Shown piece after piece: positions 1-64,000 of a DNA stretch of 64,000 nucleotides. Made by a program: the position numbers and the translations under genes. Source of the DNA: Diplonema papillatum (lineage: Eukaryota > Euglenozoa > Diplonemea > Diplonemida > Diplonemidae). The notes beneath the pieces are model-generated. The model saw only the letters and a program-made list of their open reading frames with translations, had not been told where the DNA came from and did not search any database. The stretch is from positions 122,501-186,500 of the forward strand of contig JAPJBO010000275.1 in NCBI GenBank assembly GCA_030068145.1. The letters run 5' to 3'. Position 1 is the stretch's first letter. Every line of letters begins with the position of its first letter.

Positions 1-164
1 CTCTAACTAAAGCGCGTCACCAAAACTCCTTGCCAAACAAACAAAGGTCGCAAGCCACCAAACTGATCGTCCTTCGGGATCGACGGTAACACAATAAAGC
101 CGCCCGAATAGTACAGTTTTTCGGGAGGGGAGTTGCGAAGTGTCGTGTGGGAGGTGCACCCGCG

Positions 165-345
165 AATCCGGTGTGTCACACCCGCAAATCCAGCGTGCCA
201 CACCCGCAAGTCCAGCGTGCCACACCCGCAAATCCAGCGTGCCACACCCGCAAGTCCAGCGTGCCACACCCGCAAATCCAGTATGAAATCCGGTGTGACA
301 CCCGCAAATCCAGTGTGAAAATCCATTGGACACCCGCAAATACAG
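165..345. repeat. 22-bp tandem repeat (about 8 units)
   Basis: A unit of about 22 bp (CACACCCGCAAATCCAGCGT plus GC) repeats in direct orientation with drift at single positions, and an inverted copy of the unit follows at 355-380. The same unit recurs singly near 28050 next to the same CCATTTTGCG-type flank, so this is a dispersed sequence that expanded here. Open frames through it are repeat artefacts. Confidence 0.85.
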
Positions 346-399
346 GTGATCACACTGGACTTGCGGGTGTGCCACACCAGCAAAATGGACCGCGCAGTT

Positions 400-1800
400 C
401 AGCTCCTCCAACGGGTGCTTGGGTACCCCGTGTAAACATGGATCATTTACGCCCGGCATGCGTGTTTCGTGTGGGCTGCAGGTGAGTGTCCTCACCCAGC
501 CGCCAACACGCGTAGTGCCCTGGCACTTGCAAAAGTCATTCCGGACATCGAAGATCAGGCGCGGTGCGCTGGGGAGCTTTCACTGTATGAGCACCTGCTG
601 CTTTTCAGGTAGTACTCGAGGAGGTCGCCAGTTGCCGCCAGAGTTTGAACAAGAGGAGAAGCAAACAACAATCGAAAATCGGGCGGAGGTTTGGCGGACG
701 CGCTCTACCTCGGATTGGGTCGGACAGGGTTGGGTGTCTGTAGTGGGAACCTTCTCCTGGGAGTCTCCCGGCATCGGAGCTAGCCTCAGGCGGGAAGGAA
801 GGAACAGTTGGGATACAAGCAGGTATTCTGAAGGAGAAACCTGGCTTCATACTTGCACGAAAGACTTTACGTTCGTTCTGAATGCGACAGAACTGAATAG
901 TCTTTTATCTTTAGGTGCGAAGAGAAGTGAGGAGACCGGAAACTCCCCGGAGAGATGGTCCCTGCACTCTAACTCGTCTCTCTCTCTCTTTAGTTTTGCA
1001 GACGAGTCGTCCAGGAAGAAAGACTTGCCAAAAGATAGTACGAAGCTGTTAGGTCTTGTGACACACAGGGAGCCGCGCAGGGCTTGCGCCATCACTGCCG
1101 TCTGAGACGAAGAGTTGACCGCGACAATAAAGGAACAGCAGCACACTAGCATCTTTGCTACGTCTTCTTAGGCAGACGGCTTCCATCCTCCACTTCTTCG
1201 CCACTGGGAGCCGAAGCTAGAAGATGCCAGCGGGAAGCGGCCGTGTTCAATGTGCCTGCCATTTGTCGCGGGCGGCGCACGCTGCCAGGGGCAGCAACGG
1301 TGCCGCGTATGTATTCGCTGGTGCAGCAGGCTGGTCACTTAGGCAGCGTCCACTCCCGAGCTTGCTCATGGAAGCAGTCGCAAAGAGATTGCCCACCAAT
1401 GATTCGTCGTCGTCGTCGTCCGTCGACACCCTTTGGTTAGTACTGGCACCTACTTGTTCTGTCCTGCAGGAAATCGTCACCACATGAATCCCTTGTCCAC
1501 GGGATTTTCTGCTCCCCTTCGTCGCATCTCGTCTCACACAATATCCCATTTCCAACGGTGCAGAAACGGCACCAGGATTTCCCGCAACGGTGCAACGATG
1601 GTGCGTGTCCTTCGCGAATCACGAGCGAAACCCGAGAGGGACGACCGCGGAGTGCTCGCGTTGAGGAAAAAAACCCACCATTTCTGGTCACCTATTGGCA
1701 AATAAATACATCCATCGCTGAAAACCGACTGCCCACGTATGGTCGGTCTACACAGCACGGATACATGCTGCAGACCAGCCCCCGTGCTACACAGGACTGG
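400..1800. other. No supported gene
   Basis: Frames up to 228 codons are open on the plus strand, but they show no recognisable domain, no GC-rich third positions and no splice partners. The stretch contains short CT runs (near 975) and a GTC run (near 1407). I see nothing else to name. Confidence 0.5.
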
Positions 1801-1809
1801 TTGGCCCTA

Positions 1810-1952
1810 CACGGTGAGGTCCAGCCTCAGAAGCTGGAGTTGGAGAGGGTGTGCCCGAGGCACACCCGAAAAGCGGGTGTGACACCCGCCTTTCGAACTC
1901 CAGCTTTCACTCCAGCTTCTGAGGCTGAACCCCACCGTGTACTGTTCACCAT
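1810..1952. mobile_element. MITE-like inverted-repeat element, family M
   Basis: The ends are inverted copies of each other: ACGGTGAGGTCCAGCCTCAG on the left and the reverse complement of GAGGCTGAACCCCACCGT on the right, each continuing into a CTGGAGTT arm. The centre carries a small hairpin around AAGCGGGTGTGACACCCGC. A second complete copy lies at 16246-16372, and single ends are visible near 36925 and 58112. There is no coding capacity, so a non-autonomous DNA element is the likely reading. Confidence 0.7.
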
Positions 1953-2845
1953 GGTCTGTACTAATGACCCGACCTCCAGCCATGCTGTTTCCTATGAAAC
2001 TTTTGGGGGGCTGTGCCATCACCAACAGTGCTTGCCATGCTCAGAAATCCAGTGAAGCTCGAGCAAGCGGTCAATGAAGGGTCCCGATCAGGGGGGAGGA
2101 AAGCCGCTAAAAATACTGAACCAGGCTGCTCTTTTCAGCCCCCATGGGGCTCATCCCGTGCTTGCGGAGTCTTGCACACCTTTCTTCTCTTTTCCTCGAT
2201 GTAGAATTGAATCTAGCATCCCACACTCATGCGAGGCAGCGCCCAGCCGACCATGCAATTAAGCTTTTCTTCTGCTCCGTTCGAAAGGGGTTCAGAAAGT
2301 GTGCAGGACTAGCACTTCAGATAGAGCTTTGTTTCAAGGACTTCAGCATATTCCAAAACTTCGGGTCGAAAAAGAGTCTCATCGAAGATTCGCGCTGCTT
2401 ACTTGACTGCCTCTCTCTCTCTCTCTCTTTCTGTCAGTCTCAATTCCTCTCAACCCCCCTCTTCTATCCCAACTGTGTCGCATTCGACCAGCACTACCCG
2501 GCTGAGCAGAACTAACCTTCAGGAACAGGTGCGGAAAGTCTTAACGTAACAATTAAGACCAAAAAAACACGTAATAAAAAGCCCACCAATTACCACAAGC
2601 ACGCACGAAGCCGAGCCTCAAAAACAAGCAAAATATCGAAAGCCACAAAATCCGTACGTCCACACGGGATCGTCGGAAGACGAAAGACGACAGGCAGCAC
2701 GTCAACCCAAACTTAAACCAAAAGCAGAGGAATAAAAAACTACCAACTTGTCCAATGCGCCTTTTCGTTTTGTCCCGCCTCCCTTTGCTCTCGTCATCTG
2801 TGATGTCATCAGTACCGGGGCACAAGCCTTTTGCGGCCGATATTC
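1953..2845. other. No gene; contains a short dispersed repeat
   Basis: No coding signal is visible. The piece around 2649-2694 (GTACGTCC...ACGGGATCGTCGGAA) is shared with 21488-21525 and, more weakly, with 57-92, so it belongs to a dispersed family. Confidence 0.5.
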
Positions 2846-3293
2846 GGGCGATCGGTAGCCTAGAGGGTGCGAGCTAACCGATCGGGGTAGCCTAGAGGGT
2901 GCGGGCTAGCCGATCGGGGTAGCCTAGAGGGTGCGGGCTAACCGATCGGGGTAGCCTAGAGGGTGCGGGCTAGCCGATCGGGGTAGCCTAGAGGGTGCGG
3001 GCTAACCGATCGGGGTAGCCTAGAGGGTGCGGGCTAACCGATCGGGGTAGCCTAGAGGGTGCGGGCTAGCCGATCGGGGTAGCCTAGAGGGTGCGGGCTA
3101 ACCGATCGGGGTAGCCTAGAGGGTGTGGGCTAACCGATCGGGGTAGCCTAGAGGGTGCGGGCTAACCGATCGGGGTAGCCTAGAGGGTGCGGGCTAGCCG
3201 ATCGGGGTAGCCTAGAGGGTGCGGGCTAGCCATCGGGGTAGCCTAGAGGGTGCGGGCTAGCCGATCGGGGTAGCCTAGAGGGTGTGGGCTAAC
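2846..3293. repeat. 32-bp minisatellite (about 14 units)
   Basis: The unit CGATCGGGGTAGCCTAGAGG followed by GTGCGGGCTAAC repeats head to tail. Unit starts are 32 bp apart (for example 2879 and 2911). Units differ mainly by GCTAAC versus GCTAGC, and one unit has lost a base near 3231. The array ends directly against an rRNA-like fragment. Confidence 0.95.
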
Positions 3294-3295
3294 CG

Positions 3296-3370
3296 CAGCA
3301 GCTGCCTGCAGCGAAGTGTCAGCTTGGAACTGTTCCGAACAAGAGGAACCCAATTGGGTAAATTAGACGA
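3296..3370 (+). pseudogene. Short LSU rRNA fragment
   Basis: The bases around AGTGTCAGCTTGGAACTGTT, continuing through ACAAGAGGAA, match the reverse complement of the longer 28S-like fragment at about 33990-34050. It is a short, diverged scrap that cannot make functional rRNA. The assignment rests on internal comparison with the larger fragments, which carry universally conserved 28S motifs. Confidence 0.6.
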
Positions 3371-3456
3371 CAGCAAACAAAAAAAAAGACTGAAAAAAAA
3401 AGGAAGGTTTCCCGGAGTGACGGGAGCGCATTGGCAGTCCGCAAAAGGAATGTCGT

Positions 3457-4251
3457 GTGCAAAGGCCGAAAGGGTTTCCGCGGTGCACACCGAAACCCTT
3501 TCGGGCCTTACCCCCCAGAAAGTCTGTTGCCAAGAGAAGGCATCAGATTTTAAGCCGAGAAGAAAAAAGAAGGGCAGAAGAGGGCAAGAAAAAGGCACCC
3601 AGAGCAAATGAAAAGAGGCCCACCCCCCTTAAAAAAGAGGTCGCCGCCAAGGGAAGGTGGTGGAAAAAGAACAAGAGGAGGAGGGCAGCAAAAAAAAGGA
3701 ACAAGGAAAGAGGGAGGCAGCTACAAGCCTCCCTTGCCATCGCATCTGCAACCCCCGGCAGATGCACTGCACGACCCCGACGTAGCGCAACCACCGATGC
3801 CATATCCCGGCGTCGGACAGTGCATCTGTCTCGTCTTCCCCTGCCCCCAATTTTCTTAGTTTGGATATTGCTTCTGCAGGCATTCTCTTGGGGATTGGGG
3901 CAGCTGGAAAGTGAGGAAGAAGTTGGGCAGGAGTTCGTTTTACACCCAGAGGCTCATTTAACTGACCGAAAAACTGACCCTTCTAGTTTCTCTGTAGATG
4001 AAAACTTTGACGTTCCAAGCGAACCACCAAAGAACAGGCAAAGAGCTTCCCAAATTAGATCTGATTTGGGAGACGAAGAGGAATCGCCGAGCCCAGCAAC
4101 TCCGAGTAATGAAACACTTGAGAATAGTAGTGATAAAAAGAGGAAATCGGCAATGGAGAGGAAGAGGAGGTCACGGTCGGCGAAAGGACGGGCTGCTGAA
4201 AATGAAGATGAAAGGAAAAGGAAAATGATTACTCTTGGGGGGTCGAGCTGA
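3457..4251 (+). other. Lys/Arg/Glu-rich open frame, coding status doubtful
   Basis: A 264-codon frame is open through purine-rich sequence. The translation is a basic, low-complexity string, then a short hydrophobic patch (about residues 133-150) and an acidic/basic tail with SR-like content. Purine-rich DNA lacks stop codons by chance, and codon use does not resemble the confident genes in this window. I see no domain and would not call it a gene without transcript evidence. Confidence 0.2.
3461..3512. other. Strong inverted repeat (hairpin)
   Basis: GGCCGAAAGGGTTTC and its near-perfect inverted copy GAAACCCTTTCGGGCC flank a loop of about 13 bases. It could fold as a stable stem in DNA or RNA. 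No adjacent gene gives it a role. Confidence 0.7.
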
Positions 4252-5308
4252 GGCTCGGTGGTAGAGTCGTCTTGTTCGGTTGTAGTGATATCGTTGGATG
4301 GGTTGGGTATATCCTTCGCTTGGAGTATGTCGAACTCGTGTGCAGTTGCTGAAGGCTCTGAAGAGCCGCTGGTTGCAGTGTTGCAGGTACGTGCCGAATC
4401 AGGCGTGTTGGCAGACTCGTCGTCGCCGCGTAGTCTACCGAGTAGGCTTTGGGTAGGTGGATTCTTAGCAAAAAAATCAGATTTCCAGATATTGGCCACT
4501 TTGGACCTATGGAACAAGGATAAATGTGGTTGGGCGACAAGCCCTGCGTATTCGAGTCCACTTGCTCATAGGGCAAGGTGGGAACGGGACGATGCAGAAA
4601 CTTGAGGATTCGGAATTCCTCCTCCCGCAGTCCCAAACTCGCTTCCCTCGATCGATTTTGCGTTAATCGCCCCGATGGCTCCACGTTTCTTACCGACGAA
4701 GAGAGCAAAGGTCCGAACGAGACCCTCCCTCTACAGGTTTCTCTTCGCAATGATCACAGCGGTGGCGCGTAGTTGGGTGTTGTACGGATCGGCCTTTGTG
4801 GACGGAGGGGAGGGAGGTTGCCCAGGATGCAGAAAGCCTTCTGGGGAAACTCTGAGTTTTATGACTCCGAAATTGGGAAAACCTGGTGCTCCTCGAAAGT
4901 GTGTTGTAACCCATCTCTTCACAGCAGCAAACCGTGACCCTTTTTTGACGTGTCTTCACTCTGGAGGCGCAGATTCTGAACTCCAGCTCGGGTTCTGCGG
5001 GTTTCGACATTCGTCCCGCCGAACTTCGTCCGTAAAGGGTTAAAAGGTTTTAAACAAAGCAACTTTCAACCACACAATGAACCAAGCAGGAGCAAAAAAA
5101 TAAACCAACACATTGCTCACGACACAGGCCACCCCGCGAAAGGTGGCACCGGACAAACTCGTGCGTGGATGCGACAAATCATTGTTAAAGCGGAGGAAAC
5201 CTTGTGAAACCTTTTACCGCCCCTCTCCTACCGGCGGCGCTTCGCAGAAAAAAAAGAAGAAAGACGAATTCTGAAAAAAAAAAAAAAAAAAAAACGCTAA
5301 CCCAAACA
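4252..5308. other. No supported gene
   Basis: Several overlapping frames of 60-190 codons exist on both strands, none with recognisable content. A poly-A run sits near 5275, just before the dispersed repeat that precedes the receptor gene. Confidence 0.45.
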
Positions 5309-5572
5309 ACTTCCGCCGGTAGAAACCTTGCCTAAAGAATTCAACTGCCTTCGGGTAGGCTAGTCTGACACTAGTTGTCGTCGGGAAAAAAAAAAAAAAA
5401 AAAGAGGAGCGGAACAGAAAAAAGAAGCAAATAAAAAAATAAAAAACGGTAAAAAGCGAGATCGAACCCACAACACAACTTCCGCCGGGAAAGGAAGACC
5501 TGCCTATAGAGAAATCAGCAGCCTTCGGGTGGGCTAGTCTGACGCTTGACACTTGCTGTCGTCGGGGGGGAG
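5309..5572 (+). repeat. Dispersed repeat family C, two copies upstream of the 7TM gene
   Basis: Two diverged copies (about 5309-5385 and 5478-5572) share ACTTCCGCCGG, GCCTTCGGGTAGGC, TAGTCTGAC and TTGTCGTCGGG in the same order. The GCCT-TCGGGT-AGGC part can form a small hairpin. A third copy lies at 26393-26472. The second copy ends less than 20 bp before the start codon of the 7TM gene, so it probably supplies part of its 5' leader. Confidence 0.7.
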
Positions 5573-5588
5573 AAAAGCAAAAGCGACC

Positions 5589-6737
5589 ATGCTTACCGAA
5601 GAGCAAGTGCAGGTGATCCAGCGGTGGTCCGCCGTGGCTTCGTTGCTGAGCATCGCGGGTTCTTGCTTCGTGATCGGGAGCTACGGGGTGTTGGTGAGGC
5701 TCCGGCACTTCACGATGAAGATGGTGTGCATCCTCTCGAGTCTCGACCTTGTGCTGCAGAGCGTCCGGATGTGCAAGTGGGTTCTAGGCGTCGACCGCTC
5801 GGCGAAGGAAGCCTGCGGCGCGTTCGCCTTCGCGGAGCAGGCGCTGTTCCTGCCGCCGCAGCTGTGGTGCTCGTGCATCGCGGGATGCCTGCTGTACGCG
5901 GCTTTCCGCAACAAGCCGAACCGGGTCATCATGCGCCAGCTCAACCACTACGCGCTCGCCTCCGTGGGCGTCCCCCTAGCAATGGCGGGCCTAGGCGCGG
6001 GGCTCGGTGCCCAAGGCGCCTCCCCAGTACTCGAGTGCGACATAGAACCGGGATTGGCGTCGCTGTGCCTTGTGTACGCTCCGCTGCTTCTGATGGCGGC
6101 ATTCAACATCGTCTCCGTCATGTTCGTGTGGAGACACGAGTCCAAACAAGCCGGCTCGTCCTTCCAAAACGCGGCGGTTCTGCGATACCTCGCGTACCCA
6201 ATCGTGGTCAGCACACTGGCCCTCCCCCCGATAGTCGAGGCTTGCCTGCTGGCGACGGCCCGTGGCGGCAACGCGGGGCCGCACCCCGCCCCGCCGTTCG
6301 CCGTGGCGCTCGCTTCGTCGATCTCGCGGCACGCGCAGGGCTTTTTTGTGGCCCTCCTGTTCTCGTGCGACAAGCTGATCCTGTCCGAGCTGACGGTGTC
6401 CGCCGTGCAGCTGATGCCCTGCTCCAGGGACGCCGCCGAGCCAGCCCGGCCTTCCGTCGCGCTGGCGCCGGCCGCCGCCCGCCAGCAAGCCGAGGCCCCC
6501 GTTGAGCTACGGGTGCTGCGCGAAGCGGCGGGCCCCGGCCTGCCCGCTGCGGCGGCCGCGGACGGGGGGAAGGCGTTCGGCGAGGAGGATGACGGCAAAA
6601 GCGAGGAGTCGCTGCCGTCGTACATGCGCGCGGACATGTCCGACAGCGGCGCGTTCGGCAACTCGCAAGACAGCAGGCTGGACGAGACGTATCCCTCCCT
6701 GTCGCCGGAGCGCCTGGCCTCTCACGAGTTGCTCTGA
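5589..6737 (+). CDS. Seven-TM receptor, cAMP-receptor (cAR)-like
   Basis: The single-exon frame of 382 codons starts at the first ATG after a dispersed repeat leader. Seven hydrophobic segments fall at about residues 14-37, 45-66, 82-104, 119-141, 156-180, 194-216 and 229-256, followed by a cytoplasmic-type tail of about 125 residues rich in Ala, Glu, Asp and Ser. TM1 to TM2 (FVIGSYGVLVRLRHF, then SSLDLVLQS) resembles the Dictyostelium cAMP-receptor/secretin-like class. By family this would be a plasma-membrane G-protein-coupled receptor; the ligand cannot be inferred. The C-terminal tail is duplicated downstream (6800-7525) with near identity. The cAR-like assignment is from memory of the family pattern. 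An unrelated 7TM protein is the alternative. Confidence 0.75.
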   Translation: MLTEEQVQVIQRWSAVASLLSIAGSCFVIGSYGVLVRLRHFTMKMVCILSSLDLVLQSVRMCKWVLGVDRSAKEACGAFAFAEQALFLPPQLWCSCIAGCLLYAAFRNKPNRVIMRQLNHYALASVGVPLAMAGLGAGLGAQGASPVLECDIEPGLASLCLVYAPLLLMAAFNIVSVMFVWRHESKQAGSSFQNAAVLRYLAYPIVVSTLALPPIVEACLLATARGGNAGPHPAPPFAVALASSISRHAQGFFVALLFSCDKLILSELTVSAVQLMPCSRDAAEPARPSVALAPAAARQQAEAPVELRVLREAAGPGLPAAAAADGGKAFGEEDDGKSEESLPSYMRADMSDSGAFGNSQDSRLDETYPSLSPERLASHELL

Positions 6738-6799
6738 GGGAAGGGGGGGGTGTACCCAAAACACACGGCTCGAGCTACTTCAGGAGTCCGGCTCGTCGT

Positions 6800-7525
6800 T
6801 TCAGTAAAACGGCGGTTCTGTGATACCTCGCGTACTCGCGTACCCCATCGTGGTCAGCACACTGGGCCCTCCGGTGATCGTGAAGGGGTGGCATTGCGCA
6901 TCTGCACCTTTTCTTCGTTGAACTAGCATTTTGCAGGAGCAGCAGTAGCTGAACCAGGGCTCTTCCTTCGTCGTCTGCTCTCTATCTCGGTATTGCCAGG
7001 ACGCTTTTTGCGGCGCTGTCATGGCGCGGCCCATGCAAACGTGGCGCTTACGTGGCGGCCCCATCCCCCCCTCCTCTATTCGCCGCGGCGCTCGCTTCGT
7101 CCGCGGCGCGAGACGGGGGTTTTTGCGGCCCTCCGCAGGCACCTGTTCTCGTGCGACTACTGCTGATCCTGTCCGAGCTGACGGTGTCCGCCGTGCAGCT
7201 GATGCCCTGCTCCAGGGACGCCGCCGAGCCAGCCCGGCCTTCCGTCGCGCTGGCGCCGGCCGCCGCCCGCCAGCAAGCCGAGGCCCCCGTTGAGCTACGG
7301 GTGCTGCGCGAAGCGGCGGGCCCCGGCCTGCCCGCTGCGGCGGCCGCGGACGGGGGGAAGGCGTTCGGCGAGGAGGACGACGGCAAAAGCGAGGAGTCGC
7401 TGCCGTCGTACATGCGCGCGGACATGTCCGACAGCGGCGCGATCGGCAACTCGCAAGACAGCAGGCTGGACGAGACGTATCCCTCCCTGTCGCCGGAGCG
7501 CCTGGCCTCTCACGAGTTGCTCTGA
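6800..7525 (+). pseudogene. Partial downstream copy of the 7TM gene 3' half
   Basis: Blocks from TM6 onward of the 7TM gene recur here. The segment 6806-6870 matches about 6170-6235, and 7051-7160 matches about 6285-6375 with rearrangement. The segment 7163-7525 matches 6375-6737 without indels, and I count only two substitutions in 363 bp by eye. Similarity stops right after the TGA. The 5' part is eroded and lacks TM1-TM5, so it cannot encode a receptor, yet the tail frame stays open. The contrast between the eroded 5' part and the near-identical tail suggests recent duplication or gene conversion of the tail. Confidence 0.85.
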
Positions 7526-8037
7526 GGTGAGTTGGTTCGCTTCCACACCGGCACAGAACCCAAGCGCGTCAAGAAAGAGAATACTGCAGCCTACGAAGGT
7601 CCCTAAGACTACTTAGAGAAATACCTCCATCCGCGCACCACGACAGCTCGGGATTGCCGGGGCGGTGGGTCAGTCGACGAGAGTCCGAAAATAGAAAATA
7701 ACGGGAGACCCTGCCCCCCCTCTGCGTCTGCTTAAAGCCGGCCCGCCCCGTGACGGGTTCGCCTGTGCTCTGGTAGCACGGCGAGTTTCTGCTCTTCGTA
7801 TTGTCTGACGAGAACTGCCTAGAAGAAAGGGAGAAGTAAGAACACGTCTTTGTAACTGATATCACTAGCGCAAGGGAATGTTGAGTGACTGCCTTAACCC
7901 GGGGAAACGAGCTTGGGCGAGGTCACCGGGGGTGGGAAAACTTGACTGTTTCTTTGAACCAACCACACCCTGACGGCTGTGTAGAGTTCTCTAATCGACT
8001 TTCGTGGTGCATCAACTCCCTCAGTGAAACTGTGATG
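7526..8037. other. No gene seen
   Basis: No coding frame is supported. A short piece near 7750-7785 (GACGGGTTCGCCTGTGCT and GGTAGCAC) recurs near 24228 just before a family A repeat, so it probably belongs to that family. Confidence 0.45.
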
Positions 8038-8232
8038 GTCCTGGCTGTGACGAGCTACGAACAGCCGCCTGACAAACCAGACTCACACCGCTGTCCTGTC
8101 TGCAAACACTCAGGTTCCGCGCTGATGATGGTCCGCCATATGTGTCCGTGGCTCAAAAGACCGAAACACGCCGCAGACGGGACCAGTGCGGTGTTGAGCG
8201 CCTATCCATTCCAAGCACGTTCTTGCAATCCC
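8038..8232 (+). repeat. Dispersed repeat family A
   Basis: About 190 bp running from GCTGTGACGAGCTACGAACA to CCAAGCACGTTCTTG. Related copies are at 16379-16840, 24206-24430, 24450-24670 and 28225-28390. They share GTCTGCA...CACTCAGGTTCCGCGCTGAT and GACGGGACCAGTGCGGTGTT. No open frame is conserved among copies, so this looks like a SINE or non-autonomous element. Confidence 0.75.
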
Positions 8233-8424
8233 CCCTCTGCGTCTGCTCCAGCCGGCCCGTCCCCATCTCCGGGAACTGCATCGAACTCCCTGCCGCTGTT
8301 TATCGCGGTGAACCACGGTCTATCTGTCCCTGGAGCTGCAGAATAGCTTGGAGTTGTATTTGTCGGTCTATCACGGGCGAAACCTGGTCTCGAGAGCTGC
8401 GACGAAGAAGCGACGATCAGCCTC

Positions 8425-8630
8425 GGCAGCTCCACAGTGCTGCCTCCGACTCAAGCTTTGCAAGCTGTGGTTGACCTTCACGTTCCTGGACGAAGAGCGG
8501 CCTTTAGTTTTACATAAGCGCCAGCTTGGACGGAAATGCTCGACGATTGCTGCCAGACAAAGAACCGAAGGGATCCCAAGTGCTGTAACTACCGAACCAC
8601 GTGTTCGGACGTGAGGTCATAAGCACCGTA
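8425..8630 (+). repeat. Dispersed repeats (families E and F adjacent)
   Basis: The piece at 8430-8500 (TGCCTCCGACTCAAGCTTTG, then GTTGACC) occurs inverted at 61020-61085. The adjoining piece at 8508-8625 (ATGCTCGACGA, CCAAGTGCT...TAACTACCGAACCACG, GAGGTCAT) occurs again at 17258-17450 and 40556-40700. The joined arrangement here may be one composite element or a nested insertion. Confidence 0.65.
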
Positions 8631-9107
8631 AGGAAGCAACTATCGACGCGCGCAACCGATGAACCAAACGCGCGCCTGAGCGTGACGATGAAGACGAGCT
8701 GAAGAGGCGAAAGCATGACACATCACGTGCGAAGAGATAAGCGTGACGCCGGCGATGCAGATTATCGCCACATATTCTTTGCATTCTAATCCAAACTAAT
8801 CCAGGATGGACCGGCTCACTTGCTGGTCTCCGGCTGTTCCGGCAATTCGACTACTGCTACTACTCCTTCTGCTACAACAGCGGGTAGCGACACTTTACTT
8901 TGCCGACGAGCTTCCTAGCCCGACCCGACTGCCCGAACTGCTCCACGTTTTGTTTTAGCTTTTTTTCTTGTGGCGCGGCTATTGCATGCGGGGGGTTGTT
9001 CGCAAACCCGGCACAGCGTGTGCATACTCACTCACTGCAGCGCAATGCCGTTGTCTGTCCATGCGGTTCACGCTGGTGTTACTCGCCGAAGGAGGCACCG
9101 TCCGACA
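8631..9107. other. No gene seen
   Basis: Unique-looking sequence with no supported coding frame, just before the 11-bp satellite. Confidence 0.45.
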
Positions 9108-9376
9108 GGCTAGACACAGGCGAGACACAGGCTAGACACAGGCTAGACACAGGCTAGACACAGGCTAGACACAGGCTAGACACAGGCTAGACACAGGCTA
9201 GACACAGGCTAGACACAGGCTAGACACAGGCTAGACACAGGCTAGACACAGGCTAGACACAGGCTAGACACAGGCTAGACACAGGCTAGACACAGGCTAG
9301 ACACAGGCTAGACACAGGCTAGACACAGGCTAGACACAGGCTAGACACAGGCTAGACACAGGCTAGACACAGGCCA
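9108..9376. repeat. 11-bp satellite GCTAGACACAG (about 24 units)
   Basis: GCTAGACACAG repeats head to tail with almost no variation. Edge units are slightly altered (GCGAGACACAG at the left, GCCAGCCACAG at the right). There are no spacers, so it is not a CRISPR array. High homogeneity suggests recent expansion. The array lies about 200 bp upstream of the four-TM gene. Confidence 0.97.
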
Positions 9377-9572
9377 GCCACAGGCAAGTCCGGCGACGCC
9401 ATTGCGCTCGCAAAGGGCTCTCGAAGCTGCCCGTTACCTGTGTGACATCATCGCTTTTGCACTTGAAATCACTGAAAACAAGCCCAGCTCCCAGGTGACC
9501 GATTGACTTTATCGCCCGAAATCACGGAAGAAACAAAGAAAAGAAGAAAGCAAAAGGAACCAAGCGACCACA

Positions 9573-10340
9573 ATGAAGAAGCCTGTCGTGATTGACATCC
9601 TCTTCGGTAAGGAGACAGCTCCTGTGGATGACCTGCGAAAGCTGCTGCTGATGCAGCTGTGCTTCTTCACCACGCTCAACACCGTCTCGGCTATCATCAG
9701 CATCACGACGAAGGAGGTGAGCGACGCGGAGCGGTCGTCTGTTATTGTAGGGGTCATCCTGCTTTGGTCGTGCATCCCTTTCGGCCTGCGGGGCGCGTAC
9801 GTCCGCAACGCGGGGATGATCTCCTTTTTCGTCCTGTACGGGCTGCTGTCCGGCGCGGCTCGTTCGGTCTTGCGCATCGTGGCCGCGGTGATGGTCGCGT
9901 CTTCCTGCCAGATGGAGCAGACCGCCTTCAAAGGCTGCACGGCGGCGTCGAGCGCGGGACTGTCGTGCCTCCTCGACTCGTCGTGCACCCGCACCATGAT
10001 CGAGATCTGGAACGACAACCGCGACGTGGCCGAGTACCCGAACTCCTGCAAAGCCTGGGGCGTGAACGACTGCAAAAACGCGCCGATCACCCAAACGTCG
10101 ATGGGCTTCAACGGGATGAAGGTGTTCTACCTCCTGATCGACGTCTTCACGGCGTGCATGCCTGTCTACGTCGCCTTCCTCTACTTCGCCCGCCTCGAAG
10201 CGCACAGGGCCGCCCAAGGGGCCACCCCCGACCTCCAAAGCCTCAATGAACAGCTCTGCACGGCCACCGCGGTCGAAAAGAACAGGGACAGCATGCGAGA
10301 TCCGATGCGGGACTCTTTGGCAGAACCTCTGGTCACGTAG
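9573..10340 (+). CDS. Four-TM membrane protein, paralogue of the gene at 18731
   Basis: Single-exon frame of 255 codons, starting at the ATG in CCACAATGAAGAAG. Four hydrophobic stretches lie at about residues 24-46, 52-70, 80-106 and 184-208. Between the third and fourth is a loop of about 75 residues with six or more cysteines, including FKGC, SCKAWG and DCKN, probably disulphide-bonded on the outer face. The alignment with the second paralogue runs from residue 1 (PxVxDxxFG) through RNAGMxSFFVLYG and LExHRAA. I do not recognise the family. The short tail ends with repeated MRDPMRD-like basic/acidic units. The last nine codons and the 3' flank are repeated twice more downstream. Confidence 0.75.
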   Translation: MKKPVVIDILFGKETAPVDDLRKLLLMQLCFFTTLNTVSAIISITTKEVSDAERSSVIVGVILLWSCIPFGLRGAYVRNAGMISFFVLYGLLSGAARSVLRIVAAVMVASSCQMEQTAFKGCTAASSAGLSCLLDSSCTRTMIEIWNDNRDVAEYPNSCKAWGVNDCKNAPITQTSMGFNGMKVFYLLIDVFTACMPVYVAFLYFARLEAHRAAQGATPDLQSLNEQLCTATAVEKNRDSMRDPMRDSLAEPLVT

Positions 10341-11200
10341 GCTGCCTGCGCCGGCTCAGCTTGCTGTCGACTTGAAGGTTGTCTTGCGTCGGGTGACCCT
10401 GCGTCAGGTGACACCACTTTATTTAGCCATACTTCAACGTCCTTTCACGAAAAGCCAAAAGGCATGCCGGAAGGCGTTGCGAGTAGCGTCACGCACTGTC
10501 GGTAGCTTCGACAAGGATGGAGATGTTCGTGCGTGCCTCAACGTCTGGAAAGCCCGATTTCCCTACCGTTCATAGCCTCAAAGGACAGCTCTGTGATACT
10601 GCTGGAGAGTGACTGCGAATATCGCTGAGAACCTACGAAGGGACTCTTTGGCGGACCTCTGGTCACGTAAAATGCCTGCGCCGACTCAGTTTGCTGCGAC
10701 TTTAAGGCTGTCTTGCGTCGGGTGACCATGCGTCCGTACACGAAAAGCCAAAAGGCATCCCGGAAGGCGTTGCGCGTAGCGTCACGCACTGTAGCTTTGA
10801 CAAGAATCGAAATGTTCGGTGCGTGCCTCATACGTCTGGAAAGCCCGATTTCCCTACCGTTCATAGTCTCAAAGGACAGCTCTGATACTGCTGGAGAGTG
10901 ACTGCGACTATCGTCTGAGAACCTACGAAGAACTCTTTGGCGGAACCTCTGGTCGGCTGCCCGCGCCGACTCAGCTTGCTGTCGACTTTGAAGTTGTCTT
11001 GCGTCGGGTGACCATGCGTCTATTTACGAACCACCAAGAGGCAAGTAAGAAGACCTTGCGCGTAGCGTCACGCCGGTATCTTCGACAAGGATGGAGATGC
11101 TCGCGCGTGCCTCATACTTCCGGAAAGCCTGAAAGAACAGCTCTGTGCTACCGCCGAAGAGGGCGAATCGTAGGTTCTCAGACGATGGGACTCATTGGCG
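10309..11200 (+). repeat. Three tandem copies of the four-TM gene's 3' end and flank
   Basis: Units begin at 10309, 10641 and 10931 with GACTCTTTGGC(A/G)GAACCTCTGGTC, which in the first unit is the gene's final codons and stop. Each unit continues through GTTGTCTTGCGTCGGGTGAC, AAAAGCCAAAAGGCAT, GTAGCGTCACGC and GAGAACCTACGAAG with growing divergence and indels. Units are about 330, 290 and 270 bp. A partial fourth relative occurs at 14660-14770. Open frames here are fortuitous. Confidence 0.85.
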
Positions 11201-11234
11201 TCGGGGCTCACCTCTTGAAAGCCCGTTTTCCCTG

Positions 11235-11266
<32 letters not shown>

Positions 11267-11469
11267 AAGCTCAGGGATATCATCAGAGAGCTGAGGGACT
11301 CGATTGGCGGACACGACCGCGCCATCGGCGGCTTCGACAAGGACAGAGGGGGTCGGTGATGACCGAGTCACATCCGACCAAGCTGTGGGTGGTGTTCACT
11401 TCAGCGCATCTTCACTTAGGCCCCCGGATCTAGAGTGAGATTTTAAGTCGGAAAATCTTCACTTTAGGA

Positions 11470-11600
11470 AGGTGTAATGCCCTTATATCCCACTCAAAAC
11501 AAATTTGTGCCCTTATATCCCACTTCAAACAAATTTTGTGCCCTTATATCCCAAACTGGGATATAAGGGCACAAATTTGTTTTGACAAATTTGAATCGAG
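11470..11600. mobile_element. Foldback element with TATATCCC units
   Basis: Direct units of about 31 bp (ACAAATTTTGTGCCCTTATA plus TCCCACTT) run into an inverted copy, giving a long perfect-looking palindrome centred near 11556 (TATATCCCA...TGGGATATA). The same family makes a larger palindrome at 14395-14575. No coding capacity is visible. Confidence 0.8.
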
Positions 11601-11616
11601 GAAAATGCTGGAAAAC

Positions 11617-11697
11617 TTGCCGAGGAGGGGCTTGAACCCCCGACCACTCGCCTTGAAACCCAAGGGTGGTTGGCTCGACCATCCGGATACCTACGGC
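11617..11697 (-). pseudogene. tRNA-like sequence (degenerate or tRNA-derived element)
   Basis: Read on the minus strand, GGTCGGGGGTTCAAGCCCC forms a good T-arm/B box and GGATGGTCGAG resembles a D-loop. The acceptor ends pair only at GCCG/CGGC. No seven-base anticodon loop with a U at position 33 can be drawn, and the length of about 79 bases is long for a class I tRNA. A tRNA-derived SINE head or a pseudogene fits better than a working tRNA. It adjoins a foldback element. Confidence 0.3.
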
Positions 11698-11699
11698 GA

Positions 11700-13104
11700 A
11701 AAAAAAAATTTCGTCGAGCCGGGTCCCGACGCTGGACTCCTGTTGCTGTTGCTATTGCCACGTGCATGCGTGCACACTGCAGCACAGCCCCTGTCACGGG
11801 CCTGTGCACCCCTGCCAGGCGGCCTTGTTCAAACCCTGACCTTGAGTCAGCTCTCGGTTGATGGACTTCATCCCGCGTTGTCAGTCATGCTGACTCGCAG
11901 CATTGCTGGACAAGCGAAAACTTTGACCACGTGTCAGTCTCGTGCGTACTCGCAGCGAACGAAGGAGGAGAGCGGGCGCGTGCGCTTTGACTCAAAGTTT
12001 GAGTGCTCAGACAGGAACAACAGCGAAAGGTGGCGTTTGAGTGCACTGCCATGCTCCACGCTGACATTGGCAGTGACATGGGGACATCACGTGTCGCGAG
12101 TTGACGCCCACGCCTGGCACGGCGAGCCAAACCCGAAATCGAACCCGAACCCAGAAGTTCGGGTGAGGAGTGATGGGGGCAGAACCGAACCCGAAACCGA
12201 ACCTCAACCCGAAACCGAACCAGTGCCCGATAGCCTCGGATAGGAAACCAAACTCGGAACTGAACCCAGATTACAAGACAGATGGCCAGAACCGCGGAGG
12301 ACGGTGGGCTAACAACCCAAGGTGGCGACACAGTCGGACATTGTTGCCGACAGACGGAATCTGCAGCTCACGCAAGAATGGCTGATTCCTTCCTAAAGGC
12401 ATCAACTGTCGTTGTGCCCACGCCTGCACCGCAACTGGTTGCACACACACCGGTTGCACGACGGTGGACACAGCTTCCTTCACTGCAGGCTTCACTGCGT
12501 AAGTGAAATCAGCTGTGACTGTGGCTGACTCGCAGCCGCGTGACAGCGGCGCCTTCACTCCACTGAGCCAGTAGTCCCGGTCCTGCTGCTGTTCCTTGCT
12601 GCAGCTGCTGCTCCATTGTCCAGCGGTGTCCCCGGGAGGTGAATCCTGCAGACGGTGGGTGTGCAGTTTACGGCTGCCGCGACACTGTCCGGTCACTGAG
12701 TGACTGACACTGTGACAGTCACAGTGTGACACAGCCTCAACAAGGACAGTGGAGAATGACCGTGGTCATGTCAGGCCAAGAAACGGATCATGAGTCTGAT
12801 GAGATCAGTTGTCTCGCCTGACTCTCGGCTGTAGCATCTGGCCAGCTACTACAGTTCTGTCACCGCGAATAGCCACGCCGTGCCACGCCGCCTGGCTCTG
12901 ATGCGGTTCTCTTGAGTACTTGCTTGAGGCACCCGATCGGGGATCGAGTGTGGCCGCGGTGGCCAGCTTGAAGTTGTGAAACGGTGCAACCAGTCGCTCT
13001 GAGGCACCCAGAACGTCTTGAGACGTCTCGGGTGGGGCATTGAAGCCAGCTTTATGCCTACGGACAAGGAAACACCAAAAACGGATGGAAGGGGCTGGAC
13101 TGGG
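11700..13104. other. No supported gene; short-period repeats inside
   Basis: The stretch 12121-12260 is a degenerate AACCCGAA(A/C)-type short tandem. The piece 12690-12735 has short palindromic GTCACTGAGTGAC-like runs. I see no coding signal beyond chance frames. Confidence 0.5.
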
Positions 13105-13515
13105 TCAAAAAATTTTGTCGAATTTTTTGGGGTCCAAATTTTTGGGGTCGAAAATTTTGGTCGAGATTTTTGGTCCAAATCTTTGGATCTTTGGTGGAAA
13201 TTTTGGGTCCAAATTTTTGGTCGAGATTTTGGGTCCAAATTTTGGGGTCGAAATTTTGGGTCCAAAATTTTTGTTCGAATTTTTTGGTCGAAATTTTGGG
13301 TCCAAATTTTGGATCCAAATTTTGGGTTCAAATTTTGGTCGAAATTTTTGGGGTCCAATTTTTGGGGTCGAAATTTTGGGTCCAAATTTTTGGTCCAATT
13401 TTTTGGCATCGAAATTTTTGGTCGAAATTTTTGGGTCCAGATTTTTGGTCAAAATCTCGTTGGGCAAAATTTTGCGGTCAAAATGTTGGGGCAAATTTTG
13501 ATCGAAAATTTTGCC
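13105..13515. repeat. AT-rich degenerate satellite
   Basis: About 400 bp built from variants of GGTCGAAATTTTGGGTCCAAA-type words with a period of about 25 bp. All six frames stay open through it and give Phe/Gly- or Asn/Pro/Lys-rich strings, which are artefacts of the repeat. It abuts a retrotransposon fragment. Confidence 0.9.
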
Positions 13516-13539
13516 CTGGAATTTGGACCGTAGCTACCG

Positions 13540-13942
13540 GGATCATGTTCACCATAAATGTACAGGGGGTGCGAGACCGTTTGTTGATAGAGAGTGGAAC
13601 AGATCCACGCAGGTGGCTGTCGCTTTGCTCCGGGTGAACCAGTCTCCCTGCATCAACCAGCGGATACAGGAATTCTGTGGACGTTATTCTGTAGATACGC
13701 TCATTCCAGGGCTTGCGGCTGGTGACAGGGGAAAGTGTTGGTTTTGTGGTGCACAATTTTCGTATGAGCATCTATTCTGCAGATGTCACACGACAACCAC
13801 ATACTGGATCCTCCTCCGCTGGCCGCCAAGCAAGTGGAATCTCCGCGACATTCTGGGCCGATTCCCCTTGACCGCCCTCAATCTACTCAGATACCTTCAG
13901 CTCTACAATGGGGGAAGGCATTACAGACAAAGGCTTGCATGA
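13540..13942 (+). pseudogene. Retrotransposon 3'-end fragment with zinc-knuckle-like motif
   Basis: The frame carries CWFCGAQFSYEHLFCRC, the Cys/His pattern often found at the C-terminal end of non-LTR retrotransposon ORF2 products. It is preceded by a hydrophilic stretch and followed by WILLRWPPSKWNLRDILG. The fragment ends at a stop in 13940-13942. There are no RT catalytic motifs, so it is a truncated remnant. The match is from recollection of LINE tails and should be tested by profile search. Confidence 0.45.
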
Positions 13943-14394
13943 GGAGAGTGCTATTCTTTTGTTCACGGTTTTGTTACCAATCTCCGGTCTGCTATGACGG
14001 TCCCTGTAATCTACTATGTAGGAAAGGCAGGTCCATTCTGCCAGCTCTGGTTTTTGCATTGATGGATTATTCGCAACAGTTGTAAGAAACTGACAATTAT
14101 CAAGTATTGACGATCCCTGGACGTTCTGCGTATGGCGATGGTGGCAAGAGCCACAGTTGGAGCTCTCGAGCTCCTTGCACAGGAAGACCGTGTCCTTCTT
14201 CGCTCCTGTTGTCAGACAGAAAGGAACAAAAGAACGACTTGCCCGTACGAGTAAATGCAGTTCTCGCCCCCTGCATGTCTTCCGTAGTTGCTTACTCAAA
14301 AAAAAAATTTTTTTTGAATGTTGTGGCCGAGTCACAGCACGCACGCCACCGGCACTATAGGTGGCCGGTTCGGTTCCCTTAAAAGACTTTTACA
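13943..14394. other. No supported gene
   Basis: Possibly the 3' untranslated tail of the retrotransposon fragment. An A/T run of about 18 bp (poly-A into poly-T) lies near 14300. Nothing else is recognisable. Confidence 0.4.
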
Positions 14395-14575
14395 CGACCA
14401 AACAAATTTTGTGCCCTTATATCCCACTTCAAACAAATTTTGTGCCCTTATATCCCAGATTGGGATATAAGGGCACAAAATTTGTTTGAAGTGGGATATA
14501 AGGGCACAAAATTTGTTTGAAATGGGATATAAGGGCACAAATTTGTTTGGGGTGGGATATAAGGGAAATTTACCC
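14395..14575. mobile_element. Large foldback element with TATATCCC units
   Basis: Two direct units on the left and three on the right are arranged as a palindrome around 14458 (TATATCCCAGA/TTGGGATATA). The units are the same roughly 31-bp words as at 11470-11600. The long self-complementary structure could extrude as a cruciform or be transcribed as a hairpin RNA. Confidence 0.85.
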
Positions 14576-14659
14576 TTTAGGAATCTTCACTTTGGAGACG
14601 GGAAACCAGGATCTTCACTTCAGAGCCAAACAGGACCTTCACTTTAGATCCAGGCAGGG

Positions 14660-15010
14660 TCTTCATTCGTGCGGGCCTCACACTTCCTGAGCCTGATTTC
14701 CTTTGCCGGTCGTAACCTGAACAGACAGCTCTGCACACTGCTGCTGCAGTTGAAAAGAGCGCAGAGATAGAGCGCCAGAGAGCGTATGAGGAGCTCCGAC
14801 ACGAACTGAGGCGCCAGTGTTTGCACGCACCGTGGATGGCTTCAGCAGTAAGTTGACGTTGACTCGACACCCGCGACGCGAGGAAGGTGTCTTTGGGCCT
14901 GGTTGGATGAACAATGATACCTCCGCTGCTAGTCGATGTCCGAATCAGCCAACTCGATCCAACTCCGTAGCCGAAAAACCGCAGGGTCGAGGTGGATACA
15001 ATTGACTGAG
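14660..15010 (+). repeat. Dispersed repeat pieces
   Basis: The segment 14670-14770 is related to the four-TM 3' flank repeat (GCCTCACACTTCC, ACAGCTCTGC). The segment 14885-15010 (CTTTGGGCC, CCAACTCGATCCAACTCCGT, CGCAGGGTCGAGGTGGATAC) is shared with 35805-35940 inside an intron of the PPR-like gene. Confidence 0.6.
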
Positions 15011-16245
15011 ATGAGAACCAACGCTAGCAATAGCAGCGGTGTGTATGAAACAGGCCCGTCGAGTATCACACGACCTTAAGTCGTCGCAACCCCGCAAGAG
15101 CTTCTGTCGCCCTAATAGCTTTTGACGGTAGCAGGGAGGTGCGCTTTGTGCTCGCGAGAAAGGGGCAGAGGCCGGTCGGTGCAGGCTACTTCACCCATTT
15201 CACGTGAAGCTTCGGTTGTGCGTGCCGAGCTTCGAAGTGACGAAGTGTGCAAGCGGTTGGCCAGTTTGATGAACGGGGCCGGAACCTTGAAGATGGCGAG
15301 GCACACGGCAACTTCCAGGAACTCCCTGTGTACACCAGATCCGTTCTGAAGTGTCCCCGGCCTATTCCCGTAGACATCGGTCGGTGAACGGGGCAAAATA
15401 GCTGCCGCCCCCTCAATCCAACACTGTGGTTGACCGAGGGGACGGCGTCCATTGCATTTATCGGCAGACGTCTTGTCTTGGCTCTGGGAACGAGAAAGGC
15501 CGCGATTGGCCGTGGGATTGCAGAAGCTGCCGCTGCCCATCAGCCGCACAAAAATGAAAGGAAACGCGGAAGGGAAAAAGGTGCCAGAACAGACCGCGGA
15601 CCTGGCTTTGGACGAAGGGAGAATCACATCATCAATCAATCGCAAACAATTGTCCTTCTTTTTCTCATGGGGAAAACCCTGAAACGCACCAACGGGTCGA
15701 TTGTCTGGTCAAGTGCTTTACCCCTTACTTAAGAGAGAGACGTCGCGTCCTCGTGCAACTTAGGACGGCAGGTAAGCGGAAACGTTTCCCGTCTTCGTTT
15801 CCGTTCCCGTACTCTCAAGGAAACGGTGGTTCCTGGCTGCTGTAGGAATGCGCTGGGAAGTGCGGAAATAAGAAGACGTTTCCGTTTCCATACTTTGGCT
15901 TTTCCTTAGCAAGCAACGACTGCTGCAGCACTGACGTGAGTTACCTTTCGTCCAACGCCGAAACCGCTTCTTGCGCCTGTGGCCTCCGGGACAGGGGGCT
16001 GTGCCCCCTGTCTCCGCGCTCACCCAGCCACAGTATTGCCACAGACTGTTGTCCCTTGCGTCAGCAGCGCCGGCGTTGCTGTGTACGCTTCGTCTCCGTG
16101 CAACCTAGGACGGCTACTCACTGCCACAGTGTGTTCGATTGCGTGAATAGCCTGTCGTCCCAGCACCACCGCAACGCTGAAAACTACCAACAACCTTCGT
16201 CGTTGTGAGCATCTCCCTCTCCCAGAGACGCCTGTGCACTCGTAC
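15011..16245. other. No supported gene
   Basis: The piece 15770-15900 has repeated GTTTCCGTTTCC-like words in both orientations. No coding frame shows domain content or the GC-rich third positions of the confident genes. Confidence 0.45.
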
Positions 16246-16372
16246 ACAGTGGAGTCTAGCTTCAGATGCTAGAGTTGAAGCTGGTGTTGGAAAAGCGGGT
16301 GTCACAATCCACACCCGCCTTCGGGTGTGGATTGTTAGGCGATTCTTCTGAGGCTAGACTCCACCGTGCAGC
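16246..16372. mobile_element. MITE-like inverted-repeat element, family M (second copy)
   Basis: GTGGAGTCTAGCTTCAGA on the left is mirrored by CTTCTGAGGCTAGACTCCAC on the right. The centre holds the perfect hairpin AATCCACACCCG/CGGGTGTGGATT. It is related to 1810-1952 by its terminal sequence and by the GCGGGTGTCACA core. Confidence 0.75.
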
Positions 16373-16378
16373 ATCGAC

Positions 16379-16840
16379 AGTCCTTGCTGTGACGAGCTGC
16401 GAGAACAGCCACAGGCGAGCCAGACTCGCACGGCTATTTCCAAAGGACGCTTGCACTACCCCCCAAACGTCATGTTTCGCTCGTGATCCTTGTCTTACGT
16501 TTTGCAAAAGCTGGAGCGACTTTTTTTTTTGGTTGCGCTACCTCCTCCTGCCGATGGGCGTTTGTGTGTTTTCCTGCACGTATGCCTGAACCACAGAGAG
16601 AAACAACCCTTCCCTGGCAGAGCGCACAGGGATACCGTCACGGTATACTGCTGCCATTGGTCTTTCCCCCCTCTCCCTTTGAAGGACAAACCAGACTCGC
16701 ACCGCAGTCCTGTCTGCAGACACTCAGGTTCCGCGCTGATGATGGTCCGCCTTACGTGTCCGTGGCTTGAAGGACCGAAACACGGCGCAAACGGGACCAG
16801 TGCGGTGTTGAGCACACACCCATTCCGAGCACGTTCATCT
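16379..16840 (+). repeat. Dispersed repeat family A (interrupted copy)
   Basis: The start of the family (GCTGTGACGAGCTGCGAGAA) lies at 16379-16445. The rest (GACAAACCAGACTCGCACCG onward, to TTCCGAGCACGTTC) lies at 16684-16840. About 240 bp of unrelated sequence with a poly-T run lies between, consistent with an insertion into the element. Confidence 0.65.
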
Positions 16841-16883
16841 TTCTAAGCGATCTTCCGCGAAGTCCGACTCGCATACGGCCTAC

Positions 16884-16976
16884 GGTGCGTGCAGCTGTGC
16901 CTACGGTGCGTGCAGCTGTGCCTACGGTGCGTGCAGCTGTGCCTACGGTGCGTGCAGCTGTGCCTACGGTGCCGTC
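16884..16976. repeat. 21-bp tandem repeat (about 4.5 units)
   Basis: TGCCTACGGTGCGTGCAGCT plus G repeats without visible variation. Small and homogeneous. Confidence 0.9.
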
Positions 16977-17257
16977 ACCCACCGTGCCAGGACCGGCGGC
17001 CGCAACGCATCATCGGAACTACTTGCGCCGTAGTAAGCTTCTCGGAGGGATGGTCCCTGCACTCTAACCCGCGTGACTCTTTCTATTTTGCTGTGCGTTG
17101 TCCTCCATGCCGCCGTTTTCTTTTCTTGAAAGTATGCTCGTACTGCACTGGTTGACTAGACCTCTTGAGTTTTTGCTGCTCACAATTGCGGAAGCCGGAA
17201 AACCTAGCATAACCTAAAGCAGGACCGACCCTCCCCTTTTCGTGAAAAAAAGCGAAG

Positions 17258-17450
17258 AATAACTTTTACATAAGCGGAAGGAAATGCTCGACGAAGCTGC
17301 CAGACAAACCGAAGGGATCCCCAAGTGCTTTAACTACCGAACCACGCGTTGAACGCGAGGTCATGCGGGTCTACCCCTACACGACAAGGCACACAAACAC
17401 AACGGGGAAAAAGTCCTGAGGGAAAAAACAACACACGGTGGTGTAAGCGA
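17258..17450 (+). repeat. Dispersed repeat family F
   Basis: Shares ATGCTCGACGAAGCTGCCAG, CCAAGTGCTTTAACTACCGA, CTACCCCTACACGACAAGGC and AAAGTCCTGAGGG with 8508-8625 and 40556-40700. This is the longest of the three copies. Confidence 0.7.
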
Positions 17451-18519
17451 AGAACAAATCAGATTGTCTTTGCATTGTACTTGCCCCTCATTTCCCCCCT
17501 TCCATTCGGAGTCAAAGCGGCAACATCGAGTATATCCACTCTAATTAAAGCACCTTCATTTTGCTAGCTGTTCTATCACGAACCGCGACTCAACTATTCC
17601 CCTGGACGACGACGCCTCGGATAGCCGGCCACACCGGACAGCACCTCGACAGGGCTGAAGTATGTCTCCGTTTTGATTCAATCCGTCAACTACGCACAGA
17701 AGAGCCCGGGCCACACAACCTTGTCTCAGCAGCACAATCTTCAGCGACTTCGTGCATGTAAAGACGAAGACTCCAACGTAGTTGCTCGGGTTGCCCTCCT
17801 CGTGCGGAAGGAGCGGCAAGAAAGATGTCCAACAAGGCAGACTTGAGCCAACAGTCGAAAACCAGCAGAGTAATCCGATAGACTCGTAGAAAAACAAGCG
17901 CGATCGAAATAAGGAAAATAAAGAGAAATCATCGTCTTTCCATGTCGGTTCCATGCAAAAGAAAGTGGGCTCCGAGTCCGGTTTCTTCCCTCGTTTACGT
18001 TTCTGAGCGCCTAACGAAATACTCAGTTCCGCAAGTGACAGGACAGTGCTGGTGCGAACAAGCGGGAGAAAAGGATGTCAAAGGCAGCCTCGACTGTCCG
18101 CCTTGTGCACTACATTTAAACACCGCCCGGCAGTCGCCAGTATTGTCACAAGTTTATGTCAGTAGCCGCGGCCAGGGTCAGTGCACGAAGCACGTTGTCT
18201 GCTGTCTTTTGGTCCACGGCTTTCTTGCGCTCCTTGTCGTGCAAATTACATATTTCGATCGCGCCCTGCCCAAGCAGACCCTTGGCCAATCGCAATAACG
18301 GGAGGTGTTGCTGCTGACACGCTAGTGCTTTGCAGGCGTACGTCGCGACATCGTCCCGTCTATCAGTATAAGCTCCTCCGCACTCTCATCAGTCAACTCG
18401 CGTACTATCCCAGCATCAAACGCCGAATCGACTCTACAATGCGCACCCTGCCACTGGGCACCGCAACTGATCAGGAAGGTAGTGCAAGCAAACCCTAAAC
18501 CTTTGGTTTCAAATCGAAA
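17451..18519. other. No supported gene
   Basis: Chance frames only. The piece near 17500-17535 recurs inverted at about 41040-41080 (TTCGGAGTCAAAGC), so it is part of a dispersed element. Confidence 0.4.
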
Positions 18520-18630
18520 AAATAGTACGGCGGCGCTTTCTTTTATTTGTGCGCACTAGCGGAACTCACCTGCTTTGGTTAGTTTCATGCAGTACGCCGC
18601 CAACTACTAATTCTCAGTACCAACGATGCA
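18520..18630 (+). repeat. Dispersed repeat family D, upstream of a four-TM gene
   Basis: The sequence from AGTACGGCGGCGCTTTCTTT through CTAGCGGAACTCACCTGCTT to CCAACTACTAATTCTCAGTA occurs in inverted orientation at 35455-35565. It ends about 100 bp before the start codon of the gene at 18731, so it may contribute promoter or 5' leader sequence. Confidence 0.75.
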
Positions 18631-18730
18631 ATGTCTACACACAAAAAAAAAACAAACAAAAAGACTGCTCTCTTCGCAGGCAACGGACTGAACGATTATC
18701 GCCGGGGACAAAACAAAAAGAGAAAGGAGA

Positions 18731-19735
18731 ATGCCGCGGCCACTTGTCGTGGACGTCGTGTTCGGCAACCGGATGGCGAGCATCGAAGAGCTCCGGCGCA
18801 TGCTGCTGTTCCAGCTGTGCCTCTTCTCGGTCCTGAACATAATCGTCGCCTCGGTCAACCTCGGCACCCGAGACATCACCGGCGCGGAGCGGACGCCGAT
18901 AATAACCGGCATGCTCCTCCTCGCGACCTGCGTACCGTTCGGGTTCCGCGGGGCCTGGACCCGCAACGCGGGGATGCTCTCGTTCTTCGTGCTGTACGGC
19001 GTCCTCGCCGGCGCCGCGCGGACGGTCACCCGCATCACGGGATCGGTGGTGGTGTCGGTTTCGTGCCACATCGACCAAGCGTCGTTCCGAGGGTGCATCG
19101 TGCAGGAGCTGCCCTGCTTGGTCAACTCGACGTGCGCGAGCACCGTCCTCCGCGAGTGGAACGCCGGGCGGGACACCGCCGTCAACCCGCACAGCTGCGA
19201 GGCGTGGGGTTACGACGAGTGCCGGAACATACCCGACATAGAGGGGATCCACCTCGGCATCACCGACTTGTCCCTCGCGTTTCTGATCGTCGATATCTTC
19301 ACGTCGTGCCTGCCGGTGTACGTAGCGTACTTGTACATCGTCCGGCTTGAATCCCACCGGGCGGCCACGCATCAGACCGCCGATTTGTCGAGCGAGCTGG
19401 ACCTGGAGAGCGGCGCGGGCTCCGTGCACGATGCAAGCAACCAGAATCTGAAAAGCGAGCCCCACCCTCTCGCGTCCTTCAGCTCGCCGGCCGACGCCGC
19501 GATGCGCGACACGTCGCCGCTGTCGAAGCGCAACTACTCGCCGCCGACCGGCAGCTTGACGCCGGCCCGCAACAACAGCCCGTTCACGCTGTGGAACGAG
19601 TCGCGGCTCCTGCCGGAGGCGGCTGCGGACGAGAAGGACAAGCGGTACACCTACGCTATGTCGAAGGCAGAAGGCGCACCGCCGGCGGTCGAGCTGCCTA
19701 CACCGCGAGGCCACACGCCTTATTCCATCATGTAG
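18731..19735 (+). CDS. Four-TM membrane protein with long cytoplasmic tail
   Basis: Single-exon frame of 334 codons from the ATG in GGAGAATGCCGCGG. The first 210 residues align end to end with the gene at 9573: PLVVDVVFG, then hydrophobic segments at about 24-46, 52-70, 80-106 and 184-208, the motif RNAGMLSFFVLYG, and a cysteine-rich loop with FRGC, SCEAWG and ECRN. The tail (about 215-334) is absent from the first paralogue. It is hydrophilic and Ser/Pro-rich, with repeats of SP and TP that could be phosphorylated, and ends GHTPYSIM. I do not recognise the family; a small surface or endomembrane protein is likely. Decayed copies of the tail and 3' flank follow at 19882-20845. Confidence 0.8.
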   Translation: MPRPLVVDVVFGNRMASIEELRRMLLFQLCLFSVLNIIVASVNLGTRDITGAERTPIITGMLLLATCVPFGFRGAWTRNAGMLSFFVLYGVLAGAARTVTRITGSVVVSVSCHIDQASFRGCIVQELPCLVNSTCASTVLREWNAGRDTAVNPHSCEAWGYDECRNIPDIEGIHLGITDLSLAFLIVDIFTSCLPVYVAYLYIVRLESHRAATHQTADLSSELDLESGAGSVHDASNQNLKSEPHPLASFSSPADAAMRDTSPLSKRNYSPPTGSLTPARNNSPFTLWNESRLLPEAAADEKDKRYTYAMSKAEGAPPAVELPTPRGHTPYSIM

Positions 19736-19881
19736 CGCGCTTGCATCAAATCATGGAAGCAAACCTTCCAACGTTGATGCTTCCAGATGCCACAGAAACT
19801 GAGCACGTTAGTGTGCACGTTCCCACCGCGCGCTGGTTTCTTCGGCTAGATTGCATCGATCTGCGAGAGCCTTGAAGGGAA

Positions 19882-20845
19882 GGTGTCTATCTGCACATTG
19901 TCTGGGTAGAATCAAAACAAACCCACCCAGAGATCGTAGCGTGCGCAAAAAAGCTACCTGACATAGCATGCAGTGTAGGCACTGTGCACGCCAAATGCGA
20001 CCCCCGTCCTCTTGCGTCCTTCACCTCGCCCGCCGGCGCCGCGATGTGCGACACGTCGCCTCAGTCGAAGTGCAACTACTCGCCGCCGACCGGCAGCTTG
20101 ACGCCGCCCGCAACAACAGCCCTTTCACGCTGTGAAACGAGTCGCGGTTCCTGCCGGAGGCTGACAGCGGCGGGGGTGCCGCGGACGAGCAGGACAGGGA
20201 CAAGCGGTACACCTACGCTGTGTCGGAAGGCAGAAGGCGCGCCGCCGGCGGTCGAGCTGCCTACACCGCGAGGCCACACGCCGTATTCCATCATGTAGCG
20301 CGCCCGCGGGAAACCTTCCGCGTTAACGCTCCATGCACGTTCCTACCGAGTCGGAGTGTGGCCACCTGTGACATCGTCTGGTAGAATCGACACGAACACA
20401 CCCAGCGATCGCAGCGCGGCGCAAAGCAACCTGACGTAGCATGCGGCGAAGGCATTGCGCACGCAAAAAGCGACTGCCGCCCTCTCGCGTCTTTTTTCAA
20501 CTCCGCAGGGACACGTCGCAACTACTCGCCGCCGACCGGCCGCTTGACGCCGGCTCCTGCCGATGACAGTCGGCGGCGGGGATGCCGCGGAGCTGCGGAC
20601 GAGAAAGAGAAGGAGACAAGCGGTACACCTACGCTGTGTCGAAGGCAGAAGGCGCGCCGCCGGCGGTCGAGCTGCCCTCACCGCGAGGCCACGCGCCTTA
20701 TTCCAGCGTATTGAGTAGTGCCCTCGCATCAAAAAATAACAAAACCCGTCTGTCTACCTGCACATAGTCTGGGTAGAATCGACACGAACACCAGAGATCG
20801 CAGCGTGCGCAAAGCTACCTGACGCGGTGCAGACACTGCGCACGT
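19882..20845 (+). pseudogene. Two decayed copies of the four-TM tail and 3' flank
   Basis: The tail-coding sequence of the gene at 18731 recurs at 19993-20298 and 20467-20712. Shared words are CGCAACTACTCGCCGCCGAC, ACAAGCGGTACACCTACGCT and GTCGAGCTGCC(C/T). Both copies have frameshifts and internal deletions. The 3' flank (ACATTGTCTGGGTAGAATC...GATCG(T/C)AGCG) follows the gene and each copy, at 19882, 20360 and 20750, so the unit is tail plus flank, roughly 450-500 bp. None contains the TM region. Confidence 0.85.
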
Positions 20846-21351
20846 CAAACGCGATCGCATCTTGAGTGCAGCACGATTCGTACTACTACCGCATGGTTAG
20901 TACCACTTAATTAGCACTGCCGCGGGCAGCGTGACCACCACGCTGGCTTCTCCTACTCTGTGTTGAACCCGCATGAAGTAGAAAGGGCGATGTGGGAGCA
21001 GTACAACAGCCCCTGTTTAACTGTCGCAGGTAGTGGGGTACGCCCATGCATACCACAGGCATATTTACTACAAATTTCCCTTCGCGTCCGAAAAAGAAGA
21101 AATCTAGCCCAGCCAACTTCTTGCCCCCCTGGAACCTCGTCCGAGGATACGGTTTTCAGGGGTGGTGCGGGTCAGCGATAAAAAGATAAAAAGCCCCCCC
21201 CCCGAAAGTCCAAAAATACCATGGTAAAGAAAATTGAAGTTAAAATTAGAAGTAAAAGGAGAAAAAAGAAATTGGCGACAACGAAAGAAAGAACAGAAAA
21301 AACAGAAAACGGAAAAAAAGAAAAAAAGAAGAAAAAAGACTCTGCATTCCG
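20846..21351. other. No supported gene
   Basis: Contains poly-C (near 21196) and a purine-rich A/G stretch (21240-21345). No coding evidence. Confidence 0.45.
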
Positions 21352-21425
21352 CGAAGAAGACTTGATGCTAGCATCAAACACTTAGAGGCAAGTAGCGCCT
21401 GAACACGAAACTAAGATTTTCCCCC
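21352..21425 (+). repeat. Dispersed repeat family B
   Basis: Core order: GAAGAAGACTTGATGCTAGC, ATCAAACA, GAGGCAAGTAGCGCCTGAAC, CGAAACTAAGATTTTCCCCC. The TGATGCTAGCATCA part is a perfect 14-bp palindrome. Other copies are at 23812-23890, 28428-28505, 34585-34663, 44956-45055 (partial) and 48480-48575 (diverged). Confidence 0.8.
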
Positions 21426-22689
21426 CCCGCCCACCGACCACAGTGTACCTGAACCTCACAAAACAAACAAAAGGTTGAAAGACACCAATCTGTACGTCCC
21501 ACGGGATCGTCGGAAACACAAAAGGGAGTAAACTGATTGGTGAGTGGGGATTGTCCCGGAGGAAGAAGTTTTGTTGAATGGTGAAAATTAAAGGTCCGCA
21601 AGGGAACATCTCCGGAGTTGGGGCGTGCACTGATAAACAAAGCATCGGACAATCAGCATCAACTGACCAAAGGTGATGCAAATGATAAGACAAAAGTTTC
21701 TTGTTCTTCGCGTGTACAGTCTCTGGGGGGGTTTCCTGTTAGCACTTTTTCGTTGGCTTCGTTTTCTCTTTCATGTGCAACCGTTGTTCCGGAAATGTTC
21801 CCGTCAGTACAGATGTACTATTAAGAAAAACCTAAACCACAACAAACGCTTAATATAATATAACAAGCAAACAAAGAAACAAAGTCGCCAGACATCAGAA
21901 CGACGCATATCGTCGACCGCACGAAAAGCGATGGTCGAAAGACGCCCACACTGTACGCCCATTCGGTTTCATCGAAAACACAAAAAAGGACCGTCGTCAC
22001 AGGCAGCGAATATCGGCCGAAAACACAAAAGAAGTTCTCTTATTTGGGTTCTTCTTTCGTGTTCTTTTTTTCCCCTACTCTCGCGATGTACGCTGTTCCC
22101 GCAGCGAAGATAATTGCTAAGCACGAGGTTACACGGACGCGCATCCACAAAGAGAACTGCACCCCACTCGCCCACCCCTACCTAGACCATGCTTCAACTG
22201 CGCAAAGGAAAAAAAGACTCGCCTCACAAGTCACACGGAGACTTCAAAAAACCGAACGCTTGGCACAAGAACCAGTCTATAACAAACGAACCTGGCTTGC
22301 CATATCAAGCAAGTAGCATCGGCACGGCTTCTTTTGTGCATGCTCCCTCCAGCCCCCCTTAGATACGTATTTGCTTGAAAATAACCCATTTGACAAAGGC
22401 CGCCCGGAGACTCTAAAATCCCGGGTTCTCAAGCGAACTTTAACTCTGAACAAGGAAGCGTCGAGGGCTCTTGGGGTTGGCGCGGGACGGCCGAGCGTGC
22501 AGCAACAGTATGAGGATAGTAAAATCTCCTGTGGCACAGCGGCACCCACAGCCTTCCGTTTGCGGCCCCTTCTCTGACACCCGACGTCTCCGGCACAAAA
22601 CAAACGAACAAAGCGGGAAGAAGAGAGAAGCCTTTTTCTTTTTGTGGAAAAGCATGCTTTCGTAAGAAATACTTGAGGACTACAATTTG
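21426..22689. other. No supported gene; short repeat pieces
   Basis: The piece at 21455-21545 shares GTACGTCC(C)ACGGGATCGTCGGAA with 2649-2694. The rest is A-rich with chance frames on both strands. Confidence 0.45.
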
Positions 22690-23000
22690 CAAAATCTCAA
22701 AGGAGGTAAAAATGTGCCTGTGTAGGCCACACGGAACATAGCCTCCGTTGAAATGAGCACAAGGCAGTCCCTCGAGTATTTATGCAGACGCGCCCGCTTT
22801 GCAGGAAATCCTTGACGAAGCTGCCGGTTTGTGAAATCGCAAAGGTAAATGTGCTGTAGCCCACACGAAACACAGGTAAATCTGGGCTAGTGGCGGGCGT
22901 GAGCGTTCCACTTCGTAGGCCTCCGGCCTCCTTCGAAGTATGCACGAGGCAGCCACCCGAGTATTTGTGGTGCTGACAATCTTGCGGGTTGCCCTTCAAC
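22690..23000 (+). repeat. Dispersed repeat family G
   Basis: Words shared with 49780-50005: GTAAATGTGCTGTAGCCCAC, ACGAAACACAGGTAAATCTG, AGTGGCG(G/A)GCGT, GGCAGTCCCTCGAGTATTT and TTTGCAGGAAAT. Parts of the same family occur at 51695-51800 and 37040-37135. Within this copy the CTCGAGTATTT block occurs twice, which suggests an internal duplication. Confidence 0.7.
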
Positions 23001-23811
23001 GTATTGTGCGGGCTACAAAGGCATAGGCAGCGTGTTATGGTGATTGATCAGAGCCTAATCTGAGAATGACAGGTAAGAGTAGAGACAAGTGGGAGCGATC
23101 GACCGGCACGCCCAAATAAAGCGAAGCACCTGTCTTTCTTTGACAACCTGCAGGGCATTGGCTACAAATCTGTTGGCGCTGCAGATTCGAATCGACTCAG
23201 GCGTTAAGTTCTCGGGCGCAAATTTTCCGTTCCTGCTGATGAAGTGCGGGAAACGCTTTGCCTGTACATCAAGAACACCCCGGATAAGACTGGCAACGAT
23301 AGAAAATGAAAACGTGTTCTGAAAAGTCGAATAGTCGGCAACAGGCAACAAAGGCACGCACACGTACACGCGTTGCCATTGGCACGAATACGATATACAT
23401 CCATCTCAGGCCTCCATGACGATGGTCACCCGGAGACCATGCCACCCTGTATTCGCCAGCGAACTTTCACTTTAAATACTCCCAGCCTCAGTGGTCGACC
23501 GGAGAGCTTAAAACACCGAACCTTCAAACCACAAAAATAAAAAGCGCTGAAATTTCTGGCCTCCAAGTTTGATTGTCGAGTGCACCGCGAGCTCTTGGTT
23601 CGTAGCGAAGCATCCCCCTCCCTCCCCCTTTGGATTGGTCTGCGTTCAAGAGCGAAACATGAGACGAAGAACGAGGTGCACACAACACCGCGGTGAAAAA
23701 AACACAGGGCTAGTCCCTCAAGGTTTCATTCCCCACTTTGGGAGCCGTACACTCCCCTCTTTACAACTTTCTATTTTCTATTTTGCATCCCTTTCCTAGA
23801 CGACATCTTCC
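23001..23811. other. No supported gene
   Basis: No coding frame beyond chance length and no recognised repeat. Confidence 0.4.
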
Positions 23812-23890
23812 TCGAAGAAGACTTGATGCTAGCATCAACCATGCATGAGAGGCAGTGCTCTGCCTAAACATTAAGCTAAGATTTTCCCCC
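23812..23890 (+). repeat. Dispersed repeat family B
   Basis: GAAGAAGACTTGATGCTAGC, ATCAACCATGCATGAGAGGC, TAAGCTAAGATTTTCCCCC. Nearly identical to the copy at 28428-28505. Confidence 0.8.
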
Positions 23891-24205
23891 TCTAGTCTGG
23901 GCTGCTACCAAAAAAGCGACCACAGTTCTGACGAGTAATCGTAACTTATTCCTGCAGGACTGGCTTTGTTGAATGACGCTCGTGGCAGACAACTGACCCC
24001 CAGCTTTCATCTATCGCACGAATCGCGTTGGGAACCGCGTTCAGAAAAATATTGGACCGGAAATCTTTGGACCGGAATTTTTCTTGGACTTTTTGGAGGT
24101 TCTGAAAAGAAATTTGGACTCTCCCCCGTGAAAGAAGACAAGCAAGCGCTGCAGTCACAATCGCAGGGGGCCCTGAGTTTTTTAGCTGATTGCTCAGACA
24201 CGGTT

Positions 24206-24670
24206 GCAGGGGCCTCCTCCCGTGTGACGGATTCGCCTGTGCTGGTAGCACGGGTGGTCCTGGCTGTGACGAGCTACGAACAGCCGCCTGACAAACCAGA
24301 CTCACACCGCTGTCCTCTGCAGACACTCAGGTTCGCCGCTTACGAGTCTGTGATTTAAAGAACCGAAACACGGCGCAGACGGGACCAGTGCGGTGTTGAG
24401 CACATCCATTTCAAGCACGTTCTTGAAGTCTCCCTCCCTCTCTAGTTCGGGTTGCTCAGATACGGTTGACTGCGGGCCTTCTCCTCGAGACGGACTTGTC
24501 TGTGCTCTCGTAGCACGGGTGGTCCCCGCCGCCTCCGAGCTACTCACACCGCTGTCCTGTCTGCAGACTCTCACGTTCCACGCTGTTGATGGTCCGTTTA
24601 AAGGACCGAAGCACGATGGTGCAGATGAGACAAGGCGTTGCGCACGTATTCATCCCGAGCACGTTCCTCC
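24206..24670 (+). repeat. Dispersed repeat family A, two adjacent copies
   Basis: The copies at about 24206-24430 and 24450-24670 each run from a GTAGCACGGGTGGTCC word to a (C)GAGCACGTTC word. They are truncated in different places, with deletions around the TCAGGTTC block. Tandem placement suggests duplication of one element or repeated insertion at one site. Confidence 0.7.
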
Positions 24671-24949
24671 ATATCCCCCCCTCTAGCCTCTCTTTGACGT
24701 GCATGCAAGAAATATTTGATGGTCGTATTCGAGACCTCACCTTTGTCATTGACCACCTCCGCCCTTTTGTACTGCAAAAGCGACAGACTACCGCCTTCCG
24801 AATCGCAAGCAAGTATTCAGGGCTTCCGCTGCGAGGAGGCGAAGCGGAGTATCCTCCTTTTTTGAGCGAACGACAGAGGATGGTTTCCCCGACTTGCTAG
24901 TAAGGCCATTCACTAGGCATTTACGATCTGATCTTACTAGTAAGAAATC

Positions 24950-25235
24950 TTACTAGCCACTGGTCATTCTTACTGGTGCACTGGCCATTCTTACTGTGCA
25001 CTGGTCGTTCTTACTGGTGCACTAGTCATTCTTACTGGTGCACTAGTCATTTTTACTGGTGCACTGGTCATTCTTACTGGTGCACTAGTCATTCTTACTG
25101 GTGCACTAGTCATTCTTACTGGTGCACTGGTCATTCTTACTGGTGCACTAGTCATTCTTACTGGTGTACTAGTCATTCTTACTGGTGCACTGGTCATTCT
25201 TACTGGTGCACTAGTCATTCTTACGAGTGCATTAG
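24950..25235. repeat. 21-bp minisatellite (about 13 units)
   Basis: CATTCTTACTGGTGCACTAG plus T repeats, alternating GCACTAGTC and GCACTGGTC variants in a partly regular higher-order pattern. Flanking words (CTTACTAGTAAG) are themselves palindromic. Confidence 0.93.
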
Positions 25236-26392
25236 CCCGCTTTCTTGGAGCATGAAAAGAGCCCTTATCACAAGGGATTGTTTCACAAAATTCATTAGTC
25301 ACTAGTCGCCAGTAATGACAAAACACTGGGAAGGTATTCTCGCTAGTAAGAACACTGTTTTCCCAATGACTAGTGCTCCGTGTGGAGCCACTGCAAGGGC
25401 TGTTTTCGGCAACTTGCTTTATCTGCCGCACAAAATGTCAATAACAGTTGGGCGCACGAATATGTGAAGAGCACACGTCACACGAATGCAGTTCGGCGTG
25501 ATGCCAGCATTTCGCAAGGAGCCATCAGATTCCTGTGGCGCCGCTCGTACGTTCGCTTGAAAACGGCGGAAGAGAAAAAGTAGGCAGAGGCAACTTCCGC
25601 CGATGATGGACACCCAAAGACTTCCCTCCCCTCAACCCTCGGATGCTCAAGCAATTCACTCTGAAAAGGAGTTCCAAGCGAACTTTCCCTCCGGAAAACA
25701 TTTTCCCTTATCTTCGCAACAAGCGACGCACTTTTTCCCATCACCACTCGACGCCCGGCCCTCATAGGTCACATTGAATAGATCGCAAGCAACTCTTGCT
25801 TTTATTTGCTTTGCTTTGGTGAAGACCAACAATTCCTGACTTCCTTGGCCGAAACAATTCTTGCAGGCACTCGCTTTGCCTTCCGTGCTTTGAACCAAAA
25901 CCAGATCCGGGTTTGGGGTTGAAGCCGAAAATGGGCCAGAATAGATAGATTAAACAAGATCCTTCGTGCCCGTCCTCGGTGTGAAAGCATGGCGACGGGG
26001 TGATCCTTCATTGGCCTCGTTTCATTCATGTCCAAGGAGGCCGATGGCGAACAAGTACAGTGATGGAAAGGTGCAAAGAACTTTCAAAAGAGGGTTAAAA
26101 GTACTCGAAGAGCGGTAAGAGTTGAAGATGCGTTGCTGGACATGCTCGCGACCTTTGTCCCGAAAGCGGTGTAGACATAGCCTCCAGTGACGCAAACACC
26201 ACGCGCTCTTGTAACAAGCCTTTCCCCCGAAAAAGAACAGCGAGAGAAGAGAACCTGCGTTTTGGTTCTCTTCTCTTTTTGGGTGAAGATACCAACAAAC
26301 AGAGCCAAATGGGTCCTCACCTGCCACTTCCGTCTCCTGGCCGGATCCAGCGGCTGCCTTGAACACAGACCAAAACTACGAAAGCCGACCCA
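25236..26392. other. No supported gene; one strong hairpin
   Basis: GAGAAGAGAACC and its inverted copy GGTTCTCTTCTC at about 26240-26275 flank a short loop and could form a stable stem. Frames of 60-145 codons in this stretch show no domain. Confidence 0.45.
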
Positions 26393-26472
26393 AGCAACTG
26401 CCGCCGGAGATAAGTCTGCCAAATAATCAACCGCCTTCGGGTGAGCTGGCCTGACAGTTGCTTTCGTCGAGA
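26393..26472 (+). repeat. Dispersed repeat family C
   Basis: Third copy of the repeat that precedes the 7TM gene: CAACTGCCGCCGG, ACCGCCTTCGGGTGAGCTGG, CCTGACAGTTG, TTCGTCGAG. It is more diverged than the two at 5309-5572 are from each other. Confidence 0.6.
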
Positions 26473-26592
26473 AGTTGAGAAGATTTGCTGTTCGGAACGC
26501 AAAGAATCCTTTGTGGCACTCTCAAAAACAAAAGAAAAAAAGCAAACAAGCCGTCCAACAAAAACAATGGCTATATTTCGCCCGAGAGAAAG

Positions 26593-26628
26593 TTGTTTTC
26601 TTGCACTCGAGTGCAAGAAAACAGCTTG
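26593..26628. other. Perfect palindrome
   Basis: GTTTTCTTGCACTCGAGTGC and onward is self-complementary over about 30 bp with no spacer. It lies in otherwise unremarkable sequence. Confidence 0.85.
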
Positions 26629-26639
26629 CTCGAGGCAAG

Positions 26640-28224
26640 AAGATGGCTTTTCCACCTGCCAGACGACTTTGAGGCACTGCGAGAGGCTACTTTCAGGGAC
26701 ACGAACGATGCCGTATGTGGGCCTGATCTGACGAAAGAAGAAATTTGGGTGACAGTGCACGTTGGTCTACTCAGAAGAGCACGAGTCAGTGTGCAACTAG
26801 AGCGTGCTGTCAGATGTGTCTTGAGTGCTGACGTTGAGTAACACAGCTGCCTACTGTAGTGTCGTATACGACCTGTGGCACAGAACTTGTGGAGAGCTCT
26901 TGACTCGGCTAGTTGGGAGTGCCTGAACTGGTGCGGAAAACCAAAAGTGTCTACAGTGAAGAAAAAGTACGTCTATCTGTCTACAAGGCGTTGCCACGCG
27001 AGGGTCCCTGACCCCCCTACTGTTCCTATGCGAAGGTCCCGAGCTCTATTGGCCCTGGATGACTCCGGCTTCTATATCTCCCAAATTTCATATGAAGAAA
27101 CGTGGCCTCTAGCACGTAGAAGAGTCGGTAGGTGGAAAACCTCCTCTTCTTCCCCTTCTCACCATCCGACTCCGAGCCTCTACGGCCAAACCGAAGACTC
27201 TAAAAAGAACTACCGGTCTGCAAACCTCAAAACACTAAAGAAACGAAACCACAATTCGAAAAAAAAGCTAAGGTTTGAACTCAGAAAGAAGACTTTCCCT
27301 CCAAGCAGCCGACGCAAGAGTTTGGGTGTCCCTGAGCCATTTCACCTACACCCCCCTGAAAGCGACCTGAGCTTGCGGCGATTACACTCGGTTCCGCAAT
27401 TCCGCAATCCAGCAATTGTCCAGGTGGGTAGCGTCACCTTCCCGATGCGAACTGATTGCCGGCTGGATGCAACGGCACCTTCGTACCACCGACACCCTCT
27501 GGGTGCTTCCAGGTACCGCGCAATCGGGGATTTGAAACATGATGCTTAATGACGAAAGCCCGCACCCACGCGGCGTTGACGGTGGCTAGCCTTTGAAAGG
27601 GCTGCATTGACGTTACTTTGATCAAACTCACACTAAGCTGAAAACCTGCAAGGCTCGACAACGTACGATCGGGCAGGGGGTGACTTGGCTCAGCGTCCCT
27701 CGGTCGTTGCTGTGCGTGACATTGTTTTAACTAACCCCTTTCCGCTAGCCGCACGCTCAAGCGAAGACATGCACTTCTTCGCACTTGGGCTAGTCACGAG
27801 GATATAATCCTTTCCAAAAAAGGGTACTTGCATCCAGAAGTCTCGAGGAAACTCTCCTTGAAGCGCCTCGGGTAAGGTGCCTGAGCACGGATGTTCTCGC
27901 ATTCGGACACTGTGCCTCCGCTTTGTTTGGCTGGTTAGGTGTGGGGTAGGGGCAAGCTCGTCTTCCTTGCGTGGGTGGTGTTCTCGGCTGCACGCTGTGC
28001 TCCAGCAGCGAGTGGGGGAGTTAAACTGCGTGGTCCATTTTGCGTGTGTGGCACACCCGCAAATCCAGTGAATTCGACGTTCGAAAACATTGACATGAGC
28101 ATGTTGTAGACTTCACACGCCCAGCAGGCGTGTGAATGTGTGCGTATTTGGCCTCCATTGCAGGCGATCGTAACTGCAAGGTTTGTTGCACTGGATTTCA
28201 CACTGACACCCGACACTTTTGACT
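26640..28224. other. No supported gene
   Basis: A 224-codon plus-strand frame ends at 27549, but its translation is low in hydrophobic periodicity, lacks a domain and begins at a non-ATG codon. A piece near 28020-28075 shares the 22-bp unit and flank of the array at 165-400. Confidence 0.4.
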
Positions 28225-28505
28225 CCCCACCCGGTACGAACAGCCGCCTGACAAACCCGACTCACCCACCGCTGTCCTGACTGTAGGCACTCAGGTTCCG
28301 CGCTGATGGTTGCCTTGACCGAAACACGATGCAGCTAGGACCGGTGCGGTGTTGAGCACATATTCGTTCCAAGCACGGTTCCCCACCCCCCTATCTATCT
28401 TTGCATCCGTTTTCTACACAACATCTTCTTCGAAGAAGACTTGATGCTAGCATCACCATGCATGAGAGGCAGTGCTCTGCCTAAACATTAAACTAAGATT
28501 TCCTC
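28225..28505 (+). repeat. Dispersed repeat family A followed by family B
   Basis: The family A copy (28225-28390, internally deleted around the ATGGTCCGCC block) is followed directly by a family B copy (28428-28505). The same A-then-B neighbourhood does not hold elsewhere, so these look like independent elements. Confidence 0.7.
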
Positions 28506-29049
28506 CCGGTTCACGAGTATAAGTCTTGCATTAGAGCGTCGAAGCCCCTGACTTCTTCCACGCCGCGAAGCAGAACGATCCCGTCCCAAGCATGTCCCCC
28601 GTCACTTCCCCGTAACTGCGTCAGACCCTGTAAAGTTCCATTACAGGACGTTTGCCCGAATTGGGCAGTACCCTCCTCTTCGCTTTCCCCCCAACTCCCA
28701 ACCACTCCACACCCAGGCAAGTTCTATGGTCAACTGATGACTAGAATGCCGGCCTTCTGAGCCTAGCAAACCACCGTTTTGGTCGTCTTCACACACACAC
28801 ACACTCTCTCTCTCTCTCTCTGACACAGCAAAAAAATCGGCCGACCTGTTCTCGCCGTTGCGTCCCTTTGTCTTTCAGGTTACCTCTTCCGTTCAGAAAT
28901 CTGCAGTACTGCTGTACTCAAATAGAACACTTCCGTGGGTCACGTCTGCTAGGGCAAGGTCCCCCCCCCCCGACGTGCATCTCTGAAAGGGCCTCTCACG
29001 AGAACGCGAGAGGAGCACCACACAGTAAAGCTCAGCACCCTCGGCCCGC
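28506..29049. other. No supported gene
   Basis: Contains a (CA)n-(CT)n microsatellite at 28791-28822. No coding evidence. Confidence 0.45.
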
Positions 29050-29275
29050 GCCTTCCGCAGTATGGGCCAGCACGAGAGGAACCCTCGCTTAAGTCTCTAC
29101 AGCCTCCACAGTTGTTGCGACCAGTCTTCTGCCTCTGGCTGTAGTGGAGTATTTGCTGAACGCCTAAAAGCCAGCACCCAGTCTTGAGAGGACACGGAAT
29201 TCCGTGTGAGTTACTCAAGGCATATCGGATTCATCGGGCCACGACTAGCTTCTGCATACGGTCGGCAAAGGAAAA
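29050..29275 (+). pseudogene. LSU rRNA 3'-region fragment
   Basis: Carries GCACGAGAGGAACC, a variant of the universally conserved sarcin-ricin-adjacent AGTACGAGAGGAAC, then GCTGAACGCCT, then GTGAGTTACTCAAGGCATAT and GGGCCACGACTAGCTTC. The last two blocks match the inverted fragment at 34325-34535. The piece is diverged and truncated, so it is an rRNA pseudogene. Confidence 0.75.
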
Positions 29276-29770
29276 ATCCCCCGCAACGGACGGCTCGAAC
29301 CTGGCCTCTGACGATCCGATCCGCTGACAATATGCTCAACCTGCACGTTGTTGCTCTCTTGCTGTTGCCAGATTCCAGCACAGTTCTGCGACGAAGCGGC
29401 GAAGTTTCAGGCCATGCTGAAGGTTGCTCTTGCACAGAGCGGGCCCGTGCAGCTTATGAATATCTGTAATGATGCCCTGCACTGGTCACTACATAGACTA
29501 CTGCTTCGATCGTACCGTGATGGCCAGCTTCAAGCAATTGCATGCATCTCCAGGGGATAGAGACGGACCAGATAAACCTGTATACCGTGATAAACGGCGG
29601 CAGCCTATTCGATGCTGTTTCAGGGGATAAGGGTGGACCGGCTAACATACCCCAGAAGGCTTTTGTCGGTTTGTCGACGTGATCTTGTACCTTGGAAAAA
29701 GCAGAGCGGTGCTGAGCTATATGGTGCGCAAGACTCAACCCCGGAAGTGCTCTCTAAGGGGTGGTGCATG

Positions 29771-29850
29771 CACCGACCATCCAGGTGCCATCCAGGTGCC
29801 ATCCAGGTGCAATCCAGGTGCCATCCAGGTGCCATCCAGGTGTCCCTTCT
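29771..29850. repeat. 11-bp tandem repeat (about 7 units)
   Basis: CCATCCAGGTG repeats head to tail, with one CAATCCAGGTG variant. A (CT)n run follows at about 29890-29930. Confidence 0.92.
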
Positions 29851-31607
29851 GGACAGGGGACTAGGGGACCGCGCCTCGATATACTCCACCCTTTCTCCCT
29901 CTCTCTCTCTCTGTCCTCTCTTTTTCTCTCTTGCTTCGTCATTATACATCTGTTTCTGTTGTGCGTAGACAATGAGATTCGTTTCTAAGCACTGCGAAGT
30001 TCAGATAACTAATGGTATAAAAGAAAAAGTCGAAATAAGTGTGATGGGCGTTCCAGGTCGCCCGGAGTTCTTCCGCGCAATGTGTCCTTTTTCAGCTTCA
30101 AGGTTTCGTCAGCAGACTGCCACGTATCCGACACCTGCAAGCTGACGAAGGGCAAGAAGCTGCGGAAAGCGGAACTTCCCTTCCATTCTTCTTATGATCC
30201 AACGTGCAAGGCTGGAGGAAACGCGTCACGGGCCATACACGGCATTTCTTTGCGCCCTGTACCAAGAAACAAACGTCCAGGAGAAAGCGTTCAACGAAAA
30301 AAAAATTCCTCCCCTCATCATTTTCCGGTTTCAACTGTTTGACCAGTGACGCATCTTATTTTTGAAAGTGTGCAAGTATTGCGGGGTGCAGTGGACCAGA
30401 TCTCTTGTGTTTGCGCTGCTCGCGTTTGCGGGAGTCGGAATCCCTTTCGTACCTAACGTGGGCCAACCCCTCCTTGCGTGGGAAAAAGCTATCAAAGGAA
30501 CCGTCTGGCAACGCCTTCTTCTGTCTGTTCTGCCAAGAGCTGCGGCGCAACTATTCTTTGTATTCTCCAGACATCACCCCAAAGCGGATCGCGCCAGAAA
30601 GAACCAAAATATAGCTGGGAAAAGCTATAGAAAGAACACCCACACACACACGCAAGTCTCCGTTCCTTGAAGCCTTTCAAACGTCGTCTGCGGGGACCTC
30701 GGACTGAGTTGGGCAGGGTTGTTGGGAGCCTTGATGGGAATCATCTCCCCTGATATACAGCCGCGCCGTTGAAAAAGGATGAGAGGAGCAGCGCGCACCC
30801 AACTGGAACTGTACGCACTGTCCAGCCCCTTTACCCTGAGACTTTTGTTGAGCTAGTTGACAGCTGCCGAGGAAAAGCGTCTACAAAATGAGACGAAACG
30901 GAGGCAAGAGAGACGCACTGTGAGTGGTGTCGTGCCAAATTCACAACAGTGAAACACACTCTACAATGGCGACGTGAGCGGGGAGCGGGGAACCCTGGGC
31001 AGAAGCGGTCACCTGACTGTTGCGAATACTTCCGGTCGGTCCGAGCATGCCTGCCACTTCCCGACACGCTTCGATAGGCAAGCACCGCGGCTGAAGCACG
31101 TTGACGAGAAGCAAGGCAGAACACACTGGCCAAGGATTCTTGATTCTTGTTCCAGACATTAGGCTGAATAACCTTGTTTATGAATATCTCAGTTTGATTC
31201 ATATCCCGCAAACTGACTAAGAACCCTGTTGATTCATATTCCAGAATTGAATTCATGGGCGAGGCACAGGCGAAAGAGTTCTTGTTAGACCGCCGCACAA
31301 CGAATCTGTTCTGTCAGGACTACGAAGCCTCCTCCGGTACTGAGCGCGGGGGATTCCTTTAAACTTCTTCTGCTCCGACGTTGCCCACTTCAACAAGCCA
31401 GGGACTTAAACACACGCACACCGATCAGCAAGCGCACACAGCTCCACTTGCAGGAGGAAGAGGGCGCGGGTTGGGGCTTGCACTGCGGAGGGGGGTTGTG
31501 GTGGTGGTGGAGGAGCGGCGTAGCAGTGGGCGGAGCCCGAGAGGCTTGGGGACGGGGCATCCCGACCCCCGCACGAGCGCCAGCTCCGTGTCGGGTGCGG
31601 GAGAGCG
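29851..31607. other. Intergenic stretch upstream of the PPR-like gene
   Basis: No coding frame is convincing. There is a short CA run at 30640-30655 and purine/GTG-rich sequence from 31440 to 31560 just before the start codon of the next gene. I see no promoter motif that I could defend. Confidence 0.45.
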
Positions 31608-33824
31608 ATGAAGCGGACGGCCGGCGCGTTCGCGCTGCCGCAGGCGGCGTTCAACCCGAAGTTCAGGCCCGACCCTCGCCAGGCGGCGGACCCGAGCTTG
31701 CACAAAATTGTGCTGCGGCGGCAGTGGGTGCCGAAGAAGTGGCACGTGGGCGAGGACCCGTGGGAAATGGACGTCAACTCCGTTAAAGGCTTCTCGAAGC
31801 GTAACTTGGCCGATGTCTACGCCGACAAGGTCTGTGCGTGTTTTTGTTCAGCTCGACGGCTTTGCCCTTTTCCTGTAAGTCTCGCGCGGCTGCGATACTG
31901 TGCCTGCGAAGTCGTGTCATCAAATGCCCAGATTATTGCACCGTGTAAATCTATACTGTTTTGACCGCCTGTCCAGTCGGTCTTACCGCCCCCCCCAACC
32001 AATCCACGCCGAGTGGATGCCGCGCTTCGGAGCGAATCGTCGTCCACCGCCTTCTGTGCCTGACTCTGCAAGCAAGTGGCGAGACGGTCTCATTGTGCAT
32101 GAAGCTTTCAAAAGCCGCGATTCAGCTACTTGTTCCCGGGTCTACTGGTAGCACGGGAAGGATTCAAGAAGGTTGTATAGGCTGTCTTGAAACCCCAACA
32201 CAACACAGGTACGGGCTTGCTTGGGCTTCGCTGACGCTGTGCCGTACTTTCTCGAGCTGAAGGAACGGGACATTCCACCGACAACGACGTTCATGAACTT
32301 GTACCTTGCTGCGGCGCAGAGATACAAGTTCATAGCAGACGTGGACGGTCGTCGAGCGGTATGCCGGGGGCAGCAATTCAAAAGAAATTGCCCACTTTTC
32401 TTTTTTAGCGAGTGCAAAGGGTTCGATTGGCAAAGAAAGAAAACAACCCAAAATACAAACGGGAACCCACTCGAACAACCCCGCGAAGTGTGCAAGTTTG
32501 GCGACGCGGGCAGCCGTCAGGTTCAGAAGATGGAAACAAATGGCGAACCAGGCTGCGAAGCAACGGCCCATTCTGGGCATTAGCTCCGGGCCCGCCCGTG
32601 ATGCAACGTCGAAGGCTTGCGCAGAGCGTGCGGCAGCCACCGTCTCCCCCCAACCCGTGCTCCTCCCTTGACGTCAACCTCACACAGGACGTTTGGCATA
32701 TCTACAAGGAGCTCTCGACGATGGGTGCAAAGCCTGACATCAACACGCTCGACTTGCTCAGAAACACGGTCTGTGACCCTTATTCCTCCTGTTATCCTCA
32801 TCCTCGTGTGCGGAAGAACGATCTTTGCCTCGCGAGGGGAGGTCTGCAAGTACTCGATCCTAACACTGCAAGTACTCGATCTTCGGTGCAATGGTAGGCG
32901 ACGGCGTCAGAAAGTAACATGAAGAGATAGCAGGCTCCTCCATGAGGTTCGTGAACTCAAAAGATCGTCAACGCAAAAATTGACTTGGCTTGGTTGGCGT
33001 GACCTACCTGACGTGCTGACTTTTTGGACTTGGCTTTGCCTTGACCGGATCGGCTGGCTGGCTTGCTTAGATGTCTGACAGGTGTTTCGAGTAGTTGTAG
33101 GTTACCGCAGCAATGAAATGTGGACTCGAAAGAGAACGCAGGCAGAGTGTTCGGAAGGAGACGAGGCTAGTCTTCCGCCGGCTGTACAAACACACACCGC
33201 GCTTGTTTCATTTGCTGCTCCTCTGAGTCTTCATTTTTACGCAACACGTCGAACAGATGCACTCCGTCTGCTATGAGTACTGCGAAGCTGTGAAGCAGAG
33301 GATCATCAAATCGGACCACGCCAAGGTCACCGCAGGCCTCCACAAGGCCCTCATGGATGTTTCCGAGATGGCTGCGGATGATATCAACACCTTTATCAAC
33401 AGCTTTGCGCACAGCGGCTCGGTATGCTCATTCGATTCAGCTGAAACTGGAGAACAAGGACCGTGGCCTCTCTCATTTGCCTGCCCAGTGCGTGGGTGGT
33501 GACCCCTCAACAGCCTCCCTGGCCCTGGCCCACGCCGGATGCCGCAACCCCAGCTACGGATCCGAAGACCCTAACCCCACAAGGGAGCAGCTGCCATTGG
33601 ATAAGTAAAGCGACAACAAGAGTAGTGGTATTTTATTGTTGCGGCCTCCCACCTATTCTACACCTCTCGTGTCACTGCACAAAGTCAGACTAGAGTCAAA
33701 CTCAACAGGGTCTTCTTTCCCCGCTGACAGTTTCAAGTCCGTTCCCTTGACTGCTGTTTCGCCAGATAGTAGGTAGGGACAGAAGGAATCTCATTGGTCC
33801 ATTCATGCGCGTCTTTAATTAGAA

Positions 33825-33884
<60 letters not shown>

Positions 33885-36800
33885 ACCTGATCTCTCAGCG
33901 TTGACATTCAGGGCACTGGGCAGAAGTCACATTCCACTCGCCACCGCTGTGATGAAGCGAAATGCTGTGGTTTAATTAACCAGTTGGATTCCTCTTGTTC
34001 GTAACAGTTCCAAGCTGACACTTCATTGCGCCAGGAACCTCAAGGGGAACAGCGCGAGAGGCACCATTCACGCTAAAAAGGCCCACTCACTTGCCTACCC
34101 AGTGCTTTCCTTGCGTCCTTCGGAAAGCGAAAACGTTGTCCCTCCCGAAGCTCGCAGCAAATCTCGCATGGTTATTTCGACATTTCCCCCCCTCGTGTCC
34201 AGGCTCAAAGGGAGTTTTCCTCTGGAAGCCCGATGATCAGCGGGCGGGGAATTTTTTAGTGTCTAGCTCAACACGCGCAATTTGTCAAGAACGGGCCCGG
34301 GGAGGTTATCCTTACAGGGTTCATTTTACTCCTCAGTGAGTTACGCCCGCCGGTCCATTCGGACTCGGGAGACACGGCATCTGGATGTGAATTTGGAAGG
34401 TGCCGTTTGCCGAAGCTAGTCGTGGCCCGATGAATCCGATATGCCCTGAGTAACTCACACATTAGAGGCGTTCGGCCATAACCCATCCAGTGATAGAATC
34501 ACGATCGAACAACCGTAGATACCAGGGACTAGAAACAGGTGGTACCAAAGCCTCCAGCTTAGTATCAGCACTGACTTCCCCATTCCCGCGAAGAAGACTG
34601 ATGCTAGCATGAAACATACATGAGAGGCAAGCATCGCATGAACACGAAACTAAGATTTCCCCCTGCGCAGGAAAACAGGTAGCACAAACTACCATACCAA
34701 CGGACCACCGCAAAGTTTCTTGTTTTTCCTTGTTCATCAGAACCAACACCAAGAACAACGACCCCTGTGCAGGAAAACGCGGTTGTGAAGGCGGCAGGCT
34801 CGGAATCAGCGGAGACCGATTTGGTGGTGCAAGCGGCGTACGCGAGCGGCTCGCCGCGGGCGGTGATGAAGATATGCGAAGACTTTCTGACCGCCGAACG
34901 AGAGCGGCGGTCGTGCACGGACATGCTTTCCGCGCACGAAAGCGCGCTCCAAGGCGATGGCGACACGACGAAGAGGTTGAGCAACGAGCAAGTGCGCAGG
35001 CTGGAGGAAGACGAGAGGAGGCAGGACTTGGCGAAGGGACAGGGCGTCCAGAGCATCGTCGGCATGCTCAAAGACCCGGCTGTGCTCACGCGGCTGGCCG
35101 AGCATGACTCGGTGCAGAAGCTGACGGAGGCAGAAGTTGTCACCGGATCCGTGCCGAGGCGGACCAAAAGCGGGAAGGCCATCCACTCCGAAGTCGTCAC
35201 CGAGTGGGAGGGCACCATCCTCATCGACAGCGACCTCAAGGAGATGCGCTCTCTCATCTCGATGATGCGGCGCCACCTCATCGAAGGGTACAACTTGCTG
35301 TGCAAAGAGCAGGTCGTGTTTTTACCTCTCTTACTTTTTTACTTTGAATTCGCCGTGTGGGGGGTTTTAGGCATACAGCAGCAAGCGAGCTTAGACGCGA
35401 ACTTGACAGTACTGGGGATATATGAGCCGACAGGCCTGCTTTTCTTGTGTTAACAATGCATTGTTGGTACTAAGAATTAGTAGTTGGCAGCGTACATGAA
35501 ACTTACCAAAGCAGGTGAGTTCCGCTAGTGCGCACAAACAAAAGAAAGCGCCGTACTAAGTTTTGGGGCAGAGGGAAAACTCCAGGGTCGGCTCTAGTCA
35601 TTGCAGCACGCCCGCATACCGAAGGTCTTTGACCTTGAATTCGGTTTCCGTGTGTACGTTGCTCCCGCGAACCCGTGGCCTCACGCTACCGGGGTCTTCC
35701 GGATCCCATGCATTGCCTGCTCCTGCCAGTAGTCATATGTTTGTTTTACGGAATAAGCCATACAAGTCTAAGAGTAACAGTGGGTCTGTAGACGGCTTAT
35801 TAAATCGGTGGCAATCCACGCGGGGAACATGTCTTTTGGGCCCAGTAGGATAACAATGGTAACTCACATGTCCGAAGAATCCAACTCGATTCAACTCCGT
35901 GGCCTTAAAACCGCGGGGTCGAGGTGGATACAATACCCCCCGTCCCACGCGCTTTGTGCCTTCTCGCGTCTTTCGACCCGTCCAGCGCGAACACGAACAC
36001 ACAGGTGCAGCGGCAAGGTGCTGCGGGGGACCATTTGAAGATCGACAACCAGGACATCATCGAGGAGGTGCTGCGGCGGTACCGGTCGGCCCTGCGCGCC
36101 TTGTGCATCCTCAACATCTACGAGGCTGACCGGATCGCGCCGCTGCGGGCCGAGATTATTGCCGACGTGTCGCTGCCCATCACGCTGAGCCAGCACGCGG
36201 ACGCCGAGGGCGACGTCACGATCGGGTGCTACATCGAGATCGACCGGATGCTGCCCGTCAACGACCGGTCGCAGCTGTCGCTGGAAACCGCGCGGATCGG
36301 GTTGTCGTACTACCAGCCGACGAGCATGTTGCCAGGCGGGATTTCGATGGAGGGGCTGCGGAGGAACAAGAGCGGCTTCGACGTGCTGCAGTTCTGCATG
36401 GCCGTCGACATCGTCGAGCCAGCCGACCTCTCGGCCCGGTACGACAGCAAAGACACGCGCGCCGTCGCGCGGCGGCTGTCGCAGGCAACGCAGAACCGCA
36501 AAGGCCTGAACACGACCCACTTTCTGTCGATCGTGCGGCGTGAAGCTGCTCGGCGGGATCCGGCCGTCCACCGCGTCCTCGTCGCCTGCGCGGAGCGCAT
36601 CATCGAGCGGGGTTCCGCGAACACGCAGCCGGACTTGGTCATGCAGCTGGCAGACCTCGCGTACCTGCGGGCCCACCTGTGGCCGTCGTCCGAGTTGAAC
36701 AACTCGTTCCTGACCATGGCCGCGACGAGCACTTCGTCCGTCGCGCGCAAATTCCTCTCCACCCTCCCCTTCTACACCGTCAAGAACTTCGACGACGTCG

Positions 36801-37905
36801 TCAACCACGTCCGGTCCGAGATGGGGCTTCTCGCTGGCCGGTCTCCGGTATGCTCCCGTTCTGCAAAACACACTCGACCATTTTCAACGGTTGCACATGA
36901 AACCAACAAAAAAGTGCTACGTGATGGAGTCCAACCTCAGAGGCTGGAGTTAAAGCGGGTGCGCACCTGCAGCCAAAGCGCGTGCATGCGCACAAACCTG
37001 AAAAGCTGTGCTTCCGCGTGAACGTCCGAGAGCAGAAACCCCTCTTCGTAGTTTGTGTATTGTTTCTCCCCTCAAAGCCTCCGTCGAAAAATGCACAAAG
37101 GCAGCCCCTCGAGTATTTTAGTGCTAACAATCCTGCGCGGTGCCATACAATGATATCGAACGAAGCTGCATGTCATAAATCAAGTCAAGACCGCGTACCA
37201 CAACAAACTAAGTTTCTAAAAGGTCAAAAGGCACCCATTCCATGCCCACATCGCAAAACGCAGGTGACGTCCGACCGGCGGGGGAAAGTGCAGCGGAACG
37301 TGCACATGTTTTCGCACCCGGTTTTCACGTACGCGGACAGCGGGGTCGACGACGAGTTCTTCGGTCTGTACTTCCGGGCGCGGCCGTGGGAGGACCAGGC
37401 GGACAAGGCGTCCGACACGGACGAGGTGTTCCGCCTGTACAGGGACACCGAAAAGGAAATCTTGGACAAGTGGGAGGAGTCGGTCGGGCTCGCCCGGGGA
37501 ACCGAGGGCAAAGCCCTCGACCACCGCGGCGTCTTCGTCGACATCGCGGCGGGCGACGTCCCGCTGCTGGCGGCCAAGTGGGAGGACCGGTACCGGAAGC
37601 TGACGTCGACGCACACGTACGAAGCGATGCTCCAGATCGTCTTCGACGAGGAGGCAGCCGCCCGCGCCCTCAGCGGGACCACAGGAGCGAAGGCATACAA
37701 CAAGTACAAGATCCACGGCTCCGTGCGCGAGGTCATCAGACTCATGCGGCAGCACAACGTGCAGCCCGGACAGCGGACCTACGCCCTGATCCTCTCGCTG
37801 TGCTCACGCGCCCCCGACGAGCTCTCCGAGCTCCGGTACGAGACGCTCAAGGAGATGAAGTCCCGCGGCAAGGAGTTCTGGTGGCAGTGGTTCGAAGAAA
37901 TCTGA
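31608..37905 (+). CDS. PPR-like protein, seven exons (predicted)
   Basis: Predicted exons: 31608-31829, 32209-32358, 32688-32768, 33257-33421, 34773-35312, 36005-36847, 37264-37905 (880 aa). Every intron is phase 0 with donors GTCTGT, GTATGC or GTCGTG and acceptors mostly ACAG or GCAG, so the frame joins cleanly at each junction. Exons 2 and 3 have helical-pair features of pentatricopeptide repeats ([37 protein letters not shown]). The last exon has another near residues 820-850 ([20 protein letters not shown]). The N-terminus is basic and could be a mitochondrial presequence. By family, such proteins bind organellar RNA or are mitoribosome/assembly factors; the precise role is unknown. Exons 5 and 6 (residues 207-667) are unrecognised. 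Introns contain 28S fragments and repeats. Confidence 0.75.
33678..34050 (-). pseudogene. LSU rRNA fragment inside an intron, antisense to the gene
   Basis: The minus strand reads ACTCTCTTAAGGTAGCCAAA, ACGCGCATGAATGG, GAGATTCC, TGTCCCTACCTACTATCTGG and GTCAAGGGAACGG, the highly conserved 28S core around the R2 and R1 retroelement target sites. It continues to the AAGACCCTGTTGAG block. It lies wholly within intron 4 (33422-34772) of the PPR-like gene. Length (about 370 bp) and isolation argue for a pseudogene fragment. Confidence 0.88.
34325..34535 (-). pseudogene. LSU rRNA 3'-end fragment inside the same intron
   Basis: The minus strand reads TAGTCCCTGGTATCTACGGT, TCACTGGATGGGTTATGGCC, GAACGCCTCTAA, then TTACTCAGGGCATATCGGAT and GGCCACGACTAGCTTC. 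This corresponds to the 3' end of 28S and agrees with 29050-29275 and 47795-48140. It is separated by about 275 bp from the other fragment in intron 4, with the intervening rRNA missing. Confidence 0.82.
34585..34663 (+). repeat. Dispersed repeat family B in intron, near a 3' splice site
   Basis: CGAAGAAGACTGATGCTAGC, ACATACATGAGAGGCAAGC, CGAAACTAAGATTTCCCCC. It ends about 110 bp before predicted exon 5 of the PPR-like gene. Confidence 0.8.
35455..35565 (-). repeat. Dispersed repeat family D in intron 5 of the PPR-like gene
   Basis: Inverted copy of the repeat at 18520-18630: TACTAAGAATTAGTAGTTGG, AGCAGGTGAGTTCCGCTAGT, AAAGAAAGCGCCGTACTA. Identity is high by eye, so dispersal was recent. Confidence 0.75.
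35805..35940 (+). repeat. Dispersed repeat shared with 14885-15010
   Basis: CTTTTGGGCC, CCAACTCGATTCAACTCCGT, CGCGGGGTCGAGGTGGATAC. It lies at the 3' end of intron 5, about 65 bp before predicted exon 6 of the PPR-like gene. Confidence 0.65.
36848..37263 (+). other. Intron 6 of the PPR-like gene, with family M and G pieces
   Basis: The intron begins GTATGC and ends ACGCAG. GATGGAGTCCAACCTCAGAG near 36922 is one end of a family M element. GCAGCCCCTCGAGTATTTT near 37100 is part of family G. Confidence 0.6.
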
Positions 37906-38270
37906 GCCGCTCCTTCCCCGCCCCCGCCTTCCGGGTCCCGAGCACCTTCTCTTTCTCCCCGTGACGGCTACAAACTGTATAAGACGTGACCCCATGTGTG
38001 TGTTGCCCGTTGATGCGGGTGGTTCAAACTTGAACATTTCCCGCACAGCGCCTGCGTAGTGAACGTGAGCTGTTGTAGCCCTGTTCGAGAAGGGGCCTCA
38101 CAATGTCGGTTTCTGCTAGGCAACACCCGACTCCCTTTTCAAGTGCAAAAATTGCAAAAAAGGCGACTTCAAAACAGCAGCAAAGTCGCCGGCTGAGAAT
38201 GCAAATAAACGTATTCATCGAGGGCCCTAATTTCAAACGGCGTGGCGCGAATGAAAATGTAGAGGCCGGC
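37906..38270. other. 3' flank of the PPR-like gene
   Basis: No coding signal. AATAAA-like AAATAAACG at 38200 could be a polyadenylation-type word, but I would not rely on it. Confidence 0.4.
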
Positions 38271-38515
38271 GCGTGCACACCGCAAGCTCACACCGCAAGC
38301 TCACACCGCAAGCTCACACCGCAAGCTCACACCGCAAGCTCACACCGCAAGCTCACACCGCAAGCTCACACCGCAAGCTCACACCGCAAGCTCACACCGC
38401 AAGCTCACACCGCAAGCTCACACCGCAAGCTCACACCGCAAGCTCACACCGCAAGCTCACACCGCAAGCTCACACCGCAAGCTCACACCGCAAGCTCACA
38501 CCGCAAGCTCACACA
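38271..38515. repeat. 13-bp satellite AAGCTCACACCGC (about 18 units)
   Basis: Perfectly homogeneous head-to-tail array. The unit length is not a multiple of three, so every frame in it is a shifting artefact. There are no spacers. Confidence 0.97.
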
Positions 38516-39169
38516 CGGTAAATTGCAAGCACAAGGCGAGTCGTCATGTCGTCATCATGGCGGGTGTTGGCCGTGCACAAAAAGCTAGGTCGGGTGCACA
38601 TTGATCTTCTGCGATTCTCCCGCACTCCTCTCCAGGAACAGGGCGAACAACATGCCTTTGTAGGCGGAGGCACAAAACGTGTGTAGTTCAACTTGGAATC
38701 AATCGTCAGTACCATCCACTACAGTTTTTTCATTGACAGCATGCTAGTCGAGGATTCTGCTGACACTCCTACTTACTAAGACTGAGCTTTCACCGAATCG
38801 ACGTTCAGCTGTACACTGTGGACACCAGCCTCAGAAGCTGCGGATCTTGAAAGCACTCGCGGTCTTGTAGAGGATGGCTCTTTGGACTGTTGCTCAGTCG
38901 AGCCACAACCACGGTTGGAAACGCATTCAGCCTGTTTTGGTGCGCTTTTCTTGCAGCAGCACAAAACGCTCGCGTCGCGGGAAAAGCGGGCAGCCGCCAC
39001 GAAAACGAGCCGAACGCTTCTTCCCTTGTTTATTTACCTTTTCTTGAAATTCTTCCTACGACGAGCGCGCAGCAGCGACCCCGCAAAAGCGGATCATGGG
39101 ATGCCCGACGAAGTCATGTCTGCCGTTATGCTGCTTTTCTTTTTTTTACATATGCTGGATCCTGGGTTC
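38516..39169. other. No supported gene
   Basis: TGTGGACACCAGCCTCAGAA near 38817 resembles one end of family M. The last part may be upstream LINE sequence that I cannot recognise. Confidence 0.4.
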
Positions 39170-40169
39170 ACCAGTTGTACGTACCGTAACGCGTCGAGAT
39201 GGGGCCTCCCTCCGTGAGGTTCCGGACTACAAATACCTCGGCTCCATGCTCGTGGACAGCAGAGTGGATCTCCTACGGAACAAGTCTTTGACCTGGGTAG
39301 CAGTACACAGACTGAAGTCTGTTTGCGGTCCACGATTAGGCTCGACCTAAAGGTTTAGTTTTTCAAGACGCTCGTGGTTCCCGTCTTTCTGTCAGGGGCC
39401 GAAACTTGGATCGTTGGCACTTCCCTGCTTCCTGAGATCACGGGAGCATACACTTGTCTAGTTCGGTTTGTTCGAGGCATTAAGGTCTACAGTCGCGAAA
39501 CGCGCTGGAGCAACAATGACCTTTTTGCGGATCAGTTCCCGAGGATCGAAGTTGAGTTGCAGAGAAAGCGGCTCCGCTTCGCTGGGCACTGCCTGAGGGC
39601 GGACCAGCCAGCATCGAGCGTGCTTCTTGCAACGACACGTCGAAAGAAGAAACGCGGTCGACCTCCGCTTTCTTATCTCGATGTGCTCCAACGCGACCTC
39701 GGCATGTCGAACACTGAGGAGATCCGGGAGCTGATGGCAGACAGGGTAGCATGGGACGCGAAGGTCCAGCGGGTGGTGGAGGCCACCAGGCAGAGAACCG
39801 TGCGGCCGCCGCGGAAGACGCGGAAAGGCATGAAGGCACGTGGGACCGGATCCGGACGACCCCCGGAAGCGCGTGATCTCGCAGGCTGCGCGGCGCATGC
39901 GCAAGGTTAATGCGCTGAAGTACATCGACCAACTCATTTGTGCGGCACCGACCTGCCACGTTCAAGCTTGCTCCGACCACTGCACCCTCTGCCGACACTC
40001 GCTAGCCGTCGACGCTCATGACGGCAGCCCCATCCTGAAGTGCAAATACTGCCGACGCGTCACTGCTGCTGTGTGCGCTCGGATTGGCGCCGCTCAAGCG
40101 GCCACCTTATGTCACTCGTTCGTTTGTAAAGATTGCTCCGTTCTTCTCCCTGACTTGTTCCCGGATTAG
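39170..40169 (+). mobile_element. 5'-truncated LINE (non-LTR retrotransposon), RT C-terminal end
   Basis: The frame near 39226 reads YKYLGSMLVDS and then AVHRLKS, a typical RT thumb-entry motif. After a stop and a frame change near 39350 it reads FFKTLVVPVFLSGAETW, then RLRFAGHCLRADQP, KKKRGRPPLSYLDVLQRDLG and MADRVAWDAKV. That order is diagnostic of the C-terminal part of LINE ORF2 in many non-LTR clades. A further frame change near 39850 leads to a Cys-rich end (CRHSLAVDAHDG, CKYC, CKDC). With at least two frame breaks and no RT core or endonuclease it is dead. It ends directly at the ACT array. Confidence 0.85.
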
Positions 40170-40178
40170 GATGACACA

Positions 40179-40558
<380 letters not shown>

Positions 40559-40700
40559 TGCTGGACGAAGTTGCCAGACAAAGGGCGAAGGAATGTGTTG
40601 AACGGGCGTGAGGTCATGCGAGGCTACCCCTACACAACAAGACACACAAACACGAGAGGAAAAGGTCCTGAGGGGAAAAACGACACACGATGGGGTACAG
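40559..40700 (+). repeat. Dispersed repeat family F
   Basis: GCTGGACGAAGTTGCCAGAC, GAGGTCATGCGAGGCTACCC, CTACACAACAAGACACACAA, AGGTCCTGAGGGG. Third copy; the first part is truncated where it meets the ACT array. Confidence 0.7.
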
Positions 40701-41154
40701 ACGCAGACGGCTGACTGCCAGTCAGTTGGATTAAGACGATCACCGCCAGTTCCAGCTTTCCTTCTGAGCAGTCGCAAAGTGAGAAGCCCTTTCAGCGCCA
40801 TGCACGGCAAAGACACATTTGGACGAGCGCGTTAATCCCCGCACTTCGAATCCGTTGTGCTGGGCATTCTTGTCCCTAAGGTCTGCAGGTCCACATAAAG
40901 GATACCCGAGCAGGCTGACCTGCAGGCTGATCCTGCCGACGGATACGCAGACGTCTGTACGTCTGCAGACAACTGCTCTGGGAGGGGGGAGAGTCACAAC
41001 GTTCCAAGTAGTTCGCTAAACCCGGCTGACACAGCAAAACACGAGAAATACTCGACGTAGCTGCTTTGACTCCGAATGGATCTTGTTTCACCTTTCTTTT
41101 TCACGCCGCGATTTCTTTCCAAAAAATATTCGATATACCACGGTTGTGAAACGA
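40701..41154. other. No supported gene
   Basis: Chance frames only. AGACGTCTGTACGTCTGCAG near 40950 is a small imperfect palindrome, and 41040-41080 is an inverted relative of about 17500-17535. Confidence 0.4.
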
Positions 41155-41255
41155 ATGGACTATTGTACATTATTGTATATTATTGTACATTATTGTACAT
41201 TATTGTACAGTTATTGTATATTATTGTACGATTATTGTACATTATTGTACACGCA
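41155..41255. repeat. AT-rich tandem repeat ATTATTGTAC
   Basis: About ten variants of a 10-bp word (ATTATTGTAC/ATTATTGTAT). The same word array recurs at 42187-42325, so the two arrays flank a 930-bp segment. Confidence 0.88.
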
Positions 41256-42186
41256 GTGCTGCAGGGGGTAAGGCGTGTGGAAGGTTCACGACAGGTTTTA
41301 CACGGAATGACCCGATGAACTCGACAGACTTCCGAACATGGTGTCTTTGTCAGGGGTGTTCGAGCGCAAAAAGACAGCGTTGCAGTTCAAAAGGGTGAAA
41401 ATGCAGCAGGTTCCATATCATGGGCTACCAGAAAAAGCGACAAGCATTCGGAAAGGCAGTTGCCACGACAGGTGTCTTGGCGAGGAGGACGTCTTGGTGG
41501 ATCTTCACTTCGATCTTCACTTTGGCAATCTTCACTTCGGACTCAGTTCAGCCCGGAAATTGAAGTGAAGGTTTCCCGAGGTGAAGACCCCCTTGATACA
41601 GACGTTTGCTTCAAAACGACGTTTTCAGGGTCGAACGCAGCAGGGAAGTGAAATACATCGTATTTCGTTCTTTCTCGTTTCCCCGACCGAGCATGCTCTC
41701 CAGGGCGTGAACGGATATACTGCCCCTTTCATTCAGATACCTGCTGCAATTGGGCGCAGCGAGATAGCTGTCAGAAGCTTCCCGCAACGGAATATACATC
41801 TCTGCAAACTAACTTTTTTCGAATTGGGTGGTAAATCCAGGTGCGCCTGATGCGCCTAAAGGGGTTGTGGAGTACGCGCATTTTTGGTAAATGCTCGGAC
41901 TGTGTATTCCAGTCTTCAACATCTGGGAAAGCCTTTTTCGAGTTTGCTGTTCTGCTCAATCCCTTCTCGATCTCGCAGTTGTTTAAGTGCACTGGGCAGT
42001 TTCTTGTTGCGGCCCAGTTTGTTCGTTGACCTTTTCGTGGAGCTTCTTCCCTTCTGCAGGAGTTTGGCCCTCAGAACCGTGGGCCATGTGTTCTATTTGC
42101 AGAAAAGGGAGGCAGTTCCCGTCATTTCTAGGATATCAGAAGAGTGCCTGATTGCTGCTGGAGCATCAGGATCGTTGGGACTGCAG
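41256..42186. other. Segment between two ATTATTGTAC arrays
   Basis: No supported gene. The piece 41490-41560 repeats GATCTTCACTT words like those near 11445 and 14585. Frames up to 132 codons have no recognisable content. Confidence 0.45.
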
Positions 42187-42325
42187 TCGTACAATAATGT
42201 ATTGTATATTATTGTAAATTATTGTACATTATTGTACATTATTGTAAATTATTGTATTATTGTACAGTATTGTATACAATAATATACGAAAATCTGTACA
42301 ATAAAAATACAATAAAATACAATAA
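42187..42325. repeat. AT-rich tandem repeat ATTATTGTAC (second array)
   Basis: ATTATTGTA(C/A/T) words in direct orientation, grading into ACAATAAAAT words. The array ends right at the left inverted repeat of the large element. Confidence 0.88.
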
Positions 42326-42594
42326 ACTGGGGTGGCCATGGTCATCGGGTCGACGGGGAGGATCACAAATTATCATGGGCTGTCATGTGATCTGTTGTGA
42401 TTCCGTGTGATTTCTGTTGATTTCTTTGTGATTTAGAACGATTTTTTTGTGATTTTTACTGATTTCTTGTGATCTAGAACGATTTTCTGTGAGGTCGTCA
42501 GCAGGCAGATGCTGTAGTGCACCTGTTTTAGCGGTTTACCTGTGGCCAGTTTTTTTTAGAGAGTGTTACCACAACCACTTTTGGAAAAAAGAGG

Positions 42595-43555
42595 ATGATT
42601 TCAGCACCATGGACCCAGCCAATGTCGCAGCCCTGCCGGGTTACGCACGTCGCGGTCATGTGCAACGGTATCCAGATGAGTGTGGGGTGCATGGATTTGG
42701 CAGATCTGTTCTCCAAGCTCGAATTGTTGGGGATGGAGCTTTCTTCTGGGACTGTATTCGGTTACAACGGTGACGAGTGGGTATTGTTGGGATCCGGTAT
42801 TCCCTTCTCCTGCTTCAGCCGCGTCGTATTGCAGGACCCTGTGCACTCTCGTGCAGCTTCAGCATCTACGATTCCCGTTGTCCCCTTTCCTGCAGACGTT
42901 CTCGGTCGGAGTCTCCTCAGTGCATGTCCCCTCAGCACACGACAAGCTGTACGCGCAGCAGATTATTTGGCGCAGGAATGCGCAGACGAAGGTATCCCGA
43001 TAAGAATACAAAGCCTGACGCGGCACACCGCACGAGCTCTCTGCCTGCGAGAGCTGTACCTGCGAGACGCGCTCTTCTCCCGCCTTGTCGGAACGGCAGT
43101 TCTTGGACTGGAAACAGCTGCCACTCCTCTGAGCTGGAGCAAAAGCGGGTACCGCAGTACTGCTACTTGGACCGATGCCAAGACCGGCAAAAACATGTCA
43201 TACCCGCTCTACAGGGCTGGGGTGCGGTACGGAGGTAGACAGGGGCAGCGACAGCGACTTCGCTTCAAAGCTAAAGCAGCTGTCCGGCTACGTCCACGAC
43301 AACGCGGCTTTCACGCAGTGGCTGCGTAAAAAGTCCGTTGTTCTGCAAGGTTCCTTGTTCTGGGAGAAAGTGAGCGGCATTCGGTTCGGTGGACTGACGG
43401 CTGCAGCCTACGCGCTCACGCGTGTTGTCGGGGACAAGCGCATGTTTGAATGGGCTTTGTCGTGGATTGCTGTCAGTGGCGCACGAGGTAAGTCTGTGCC
43501 TGCGCTGCAAAAGTTTTTTGCAGACCGCGTGAACCACGTTTTGAGCCTCATCTAG
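42595..43555 (+). pseudogene. Element-borne frames, unknown protein, with a frame break
   Basis: One frame is open from 42595 to about 43230 and another from about 43215 to 43555 (ends NHVLSLI, stop). Joined by a frameshift near 43220 they would give roughly 320 residues containing IRIQSLTRHTARALCLRELY and then FEWALSWIAVSGARG. Codon use is moderately GC-rich. I recognise no transposase signature. It could be a degenerate element-encoded protein or a captured gene fragment. Confidence 0.35.
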
Positions 43556-43556
43556 T

Positions 43557-43590
<34 letters not shown>

Positions 43591-43634
43591 TTCTAATTAA
43601 AGACGCGCATGAATGGACCAATGAGATTCCTACA
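43553..43634 (+). pseudogene. 28S rRNA core fragment inside the inverted-repeat element
   Basis: TATGACTCTCTTAAGGTAGC, CAAATGCCTCGTCTTCTAAT, ACGCGCATGAATGGACCAAT, GAGATTCC. It is identical or nearly so to the corresponding part of the fragment at 33771-33862. It begins immediately after the stop codon of the preceding frame. Confidence 0.88.
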
Positions 43635-43939
43635 TGTTCACCGACGGGCTCATGCGACGGGCCCGTCGCGTCACAGTTTTTGAGCCGAGTTGTCCTCAGA
43701 CATCGAGGAACTTTTGGCTTTTCGTTGCTGCGCAGTTTGCTGCAGCTGCTTCCGCGCCAGGGGACTTCTGCAGTGAGCGGCAACTCGTGCGGGACATGTT
43801 CGGTGATGAACCGGCGAGATCTCGATGTGATGAAAGGGGCGAATAACTTGTTGCATGCTATGGCAAAAGACAGAAGTCGCCGGCCACTCAGCAGACGAGC
43901 AAAGGAACCAGCATCCGCAAGTAGCAGATACCGTAAACA

Positions 43940-44959
43940 GAAATAAGTTGGACCGGACAAAACGCCAACTCACCTATTTTGAGCTCTCGCGGTCCAACTT
44001 TTCGGGGGGTCCTGTGTACTTATTGAAATCTCGCGGCTGGCCACTGAACAGCACTCGCTTCACCTCCGTAGTTTGATATCGTCGCGCATGAGCCCGCCAC
44101 CGGTGTTCTAGAACACTGCGCGGCACTGCGTACCCCGCCGTGTCCCATCAAGCACCAACCATTGGTAGCCATGGCCCTGTGGTAGGTAATCACAAGCGAA
44201 AGTGCTTGATCGCGATCGGTTGTGGTTGTCGTCATTGCTTTGGTAGAGCAAACGCAAAAATGCAGAGTGTAAACGAGGTGGATCGAGGTTGGCTGACAGT
44301 GAAGGAAAAAGTATGAGCCCAGTCTACCGACAGAGTGTTTGCACTTTCTAAGCACTCCGGTTCAGCAGACGCCTTCACTATTCCTCATGCTGAGTTGCTG
44401 ACGAAGGACGTAGTCACAGCGCCAGTCACCCGGGCAACAGTAAGCAGCCTGAACAGCTGCTTTTCTGACAACAGGGCCGGACGGCCCCTTTTTTCCCGCC
44501 ACTGTCTTCCCGTCATCGAGTTTGACAGAATCGTCATAAAACCGCTTCGCGCCTCCTTTGGACAGCGGTCTCTCGTTCCCGTCCGCTGACCACTGCCTGA
44601 TTGCACCGTTCAAGCCGTACACCCTTACGTACTTCACGATCTTTTCCTTGTCGGTTTCGCACCACTCCACCCCCTTCTTGCCGTGGCGAAGTGCCCTTTG
44701 CCTTGTTCTTGTCGCGCACTTCTGCTTGGATCGCCAACGCCTGCTTCTTTGTCACCGCGCCGTTTCCTGCCACGGCTTGTTCGAGTGCTTCGCATCTCTC
44801 GCGTTCGACTACCCATTTGGCAAGAGACATTTCTTATTTTCACCTGAGCCCCTCGGCCCAACCCCGACTAAGTGGAAACGTGCCCGGGCGGAAATAAGGT
44901 GGGCCGGACAAAATGGTCCAATTGGTTTGTCGTCGTGCGGTCCAACTTTTGTCCGGTCC
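43940..44959. mobile_element. Nested element bounded by about 70-bp GGACCGGACAAAA repeats
   Basis: Related blocks of about 70 bp occur at 43940-44010 and 44891-44959 in the same orientation. Each starts AAATAAG(T/G)T(G)GG(A/G)CCGGACAAAA and contains GCGGTCCAACTTTT. The right block ends TTTTGTCCGGTCC, an inverted form of the left start. The terminal organisation could be direct repeats, inverted repeats or both. The interior carries minus-strand frames. Confidence 0.5.
44362..44830 (-). pseudogene. Possible transposase N-terminal region (broken)
   Basis: On the minus strand, the frame at 44534-44830 reads EQAVAGNGAVTKKQALAIQA. An overlapping frame at 44362-44670 reads KIVKYVRVYGLNGAIRQW and GGAKRFYDDS, then GKTVAGKKGPSGPVVRKAAV. 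The helix-turn-helix-like composition followed by a K-x-GPxGP hinge is reminiscent of DNA-transposon DNA-binding regions. The two frames overlap, which implies a frameshift. No DDE catalytic domain is seen. Confidence 0.3.
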
Positions 44960-45333
44960 GATGCTAGCATCAAGTCTTTTTTGGGTGAAAGGGGCTAAAG
45001 GGAGAGTAAACCTGGGAAAATCTGCCCCGAACACTAAACTACGACTTTTCCTCCGAGTACTAATTTCGGGTTTGATTGAACCAGCCGTCAGCCTGCCAGC
45101 CAGAACGCCTCCGATTGCGGCACTATCGGCGCAGTCATCCTCTGTGACAGGGCCGCGGTTCGCGCCGCGCCTCCGACGTAGCGACTTCCGCCCGCCGTAG
45201 TCGCGCTTTCTTCGTGTTTACTCTGTCGTCCCCTCCTGTGTCTTCCCTCATCTACTGAAAGAAGAAAATCCGCGATCTGTCCGGCTAGTCAAGAATTCGA
45301 GAGTTTCGTGCCGCTTATCTTACCCCTTCCTCT

Positions 45334-45528
45334 TTGTCTGACTTGCGCTACTACTTCGCCAAGGCCGATGTGCCCGAAGGAATGCGAAGAGTTCAGCCTT
45401 CCATACGCATAGACGCCCCAGTCATGTCGTCTCGTGCCCAGAAAGTTGCGTTTCTGCACGCCCACTATGCCTGCTGCGTGAGCAGTCTACACTTCTTGCA
45501 ACGTCACAACGTGGTAAGCCACAACTGA
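45334..45528 (+). other. Short open frame near the element's right end
   Basis: A 60-codon frame (LRYYFAKADVPEGMRRVQPS, then SSRAQKVAFLHAHYACC) ends at a GTAAGC that could be a splice donor. It might be an exon of an element gene or of an interrupted host gene. I find no in-frame continuation that I trust. Confidence 0.25.
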
Positions 45529-46012
45529 CAGGTGATAGATACAGCAGGGTAGCCAGGTTTGAAGGAATCCTGCATTTTGCGTTGTTTTGTGATCCTCTGC
45601 GTTATTTTCTGATTTGGATTGACCTTATGTGATATCATGTGATTTTTCTAGTGTGGTACTCATTTGCTTGCAAATGACTCCCCACTAATGCAACAAGACG
45701 ACGATTTGGATTGTTTTTTTGGGATTCCAAAAGTTGACCCATGACAATTTGTGATTCTCCCCGTCGACCCGATGACCATGACCACCCCATTAAACGATTC
45801 GTATCACAACCGTGATATACGGTAAAAAAAGAAGGAAATCACGATCTTGAACGTTCGCTGGACACCTCCCCGACCGAAAACTCCAACAGGGTGGGGGAAG
45901 GCCGGCACGGTCGGGGGATAGGAGAGCAAGAAAGCTCAAGACAACATCCCCTCCCCCCATCCCCCCCGTCTGCTCTCACGTCACCACCCCGCTGCTCACC
46001 TGCTGACATGCA

Positions 46013-49000
46013 ATGACGGAGCTGTGGGCACAGTTCTCAGAGCAGCTTCAGAAGAAGCTCGTCTCGATCGATGACCTCCTCCGCGCCACTCCGGCGGAGC
46101 TCGAAGAGATATTCACGGAGCATGGCTACCGCGCTTTGGAGCGCGCCCAGCTCCGCACGATGTGGTACGAGAACCGGAACAGAGCCGCCGGGGCGGAGAT
46201 CCCGATGGTCGCGCAGACGGCGATCGTCCCGACGCCGGCCCGCGAGTTCACCGACGTGAAAATCCTCCTCGAGCACTACATCTGCCCGGAGCCGCATATG
46301 GCCGTCAGCATCGTAGAACTCGAGAGGGTCGCAAACCCCGTTTTGCAGAAGCGGTTCGAGCGCCGAAAAGCCGAGCTCTCCGGCGGCGTCAACGAGGTCG
46401 TCGTGCGGCGGTTCCACTCGCCGGTGCTGAACAACGCGAAGATCCAAGACGTCGGGTTCACGCTGCCGTCCGAAGAGTCGCAGCAGTGCTTCCGGTTCCT
46501 GACCAAAGCCCCGGCGACGCACCCGCCGGGAGCGTACAAACTGCTGCTGTGCGACGTGGCCGTCGGCAAGTACAAGGCCGTCAGCGGCGACGGCGCGAGC
46601 ATCACGCCCGAGCAGCTGGCCTCCGAAGCGTTCGACTCTGTGTACCTCTTCTACTCCGGCAGCGCCGTCGACGCCTCGACGCCCGACGAGTTCATCCTGT
46701 TCCACCCGGACCAGATCCTCCCCCGGCACATCGTCACCTTCCTCGTCCACGCGTCGCTCGGCTCGCCCAGCCACTCCCCTTTACGCAGCCCGTCTTCCCT
46801 CCACGACTCCTACGACTACTCCAGACGCGACCTTGTCGCCGTGGTTTGCCCTTTTTTCAACAATCAATCGTAAACTCGAAAGAGAACGCTGGGCAACGTA
46901 TTTGGCAGGAGATTAGCCGCTTACGATCATGTTCACTCACTAACAACGACTAACTTCCCCCGGCACATACACACAAACAAAACAACAAACATCATTTTTT
47001 TTAGAGTTATAGTTAAGGCGTCGGTCGCAGGATAGCCAAGGTGAGTAAAAGTGAAATAGTACGTACAGTAGTGAGTAAAGAAGACGTAGAGAAGAGAACG
47101 AGTGTGAAAGGACGGAGGTAGTTCAAACTACCTGACCGACGGAGACCGGAGACCACCGCAACTTTTCTTGCGTTCCCCACATACCACACAACCACCCCAA
47201 TAACAACGGCCCCCTCTGCAGCAAACGCAGCAGCCGCACAAACACGGCGCGCCGACGAAGTATTGGCTGGTCGCTGAGAACCAGCTTGTGAACGGGGACT
47301 CGCTCCTGGTTGGAGAACACCGGGGGAAGAAGTTCGTCAGTTTGACGGAAGGCACCGAGACGCAGGTGTCGGAACTGAAGACGCGGCGGCAGGTGCTCGA
47401 CCGAAGCGTGGATCACTTGAAAGCCCAGCTCAAAGAATTGGATGTGACGAAGGACCGGCATGAAGAAGTCGAGGCGGCCACCATTTCGTACGTTCGGTCG
47501 CAGGCCGACATCTTGCTCGAGCTGCTGGCGGAGCGGCGAGACGAGGCTGTTCGGCAGGTCGAGACCAAGACGCGCGCCGTCGTCAGCAAAATGAACGAAG
47601 ACTACTCCACCATCTCGTCGCTCCTGCACACCCTGGAGGGCTACTCGGAGCGCGTCCAGGGCATGCTCTCCCTGTCGCAGTCCGGCCAGGAAGACTTCGT
47701 CTTGAAGTCTTCGTCATTTCTACAGGTCTGCTTCACCCTGGATCTCCCCCACTCCCCGCGGGGTTCACTACCAGCATCTTGAGATCTCTGGACTGACCGA
47801 GGCTTGTACCGCGCAACGGACAATCTTGGTCGGGCTGACTGAGGTTTACCCCCGAGCTTAGACAAGCAGAATTGTCTAAGGGGTGGATTGTTCGCCCACT
47901 TACAGGGAACGTGAGCTGGGTCTAGATCGTCGTTAGACAGGTTGTTTTTACCCTACTGATGGAGAGAAAGCCCATCAGGCCAGCGCGTTCCGACAGCAAT
48001 ACGGGGTAGTACGAGAGGAACTCCCGTTTCTAGTCCCTGGTATCTACGGTTGTTCGATCGGACAGTGCCGTGATGCTACCACTGGATGGATTATGGCTGA
48101 ACGCCTCTGAGCCAGAACGCAGTCTAAAGGAATGCGTGAGTCACGCCGACGGCAATACCTTCCCATTCAATCTGGAAAAGAATTACACGACTGGAAAAAC
48201 TACACGACACACAGGAAATGAGTGCCTGGCAGCCTTCATACTCCATTCACACCTCTCTCTCCCTGCCGCCGCCCGTTGAGATGAACTTCGATATCGAGGG
48301 CGCCCTGCAAGCAACAGACGCGCTGATGCTGGCGGTATGCATGCTTGGATATATTGTTAGGGGTAGTGGTGGGGAGGTGCGACGGGCCATCCAAACTGCA
48401 AGAAAATCTTCTCTCCGATCGCTTTGGTACCGGGACGACTGGTGGTGCCAACAGCTTTGAATCCTCCTTACTCTTGTTCTCCCAAGAAGACCTGACACAC
48501 CACGCATGCAAGGCGGTGTCCTGGATGCAAGGAGTATGTTCTGCTTAAGCATCGAGCTAAATTTTACTTCCCCACACAGGAGGCGCAGCCGAGTCGGCCG
48601 AACCACCGGACGCCGAGGCTGCATGACAAGCAGCCTGCGAGGGAGCGCGAGCGGGTAGACCGAGTTCGGGACGTGGCGTACGAGAAGGTTGTCATCGAGG
48701 AAGGCCGCACCCGCAGCGTCTCACCCGACCGCGCCAGCAGCGTCCGCGCCGCCGCCGCCGCCGCCGCGCGTTCGAAGACGCCCGCCAGCCTTCCCCCGGC
48801 AGCTGCAGCGGCAGCGGCGGCGCCGAACAAGAACTACCTCCAACACCAACACCAACAGCACCAGCTCCAACACCAGCACCAGCACCAACAGCATCAGCAC
48901 CACCGAGTGGCCAGCGGCACACCCACTTCTCAGCAGCTTCCACCGCCGGCGCAGGCGCCGAACACGCACAAGCACCCGCCGATGCAGCAGCTGGACTTCG

Positions 49001-50943
49001 GCAACGCGTGGGACGGCAACACGTCCATGCACGGGCACCCGACGCCGCCGCTGAGCGCAACGCCGGTGGGGGGTCCTGCTGGGGGCCCGGCGGCGCCTGC
49101 CGCCGCCGCGCACAAACCGCGGTCCCGCGCGAATTCGAGGAGCAACACGCCGAACAGGAGGCCGAATCGGTCTGCGTCGCGGTCCGGCGTGCCGAGCTTC
49201 CACGTCGTGCTGGTGGGCGACGCCGCCGTCGGGAAAACGAGGCTGATGGAAGCGTGGCTGGGAGAGGACCCTCCGCGCGGCGACGAGCTGGCGATGTACT
49301 ACCCGTCGCTCGAGCCGAAGTCGCGGCACTTCACCGTCATCACCGGTAAGAGCAAATTGTCCATCACCATGACCGACACCCCCGGCTCGCAGCTTTTCCC
49401 CGAAGCCTTCGCCACCGCGGACGCCGCCGTGCTTGTCTTCGACTGCACCAACCACACGTCGTACGACAACATCAGCAAGTGTGCCTTTTTCTTTGTCGTC
49501 GGTCGTACAAGACCGAAGATCTTAGAAGATTAATACTATTCCGACGAGAACTGGCACTTGCCAAGCCCTTGCGGATCGACCCGGAAACAGCCAGAACGGC
49601 CCGGAAAGTCCAACCGCGAAAGCGAGCGGGAACAAACTTGACTTTGCTCTGAAGGCCCAGTGTCCGACTCCAGCTCGGGGTTTGGCTTTTTCGACACATG
49701 GATAATCTTATGTCCCTCGTCCGTAAGGGGGTTAAGGTTATTACCCTGAGAAACCCCGAGAGAGATTTTTCCATTTTCTTTTTGTATAAGCACCTGCTTT
49801 GTAGGAAATGCTTGAGGAGACTGCCAGTTGCGATAAATCAAAGGAGGTAAATGTGCTGTAGCCCACACGAAACACAGGTAAATCTGGGTTTAGTGGCGAG
49901 CGTTAGCGTTCAACAAAAAAGACCCACTTTGTAGTTGTATTGTTTTCTCCCCCTCTAGCCTCCTTCGAAATGAGCACAAGGCAGTCCCTCGAGTATTTTG
50001 TTGCGATAGTGGGGGTCACCGCCATGCCTTTCCATTGTGCTACCGAAGCTCGCAGCAGTAGCGTTCTCCCTAGGTGAAACATAGACGTTCTAACGTGCTT
50101 CTCGCTTGAGTCGCAGGAAGCACCTTTTCCAAACTACAGGTGGTACTCGTACTTGCCGCACGGTGTTCCGGTCGCGCTCTGTGGCAACAAAAGCAATGAA
50201 AGCGCTCGTGTCATCAAGGCGAAGGACATCACGTTCCACAGGCATGTCTCTTCGTGTCTTTTCTCGTAAGAATGATACCACTTGCTTGGTCGCCGATCAC
50301 CCGGCACCGACCTTCGCTAAAAGGAGTCTTACTCTATAAAAGCAGCGACGCGGACGAACCGTCCCTTTCTGTAGCTATGCATGTATTCTGGGGCTGTGGT
50401 TGTATGAGTGGGGAGTCATTTGTCAAGCGCGTTATGTTCGTGCATGTGTGTACTCCTGGTCATCACTACCGCGCTGACCTCCCCCAAGAACACAACACGA
50501 ACCGCGTCAAAACGTGTGGCAGAAACATAAGGCTTCCTTCTGGTCTGACCCCGGATGGAGATGAACCTTTTCTTCGACTTATTTTGATGCGTTCTTTTTC
50601 TCGTCGGTATTATAAGTTTGTCCAGAACTTGTGGATCATCAAGGCCTCTAAGGCCAGTCCCTCCAGGAAAGTTGACTCACACCAAGGCTTCGAAAGCCCG
50701 GTCCTTTAAAAAAATTGATTCTTGTTCCCTCTGGCTGTAAGGCCCTTCATCAACTCTCGTAGTTTCACCTTACTCTGCAACAGGGAAGTGAACACCGCGC
50801 TGAAGACGAAGACTCCTCTCGTCAACTACTACGACATCTCCGTTGCCGCGCGTTATAATGTGGACAAGCCGTGGACGTGGATCTGCAGGAAGCTGTTGAA
50901 GGATTCACATGTCGTGGTCAAGGAGATAATCTCCACTTTCTAA
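46013..50943 (+). CDS. PARP-like / B-box-coiled-coil / Ran-like fusion protein, six exons (predicted)
   Basis: Predicted exons: 46013-46843, 47222-47725, 48215-48334, 48580-49478, 50140-50265, 50784-50943 (879 aa; phases 0,0,0,2,2). Residues 10-50 could be a SAM-like helical domain. About 100-250 resemble a PARP catalytic domain (NPVLQKRFERRKAEL; LLLCDVAVGKY; DEFILFHPDQILPRHIVTF), but HGT is replaced by HSP and the GxYF tyrosine motif is absent. Residues 278-320 follow a B-box2 outline (KHGAPTKYW; GEHRGKKFVSLTE) with most zinc ligands replaced. About 320-485 form a B-box C-terminal coiled coil ending LPPPVEMNFDIEGAL. A Pro/Ala/His/Gln-rich linker (486-690) follows. Residues 690-879 are Ran-like (GDAAVGKT; VPVALCGNK; VIKAKDITFHR; YYDIS), but G3 is DTPGS, G4 is NKSN, and no acidic tail exists. 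A scaffold role is inferred. Two adjacent genes are the alternative. Confidence 0.68.
46844..47221 (+). other. Intron 1 of the PARP/Ran-like gene
   Basis: Donor GTTTGC (or GTGGTT three bases earlier, the same phase) and acceptor CTCTGCAG. It contains (CA)-rich and A-rich sequence, with no repeat that I recognise. If instead two genes are present, the boundary would lie here. Confidence 0.5.
47790..48145 (+). pseudogene. LSU rRNA 3'-end fragment inside an intron (sense)
   Basis: Reads GGTAGTACGAGAGGAACTCC, CTAGTCCCTGGTATCTACGG, CTACCACTGGATGGATTATG and GCTGAACGCCTCTGAGCCAG, the sarcin-ricin-adjacent and 3'-terminal 28S blocks in correct order. It fills most of the intron between exons 2 and 3 (47726-48214) of the PARP/Ran-like gene, with the intron's ends intact. 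Confidence 0.88.
48480..48578 (+). repeat. Diverged family B repeat ending at a 3' splice site
   Basis: CCAAGAAGACCTGACACACC, ACGCATGCAAGGC, GCTTAAGCATCGAGCTAAAT, TTTACTTCCCCACACAG follows the order of family B (GAAGAAGACTTG, CATGCATGAGAGGC, CTAAGATTTTCCCC). The CTAAATTTTACTTCCCC end abuts the predicted acceptor of exon 4. Confidence 0.5.
49780..50005 (+). repeat. Dispersed repeat family G in intron 4 of the PARP/Ran-like gene
   Basis: TTTGTAGGAAATGCTTGAGG, GTAAATGTGCTGTAGCCCAC, ACGAAACACAGGTAAATCTG, GGCAGTCCCTCGAGTATTTT. Lies within 49479-50139. Confidence 0.75.
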
Positions 50944-53258
50944 TCCTGGCTTGGCAGCCGCCGAGTCAGCAAGGGAATGCTCGCGAAACGCCTTCTCGCG
51001 AAAGCATGGGTCCACCTGTTTTGGTCTTTGCGATGTCGTGCTCATTTCAAAGACGAATGAGCCATGCAAGGTCCTGAACGTACATGGGATACCATCCTCT
51101 GATGTCGCATCCCTCTTCCGTCTATGAAAGTGCAAGCTTGGCTGCCACCCTTCCCCATTCCGTTCCCCCAGTTTTCCGCCCGTCGTGTAAAATGTAGAGA
51201 CCTTTTTGTTTTGCCAAGAAAAGTTGAAAACAGTCCGAAAGTTGAAGGGAAATTAGAAAGTCGAAAGACAATAGACAGCATCGGCAGTTATTTATGTCTC
51301 GGAAATGAGACGACCCACTTTTTTTGACGTTTTACATAGCATGGGTCATAACATGCGAAAAGACGTAGCATGCCGTCACATGAAAACACAGCTTAACAAC
51401 TGGGTCGTGTACTCTATTCCGCGGGGCACCTCCTTGTGCAGTGAGGTTTCCTACGTGGCCAACCAGCAAAGACTTCCTGACAGCCTGAGTCAAGGGCCAC
51501 CTTACTACCAACACTGCCGCCCTCTCCTTGCACCTGGCACCCCGAGCGCTTCGTGGACGAGTGCAAGAGGGGGTGTTTTTATAAAAGCATCGTGACTCCG
51601 TGCTTGTCGATGTTAGGAAAATAGAAGAAGAGCAAAAAAACCTATCGCGTTGTTGCTTGTTGTTTCACATTTTTCTTGAGGTCTTTTTTTTCCTTTTTTG
51701 AATGCGCAGCTGCTTTGCAGGAAATGAGTCGAAGAAGGACGCCGCCAGTTGAGAACTACAAAGAGGAGGGCATTATTGCAGCCCACGGAACACATGGATC
51801 CAGTGCCGCGCTAGGTCTCCAAGGCTTTGGTGGAATGACTTGGTGTCGTCACAACCTTGGCTGGCCAAAGTGCGAATATGCCTACACCAGTCCCAGCCTC
51901 ACTGGTGAACGGGAGACTCCAAAACATCGGACCTGTAAGCCTCGTAAAGCGCTTAAAGGAAGAACGACCCGGTCCGGCTGAGGAGGATGGCCCAGAAAAG
52001 ACCCCGAGAGCATCGGCCGCCGACAAGGAAGACGCCACAAAAAGCGCAACCGCCGCGAAAAAAAGGAGCTTCTGACATGAATCTGGGTGAGTGTGTCGAA
52101 CGTCGCCCAGCAATGGCAATCCCGGGGGTTCAAGAGAACCCTTTGCGGCAGCATTATTTTGCGCTCGAGGCCCAGATGCCAACCAGCGAACGGGCAGCAC
52201 AAGAGAGGTGTCACGCCGCGCGCACTCGATCTTGTGTATCCAGTGGTCGGAAACGGCGGGTCGCAGCACCTTCCCCCCCGCTTCATCTTCTGTACAGGGA
52301 GCCCGTCAGTTTTCGTGATGCTCACGTGTTCTCTTTTTGTCTTCTCTCCGACGTGTCATCGCCGTGCCCCCTCCTCCCCACCCTCTTACCTGTCGATCTC
52401 CGTTTATCCTGTTGCACCATCCTCGTTTTTTACGACCGCGATTCTTGCCTGTCGCTGTCGCACAAGACAGGACCCCTCCGTGGGAATTCAGCTTGCTGGT
52501 CTGCCTGCGCCATTGCAGCTGACGCTGCGCACTGTTCGGTGCAAGGCTACAAGCGTGAAGAACACCAGTCCGAGCCATCGAGCCGAGAAGTATCATATCA
52601 CTTACAATAGCGTAGGGGCAAGATGAAGATACTCCTGTGACAAACTTGTTCTGGGCAGGACGGAAGGTTTCATTGCATCCCCGAAAAGGCCTTGTCAGCC
52701 CAAAGCTGAAAAAGAAATTGATACCCGCTGGGGGCTACCACTACAGTGTCACCGGATGGAGTGCACACTCGCCACCGTTTTGTGCTCCGACTGCCAGCTT
52801 CAGATGCAGCACACAGTACGCATCAAAGCCCGCATAGTTCAGCGTCTTCTGTGCGTGGAATCAGGAACTGCGCAAATACGTGCGTGTGATGTGGGGTGCC
52901 GCTACGGTGCTGGCAACAAACACTTGGCAAAGTTGCAAGCGGGGTTTCGAAAACCTATACGAATCCCTGAAATTATTCCGTGTTCGATGTAAGCAAAATA
53001 AGAGCTTGTCACTCGCACAACTGCGGCTGATGCAAAACTCGTGATGATGATGATGCGAAAGTATTTCCGTTAAACACAGCCTGATGAAGCTGGATTTCAG
53101 GATGCAAGTAAAATCGCCACGATTTGCGGCGATGAAAATTTCATATTTGGGTAACAACAACAACAACAACAACAATTTCCTCCCGTTGCAAGGAACATGC
53201 GGAGGCGCGGCGAGCGGCCGCAGCCCGGAAGCGCGGGGGGGTCAGGAAGGGGGGCCGT
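50944..53258. other. Intergenic, no supported gene
   Basis: A partial family G copy lies at 51695-51800 (GCTTTGCAGGAAATGAGTCG, GCCAGTTGAGAACTACAAAG). Frames at 51987-52626 (up to 207 codons) overlap in all plus-strand frames and show no domain. (CAA)n at 53153-53172 and a polypyrimidine/TTGCAAG word precede the next gene and could be a splice-acceptor region for a leader. Confidence 0.45.
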
Positions 53259-56200
53259 ATGGCGAGCACGCTGTCGCTGCGGGATGCGGTGACGAGCCTG
53301 TTCGACGTGCTGGGCACGCCGAACGCGAGCGGCGAAGTGTGCGACGCGGTGGTGCCGAACACGATCGTGTTCCGGAACGGCGTCGCAGCGCACGAAGGCC
53401 GCGAGGTGGCCCCCGCCGAGGCCGTGCGCATCCTGCTGGCCGACGACCTGGCCGCCGACGGTCCCCTGAAGAAGCACGCGATCCGCGTCCTCCGCATCCA
53501 GCGCCACGACGACAACGTCGTCGGCTCCCGGCAGCCGTTCCTCTCCGCCGACTTCCTCACCGCCCCCTTGCTGCTGGGCGCGGTCGCGCAGCAGAGCCCG
53601 CCCATCATGTGGACGGGCATCCTCCAGCAGTTCGTCCAGCCCGAGTCCGATCAAAACGCGTGCTACGAGGTCAACTGGTCCCCGGACACCATAAAAGTGG
53701 AGTGCCGCGCCAGCAAAAAGCCCCTTTACGACCCGAAGGTGTTTCCCTACGAGCGCGGCGTCACCTTCGAAGGCCCCGCGTACCTGTCGGAGCGGCGGGT
53801 GCTCTCCGCGAAGGCGGTCCACCTGATCAAGAACAAGTGCAAAAGCATCGCGACGCACGTGCACAACATCACGCACCGGGCCGTCGTGCACATGACGCTC
53901 TACTTCAAGTACGGGTACGCCGGCTACGCGGCCGCCACCGACGGCGGCGTCGCGAAGGTGTGGCTCCTCTGGTGCCGCCACGTGCAGCTCAACGGCTTGG
54001 TCCCCGAAAAAAGTCCGTCCGTCCGCGTGCCTTTGCAGTACAAGGTGCGGTACGGCATCGTCAAGTCGCCGCTGTGGCCGCAGATCCCGGAGGAGGACCT
54101 GCTCGAGGAGATCAGCATGGGCGGCGCCGGCCTCAACGAGGGCCTCACCAAAGAGGAGCGGCTCAAACTGAAGGACCGCCTCCACCGGTCGAACGAGCGC
54201 CGCCGGCAGCGCCGGGAAGAAGAAGAAGCGCGGTCTCCGATCAACGGCTGCCGGCTGCTGCTCCCGCCCTTCCCGCACCCGTCTCCCGACGGAGTCTTGT
54301 TCCCTGCGCTGGCCGTCAACCCCGGCAGCACCGGCAAGCAGCTGCCGCAGATCGCCGGCCAGGGCCAGGCGGCGCTGCCCGTCGTGGTTTGCGCCCTGCC
54401 GGCGCAGAGGCACGAGCCGCGGGAGCGGGAGGCACGAACCCCGGGACTCCCGCCCGCGCCGCAAGGGTCGAAGCATGGCGCAGACGGGCCCGCCGCGTCG
54501 GGTGCCCACCCGCCGCCGCAAAACCCGCGTTCTCCGCCGCCAGCCCCGCAGCAGCAGCAGCCGCCGGACCCCGCCGAGCACTCTCACTCTCACTCTCACT
54601 CTCCGCCCGAGCCGGGGGTACGGCGCACGGTCTCTGAAGCCGCGGTGGCGGCGGCGTTCTCGTCGTTCCACCGCGCGCCGTGCTCGTGGAAGGCGTCGAA
54701 CCCCCGCCTGCAAGCCTACTCCGACCTCGCCCTCCCCGACGGATCCCTCGGCGGCGAGAGCATCGGCGTGTACCGGGGGCCGTCGACCGTCGGCGCCCCT
54801 GTCGTCGTCGACGGGAGCGGGAGCCCGCCGAAGCCGCACGACAAACGGCGCGGCGGCGGCCGGCCGCGGGAGACTGGCCCGGTCCTCGCAGCCGACGTCG
54901 TCGGGAAGGGTGCGAGCATCACGCTCGAGGAGCTGTACGCGCGCGCCACTGCCTGCGTCCGCGGGGAGACCTTCGCCGCCGTCCGGCGCATCGTCCGCAG
55001 CGGCGACGAGCCCGCGGCCGCCGACAGCCCCGCGCGGCGGAAGGAGGAGGCCGCGCGTCCAAAAAACAGGGCTCCCGCGTCGCGGCTCTTCTTCGAAAAG
55101 GGCAACCCGGCCGGCGGCTTCGAGAATTCGGCCCTCGAAAAAAAAAGGGCGGCCGACGACAGACTCCGGGTGGTCGACGCGGGCGACGAGATGGCAGCGG
55201 CCGGCGGTAGTCAACCCCGGGGGGTGCGGGATGTCACGCGGCACACGGCCCTCACAGCCCGGCGGCGTGAGATCGCGAAGGCGCACCTGCTCCGGATTCG
55301 GTATGCGACGCTGACGAGGAGCATGACGCCCGAGGCCATCGACGCTCGCTGGCAGAAGGACAGCCCGGATCCCTCGGATGCGGGGATGCGCGACGGCGGC
55401 GCGCAGCCGCCGCCAGACGAAGGCGCGCGGACGCCGAAGCCGGCACTGTTCAGCGACCCGCCGGCGCTGCCGGACGAGCGGGCGGCGGCGCGGCGGAGGC
55501 TCGGGAGGAAGGTGCTGCTGGCCAAAAAACGCGTCGCGCAGCGGTACACCGTGTGCCTGGCCCCGCTGAAGCAGGCCCCGCGGCGGCTCGCCGTCGAAGG
55601 CTCCGCGCGGGCGGCGGGCGAAGTCGCGGTGGTCGTCGACGGCGCCGGCAACAGCAACGACAACAGCAACAAGATCGCCGACAGCAACAACAGCAACAAC
55701 AACACCAACACCAACAACAACAGTGGCAACAGCAGAAAGAAGAACAACGCGGACGACGCCAAGAACAACACCAACAGCGACAGCAACAGCAGCAGCAGCA
55801 ACGCTAGCAACAACGAAAACAGCAACAACAACAAGAACACCAACGACAACAGCAGCAGCAGCAGAGCCAACACTGACAACAACAGCAGCGGCAACGACAA
55901 CAACCTGCCCCAAGTCCACGCGCCGAAGAGCCGAAAACCGGGCCCGAAGCAGCGGTTGATCACGGCGTTCAACCAGGCGCGACAGCTTGTGGGGGGGCAG
56001 CCAGTGCTGCCGGGCGCCGGGTACGGGCCCATCAAAAAGAGCCGCGAGTTCTGCTTCCACTCGCCGGCGGCCGGCCTGCTGCCGGCGGCGGCGGCGGCGG
56101 GGGGAAGCCAGCTGTCGGTGCCGCCGTCGCCCAGCGGCTCGCCGAAGCGGCGGAACCACGAGTTTCTCCCCACGACGCGCCTGGCGCAAGCTACCAGAGA

Positions 56201-57779
56201 GATCAACGCCGCCAGACGCCGCGAGGTATTATCTGACAGTTCACTTCTTATTTCTTTTCAAAAGTACAGCCAGCTGATACTGCAGGGAATAGTTGCCAGT
56301 CTAGTACCTCTTGAGTTCGTGCTACCACGATTGTGGGATCGGGAGAACCTAGCACCCTTTGGTGACAAAAAGCGAAGAAGCACGAACCATTTTTTTGTCT
56401 GTTTGTTACGTCGCAGTGTTCCCCGCGAGGCCCTATGGCCATGGCGCCTGGACATTCTTTCAAAATCCATGGTAAAAAGGAAACCCGATATACCGCCGCG
56501 AGGCCCTATGGCCATGGCGCCTGGACATTCTTTCAAAATCCATGGTAAAAAGGAAACCCGATATACCGTCACTAAAAGGCATGAAAAGACATACCTTTCA
56601 GTGGCGGTATGTAAATAATGTTGTCGACAACGAAAGGCAAAAAATGACAAACCAAAACCATGAACCGTGGGTGGGTTTTCTCTGATAGTGGTGCACGCAG
56701 CCGTGTGAGGCTTGCATTATGACAAAGCCAGCAAGGAGTACAGCACAGCGGGGCGTTCTGCCGCAGTCCGTTCACGCGCTCTCTTCAATTCGAAGACGAG
56801 ACATTTGGCTTCACCCGGACATATACTCAGTCAATGCGGGAGTGAAAAAGTGCGGGAGTGGCCCCGCATTGAGGGAGTGAGGCCGACTGCACAAACGACC
56901 GCAAGACCACTCCCGCAATCCGGAGTGGAGTCCGGGGTGTACCTTAAGAGAGTCATAGTTACCCCCGCCGTTTACCCTGTTCTCTCGGGCACTGGGCAGA
57001 AGCCACATTCCACTCGCCACCTCTGTGTTGCTGTGGTTTAATTGATCAATAATCCGAGACACTCTGCCGTAGAGTGAGTATACGAAATCCACTCCAAACT
57101 AAAAAATCAGGGCTCGAATGCGTCGATGATGACCGACACGATACCGGATGCAGAGAGCTATGTCTCGGACGATGGCAGCACGTCGCAGGAAGGCGTTCCC
57201 GACGAGGATGAAAAGCCTGAAGACTATTTGCCACAGAACCTGGCCGTAGTGCTGGCCCACTGGGACAGGGCCCTGCAGTCTGACGATGTAAAGCAGCGTG
57301 GGACGATGTTCTTTCAACACTGGCAGGGCATCTCGAAGGCGAATCCCACCTCCGCATCTGTGGCTTCGGTGGCTCGACTGTGTGAACGCGCGTGCGAATA
57401 CCTGACCGGACTCCCGTACTTGGTAACAACATCCGGCCAGCGGGGGGCCGCGGTTTCTTTCGTCTTCTCTATTCCGCCTGGCCTCGCACCGCTGCAACAG
57501 AAGTTGATCGATTTTCTAACGAGCCTGCAGCACGTGCGACTCCTTCCCGAAGAAGAGGTAGTCACCCGTCGCTTGCACTGCAGCGCCGTCGTCATCGACG
57601 GTCTGTACACAAGCCATCTCGACCGCCACCGCCAGGATCTCGCCCAGCCTCGCCCCCCTGTTCTTGAAATCACGTCACATATCAGCCAGGTCCTTGCTGC
57701 CCGCATCCCGCTGTGGATCCTGAGAAACCTCCGGGCTTACTTCTTGCTGCGAAAACACAAAATTGAGACGGACACCTGA
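53259..57779 (+). CDS. Large conserved-looking protist protein with Asn-rich tract, two exons (predicted)
   Basis: Predicted exons: 53259-56225 and 57111-57779 (1211 aa, intron phase 0, donor GTATTA, acceptor ATCAG). Residues about 100-300 are well structured: YEVNWSPDTIKVECRASKKP, ERGVTFEGPAYLSERRVLS, VVHMTLYFKYG and VWLLWCRHVQLNG, a pattern that I associate from memory with hypothetical proteins of flagellated protists; this needs a search. About 310-335 is a charged helix (TKEERLKLKDRLHRSNERRR). About 400-480 is Pro/Ala-rich with a (His-Ser)n run. About 795-882 is a long Asn/Ser/Thr tract coded by AAC/AGC. The second exon (residues 990-1211) is helical with no known domain. Function is unknown. 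The long minus-strand frame opposite is a shadow of GC-rich codon use. Confidence 0.75.
55645..55910 (+). repeat. AAC/AGC-rich coding repeat (Asn/Ser tract)
   Basis: An in-frame run of AAC, AAC-AGC and related codons within the 1211-aa protein gene, giving N/S/T/K residues. The repeat is imperfect and keeps the frame. It encodes a disordered, possibly aggregation-prone segment. Confidence 0.9.
56786..57060 (-). pseudogene. 28S rRNA fragment with a 130-bp insertion
   Basis: The minus strand carries AACTATGACTCTCTTAAGGT (right part, 56941 onward) and AGCCAAATGTCTCGTCTTCG (left part, to 56810). These blocks are contiguous in other copies (33840-33862 and 43565-43580) but here are split by 56811-56940. 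Downstream blocks (GTTTACCC; CACTGGGCAGAAG; TTTAATTGATCAA) match 33870-33990. It lies antisense in the intron. Confidence 0.82.
56811..56940. mobile_element. 130-bp insert at the R2/group-I hotspot of 28S
   Basis: The insert interrupts AAGGT|AGCC of the 28S core, within a base of the cleavage site used by R2 retrotransposons. Its ends TCACCCGGA and TCCGGGGTGT are imperfect inverted repeats, and the inside holds repeated CGGGAGTG words in both orientations. It has no coding capacity. It could be a small inverted-repeat element or a remnant of a site-specific insertion. Confidence 0.55.
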
Positions 57780-59346
57780 GCCTGTGCAAGTACTGGAAAG
57801 GCGCCGCTTCAAGTTGCTACCTGGCGGAGCCCCTCTTCAGTGTCACCCAACGGGTATTGTACAATACCGGGTGTTAGCTGCTGGCAAACGCAAGCACGTA
57901 CAACCGTATCTGAAAAGTTGAAAGAGAGGCCTGGATGGATGTGTGGCGTGAAGGCTAGCACTACACGGCGGATGTTCGATCAGAATTCCTCCCGAATAAG
58001 TAGTGCGGTAGAAACCGAAAAACCGATCAACCGAACAAACACAATGAATCGCCCGCAAAGCGGGTGTGCTACTCCACGAAACACGTGTAAACGTATACTC
58101 GAAAGATTAGCTCCACCTTCTGAGGCTGGACTCCACCGTACGGAGGATACTAGATCATACCACGCCTGCTTCTAGTTTCCCACCTTCGCCCGTAGATAGT
58201 AAAGTCAAATTCGTCAATGAGAGACTTCGTTTCACTTGCACCTGCTTCATCTCTCTCGCCGACTCCAAGATGCGAGTATAACCCCTCTTTCCACCCGGGG
58301 TACACAGCCGTGCTTTTCAGCTCAGGCAGCTCAGTTTAGTTATGAAGTAAAGCTCGGACTCCTTTTCCCTTCACGATTACCAATATCGTAGCAGTGAGGA
58401 CGAAGCAGTGGACTGGGTCAGGATACCTGGAAGCCATGGGAATGTATTCTGTGTCAACAAACGCCCTGACCCCACCTTGGAAGGTCAGTTCACAACTGTG
58501 CACAACAGGATAAGCAGCAGAACGCCCTTGACTGCGTTTTCCGGTGTCCTTTGGGTTTGTGTTGAAGTTCTTTCGACGAGTAACCATCTCGTTGGACCGA
58601 GGCGCTTCTGACAGAGTGGATCGACTCGGTGCTGACGCCGAGGGCGTTCCTCCTCTCCAACAGTCCCCGCGCATCACGCCTTCGTGGACGCGAGTGAGAA
58701 GAGCTGGGAGGGTGTCCTTGTTGATTCGCGAATGGAGGTGACCGTGTGAGAAAGGTCAAGGAACTCCGAGGCGAGCTCGTTGCGCAAAAACGAGTTGGAG
58801 TCTATTGCCATCAAGTTGGTTGTCCTCACTCTGCCGCCCTCGATGAAAGGTGGAGTGGACATTGAGGTTGAGGGGTTGATAGTACGACTGTGAAAGACCA
58901 CCGGGTGCCAGCACAGCCAGCACACTCTTCTCCATACCCAGCTCCCTCCCAGTGGTGGTCGCCCACGGGCCAGGAAGTGGTCGACCAGTGGTCGACAGTA
59001 CTGTGCCGGTCCACATCTGGTGGTGCATACCCTAGGTGCAGATTTCGTCAAATGTTGACACGCTCCTGTCCACTCACTTGTTCACCTGCCCACCCATCCA
59101 CCCACTTGTTCACCGGGCCAGCCTACCCACCACATACCACCCGCATCCCCATTTTCCCGCAAATTTCGGGCTCGGGGACAGGTAACCTCGTGGTTGGGCC
59201 TTCATGTTGGTGTTTGTCAAAAGAAAAGCAGAGCGTGTGGTGAAGTTACCATAACGTTTCCAGGACCCAGTGAACGAAGAGATCAAAACGAAGGGACCGT
59301 GCCGCATGCATGCACCTCATCGAGGGCGAACGTAGCTTGTGAGAAC
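57780..59346. other. Intergenic, no supported gene
   Basis: CACCTTCTGAGGCTGGACTC near 58117 is a family M end, with GCGGGTGTGCTACTCCACG near 58061, so a decayed copy may span 57925-58145. Minus-strand frames at 58336-59051 (up to 125 codons) have no recognisable motifs. Short CCCACC-type repeats lie at 59085-59150. Confidence 0.45.
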
Positions 59347-62300
59347 ATGAGCTTGGGAACCCCTGGCGCGGTACTGGAGGAGTACGCGAGACAACGGCCG
59401 GAGTGGCGGAATGCTGTTCCGACGGTGGACAGACTGGCAAGGATGGCTGAGGAGATAAGACTCCCTCGTGTTCTCACGCCTTTGCCTTTCGAAGGCACCG
59501 TCGCAGTGATCCCAGGAGACGGGTTAGGTAAGCAGCGCGCCTTGACCCCATCGCAACAAATTGTTCCCTGGGTGGGCCTCACTCGGCTTCCAGACGCCTG
59601 CGGTACTTCACACGCAAGGTACGTGTCCGGGTCGAGAAGACGTCTGTTGGATGCGAAGCCGCAGGCGAAGCATGTCAAGCCGTGCGTTGCGCACCAGACG
59701 CTGGCTACCCTCGCCGCTAAAAACAGCGGCGACCCCGTCTTCCGCTGCATTGCTTCCATCGCGGGTGTCGACGCGAGCCTCAGACACTGTAATATAACAG
59801 ACGCCGACGTCGTGGCTGTGTCATGCGCTTTGCACGCCCATCCACACATCAGAAAGCTCGACCTGTCACGCAACCCGATAACCGACTCAGGTTTGTTGTT
59901 CTTGCTATGAGCCGTAAGAGGTATTGTTCTCGAAGCGTAACATCAGAATGCGGGCAACTGTCGGCCGTCCCTATAGTTATAGAGAGTCCAAACTATCGGA
60001 ACATGTCACGGAGTCTCCCTCGAGACAACTCGTAATATTTTGACCTACGTTGTGCAGAGACCGGTTGTTCCCCCCGCTAAGACATGAATAAAAAAAGGAA
60101 AAGAGCGGCGGAAAACAACGCTGTACACTTCTGCGAAGCATCAACGTACACGCGAGGCAGGATTCTGAACACAAAAACGTATCCAAAGTTCTCCTCCACG
60201 CCAGTTACTTTCTTTCGACAACTCGCGACACTAGTATTGGTTGGAACTTGATATGCAGCAACAATGTGTGACGACAGACTGCACAAGCCGCTACAGACTA
60301 CCTCTTTGCACGCGTCGTGTCATGGTCGCTTGCCCCGCGTTCTGTTCGTATCCGGGGCGCGCTTTGATACTAGTTTTGGTAATCGGAATACCAAATAGCG
60401 GTTATTGCCGACAGGGTTTGCATGTTTTTGCTTGGGAACCACGGCCCACACCTTTTCTTTCTCTCAGGTGCACGACTCCTGTTGGAGACTCTCGGTTTCG
60501 TCCGGAACGTGACTAGCATCGTAGTGGACGACACGTACATCACCCGTGGGACTCGGCTGAAGCTGGAGGCGCAGTGTGCTGCTAATGACGAGCACTGCCA
60601 GCGAAAAGAAGCTGCAATCGCCGCTCGGCGGCGAAAGGCCTTTTTGGAGGCGGCAGAGCGCGACCTGAGCGACGGCGCGGTCAGCCTGTGGCGCCTCCAG
60701 TGCGCAGCTAGATTGCAAGTAGAAGAAGACTGCAAGTTTGCGAGGCGACGGCTGCGACAAGCCTTCGGCGTATCGCTGCGCCGGGCATACAAGAGGGAGA
60801 CTCGAAGGGAACTGCAGTGCTACCATGCTTCCCTACGAATTCTCCAGGAGGCCAAGGAACAGGAGCAGCGGTGCATCCTCCTTGAATTGTTCGATGATGC
60901 GGTGCTCGCGTTGGTATGCAAACCCGTTCCAATCTTGAGAAATTTCTTCTTCGACGTATATGATTTTCAATGAATCCAAATGAAAAATCGCAAAGGGAAA
61001 AATATAAAAAGGCCGCACCGGCACGGGGTCCAGGAGCGTGGCGGTCAACCACAGCTTGCAAAGCTTGAGTCGAAGGCAGCACAGTGCCACAACCCCGTCC
61101 GTTGACCGTCTCGACGAGCTTGTGTTTAGCAAGCCCCAAGCCCCAAGGTTGACGCTTTACTACGGGAAATCGGTAGCCACTTGACTCGTAGACTCGTAGC
61201 TCTGCAGTACTGCCGAACGCTGAAGCTTGGCTAGGCTTTCCCCGGTACACTCGTGCTCGCAATAAGGGGAGGTGTCGCTGCTCACCTGATGGCAAAAGAA
61301 CACTTGAAATTGAAACAAGTGAAATCATTTGTTGAATTTACAACGAGTAGGTTGTTACTATGCAATGACTATTGCCATTGTTCCCCCGCTGCTCCCGCAC
61401 CAACCCGCCACCTCAGGTGCTGGTGGGTGAATCGCATGTTCGATCGGCTGTGGCAGAGGCTTTCATGGCGTCGTTGAAGGCGATGAAGAGGCGCGAAACC
61501 GAAGAGTGCGCCGAGGCTCGGCGCACCGAAAAGGCAGAGCTGGCGCAGCAGGCGCGGCGGCGTGAAAGCCTCGCTTGCAGTGAAGGGAACGTGAGGACCC
61601 TGCTGGCAAAGGAGTGGTTCGGAGACTTCGCGGTGCTGGGCAGGCGGGAGAAGGACGACCGAGCGGCGGCTGTGGAGATGCAGCGACGGCGAGAGGAGGA
61701 AGAGGAGGCGGAGGAGAGGAGGAAAGAGGCGGAAGTGAGGCGGTTGCAGATCGAAGAGCTCTGCAGGCGCGAGAAGGAGACGCTGGAGGAACAGCGGCGT
61801 CACGAGGCTGAAAGAGCCGCGAGAGCAGCGGTCGAGAAAAGAGAAGTCGGCGAGCGAACTGGCGTCGGTGCTGACGAAGCGGCGGCGCGAGTGGCGTACA
61901 CCGACATGGCTGCCGTCGACAGGGCCGTGGCCAACAGACGGTCGTTTTTGGCAGAGCGCGAGTCTATGCTGCTGACTTCGTGGCAGCATCACCCTGAGCT
62001 GACCATTAGCTTCTCGACGGAGCGCACCAGAGTATTCTACGAGTGCCCGCTGCAACCGCCGTCTTGCCTCGATTTGGATATCCGGCTGGCGAGTTCGATG
62101 GTGCCGGAAGCGCAGGCAGACAGCTTCGCGACGATGCGGGAAGGTCTCTGCGTGGCTAGGGAGAAATTGCGGGAAGAGTTGACTGCGGCTTCGCATGCGG
62201 TGCGCGCCCACGGGGTCCGGTGGAACGAGGCTATAACGTACGGAGCAAAAAGTAAGAACAAGCCGCCGCTTCCGTTGTACCCTGGTTTACGGTACTCGCC

Positions 62301-63881
62301 CGCCAACGACACTGCGCTGGAAGAGCCGAAATGGATGTGCGACGACACGACCCGACTTGCCGTCAAAGGCGGGACTCTGACCGTCTCGGCAGGAACGACC
62401 GACCTGCAGAACAACACCACCGAAGCCCTGCCTTCGCTTTTGTCGTTCACACGTCCATCCCGCGCTGTCAAGTCACCCCGCGTGACCCGTCACCTCTCCA
62501 GTGCGAACCGCGTTGGAGTCGGAAAAGATGAGTTCCAGCAGCCATTCGGCCTCATCGCGCAGTGCCTAACCGACGAGTCACCAGCCGGCGAGCCGATGCC
62601 TGAAATAACGATGTCGCTCGAGGAAGGTGTGAGCCTTGCCGAAATCGAGACGCTCCTCAATTCTTTGCAGTACAAGTTCAGGGGAGCCAACGGCTTTCCC
62701 TTCGTTCGCGCGATTCGCGTCAAGCTCAAGCTGCTGTACCCGGCTCTCGCTTCCGACTGCAACCCGCGCGTTCAGGTATGTTTATTGACGTTGTCTTTCT
62801 TACGTGTCGAACCAACCCAGCACGTCTGCAGTCAATTCTGACCGTAGACGGCAACATTTGCGGCCTTTATATCGAACGGTCGGAGGTTCCCAGCGGTCGG
62901 TGATTCGGTCCCTTTGCGATGCATTTTATGTCAAGATGGACTGCGTTACACCCGGTGTACATTTGTTTTACGCGTTTTCAGTGAAACACACCCGCTTTTG
63001 GTTTGTGTCTCGGCACCCTCTTGCTCTAACTTCTGGGCTGGACTCCTCCGTGCGTCCAATATACGCACTACTGCTCAGAGGTACCGTGTGTCCAATATAC
63101 GCACTGCTGATATGATGCTAAGAGGTAATCACAATCTTAGAGACAAAAAAACTTGCCACAGCGTTTCCAATCGGTTTCCGATGCGTTCTCATCGGTAGTG
63201 GAAGTGGAAGCGGAGGGTACCGGACATGTTGTCATCGCTCCAGTCACATCGACGACGAAGGTCGTGGAGTGGGTGGAGGCGCGAGACCAGGAGAAACCGG
63301 CGGAAGAACGCGGTGTGGCTCTGGTGTCGGTGGAGGCGCTCGTGCGGCCGCCGGCGGTGCTCGGGCCGAATCGGATGGACGTCGAGGAAGGACCGGTCGC
63401 AGGCGGGAAGCTGCACCTGCGGGTGATCGCGAACGCGAGCGCCAGCGACTACTTGTGTCTGCGGACGGGGCTCATGTGCGACGACACCACCTTCGAGCGG
63501 CACGACGTCGAGCTGTGCCCAAAGCGGCAGTTTGTCGTCTGCGAGGGCGTCGCTTTCGCCGAAATCACCGACGGCACGCTGCCGTCCCTCCGCGAGCTGG
63601 TCGAAACAGGACCTTCGTTGCACCCGGCCAATGGTAGCCAAGGCTGCGGCATCACGTTCCTCGAGACAGCCGACTACCGACTGTTGCAGCGCGTCCTCCG
63701 CCGGTTGAAGTTCGCAATCGTATCACGGAACCTCCCCGCGGCTCAGGACCGGCGCACGGTCGAGATCACCGTCTCCGATAGCGTCCGCAACCAGTACATC
63801 ATCCACGTCGGCGTCGACGTCGTCCCGTCAGACAAGCCAACGACTCTTTTGCTCGGCCCCTCGCGCGTCTTCTACCGGCAG
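59347..63881 (+). CDS. LRR / coiled-coil protein with repeated beta-type domain, 5' part (predicted)
   Basis: Predicted exons: 59347-59890, 60468-60913, 61417-62775 and 63162-63881, continuing past the window. Phases are 1,0,0,0; donors GTTTGT, GTATGC, GTATGT, GTTTGC. The first junction completes an RNI-type leucine-rich repeat (IRKLDLSRNPITDSG joined to ARLLLETLG). Exon 2 and the start of exon 3 form a long Glu/Arg coiled coil (EEEEEAEERRKEAEVRRLQI). Exons 3 and 4 each carry MCDDTT and later a strand-rich LQYKF...RAIRVKL or LRRLKF...RRTVEITVSDS segment, resembling cadherin/Calx-type repeats that end R-T-V-x(5)-D. Such combinations suit large flagellar or cortical scaffolds, but that is inference. 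At least 782 residues are present. Confidence 0.7.
59891..60467 (+). other. Intron 1 of the LRR/coiled-coil gene
   Basis: Phase 1; GTTTGT to TCTCTCAG. No repeat family recognised. Confidence 0.55.
60914..61416 (+). other. Intron 2 of the LRR/coiled-coil gene, with family E repeat
   Basis: GTATGC to CACCTCAG. The piece 61020-61085 (GGTCAACCACAGCTTGCAAA, GCTTGAGTCGAAGGCAGCAC) is the inverted form of 8430-8500. Confidence 0.6.
62776..63161 (+). other. Intron 3 of the LRR/coiled-coil gene
   Basis: GTATGT to TGCCACAG. It contains two copies of a CGTCCAATATACGCACTACT-type word (63052 and 63089) next to CTTCTGGGCTGGACTCC, which resembles a family M end. Confidence 0.55.
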
Positions 63882-64000
63882 GTTTGCTTTCCGTACTCTC
63901 TCGATTAAATAGAAATGCCGTTGTAGTCCATCAAGTCTTCTGAGATCCGGCTTTATGGGCTTGCCTACAGAATTGCGGTGGTCAGCTAGAACAGTGTCTG
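63882..64000 (+). other. Start of intron 4 of the LRR/coiled-coil gene
   Basis: GTTTGC donor; the intron is cut by the window end. Confidence 0.5.

Follow-up and report, generated by a model that had tools for sequence, protein, structure and literature searches.

Described relatives and the Diplonema papillatum locus

The nearest known analogue of the protein predicted here is TRIM23 (ARD1), a TRIM plus ARF protein described with the order RING–B-box–B-box–coiled coil–ARF (PMC2533329). PARP domains without activity are also described, such as that of PARP9, which belongs to clade 3F and has a Q-Y/S-T/S triad (PMC2964712). In the literature searched, no paper united the PARP, TRIM and Ran families.

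Diplonema papillatum is a diplonemid, a marine single-celled flagellate, for which genome and RNA-seq data have been published. We analysed a window of 64,000 nucleotides of this genome, and the features of the locus are listed in Table 1. Six exons were all open and in phase. The joined frame comprises 850 codons, the last of them the stop, and encodes 849 aa; skipping the 54-nt exon 3 shortens the product to 831 aa. The first-pass annotation had described a single spliced gene fusing a PARP-like domain, a B-box/coiled-coil module and a Ran-like GTPase, with residues numbered to 879; those numbers imply slightly different junctions.

The predicted protein resembles TRIM23 in that a B-box and coiled coil are followed by a small GTPase (PMC2533329). 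Unlike TRIM23, it has no detected RING, a single B-box without most zinc ligands, a PARP-like N-terminus, and a GTPase that is Ran-like rather than ARF and has lost residues. It shares with PARP9 a damaged-triad PARP domain within a multidomain protein, whereas the residues lost and the partner domains differ (macro in PARP9).

Table 1. Features of the locus, in positions of the window
Feature	Position	Strand	Description
PARP-like open frame	ATG 46013 to TAA 46871-46873	+	Sequence reading
Exon 1	46013..46843	+	Helical N-terminus (aa 1-58) and PARP/ART-like domain (~aa 77-245); terminates at donor gtttgc
Intron 1, inferred, 378 nt	46844..47221	+	Donor gtttgc, acceptor ctctgcag; contains the TAA of the PARP frame (46871-46873)
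Exon 2	47222..47725	+	Degenerate B-box, then long coiled-coil helix
Intron 2, inferred, 555 nt	47726..48280	+	Donor gtctgc; weak acceptor cgttgag
28S rRNA fragment in intron 2	47842..47943	+	Rfam RF02543, 70.8 bits
28S rRNA fragment, continuation, in intron 2	47984..48136	+	Rfam RF02543, 117.4 bits
Exon 3, 54 nt, optional in frame	48281..48334	+	Starts with ATG; donor gtatgc; in a rival model the start of a separate GTPase gene
Exon 4	48580..49478	+	Low-complexity linker, then first part of Ran-like GTPase (GDAAVGKT, DTPGS)
Exon 5	50140..50241	+	GTPase NKSN segment; inferred GC-AG intron after exon 5
Exon 6	50784..50943	+	GTPase C-terminal part (YYDISVA ... KPWTWICRKL) and stop; no Ran acidic tail

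Three degenerate modules

All three modules of the first-pass annotation were recovered, the PARP-like one at a borderline score. The PARP-like domain matched Pfam PARP at 7.8e-6 and 26.0 bits on residues 76-250, and the whole frame scored 23.0 bits, against a cut-off of 26.7. NCBIfam gave no PARP match. The best PDB matches were the catalytic domains of PARP10 (0.0012, both halves) and PARP4 (0.012, second half). Compared with PARP10, the domain is 11 residues shorter between the two matched stretches and has Glu where PARP10 has Ile. His135 (46415-46417) is present, within an HSP that replaces the HGT of both proteins, and Glu226 aligns with the third residue of H-Y-E ('DEFILF' vs 'DEFVVY' in PARP4), whereas the GxYF Tyr motif is missing. 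The H-Y-E triad and HGT/GxYF signature are thus incomplete, and the domain is not classed as an active PARP on its residues. ART domains bind NAD+, and the damage here falls in the NAD+ pocket region; nothing was found in favour of the earlier suggestion of an ADP-ribose reader. A profile of three PARPs from the same genome, tried as confirmation, was unsuccessful, scoring 1.7 bits, like shuffles (4 of 500 scored higher). No relatives of the PARP frame were found in viral_contigs or genome_contigs, which hold viral, bacterial and archaeal sequence and where absence was expected.

Structure prediction, proposed earlier as a check on the PARP part, spoke neither for nor against it: the single-sequence AF2 model of the frame had a pLDDT of 40.6, a failed prediction, and Foldseek gave no match to it at E<=0.001, the best being a homeodomain at E 0.93. 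SAM entries and a tankyrase SAM-PARP entry appeared at E above 5 only and were not taken as evidence. The N-terminus (aa 1-58) is helical and looks SAM-like by eye only. Pfam searches at E<=10, in which HMMER filters discard most matches above 0.1, returned no SAM family for aa 1-76, no zinc-binding B-box (PF00643) for the B-box piece and no RING finger for the pieces of the three joined or single frames; the frames themselves gave no RING finger at E<=1.

The B-box and coil scored 36.9 bits against a B-box profile made from four of six fetched loci of the same genome (L055 and L056 omitted), while the best of 500 shuffles scored 9.1; the coil alone scored 15.3 bits. Five further loci that were read did not enter the profile. 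In the alignment to these four own-genome B-boxes, two His were kept and the Cys columns were lost, in agreement with the first reading that most zinc ligands are gone. Single-sequence AF2 predicted a helix at 49-159 (111 residues, numbered from 47204) with pLDDT >90 in its core. Both the profile and this helix indicate a coiled coil after the B-box; the Pfam TRIM_CC match (0.057) was under its cut-off, and Foldseek of the B-box/coil model gave no match at E<=0.001. The four profile proteins (L051-L054) have the same B-box outline and coil but keep the Cys ligands, and in the 600-740 bases read of each no adjoining PARP or GTPase domain was seen. No relatives of the B-box frame were found in viral_contigs (viral sequence), as expected.

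The joined GTPase matched Ran/Gsp1 in PDB at 5e-22 to 4e-20, with Rab26 next at 8.7e-9, so that among the best 60 of 166 matches Ran/Gsp1 were its nearest Ras-superfamily relatives. The match to Pfam Ras was 3.9e-14, and NCBIfam small_GTP was under its cut-off. The alignment to Ran/Gsp1 runs unbroken across the GTPase exon junctions, and the GNK, FHR, YYDIS and KP.W..RKL segments are common to both. Unlike Ran/Gsp1, the GTPase has DTPGS for DTAGQ, NKSN for NKxD (NKVD in Ran) and SVA (in ISVA) for SAK, all as read earlier. Its switch II is also four residues shorter, the switch I Thr is replaced by Ser, an insert precedes YYDIS, and the frame stops after KEIISTF without an acidic C-terminal tail. 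The P-loop GDAAVGKT (G1) and the Asp of the G3 DxxG (DTPG) are kept, and nucleotide binding may still be possible with this P-loop and Mg-site Asp. The claim that the deciding residues are lost in all three modules was too strong: the PARP Tyr motif is lost, but His135, Glu226, G1 and the G3 Asp are kept.

Splice signals and rival gene models

A single gene for the PARP-like, B-box/coil and GTPase parts is the favoured prediction because the B-box exon has no start codon after the PARP stop, a GTNTGC donor lies beside both frame ends, and the phases fit. The PARP frame has one GTNTGC among 45 GTs, in phase 0 and 27 nt before its stop; the B-box frame has one among 29 GTs, in phase 0 and 54 nt before its stop. 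GTNTGC makes up 72 of the 3606 GTs in the window and also three, though no more, of seven homology-placed donors, namely gtatgg and gtatgc (own Ran), gtactg and gtatgc (tubulin-like), gtaatc (PARP1-like), and gtgtgc and gcatgt (present GTPase). These seven were placed by eye from alignments; the tally omits a second PARP1-like donor (gtatgc), whose downstream exon was not found, and the last Ran intron and the L043 tubulin-like intron, whose ends could not be placed. GC-AG introns and introns holding repeats are both described in D. papillatum (PMC10161547).

Codon use was of coding type in exons 1-4, the exons scored. The score falls after the donors of exons 1 and 2, with only nine codons to judge past donor 46844. 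After the intron-2 donor (47726-47779) it was -0.14 bits/codon, as low as in none of 409 18-codon windows in exons 1-2 but in 18.2% of 3317 windows in other coding sequence, which makes the codon score a soft signal. After the GTPase donor at 49479 it was 0.09, not under zero. Exon 3 scored 0.45 bits/codon, and 1.4% of random 22-codon windows without stops score as high. Acceptor 48215 was rejected as the start of exon 3, since 48215-48280 had a non-coding score of 0.01 bits/codon, a level attained by 25% of random windows.

The PARP-to-B-box junction is better supported than the B-box-to-GTPase junction. The only ATG in 46874-47221 is at 46929; it opens four codons without a phase-0 GT donor and cannot reach exon 2, which itself lacks any in-frame start ahead of the coil. 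Exon 2 must therefore be spliced from the PARP exon or from further upstream, where four ATGs (45382-45741) are likewise paired with GT donors in phase 0, although none of these fits GTNTG. This start-codon check and the score drop at donor 46844 make two other arrangements improbable: three genes in all, or a PARP-like protein that stops at TAA 46871 and is followed by a B-box gene unrelated to it. In their favour, the PARP frame meets a stop codon not far beyond the domain, and a strong consensus donor (aag/gtgagt) at 47041, within the supposed intron 1, hints at other transcripts. A candidate 10-nt micro-exon may lie at 47031-47040.

The weak point is the B-box-to-GTPase link, where the acceptor at 48281 is poor (ttgag) and an ATG opens the exon. 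The GTPase could instead be a gene by itself, expressed by trans-splicing. The locus would then hold two genes in one polycistron, a PARP-like/B-box protein (46013-46843, 47222-47725) and a Ran-like GTPase whose start is ATG 48281 (or 48218). In that case the B-box frame would run on to TGA 47780 or continue into a last exon not seen here, and the 28S fragment would belong to the 3' UTR or lie between the genes. D. papillatum is reported to trans-splice essentially all mRNAs, with 5' UTRs of about 70 bp and 3' UTRs of a median of about 800 bp (PMC10161547). Consistent with two genes, the coding signal starts at 48281, itself an ATG, and addition of a spliced leader at candidate acceptor 48215 or 48233 would leave a 5' UTR of 66 or 48 nt ahead of ATG 48281, near the reported length. 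The 28S rRNA fragment, a repeat already described in this genome, lies between the two parts and fills about half of 47726-48280; 47859-48144 (query 30-315) is 95% identical to rDNA copies. Against this, the B-box frame ceases to score as coding at a GTNTGC donor, acceptors in phase 0 are present downstream at 48281 as well as at 48580, and the first ATG after acceptor 48215 is 48218, in the stretch scored as non-coding. We regard two genes as a serious but rather unlikely arrangement. The earlier idea of a single spliced gene is supported, though less well at this link.

Least probable of all is a decaying pseudogene of a formerly active fusion, to which the active-site residues missing in all three modules would point; the six open, in-phase exons and the coding-type codon use argue against decay, and no second copy of the B-box or GTPase part was found.

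The proposed protein

We consider it somewhat probable that one intron-containing gene encodes a degenerate PARP–TRIM–Ran scaffold protein of 849 (or 831) aa. The chain would run from the helical N-terminus through a PARP-type ADP-ribosyltransferase-like domain without the Tyr motif, a B-box from which most zinc ligands are missing, a long coiled coil of the TRIM type and a low-complexity linker to a GTPase domain derived from Ran and changed in switch II, in base recognition and at the C-terminus. The coiled coil would form an antiparallel dimer that presents a pair of pseudo-ART and a pair of Ran-like modules. With its P-loop and Mg-site Asp but Ser replacing the catalytic Gln, the Ran-like module may be locked in one state as a fixed docking surface, and the ART-like domain would bind partner proteins without ADP-ribose transfer. 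The domain homologies (borderline for PARP), the lost residues and splice signals of compatible phase are observed; we infer the joint transcript, dimerisation, inactivity and docking role, domain inertness being a prediction from residues only. A binding scaffold rather than enzymes, as first suggested, is still the most likely interpretation.

If this is one protein, it unites three signalling families and would join TRIM23 as the second example of a small GTPase carried on a TRIM-like coil, in a phylum distant from animals. With catalytic residues lost from three modules in a single chain, it would then clearly illustrate how enzymes can become parts of a scaffold.

The same fusion may instead be a nucleotide sensor, which we judge very unlikely. 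The Ran-derived domain, its guanine recognition lost (NKSN, SVA) and its phosphate/Mg core kept, would read another nucleotide on a TRIM-like dimer, beside an ART-like domain with His and Glu. The genome also has its own canonical Ran (G000:C684, C665), with 78-79% identity over one exon to a Ran sequence.

Sequence of the three coding parts

The PARP-like frame matched the Pfam PARP model over residues 76-250 with 26.0 bits (E 7.8e-6), 0.7 bits under the cut-off, and with 23.0 bits as a whole. In the PDB, PARP10 matched best, in both halves (0.0012), and PARP4 matched in the second half (0.012). When three PARPs of the same genome were built into a profile, it missed this part (1.7 bits, with 4 of 500 shuffles higher), and the fold prediction for this part was unsuccessful; therefore the exon 1 domain is probably, not certainly, PARP-like. 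Compared with PARP10, it had 11 residues fewer between the two PARP10-matched stretches. In the alignment read by eye, the HGT position was held by His135, as HSP, and no GxYF motif followed it, both as described in the first-pass annotation. The loss of deciding residues claimed there held for the Tyr motif but not for the Glu, which had been missed: Glu226 aligned to the Glu of PARP4 'DEFVVY'. The N-terminal 58 residues were predicted to be helical with low confidence and gave no Pfam match to a SAM domain.

The B-box/coil exon had no Pfam B-box match and is absent from the 23 found in the genome at E<=0.01; a search of its own genome at E<=0.1 returned only itself. Scored against a profile built on four of this genome's B-box proteins, the exon extended by the 18 exon 3 residues reached 36.9 bits, and the highest of 500 shuffles scored 9.1 bits. 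The B-box part alone and the coil part scored 11.9 and 15.3 bits, respectively. Alignment to the four proteins retained two His columns while the Cys columns were gone, in agreement with the loss of most zinc ligands noted earlier. The AF2 model of the exon comprised a two-strand hairpin and then a 111-residue helix.

Among the best 60 of 166 matches, the GTPase joined from its three exons was nearest to Ran/Gsp1 (5e-22), followed by Rab26 (8.7e-9). Canonical Ran of the same genome was found on contigs C684 and C665, and therefore the GTPase of this locus is a divergent extra copy. Unlike Ran, it lacks the acidic tail, carries Ser at the position of the switch I Thr and has a switch II that is 4 residues shorter. 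The changes to DTPGS, NKSN and SVA were present as claimed, but the P-loop (GDAAVGKT) and the G3 Asp were retained, so loss of the deciding residues is partial. In Ras-family proteins, loss of the Gln argues against intrinsic hydrolysis, and changes in NKxD and SAK argue against normal guanine selectivity. With its P-loop kept, the domain may still bind phosphate.

Coordinates of features in the window (contig C275:122501-186500)
Feature	Position	Strand	Size
PARP-like open frame	ATG 46013 to TAA 46871	+	286 codons
Exon 1 (PARP-like)	46013-46843	+
Exon 2 (B-box/coil)	47222-47725	+
28S rRNA sequence in intron 2	47842-47943 and 47984-48136
Exon 3	48281-48334	+	54 nt
Exons 4-6 (GTPase)	48580-49478, 50140-50241, 50784-50943	+
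28S rRNA fragments (Rfam RF02543)	33515-34201 and 56765-57048	-
Trinucleotide array	40175-40600
Similar-ORF pair	9507-10340 and 18692-19735
Similar-ORF pair	5550-6737 and 6953-7525

One gene or several

Homology marks the B-box exon as coding sequence, and it lacks an in-frame ATG ahead of the coil; the sole ATG from the PARP stop to 47222, at 46929, opens a frame of 4 codons with no phase-0 donor. Because there is no usable start codon, the B-box exon must be spliced from further upstream, and the PARP exon is the nearest source. Upstream of the PARP frame, 45382-45741 contains 4 ATGs and short frames with phase-0 GTs, none of which is GTNTG. GTNTGC accounted for 72 of 3606 GTs across the window, 1 of 45 in the PARP frame (phase 0, 27 nt before the stop) and 1 of 29 in the B-box frame (phase 0, 54 nt before the stop). 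Three of seven homology-placed donors were GTNTGC, so it is a frequent, not required, donor form. The codon score fell past the donors of exons 1 and 2 from 0.32 to -0.02 and from 0.30 to -0.14 bits/codon, respectively. Windows as low as the 9 codons past the exon 1 donor made up 3.3% of 427 in exons 1-2 and 31.6% of 3389 in other coding sequence; for the stretch past the exon 2 donor, the values were 0 of 409 and 18.2% of 3317. The score past the homology-placed GTPase donor 49479 was 0.09, so the drop is a soft signal.

Three separate genes are very improbable. A PARP-like/B-box gene followed by a separate Ran-like GTPase gene is unlikely, yet it has specific points in its favour: the acceptor sequence at 48281 closes with ttgag, the exon starts there with ATG, and coding signal sets in exactly there (0.45 bits/codon), which is what a GTPase gene trans-spliced on its own, with a 5' UTR of 48 or 66 nt, would show. 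In Diplonema (Paradiplonema) papillatum, essentially all mRNAs are trans-spliced to a spliced leader, gene arrays are probably co-transcribed, UTRs are ~70 bp (5') and ~800 bp (3', median), and 41% of genes have introns, mostly GT-AG with a few GC-AG (PMC10161547). The 3' half of the leader occurred 625 times in the 271 Mb genome (328 forward, 297 reverse) vs 0 for the reversed control; this count and the spacing of the rDNA copies both identify the genome as that of this species. Phase 0 is carried on at 48281 and 48580 alike, so the frame is intact with or without the 54-nt exon. We consider a full fusion of all three parts, regardless of function or decay, the rather likely arrangement.

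Novelty and possible role

TRIM23 is a known TRIM-GTPase (PMC2533329). The term 'GTPase' was absent from the main texts of two PARP family surveys (PMC2964712, PMC1266365), as was 'B-box' from that of the former. In the literature covered, which leaves most subscription journals outside, no paper was found joining PARP with Ran GTPase, joining PARP, B-box and small GTPase, or treating a diplonemid with TRIM and PARP. The locus is best described as a probable domain fusion that is specific to its lineage and built of degenerate modules.

Coiled coils of the TRIM type would be expected to pair as antiparallel dimers. The coil of the fusion protein would give a dimeric scaffold, on which the Ran-like module may be a non-cycling docking module and the ART-like domain would be inactive; this combination is the most likely mechanism. 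No finding supported the suggested role as an ADP-ribose reader.

Ribosomal fragments and other observations

Within the 555 nt of intron 2, 286 nt of 28S sequence (about half of the intron) were 95% identical to rDNA copies, in a comparison that scored 40 of 1305 first-look candidates, the window itself among the 40. The rDNA copies are spaced ~7.6 kb on several contigs, and a unit of ~7.6 kbp and ~3600 scattered 28S pieces are reported (PMC10161547). The intron 2 sequence is one of these dispersed pieces and speaks neither for nor against the fusion. The two further minus-strand fragments are also consistent with the reported pieces.

A very strong consensus donor (aag/gtgagtaaa) lies at 47041, within inferred intron 1. 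The long trinucleotide array has several frames open on both strands, with poly-T/L/S/V translations. The similar-ORF pairs are of multi-membrane-helix type by eye, and three of the four ORFs were scanned with no Pfam match at E<=0.01. Elsewhere in the genome, a PARP1-like gene (C2029:10917-15327; loci L001, L005-L008 and L020) carries its GxYFA-bearing catalytic stretch in several degenerate tandem copies, resembling the repeat-bounded genes described in PMC10161547. Furthermore, 27 full-length beta-tubulin frames and 29 further full-length tubulin frames, probably alpha (~43% identity to beta), were found on many contigs; none of these frames is interrupted, and the two kinds often alternate within clusters.
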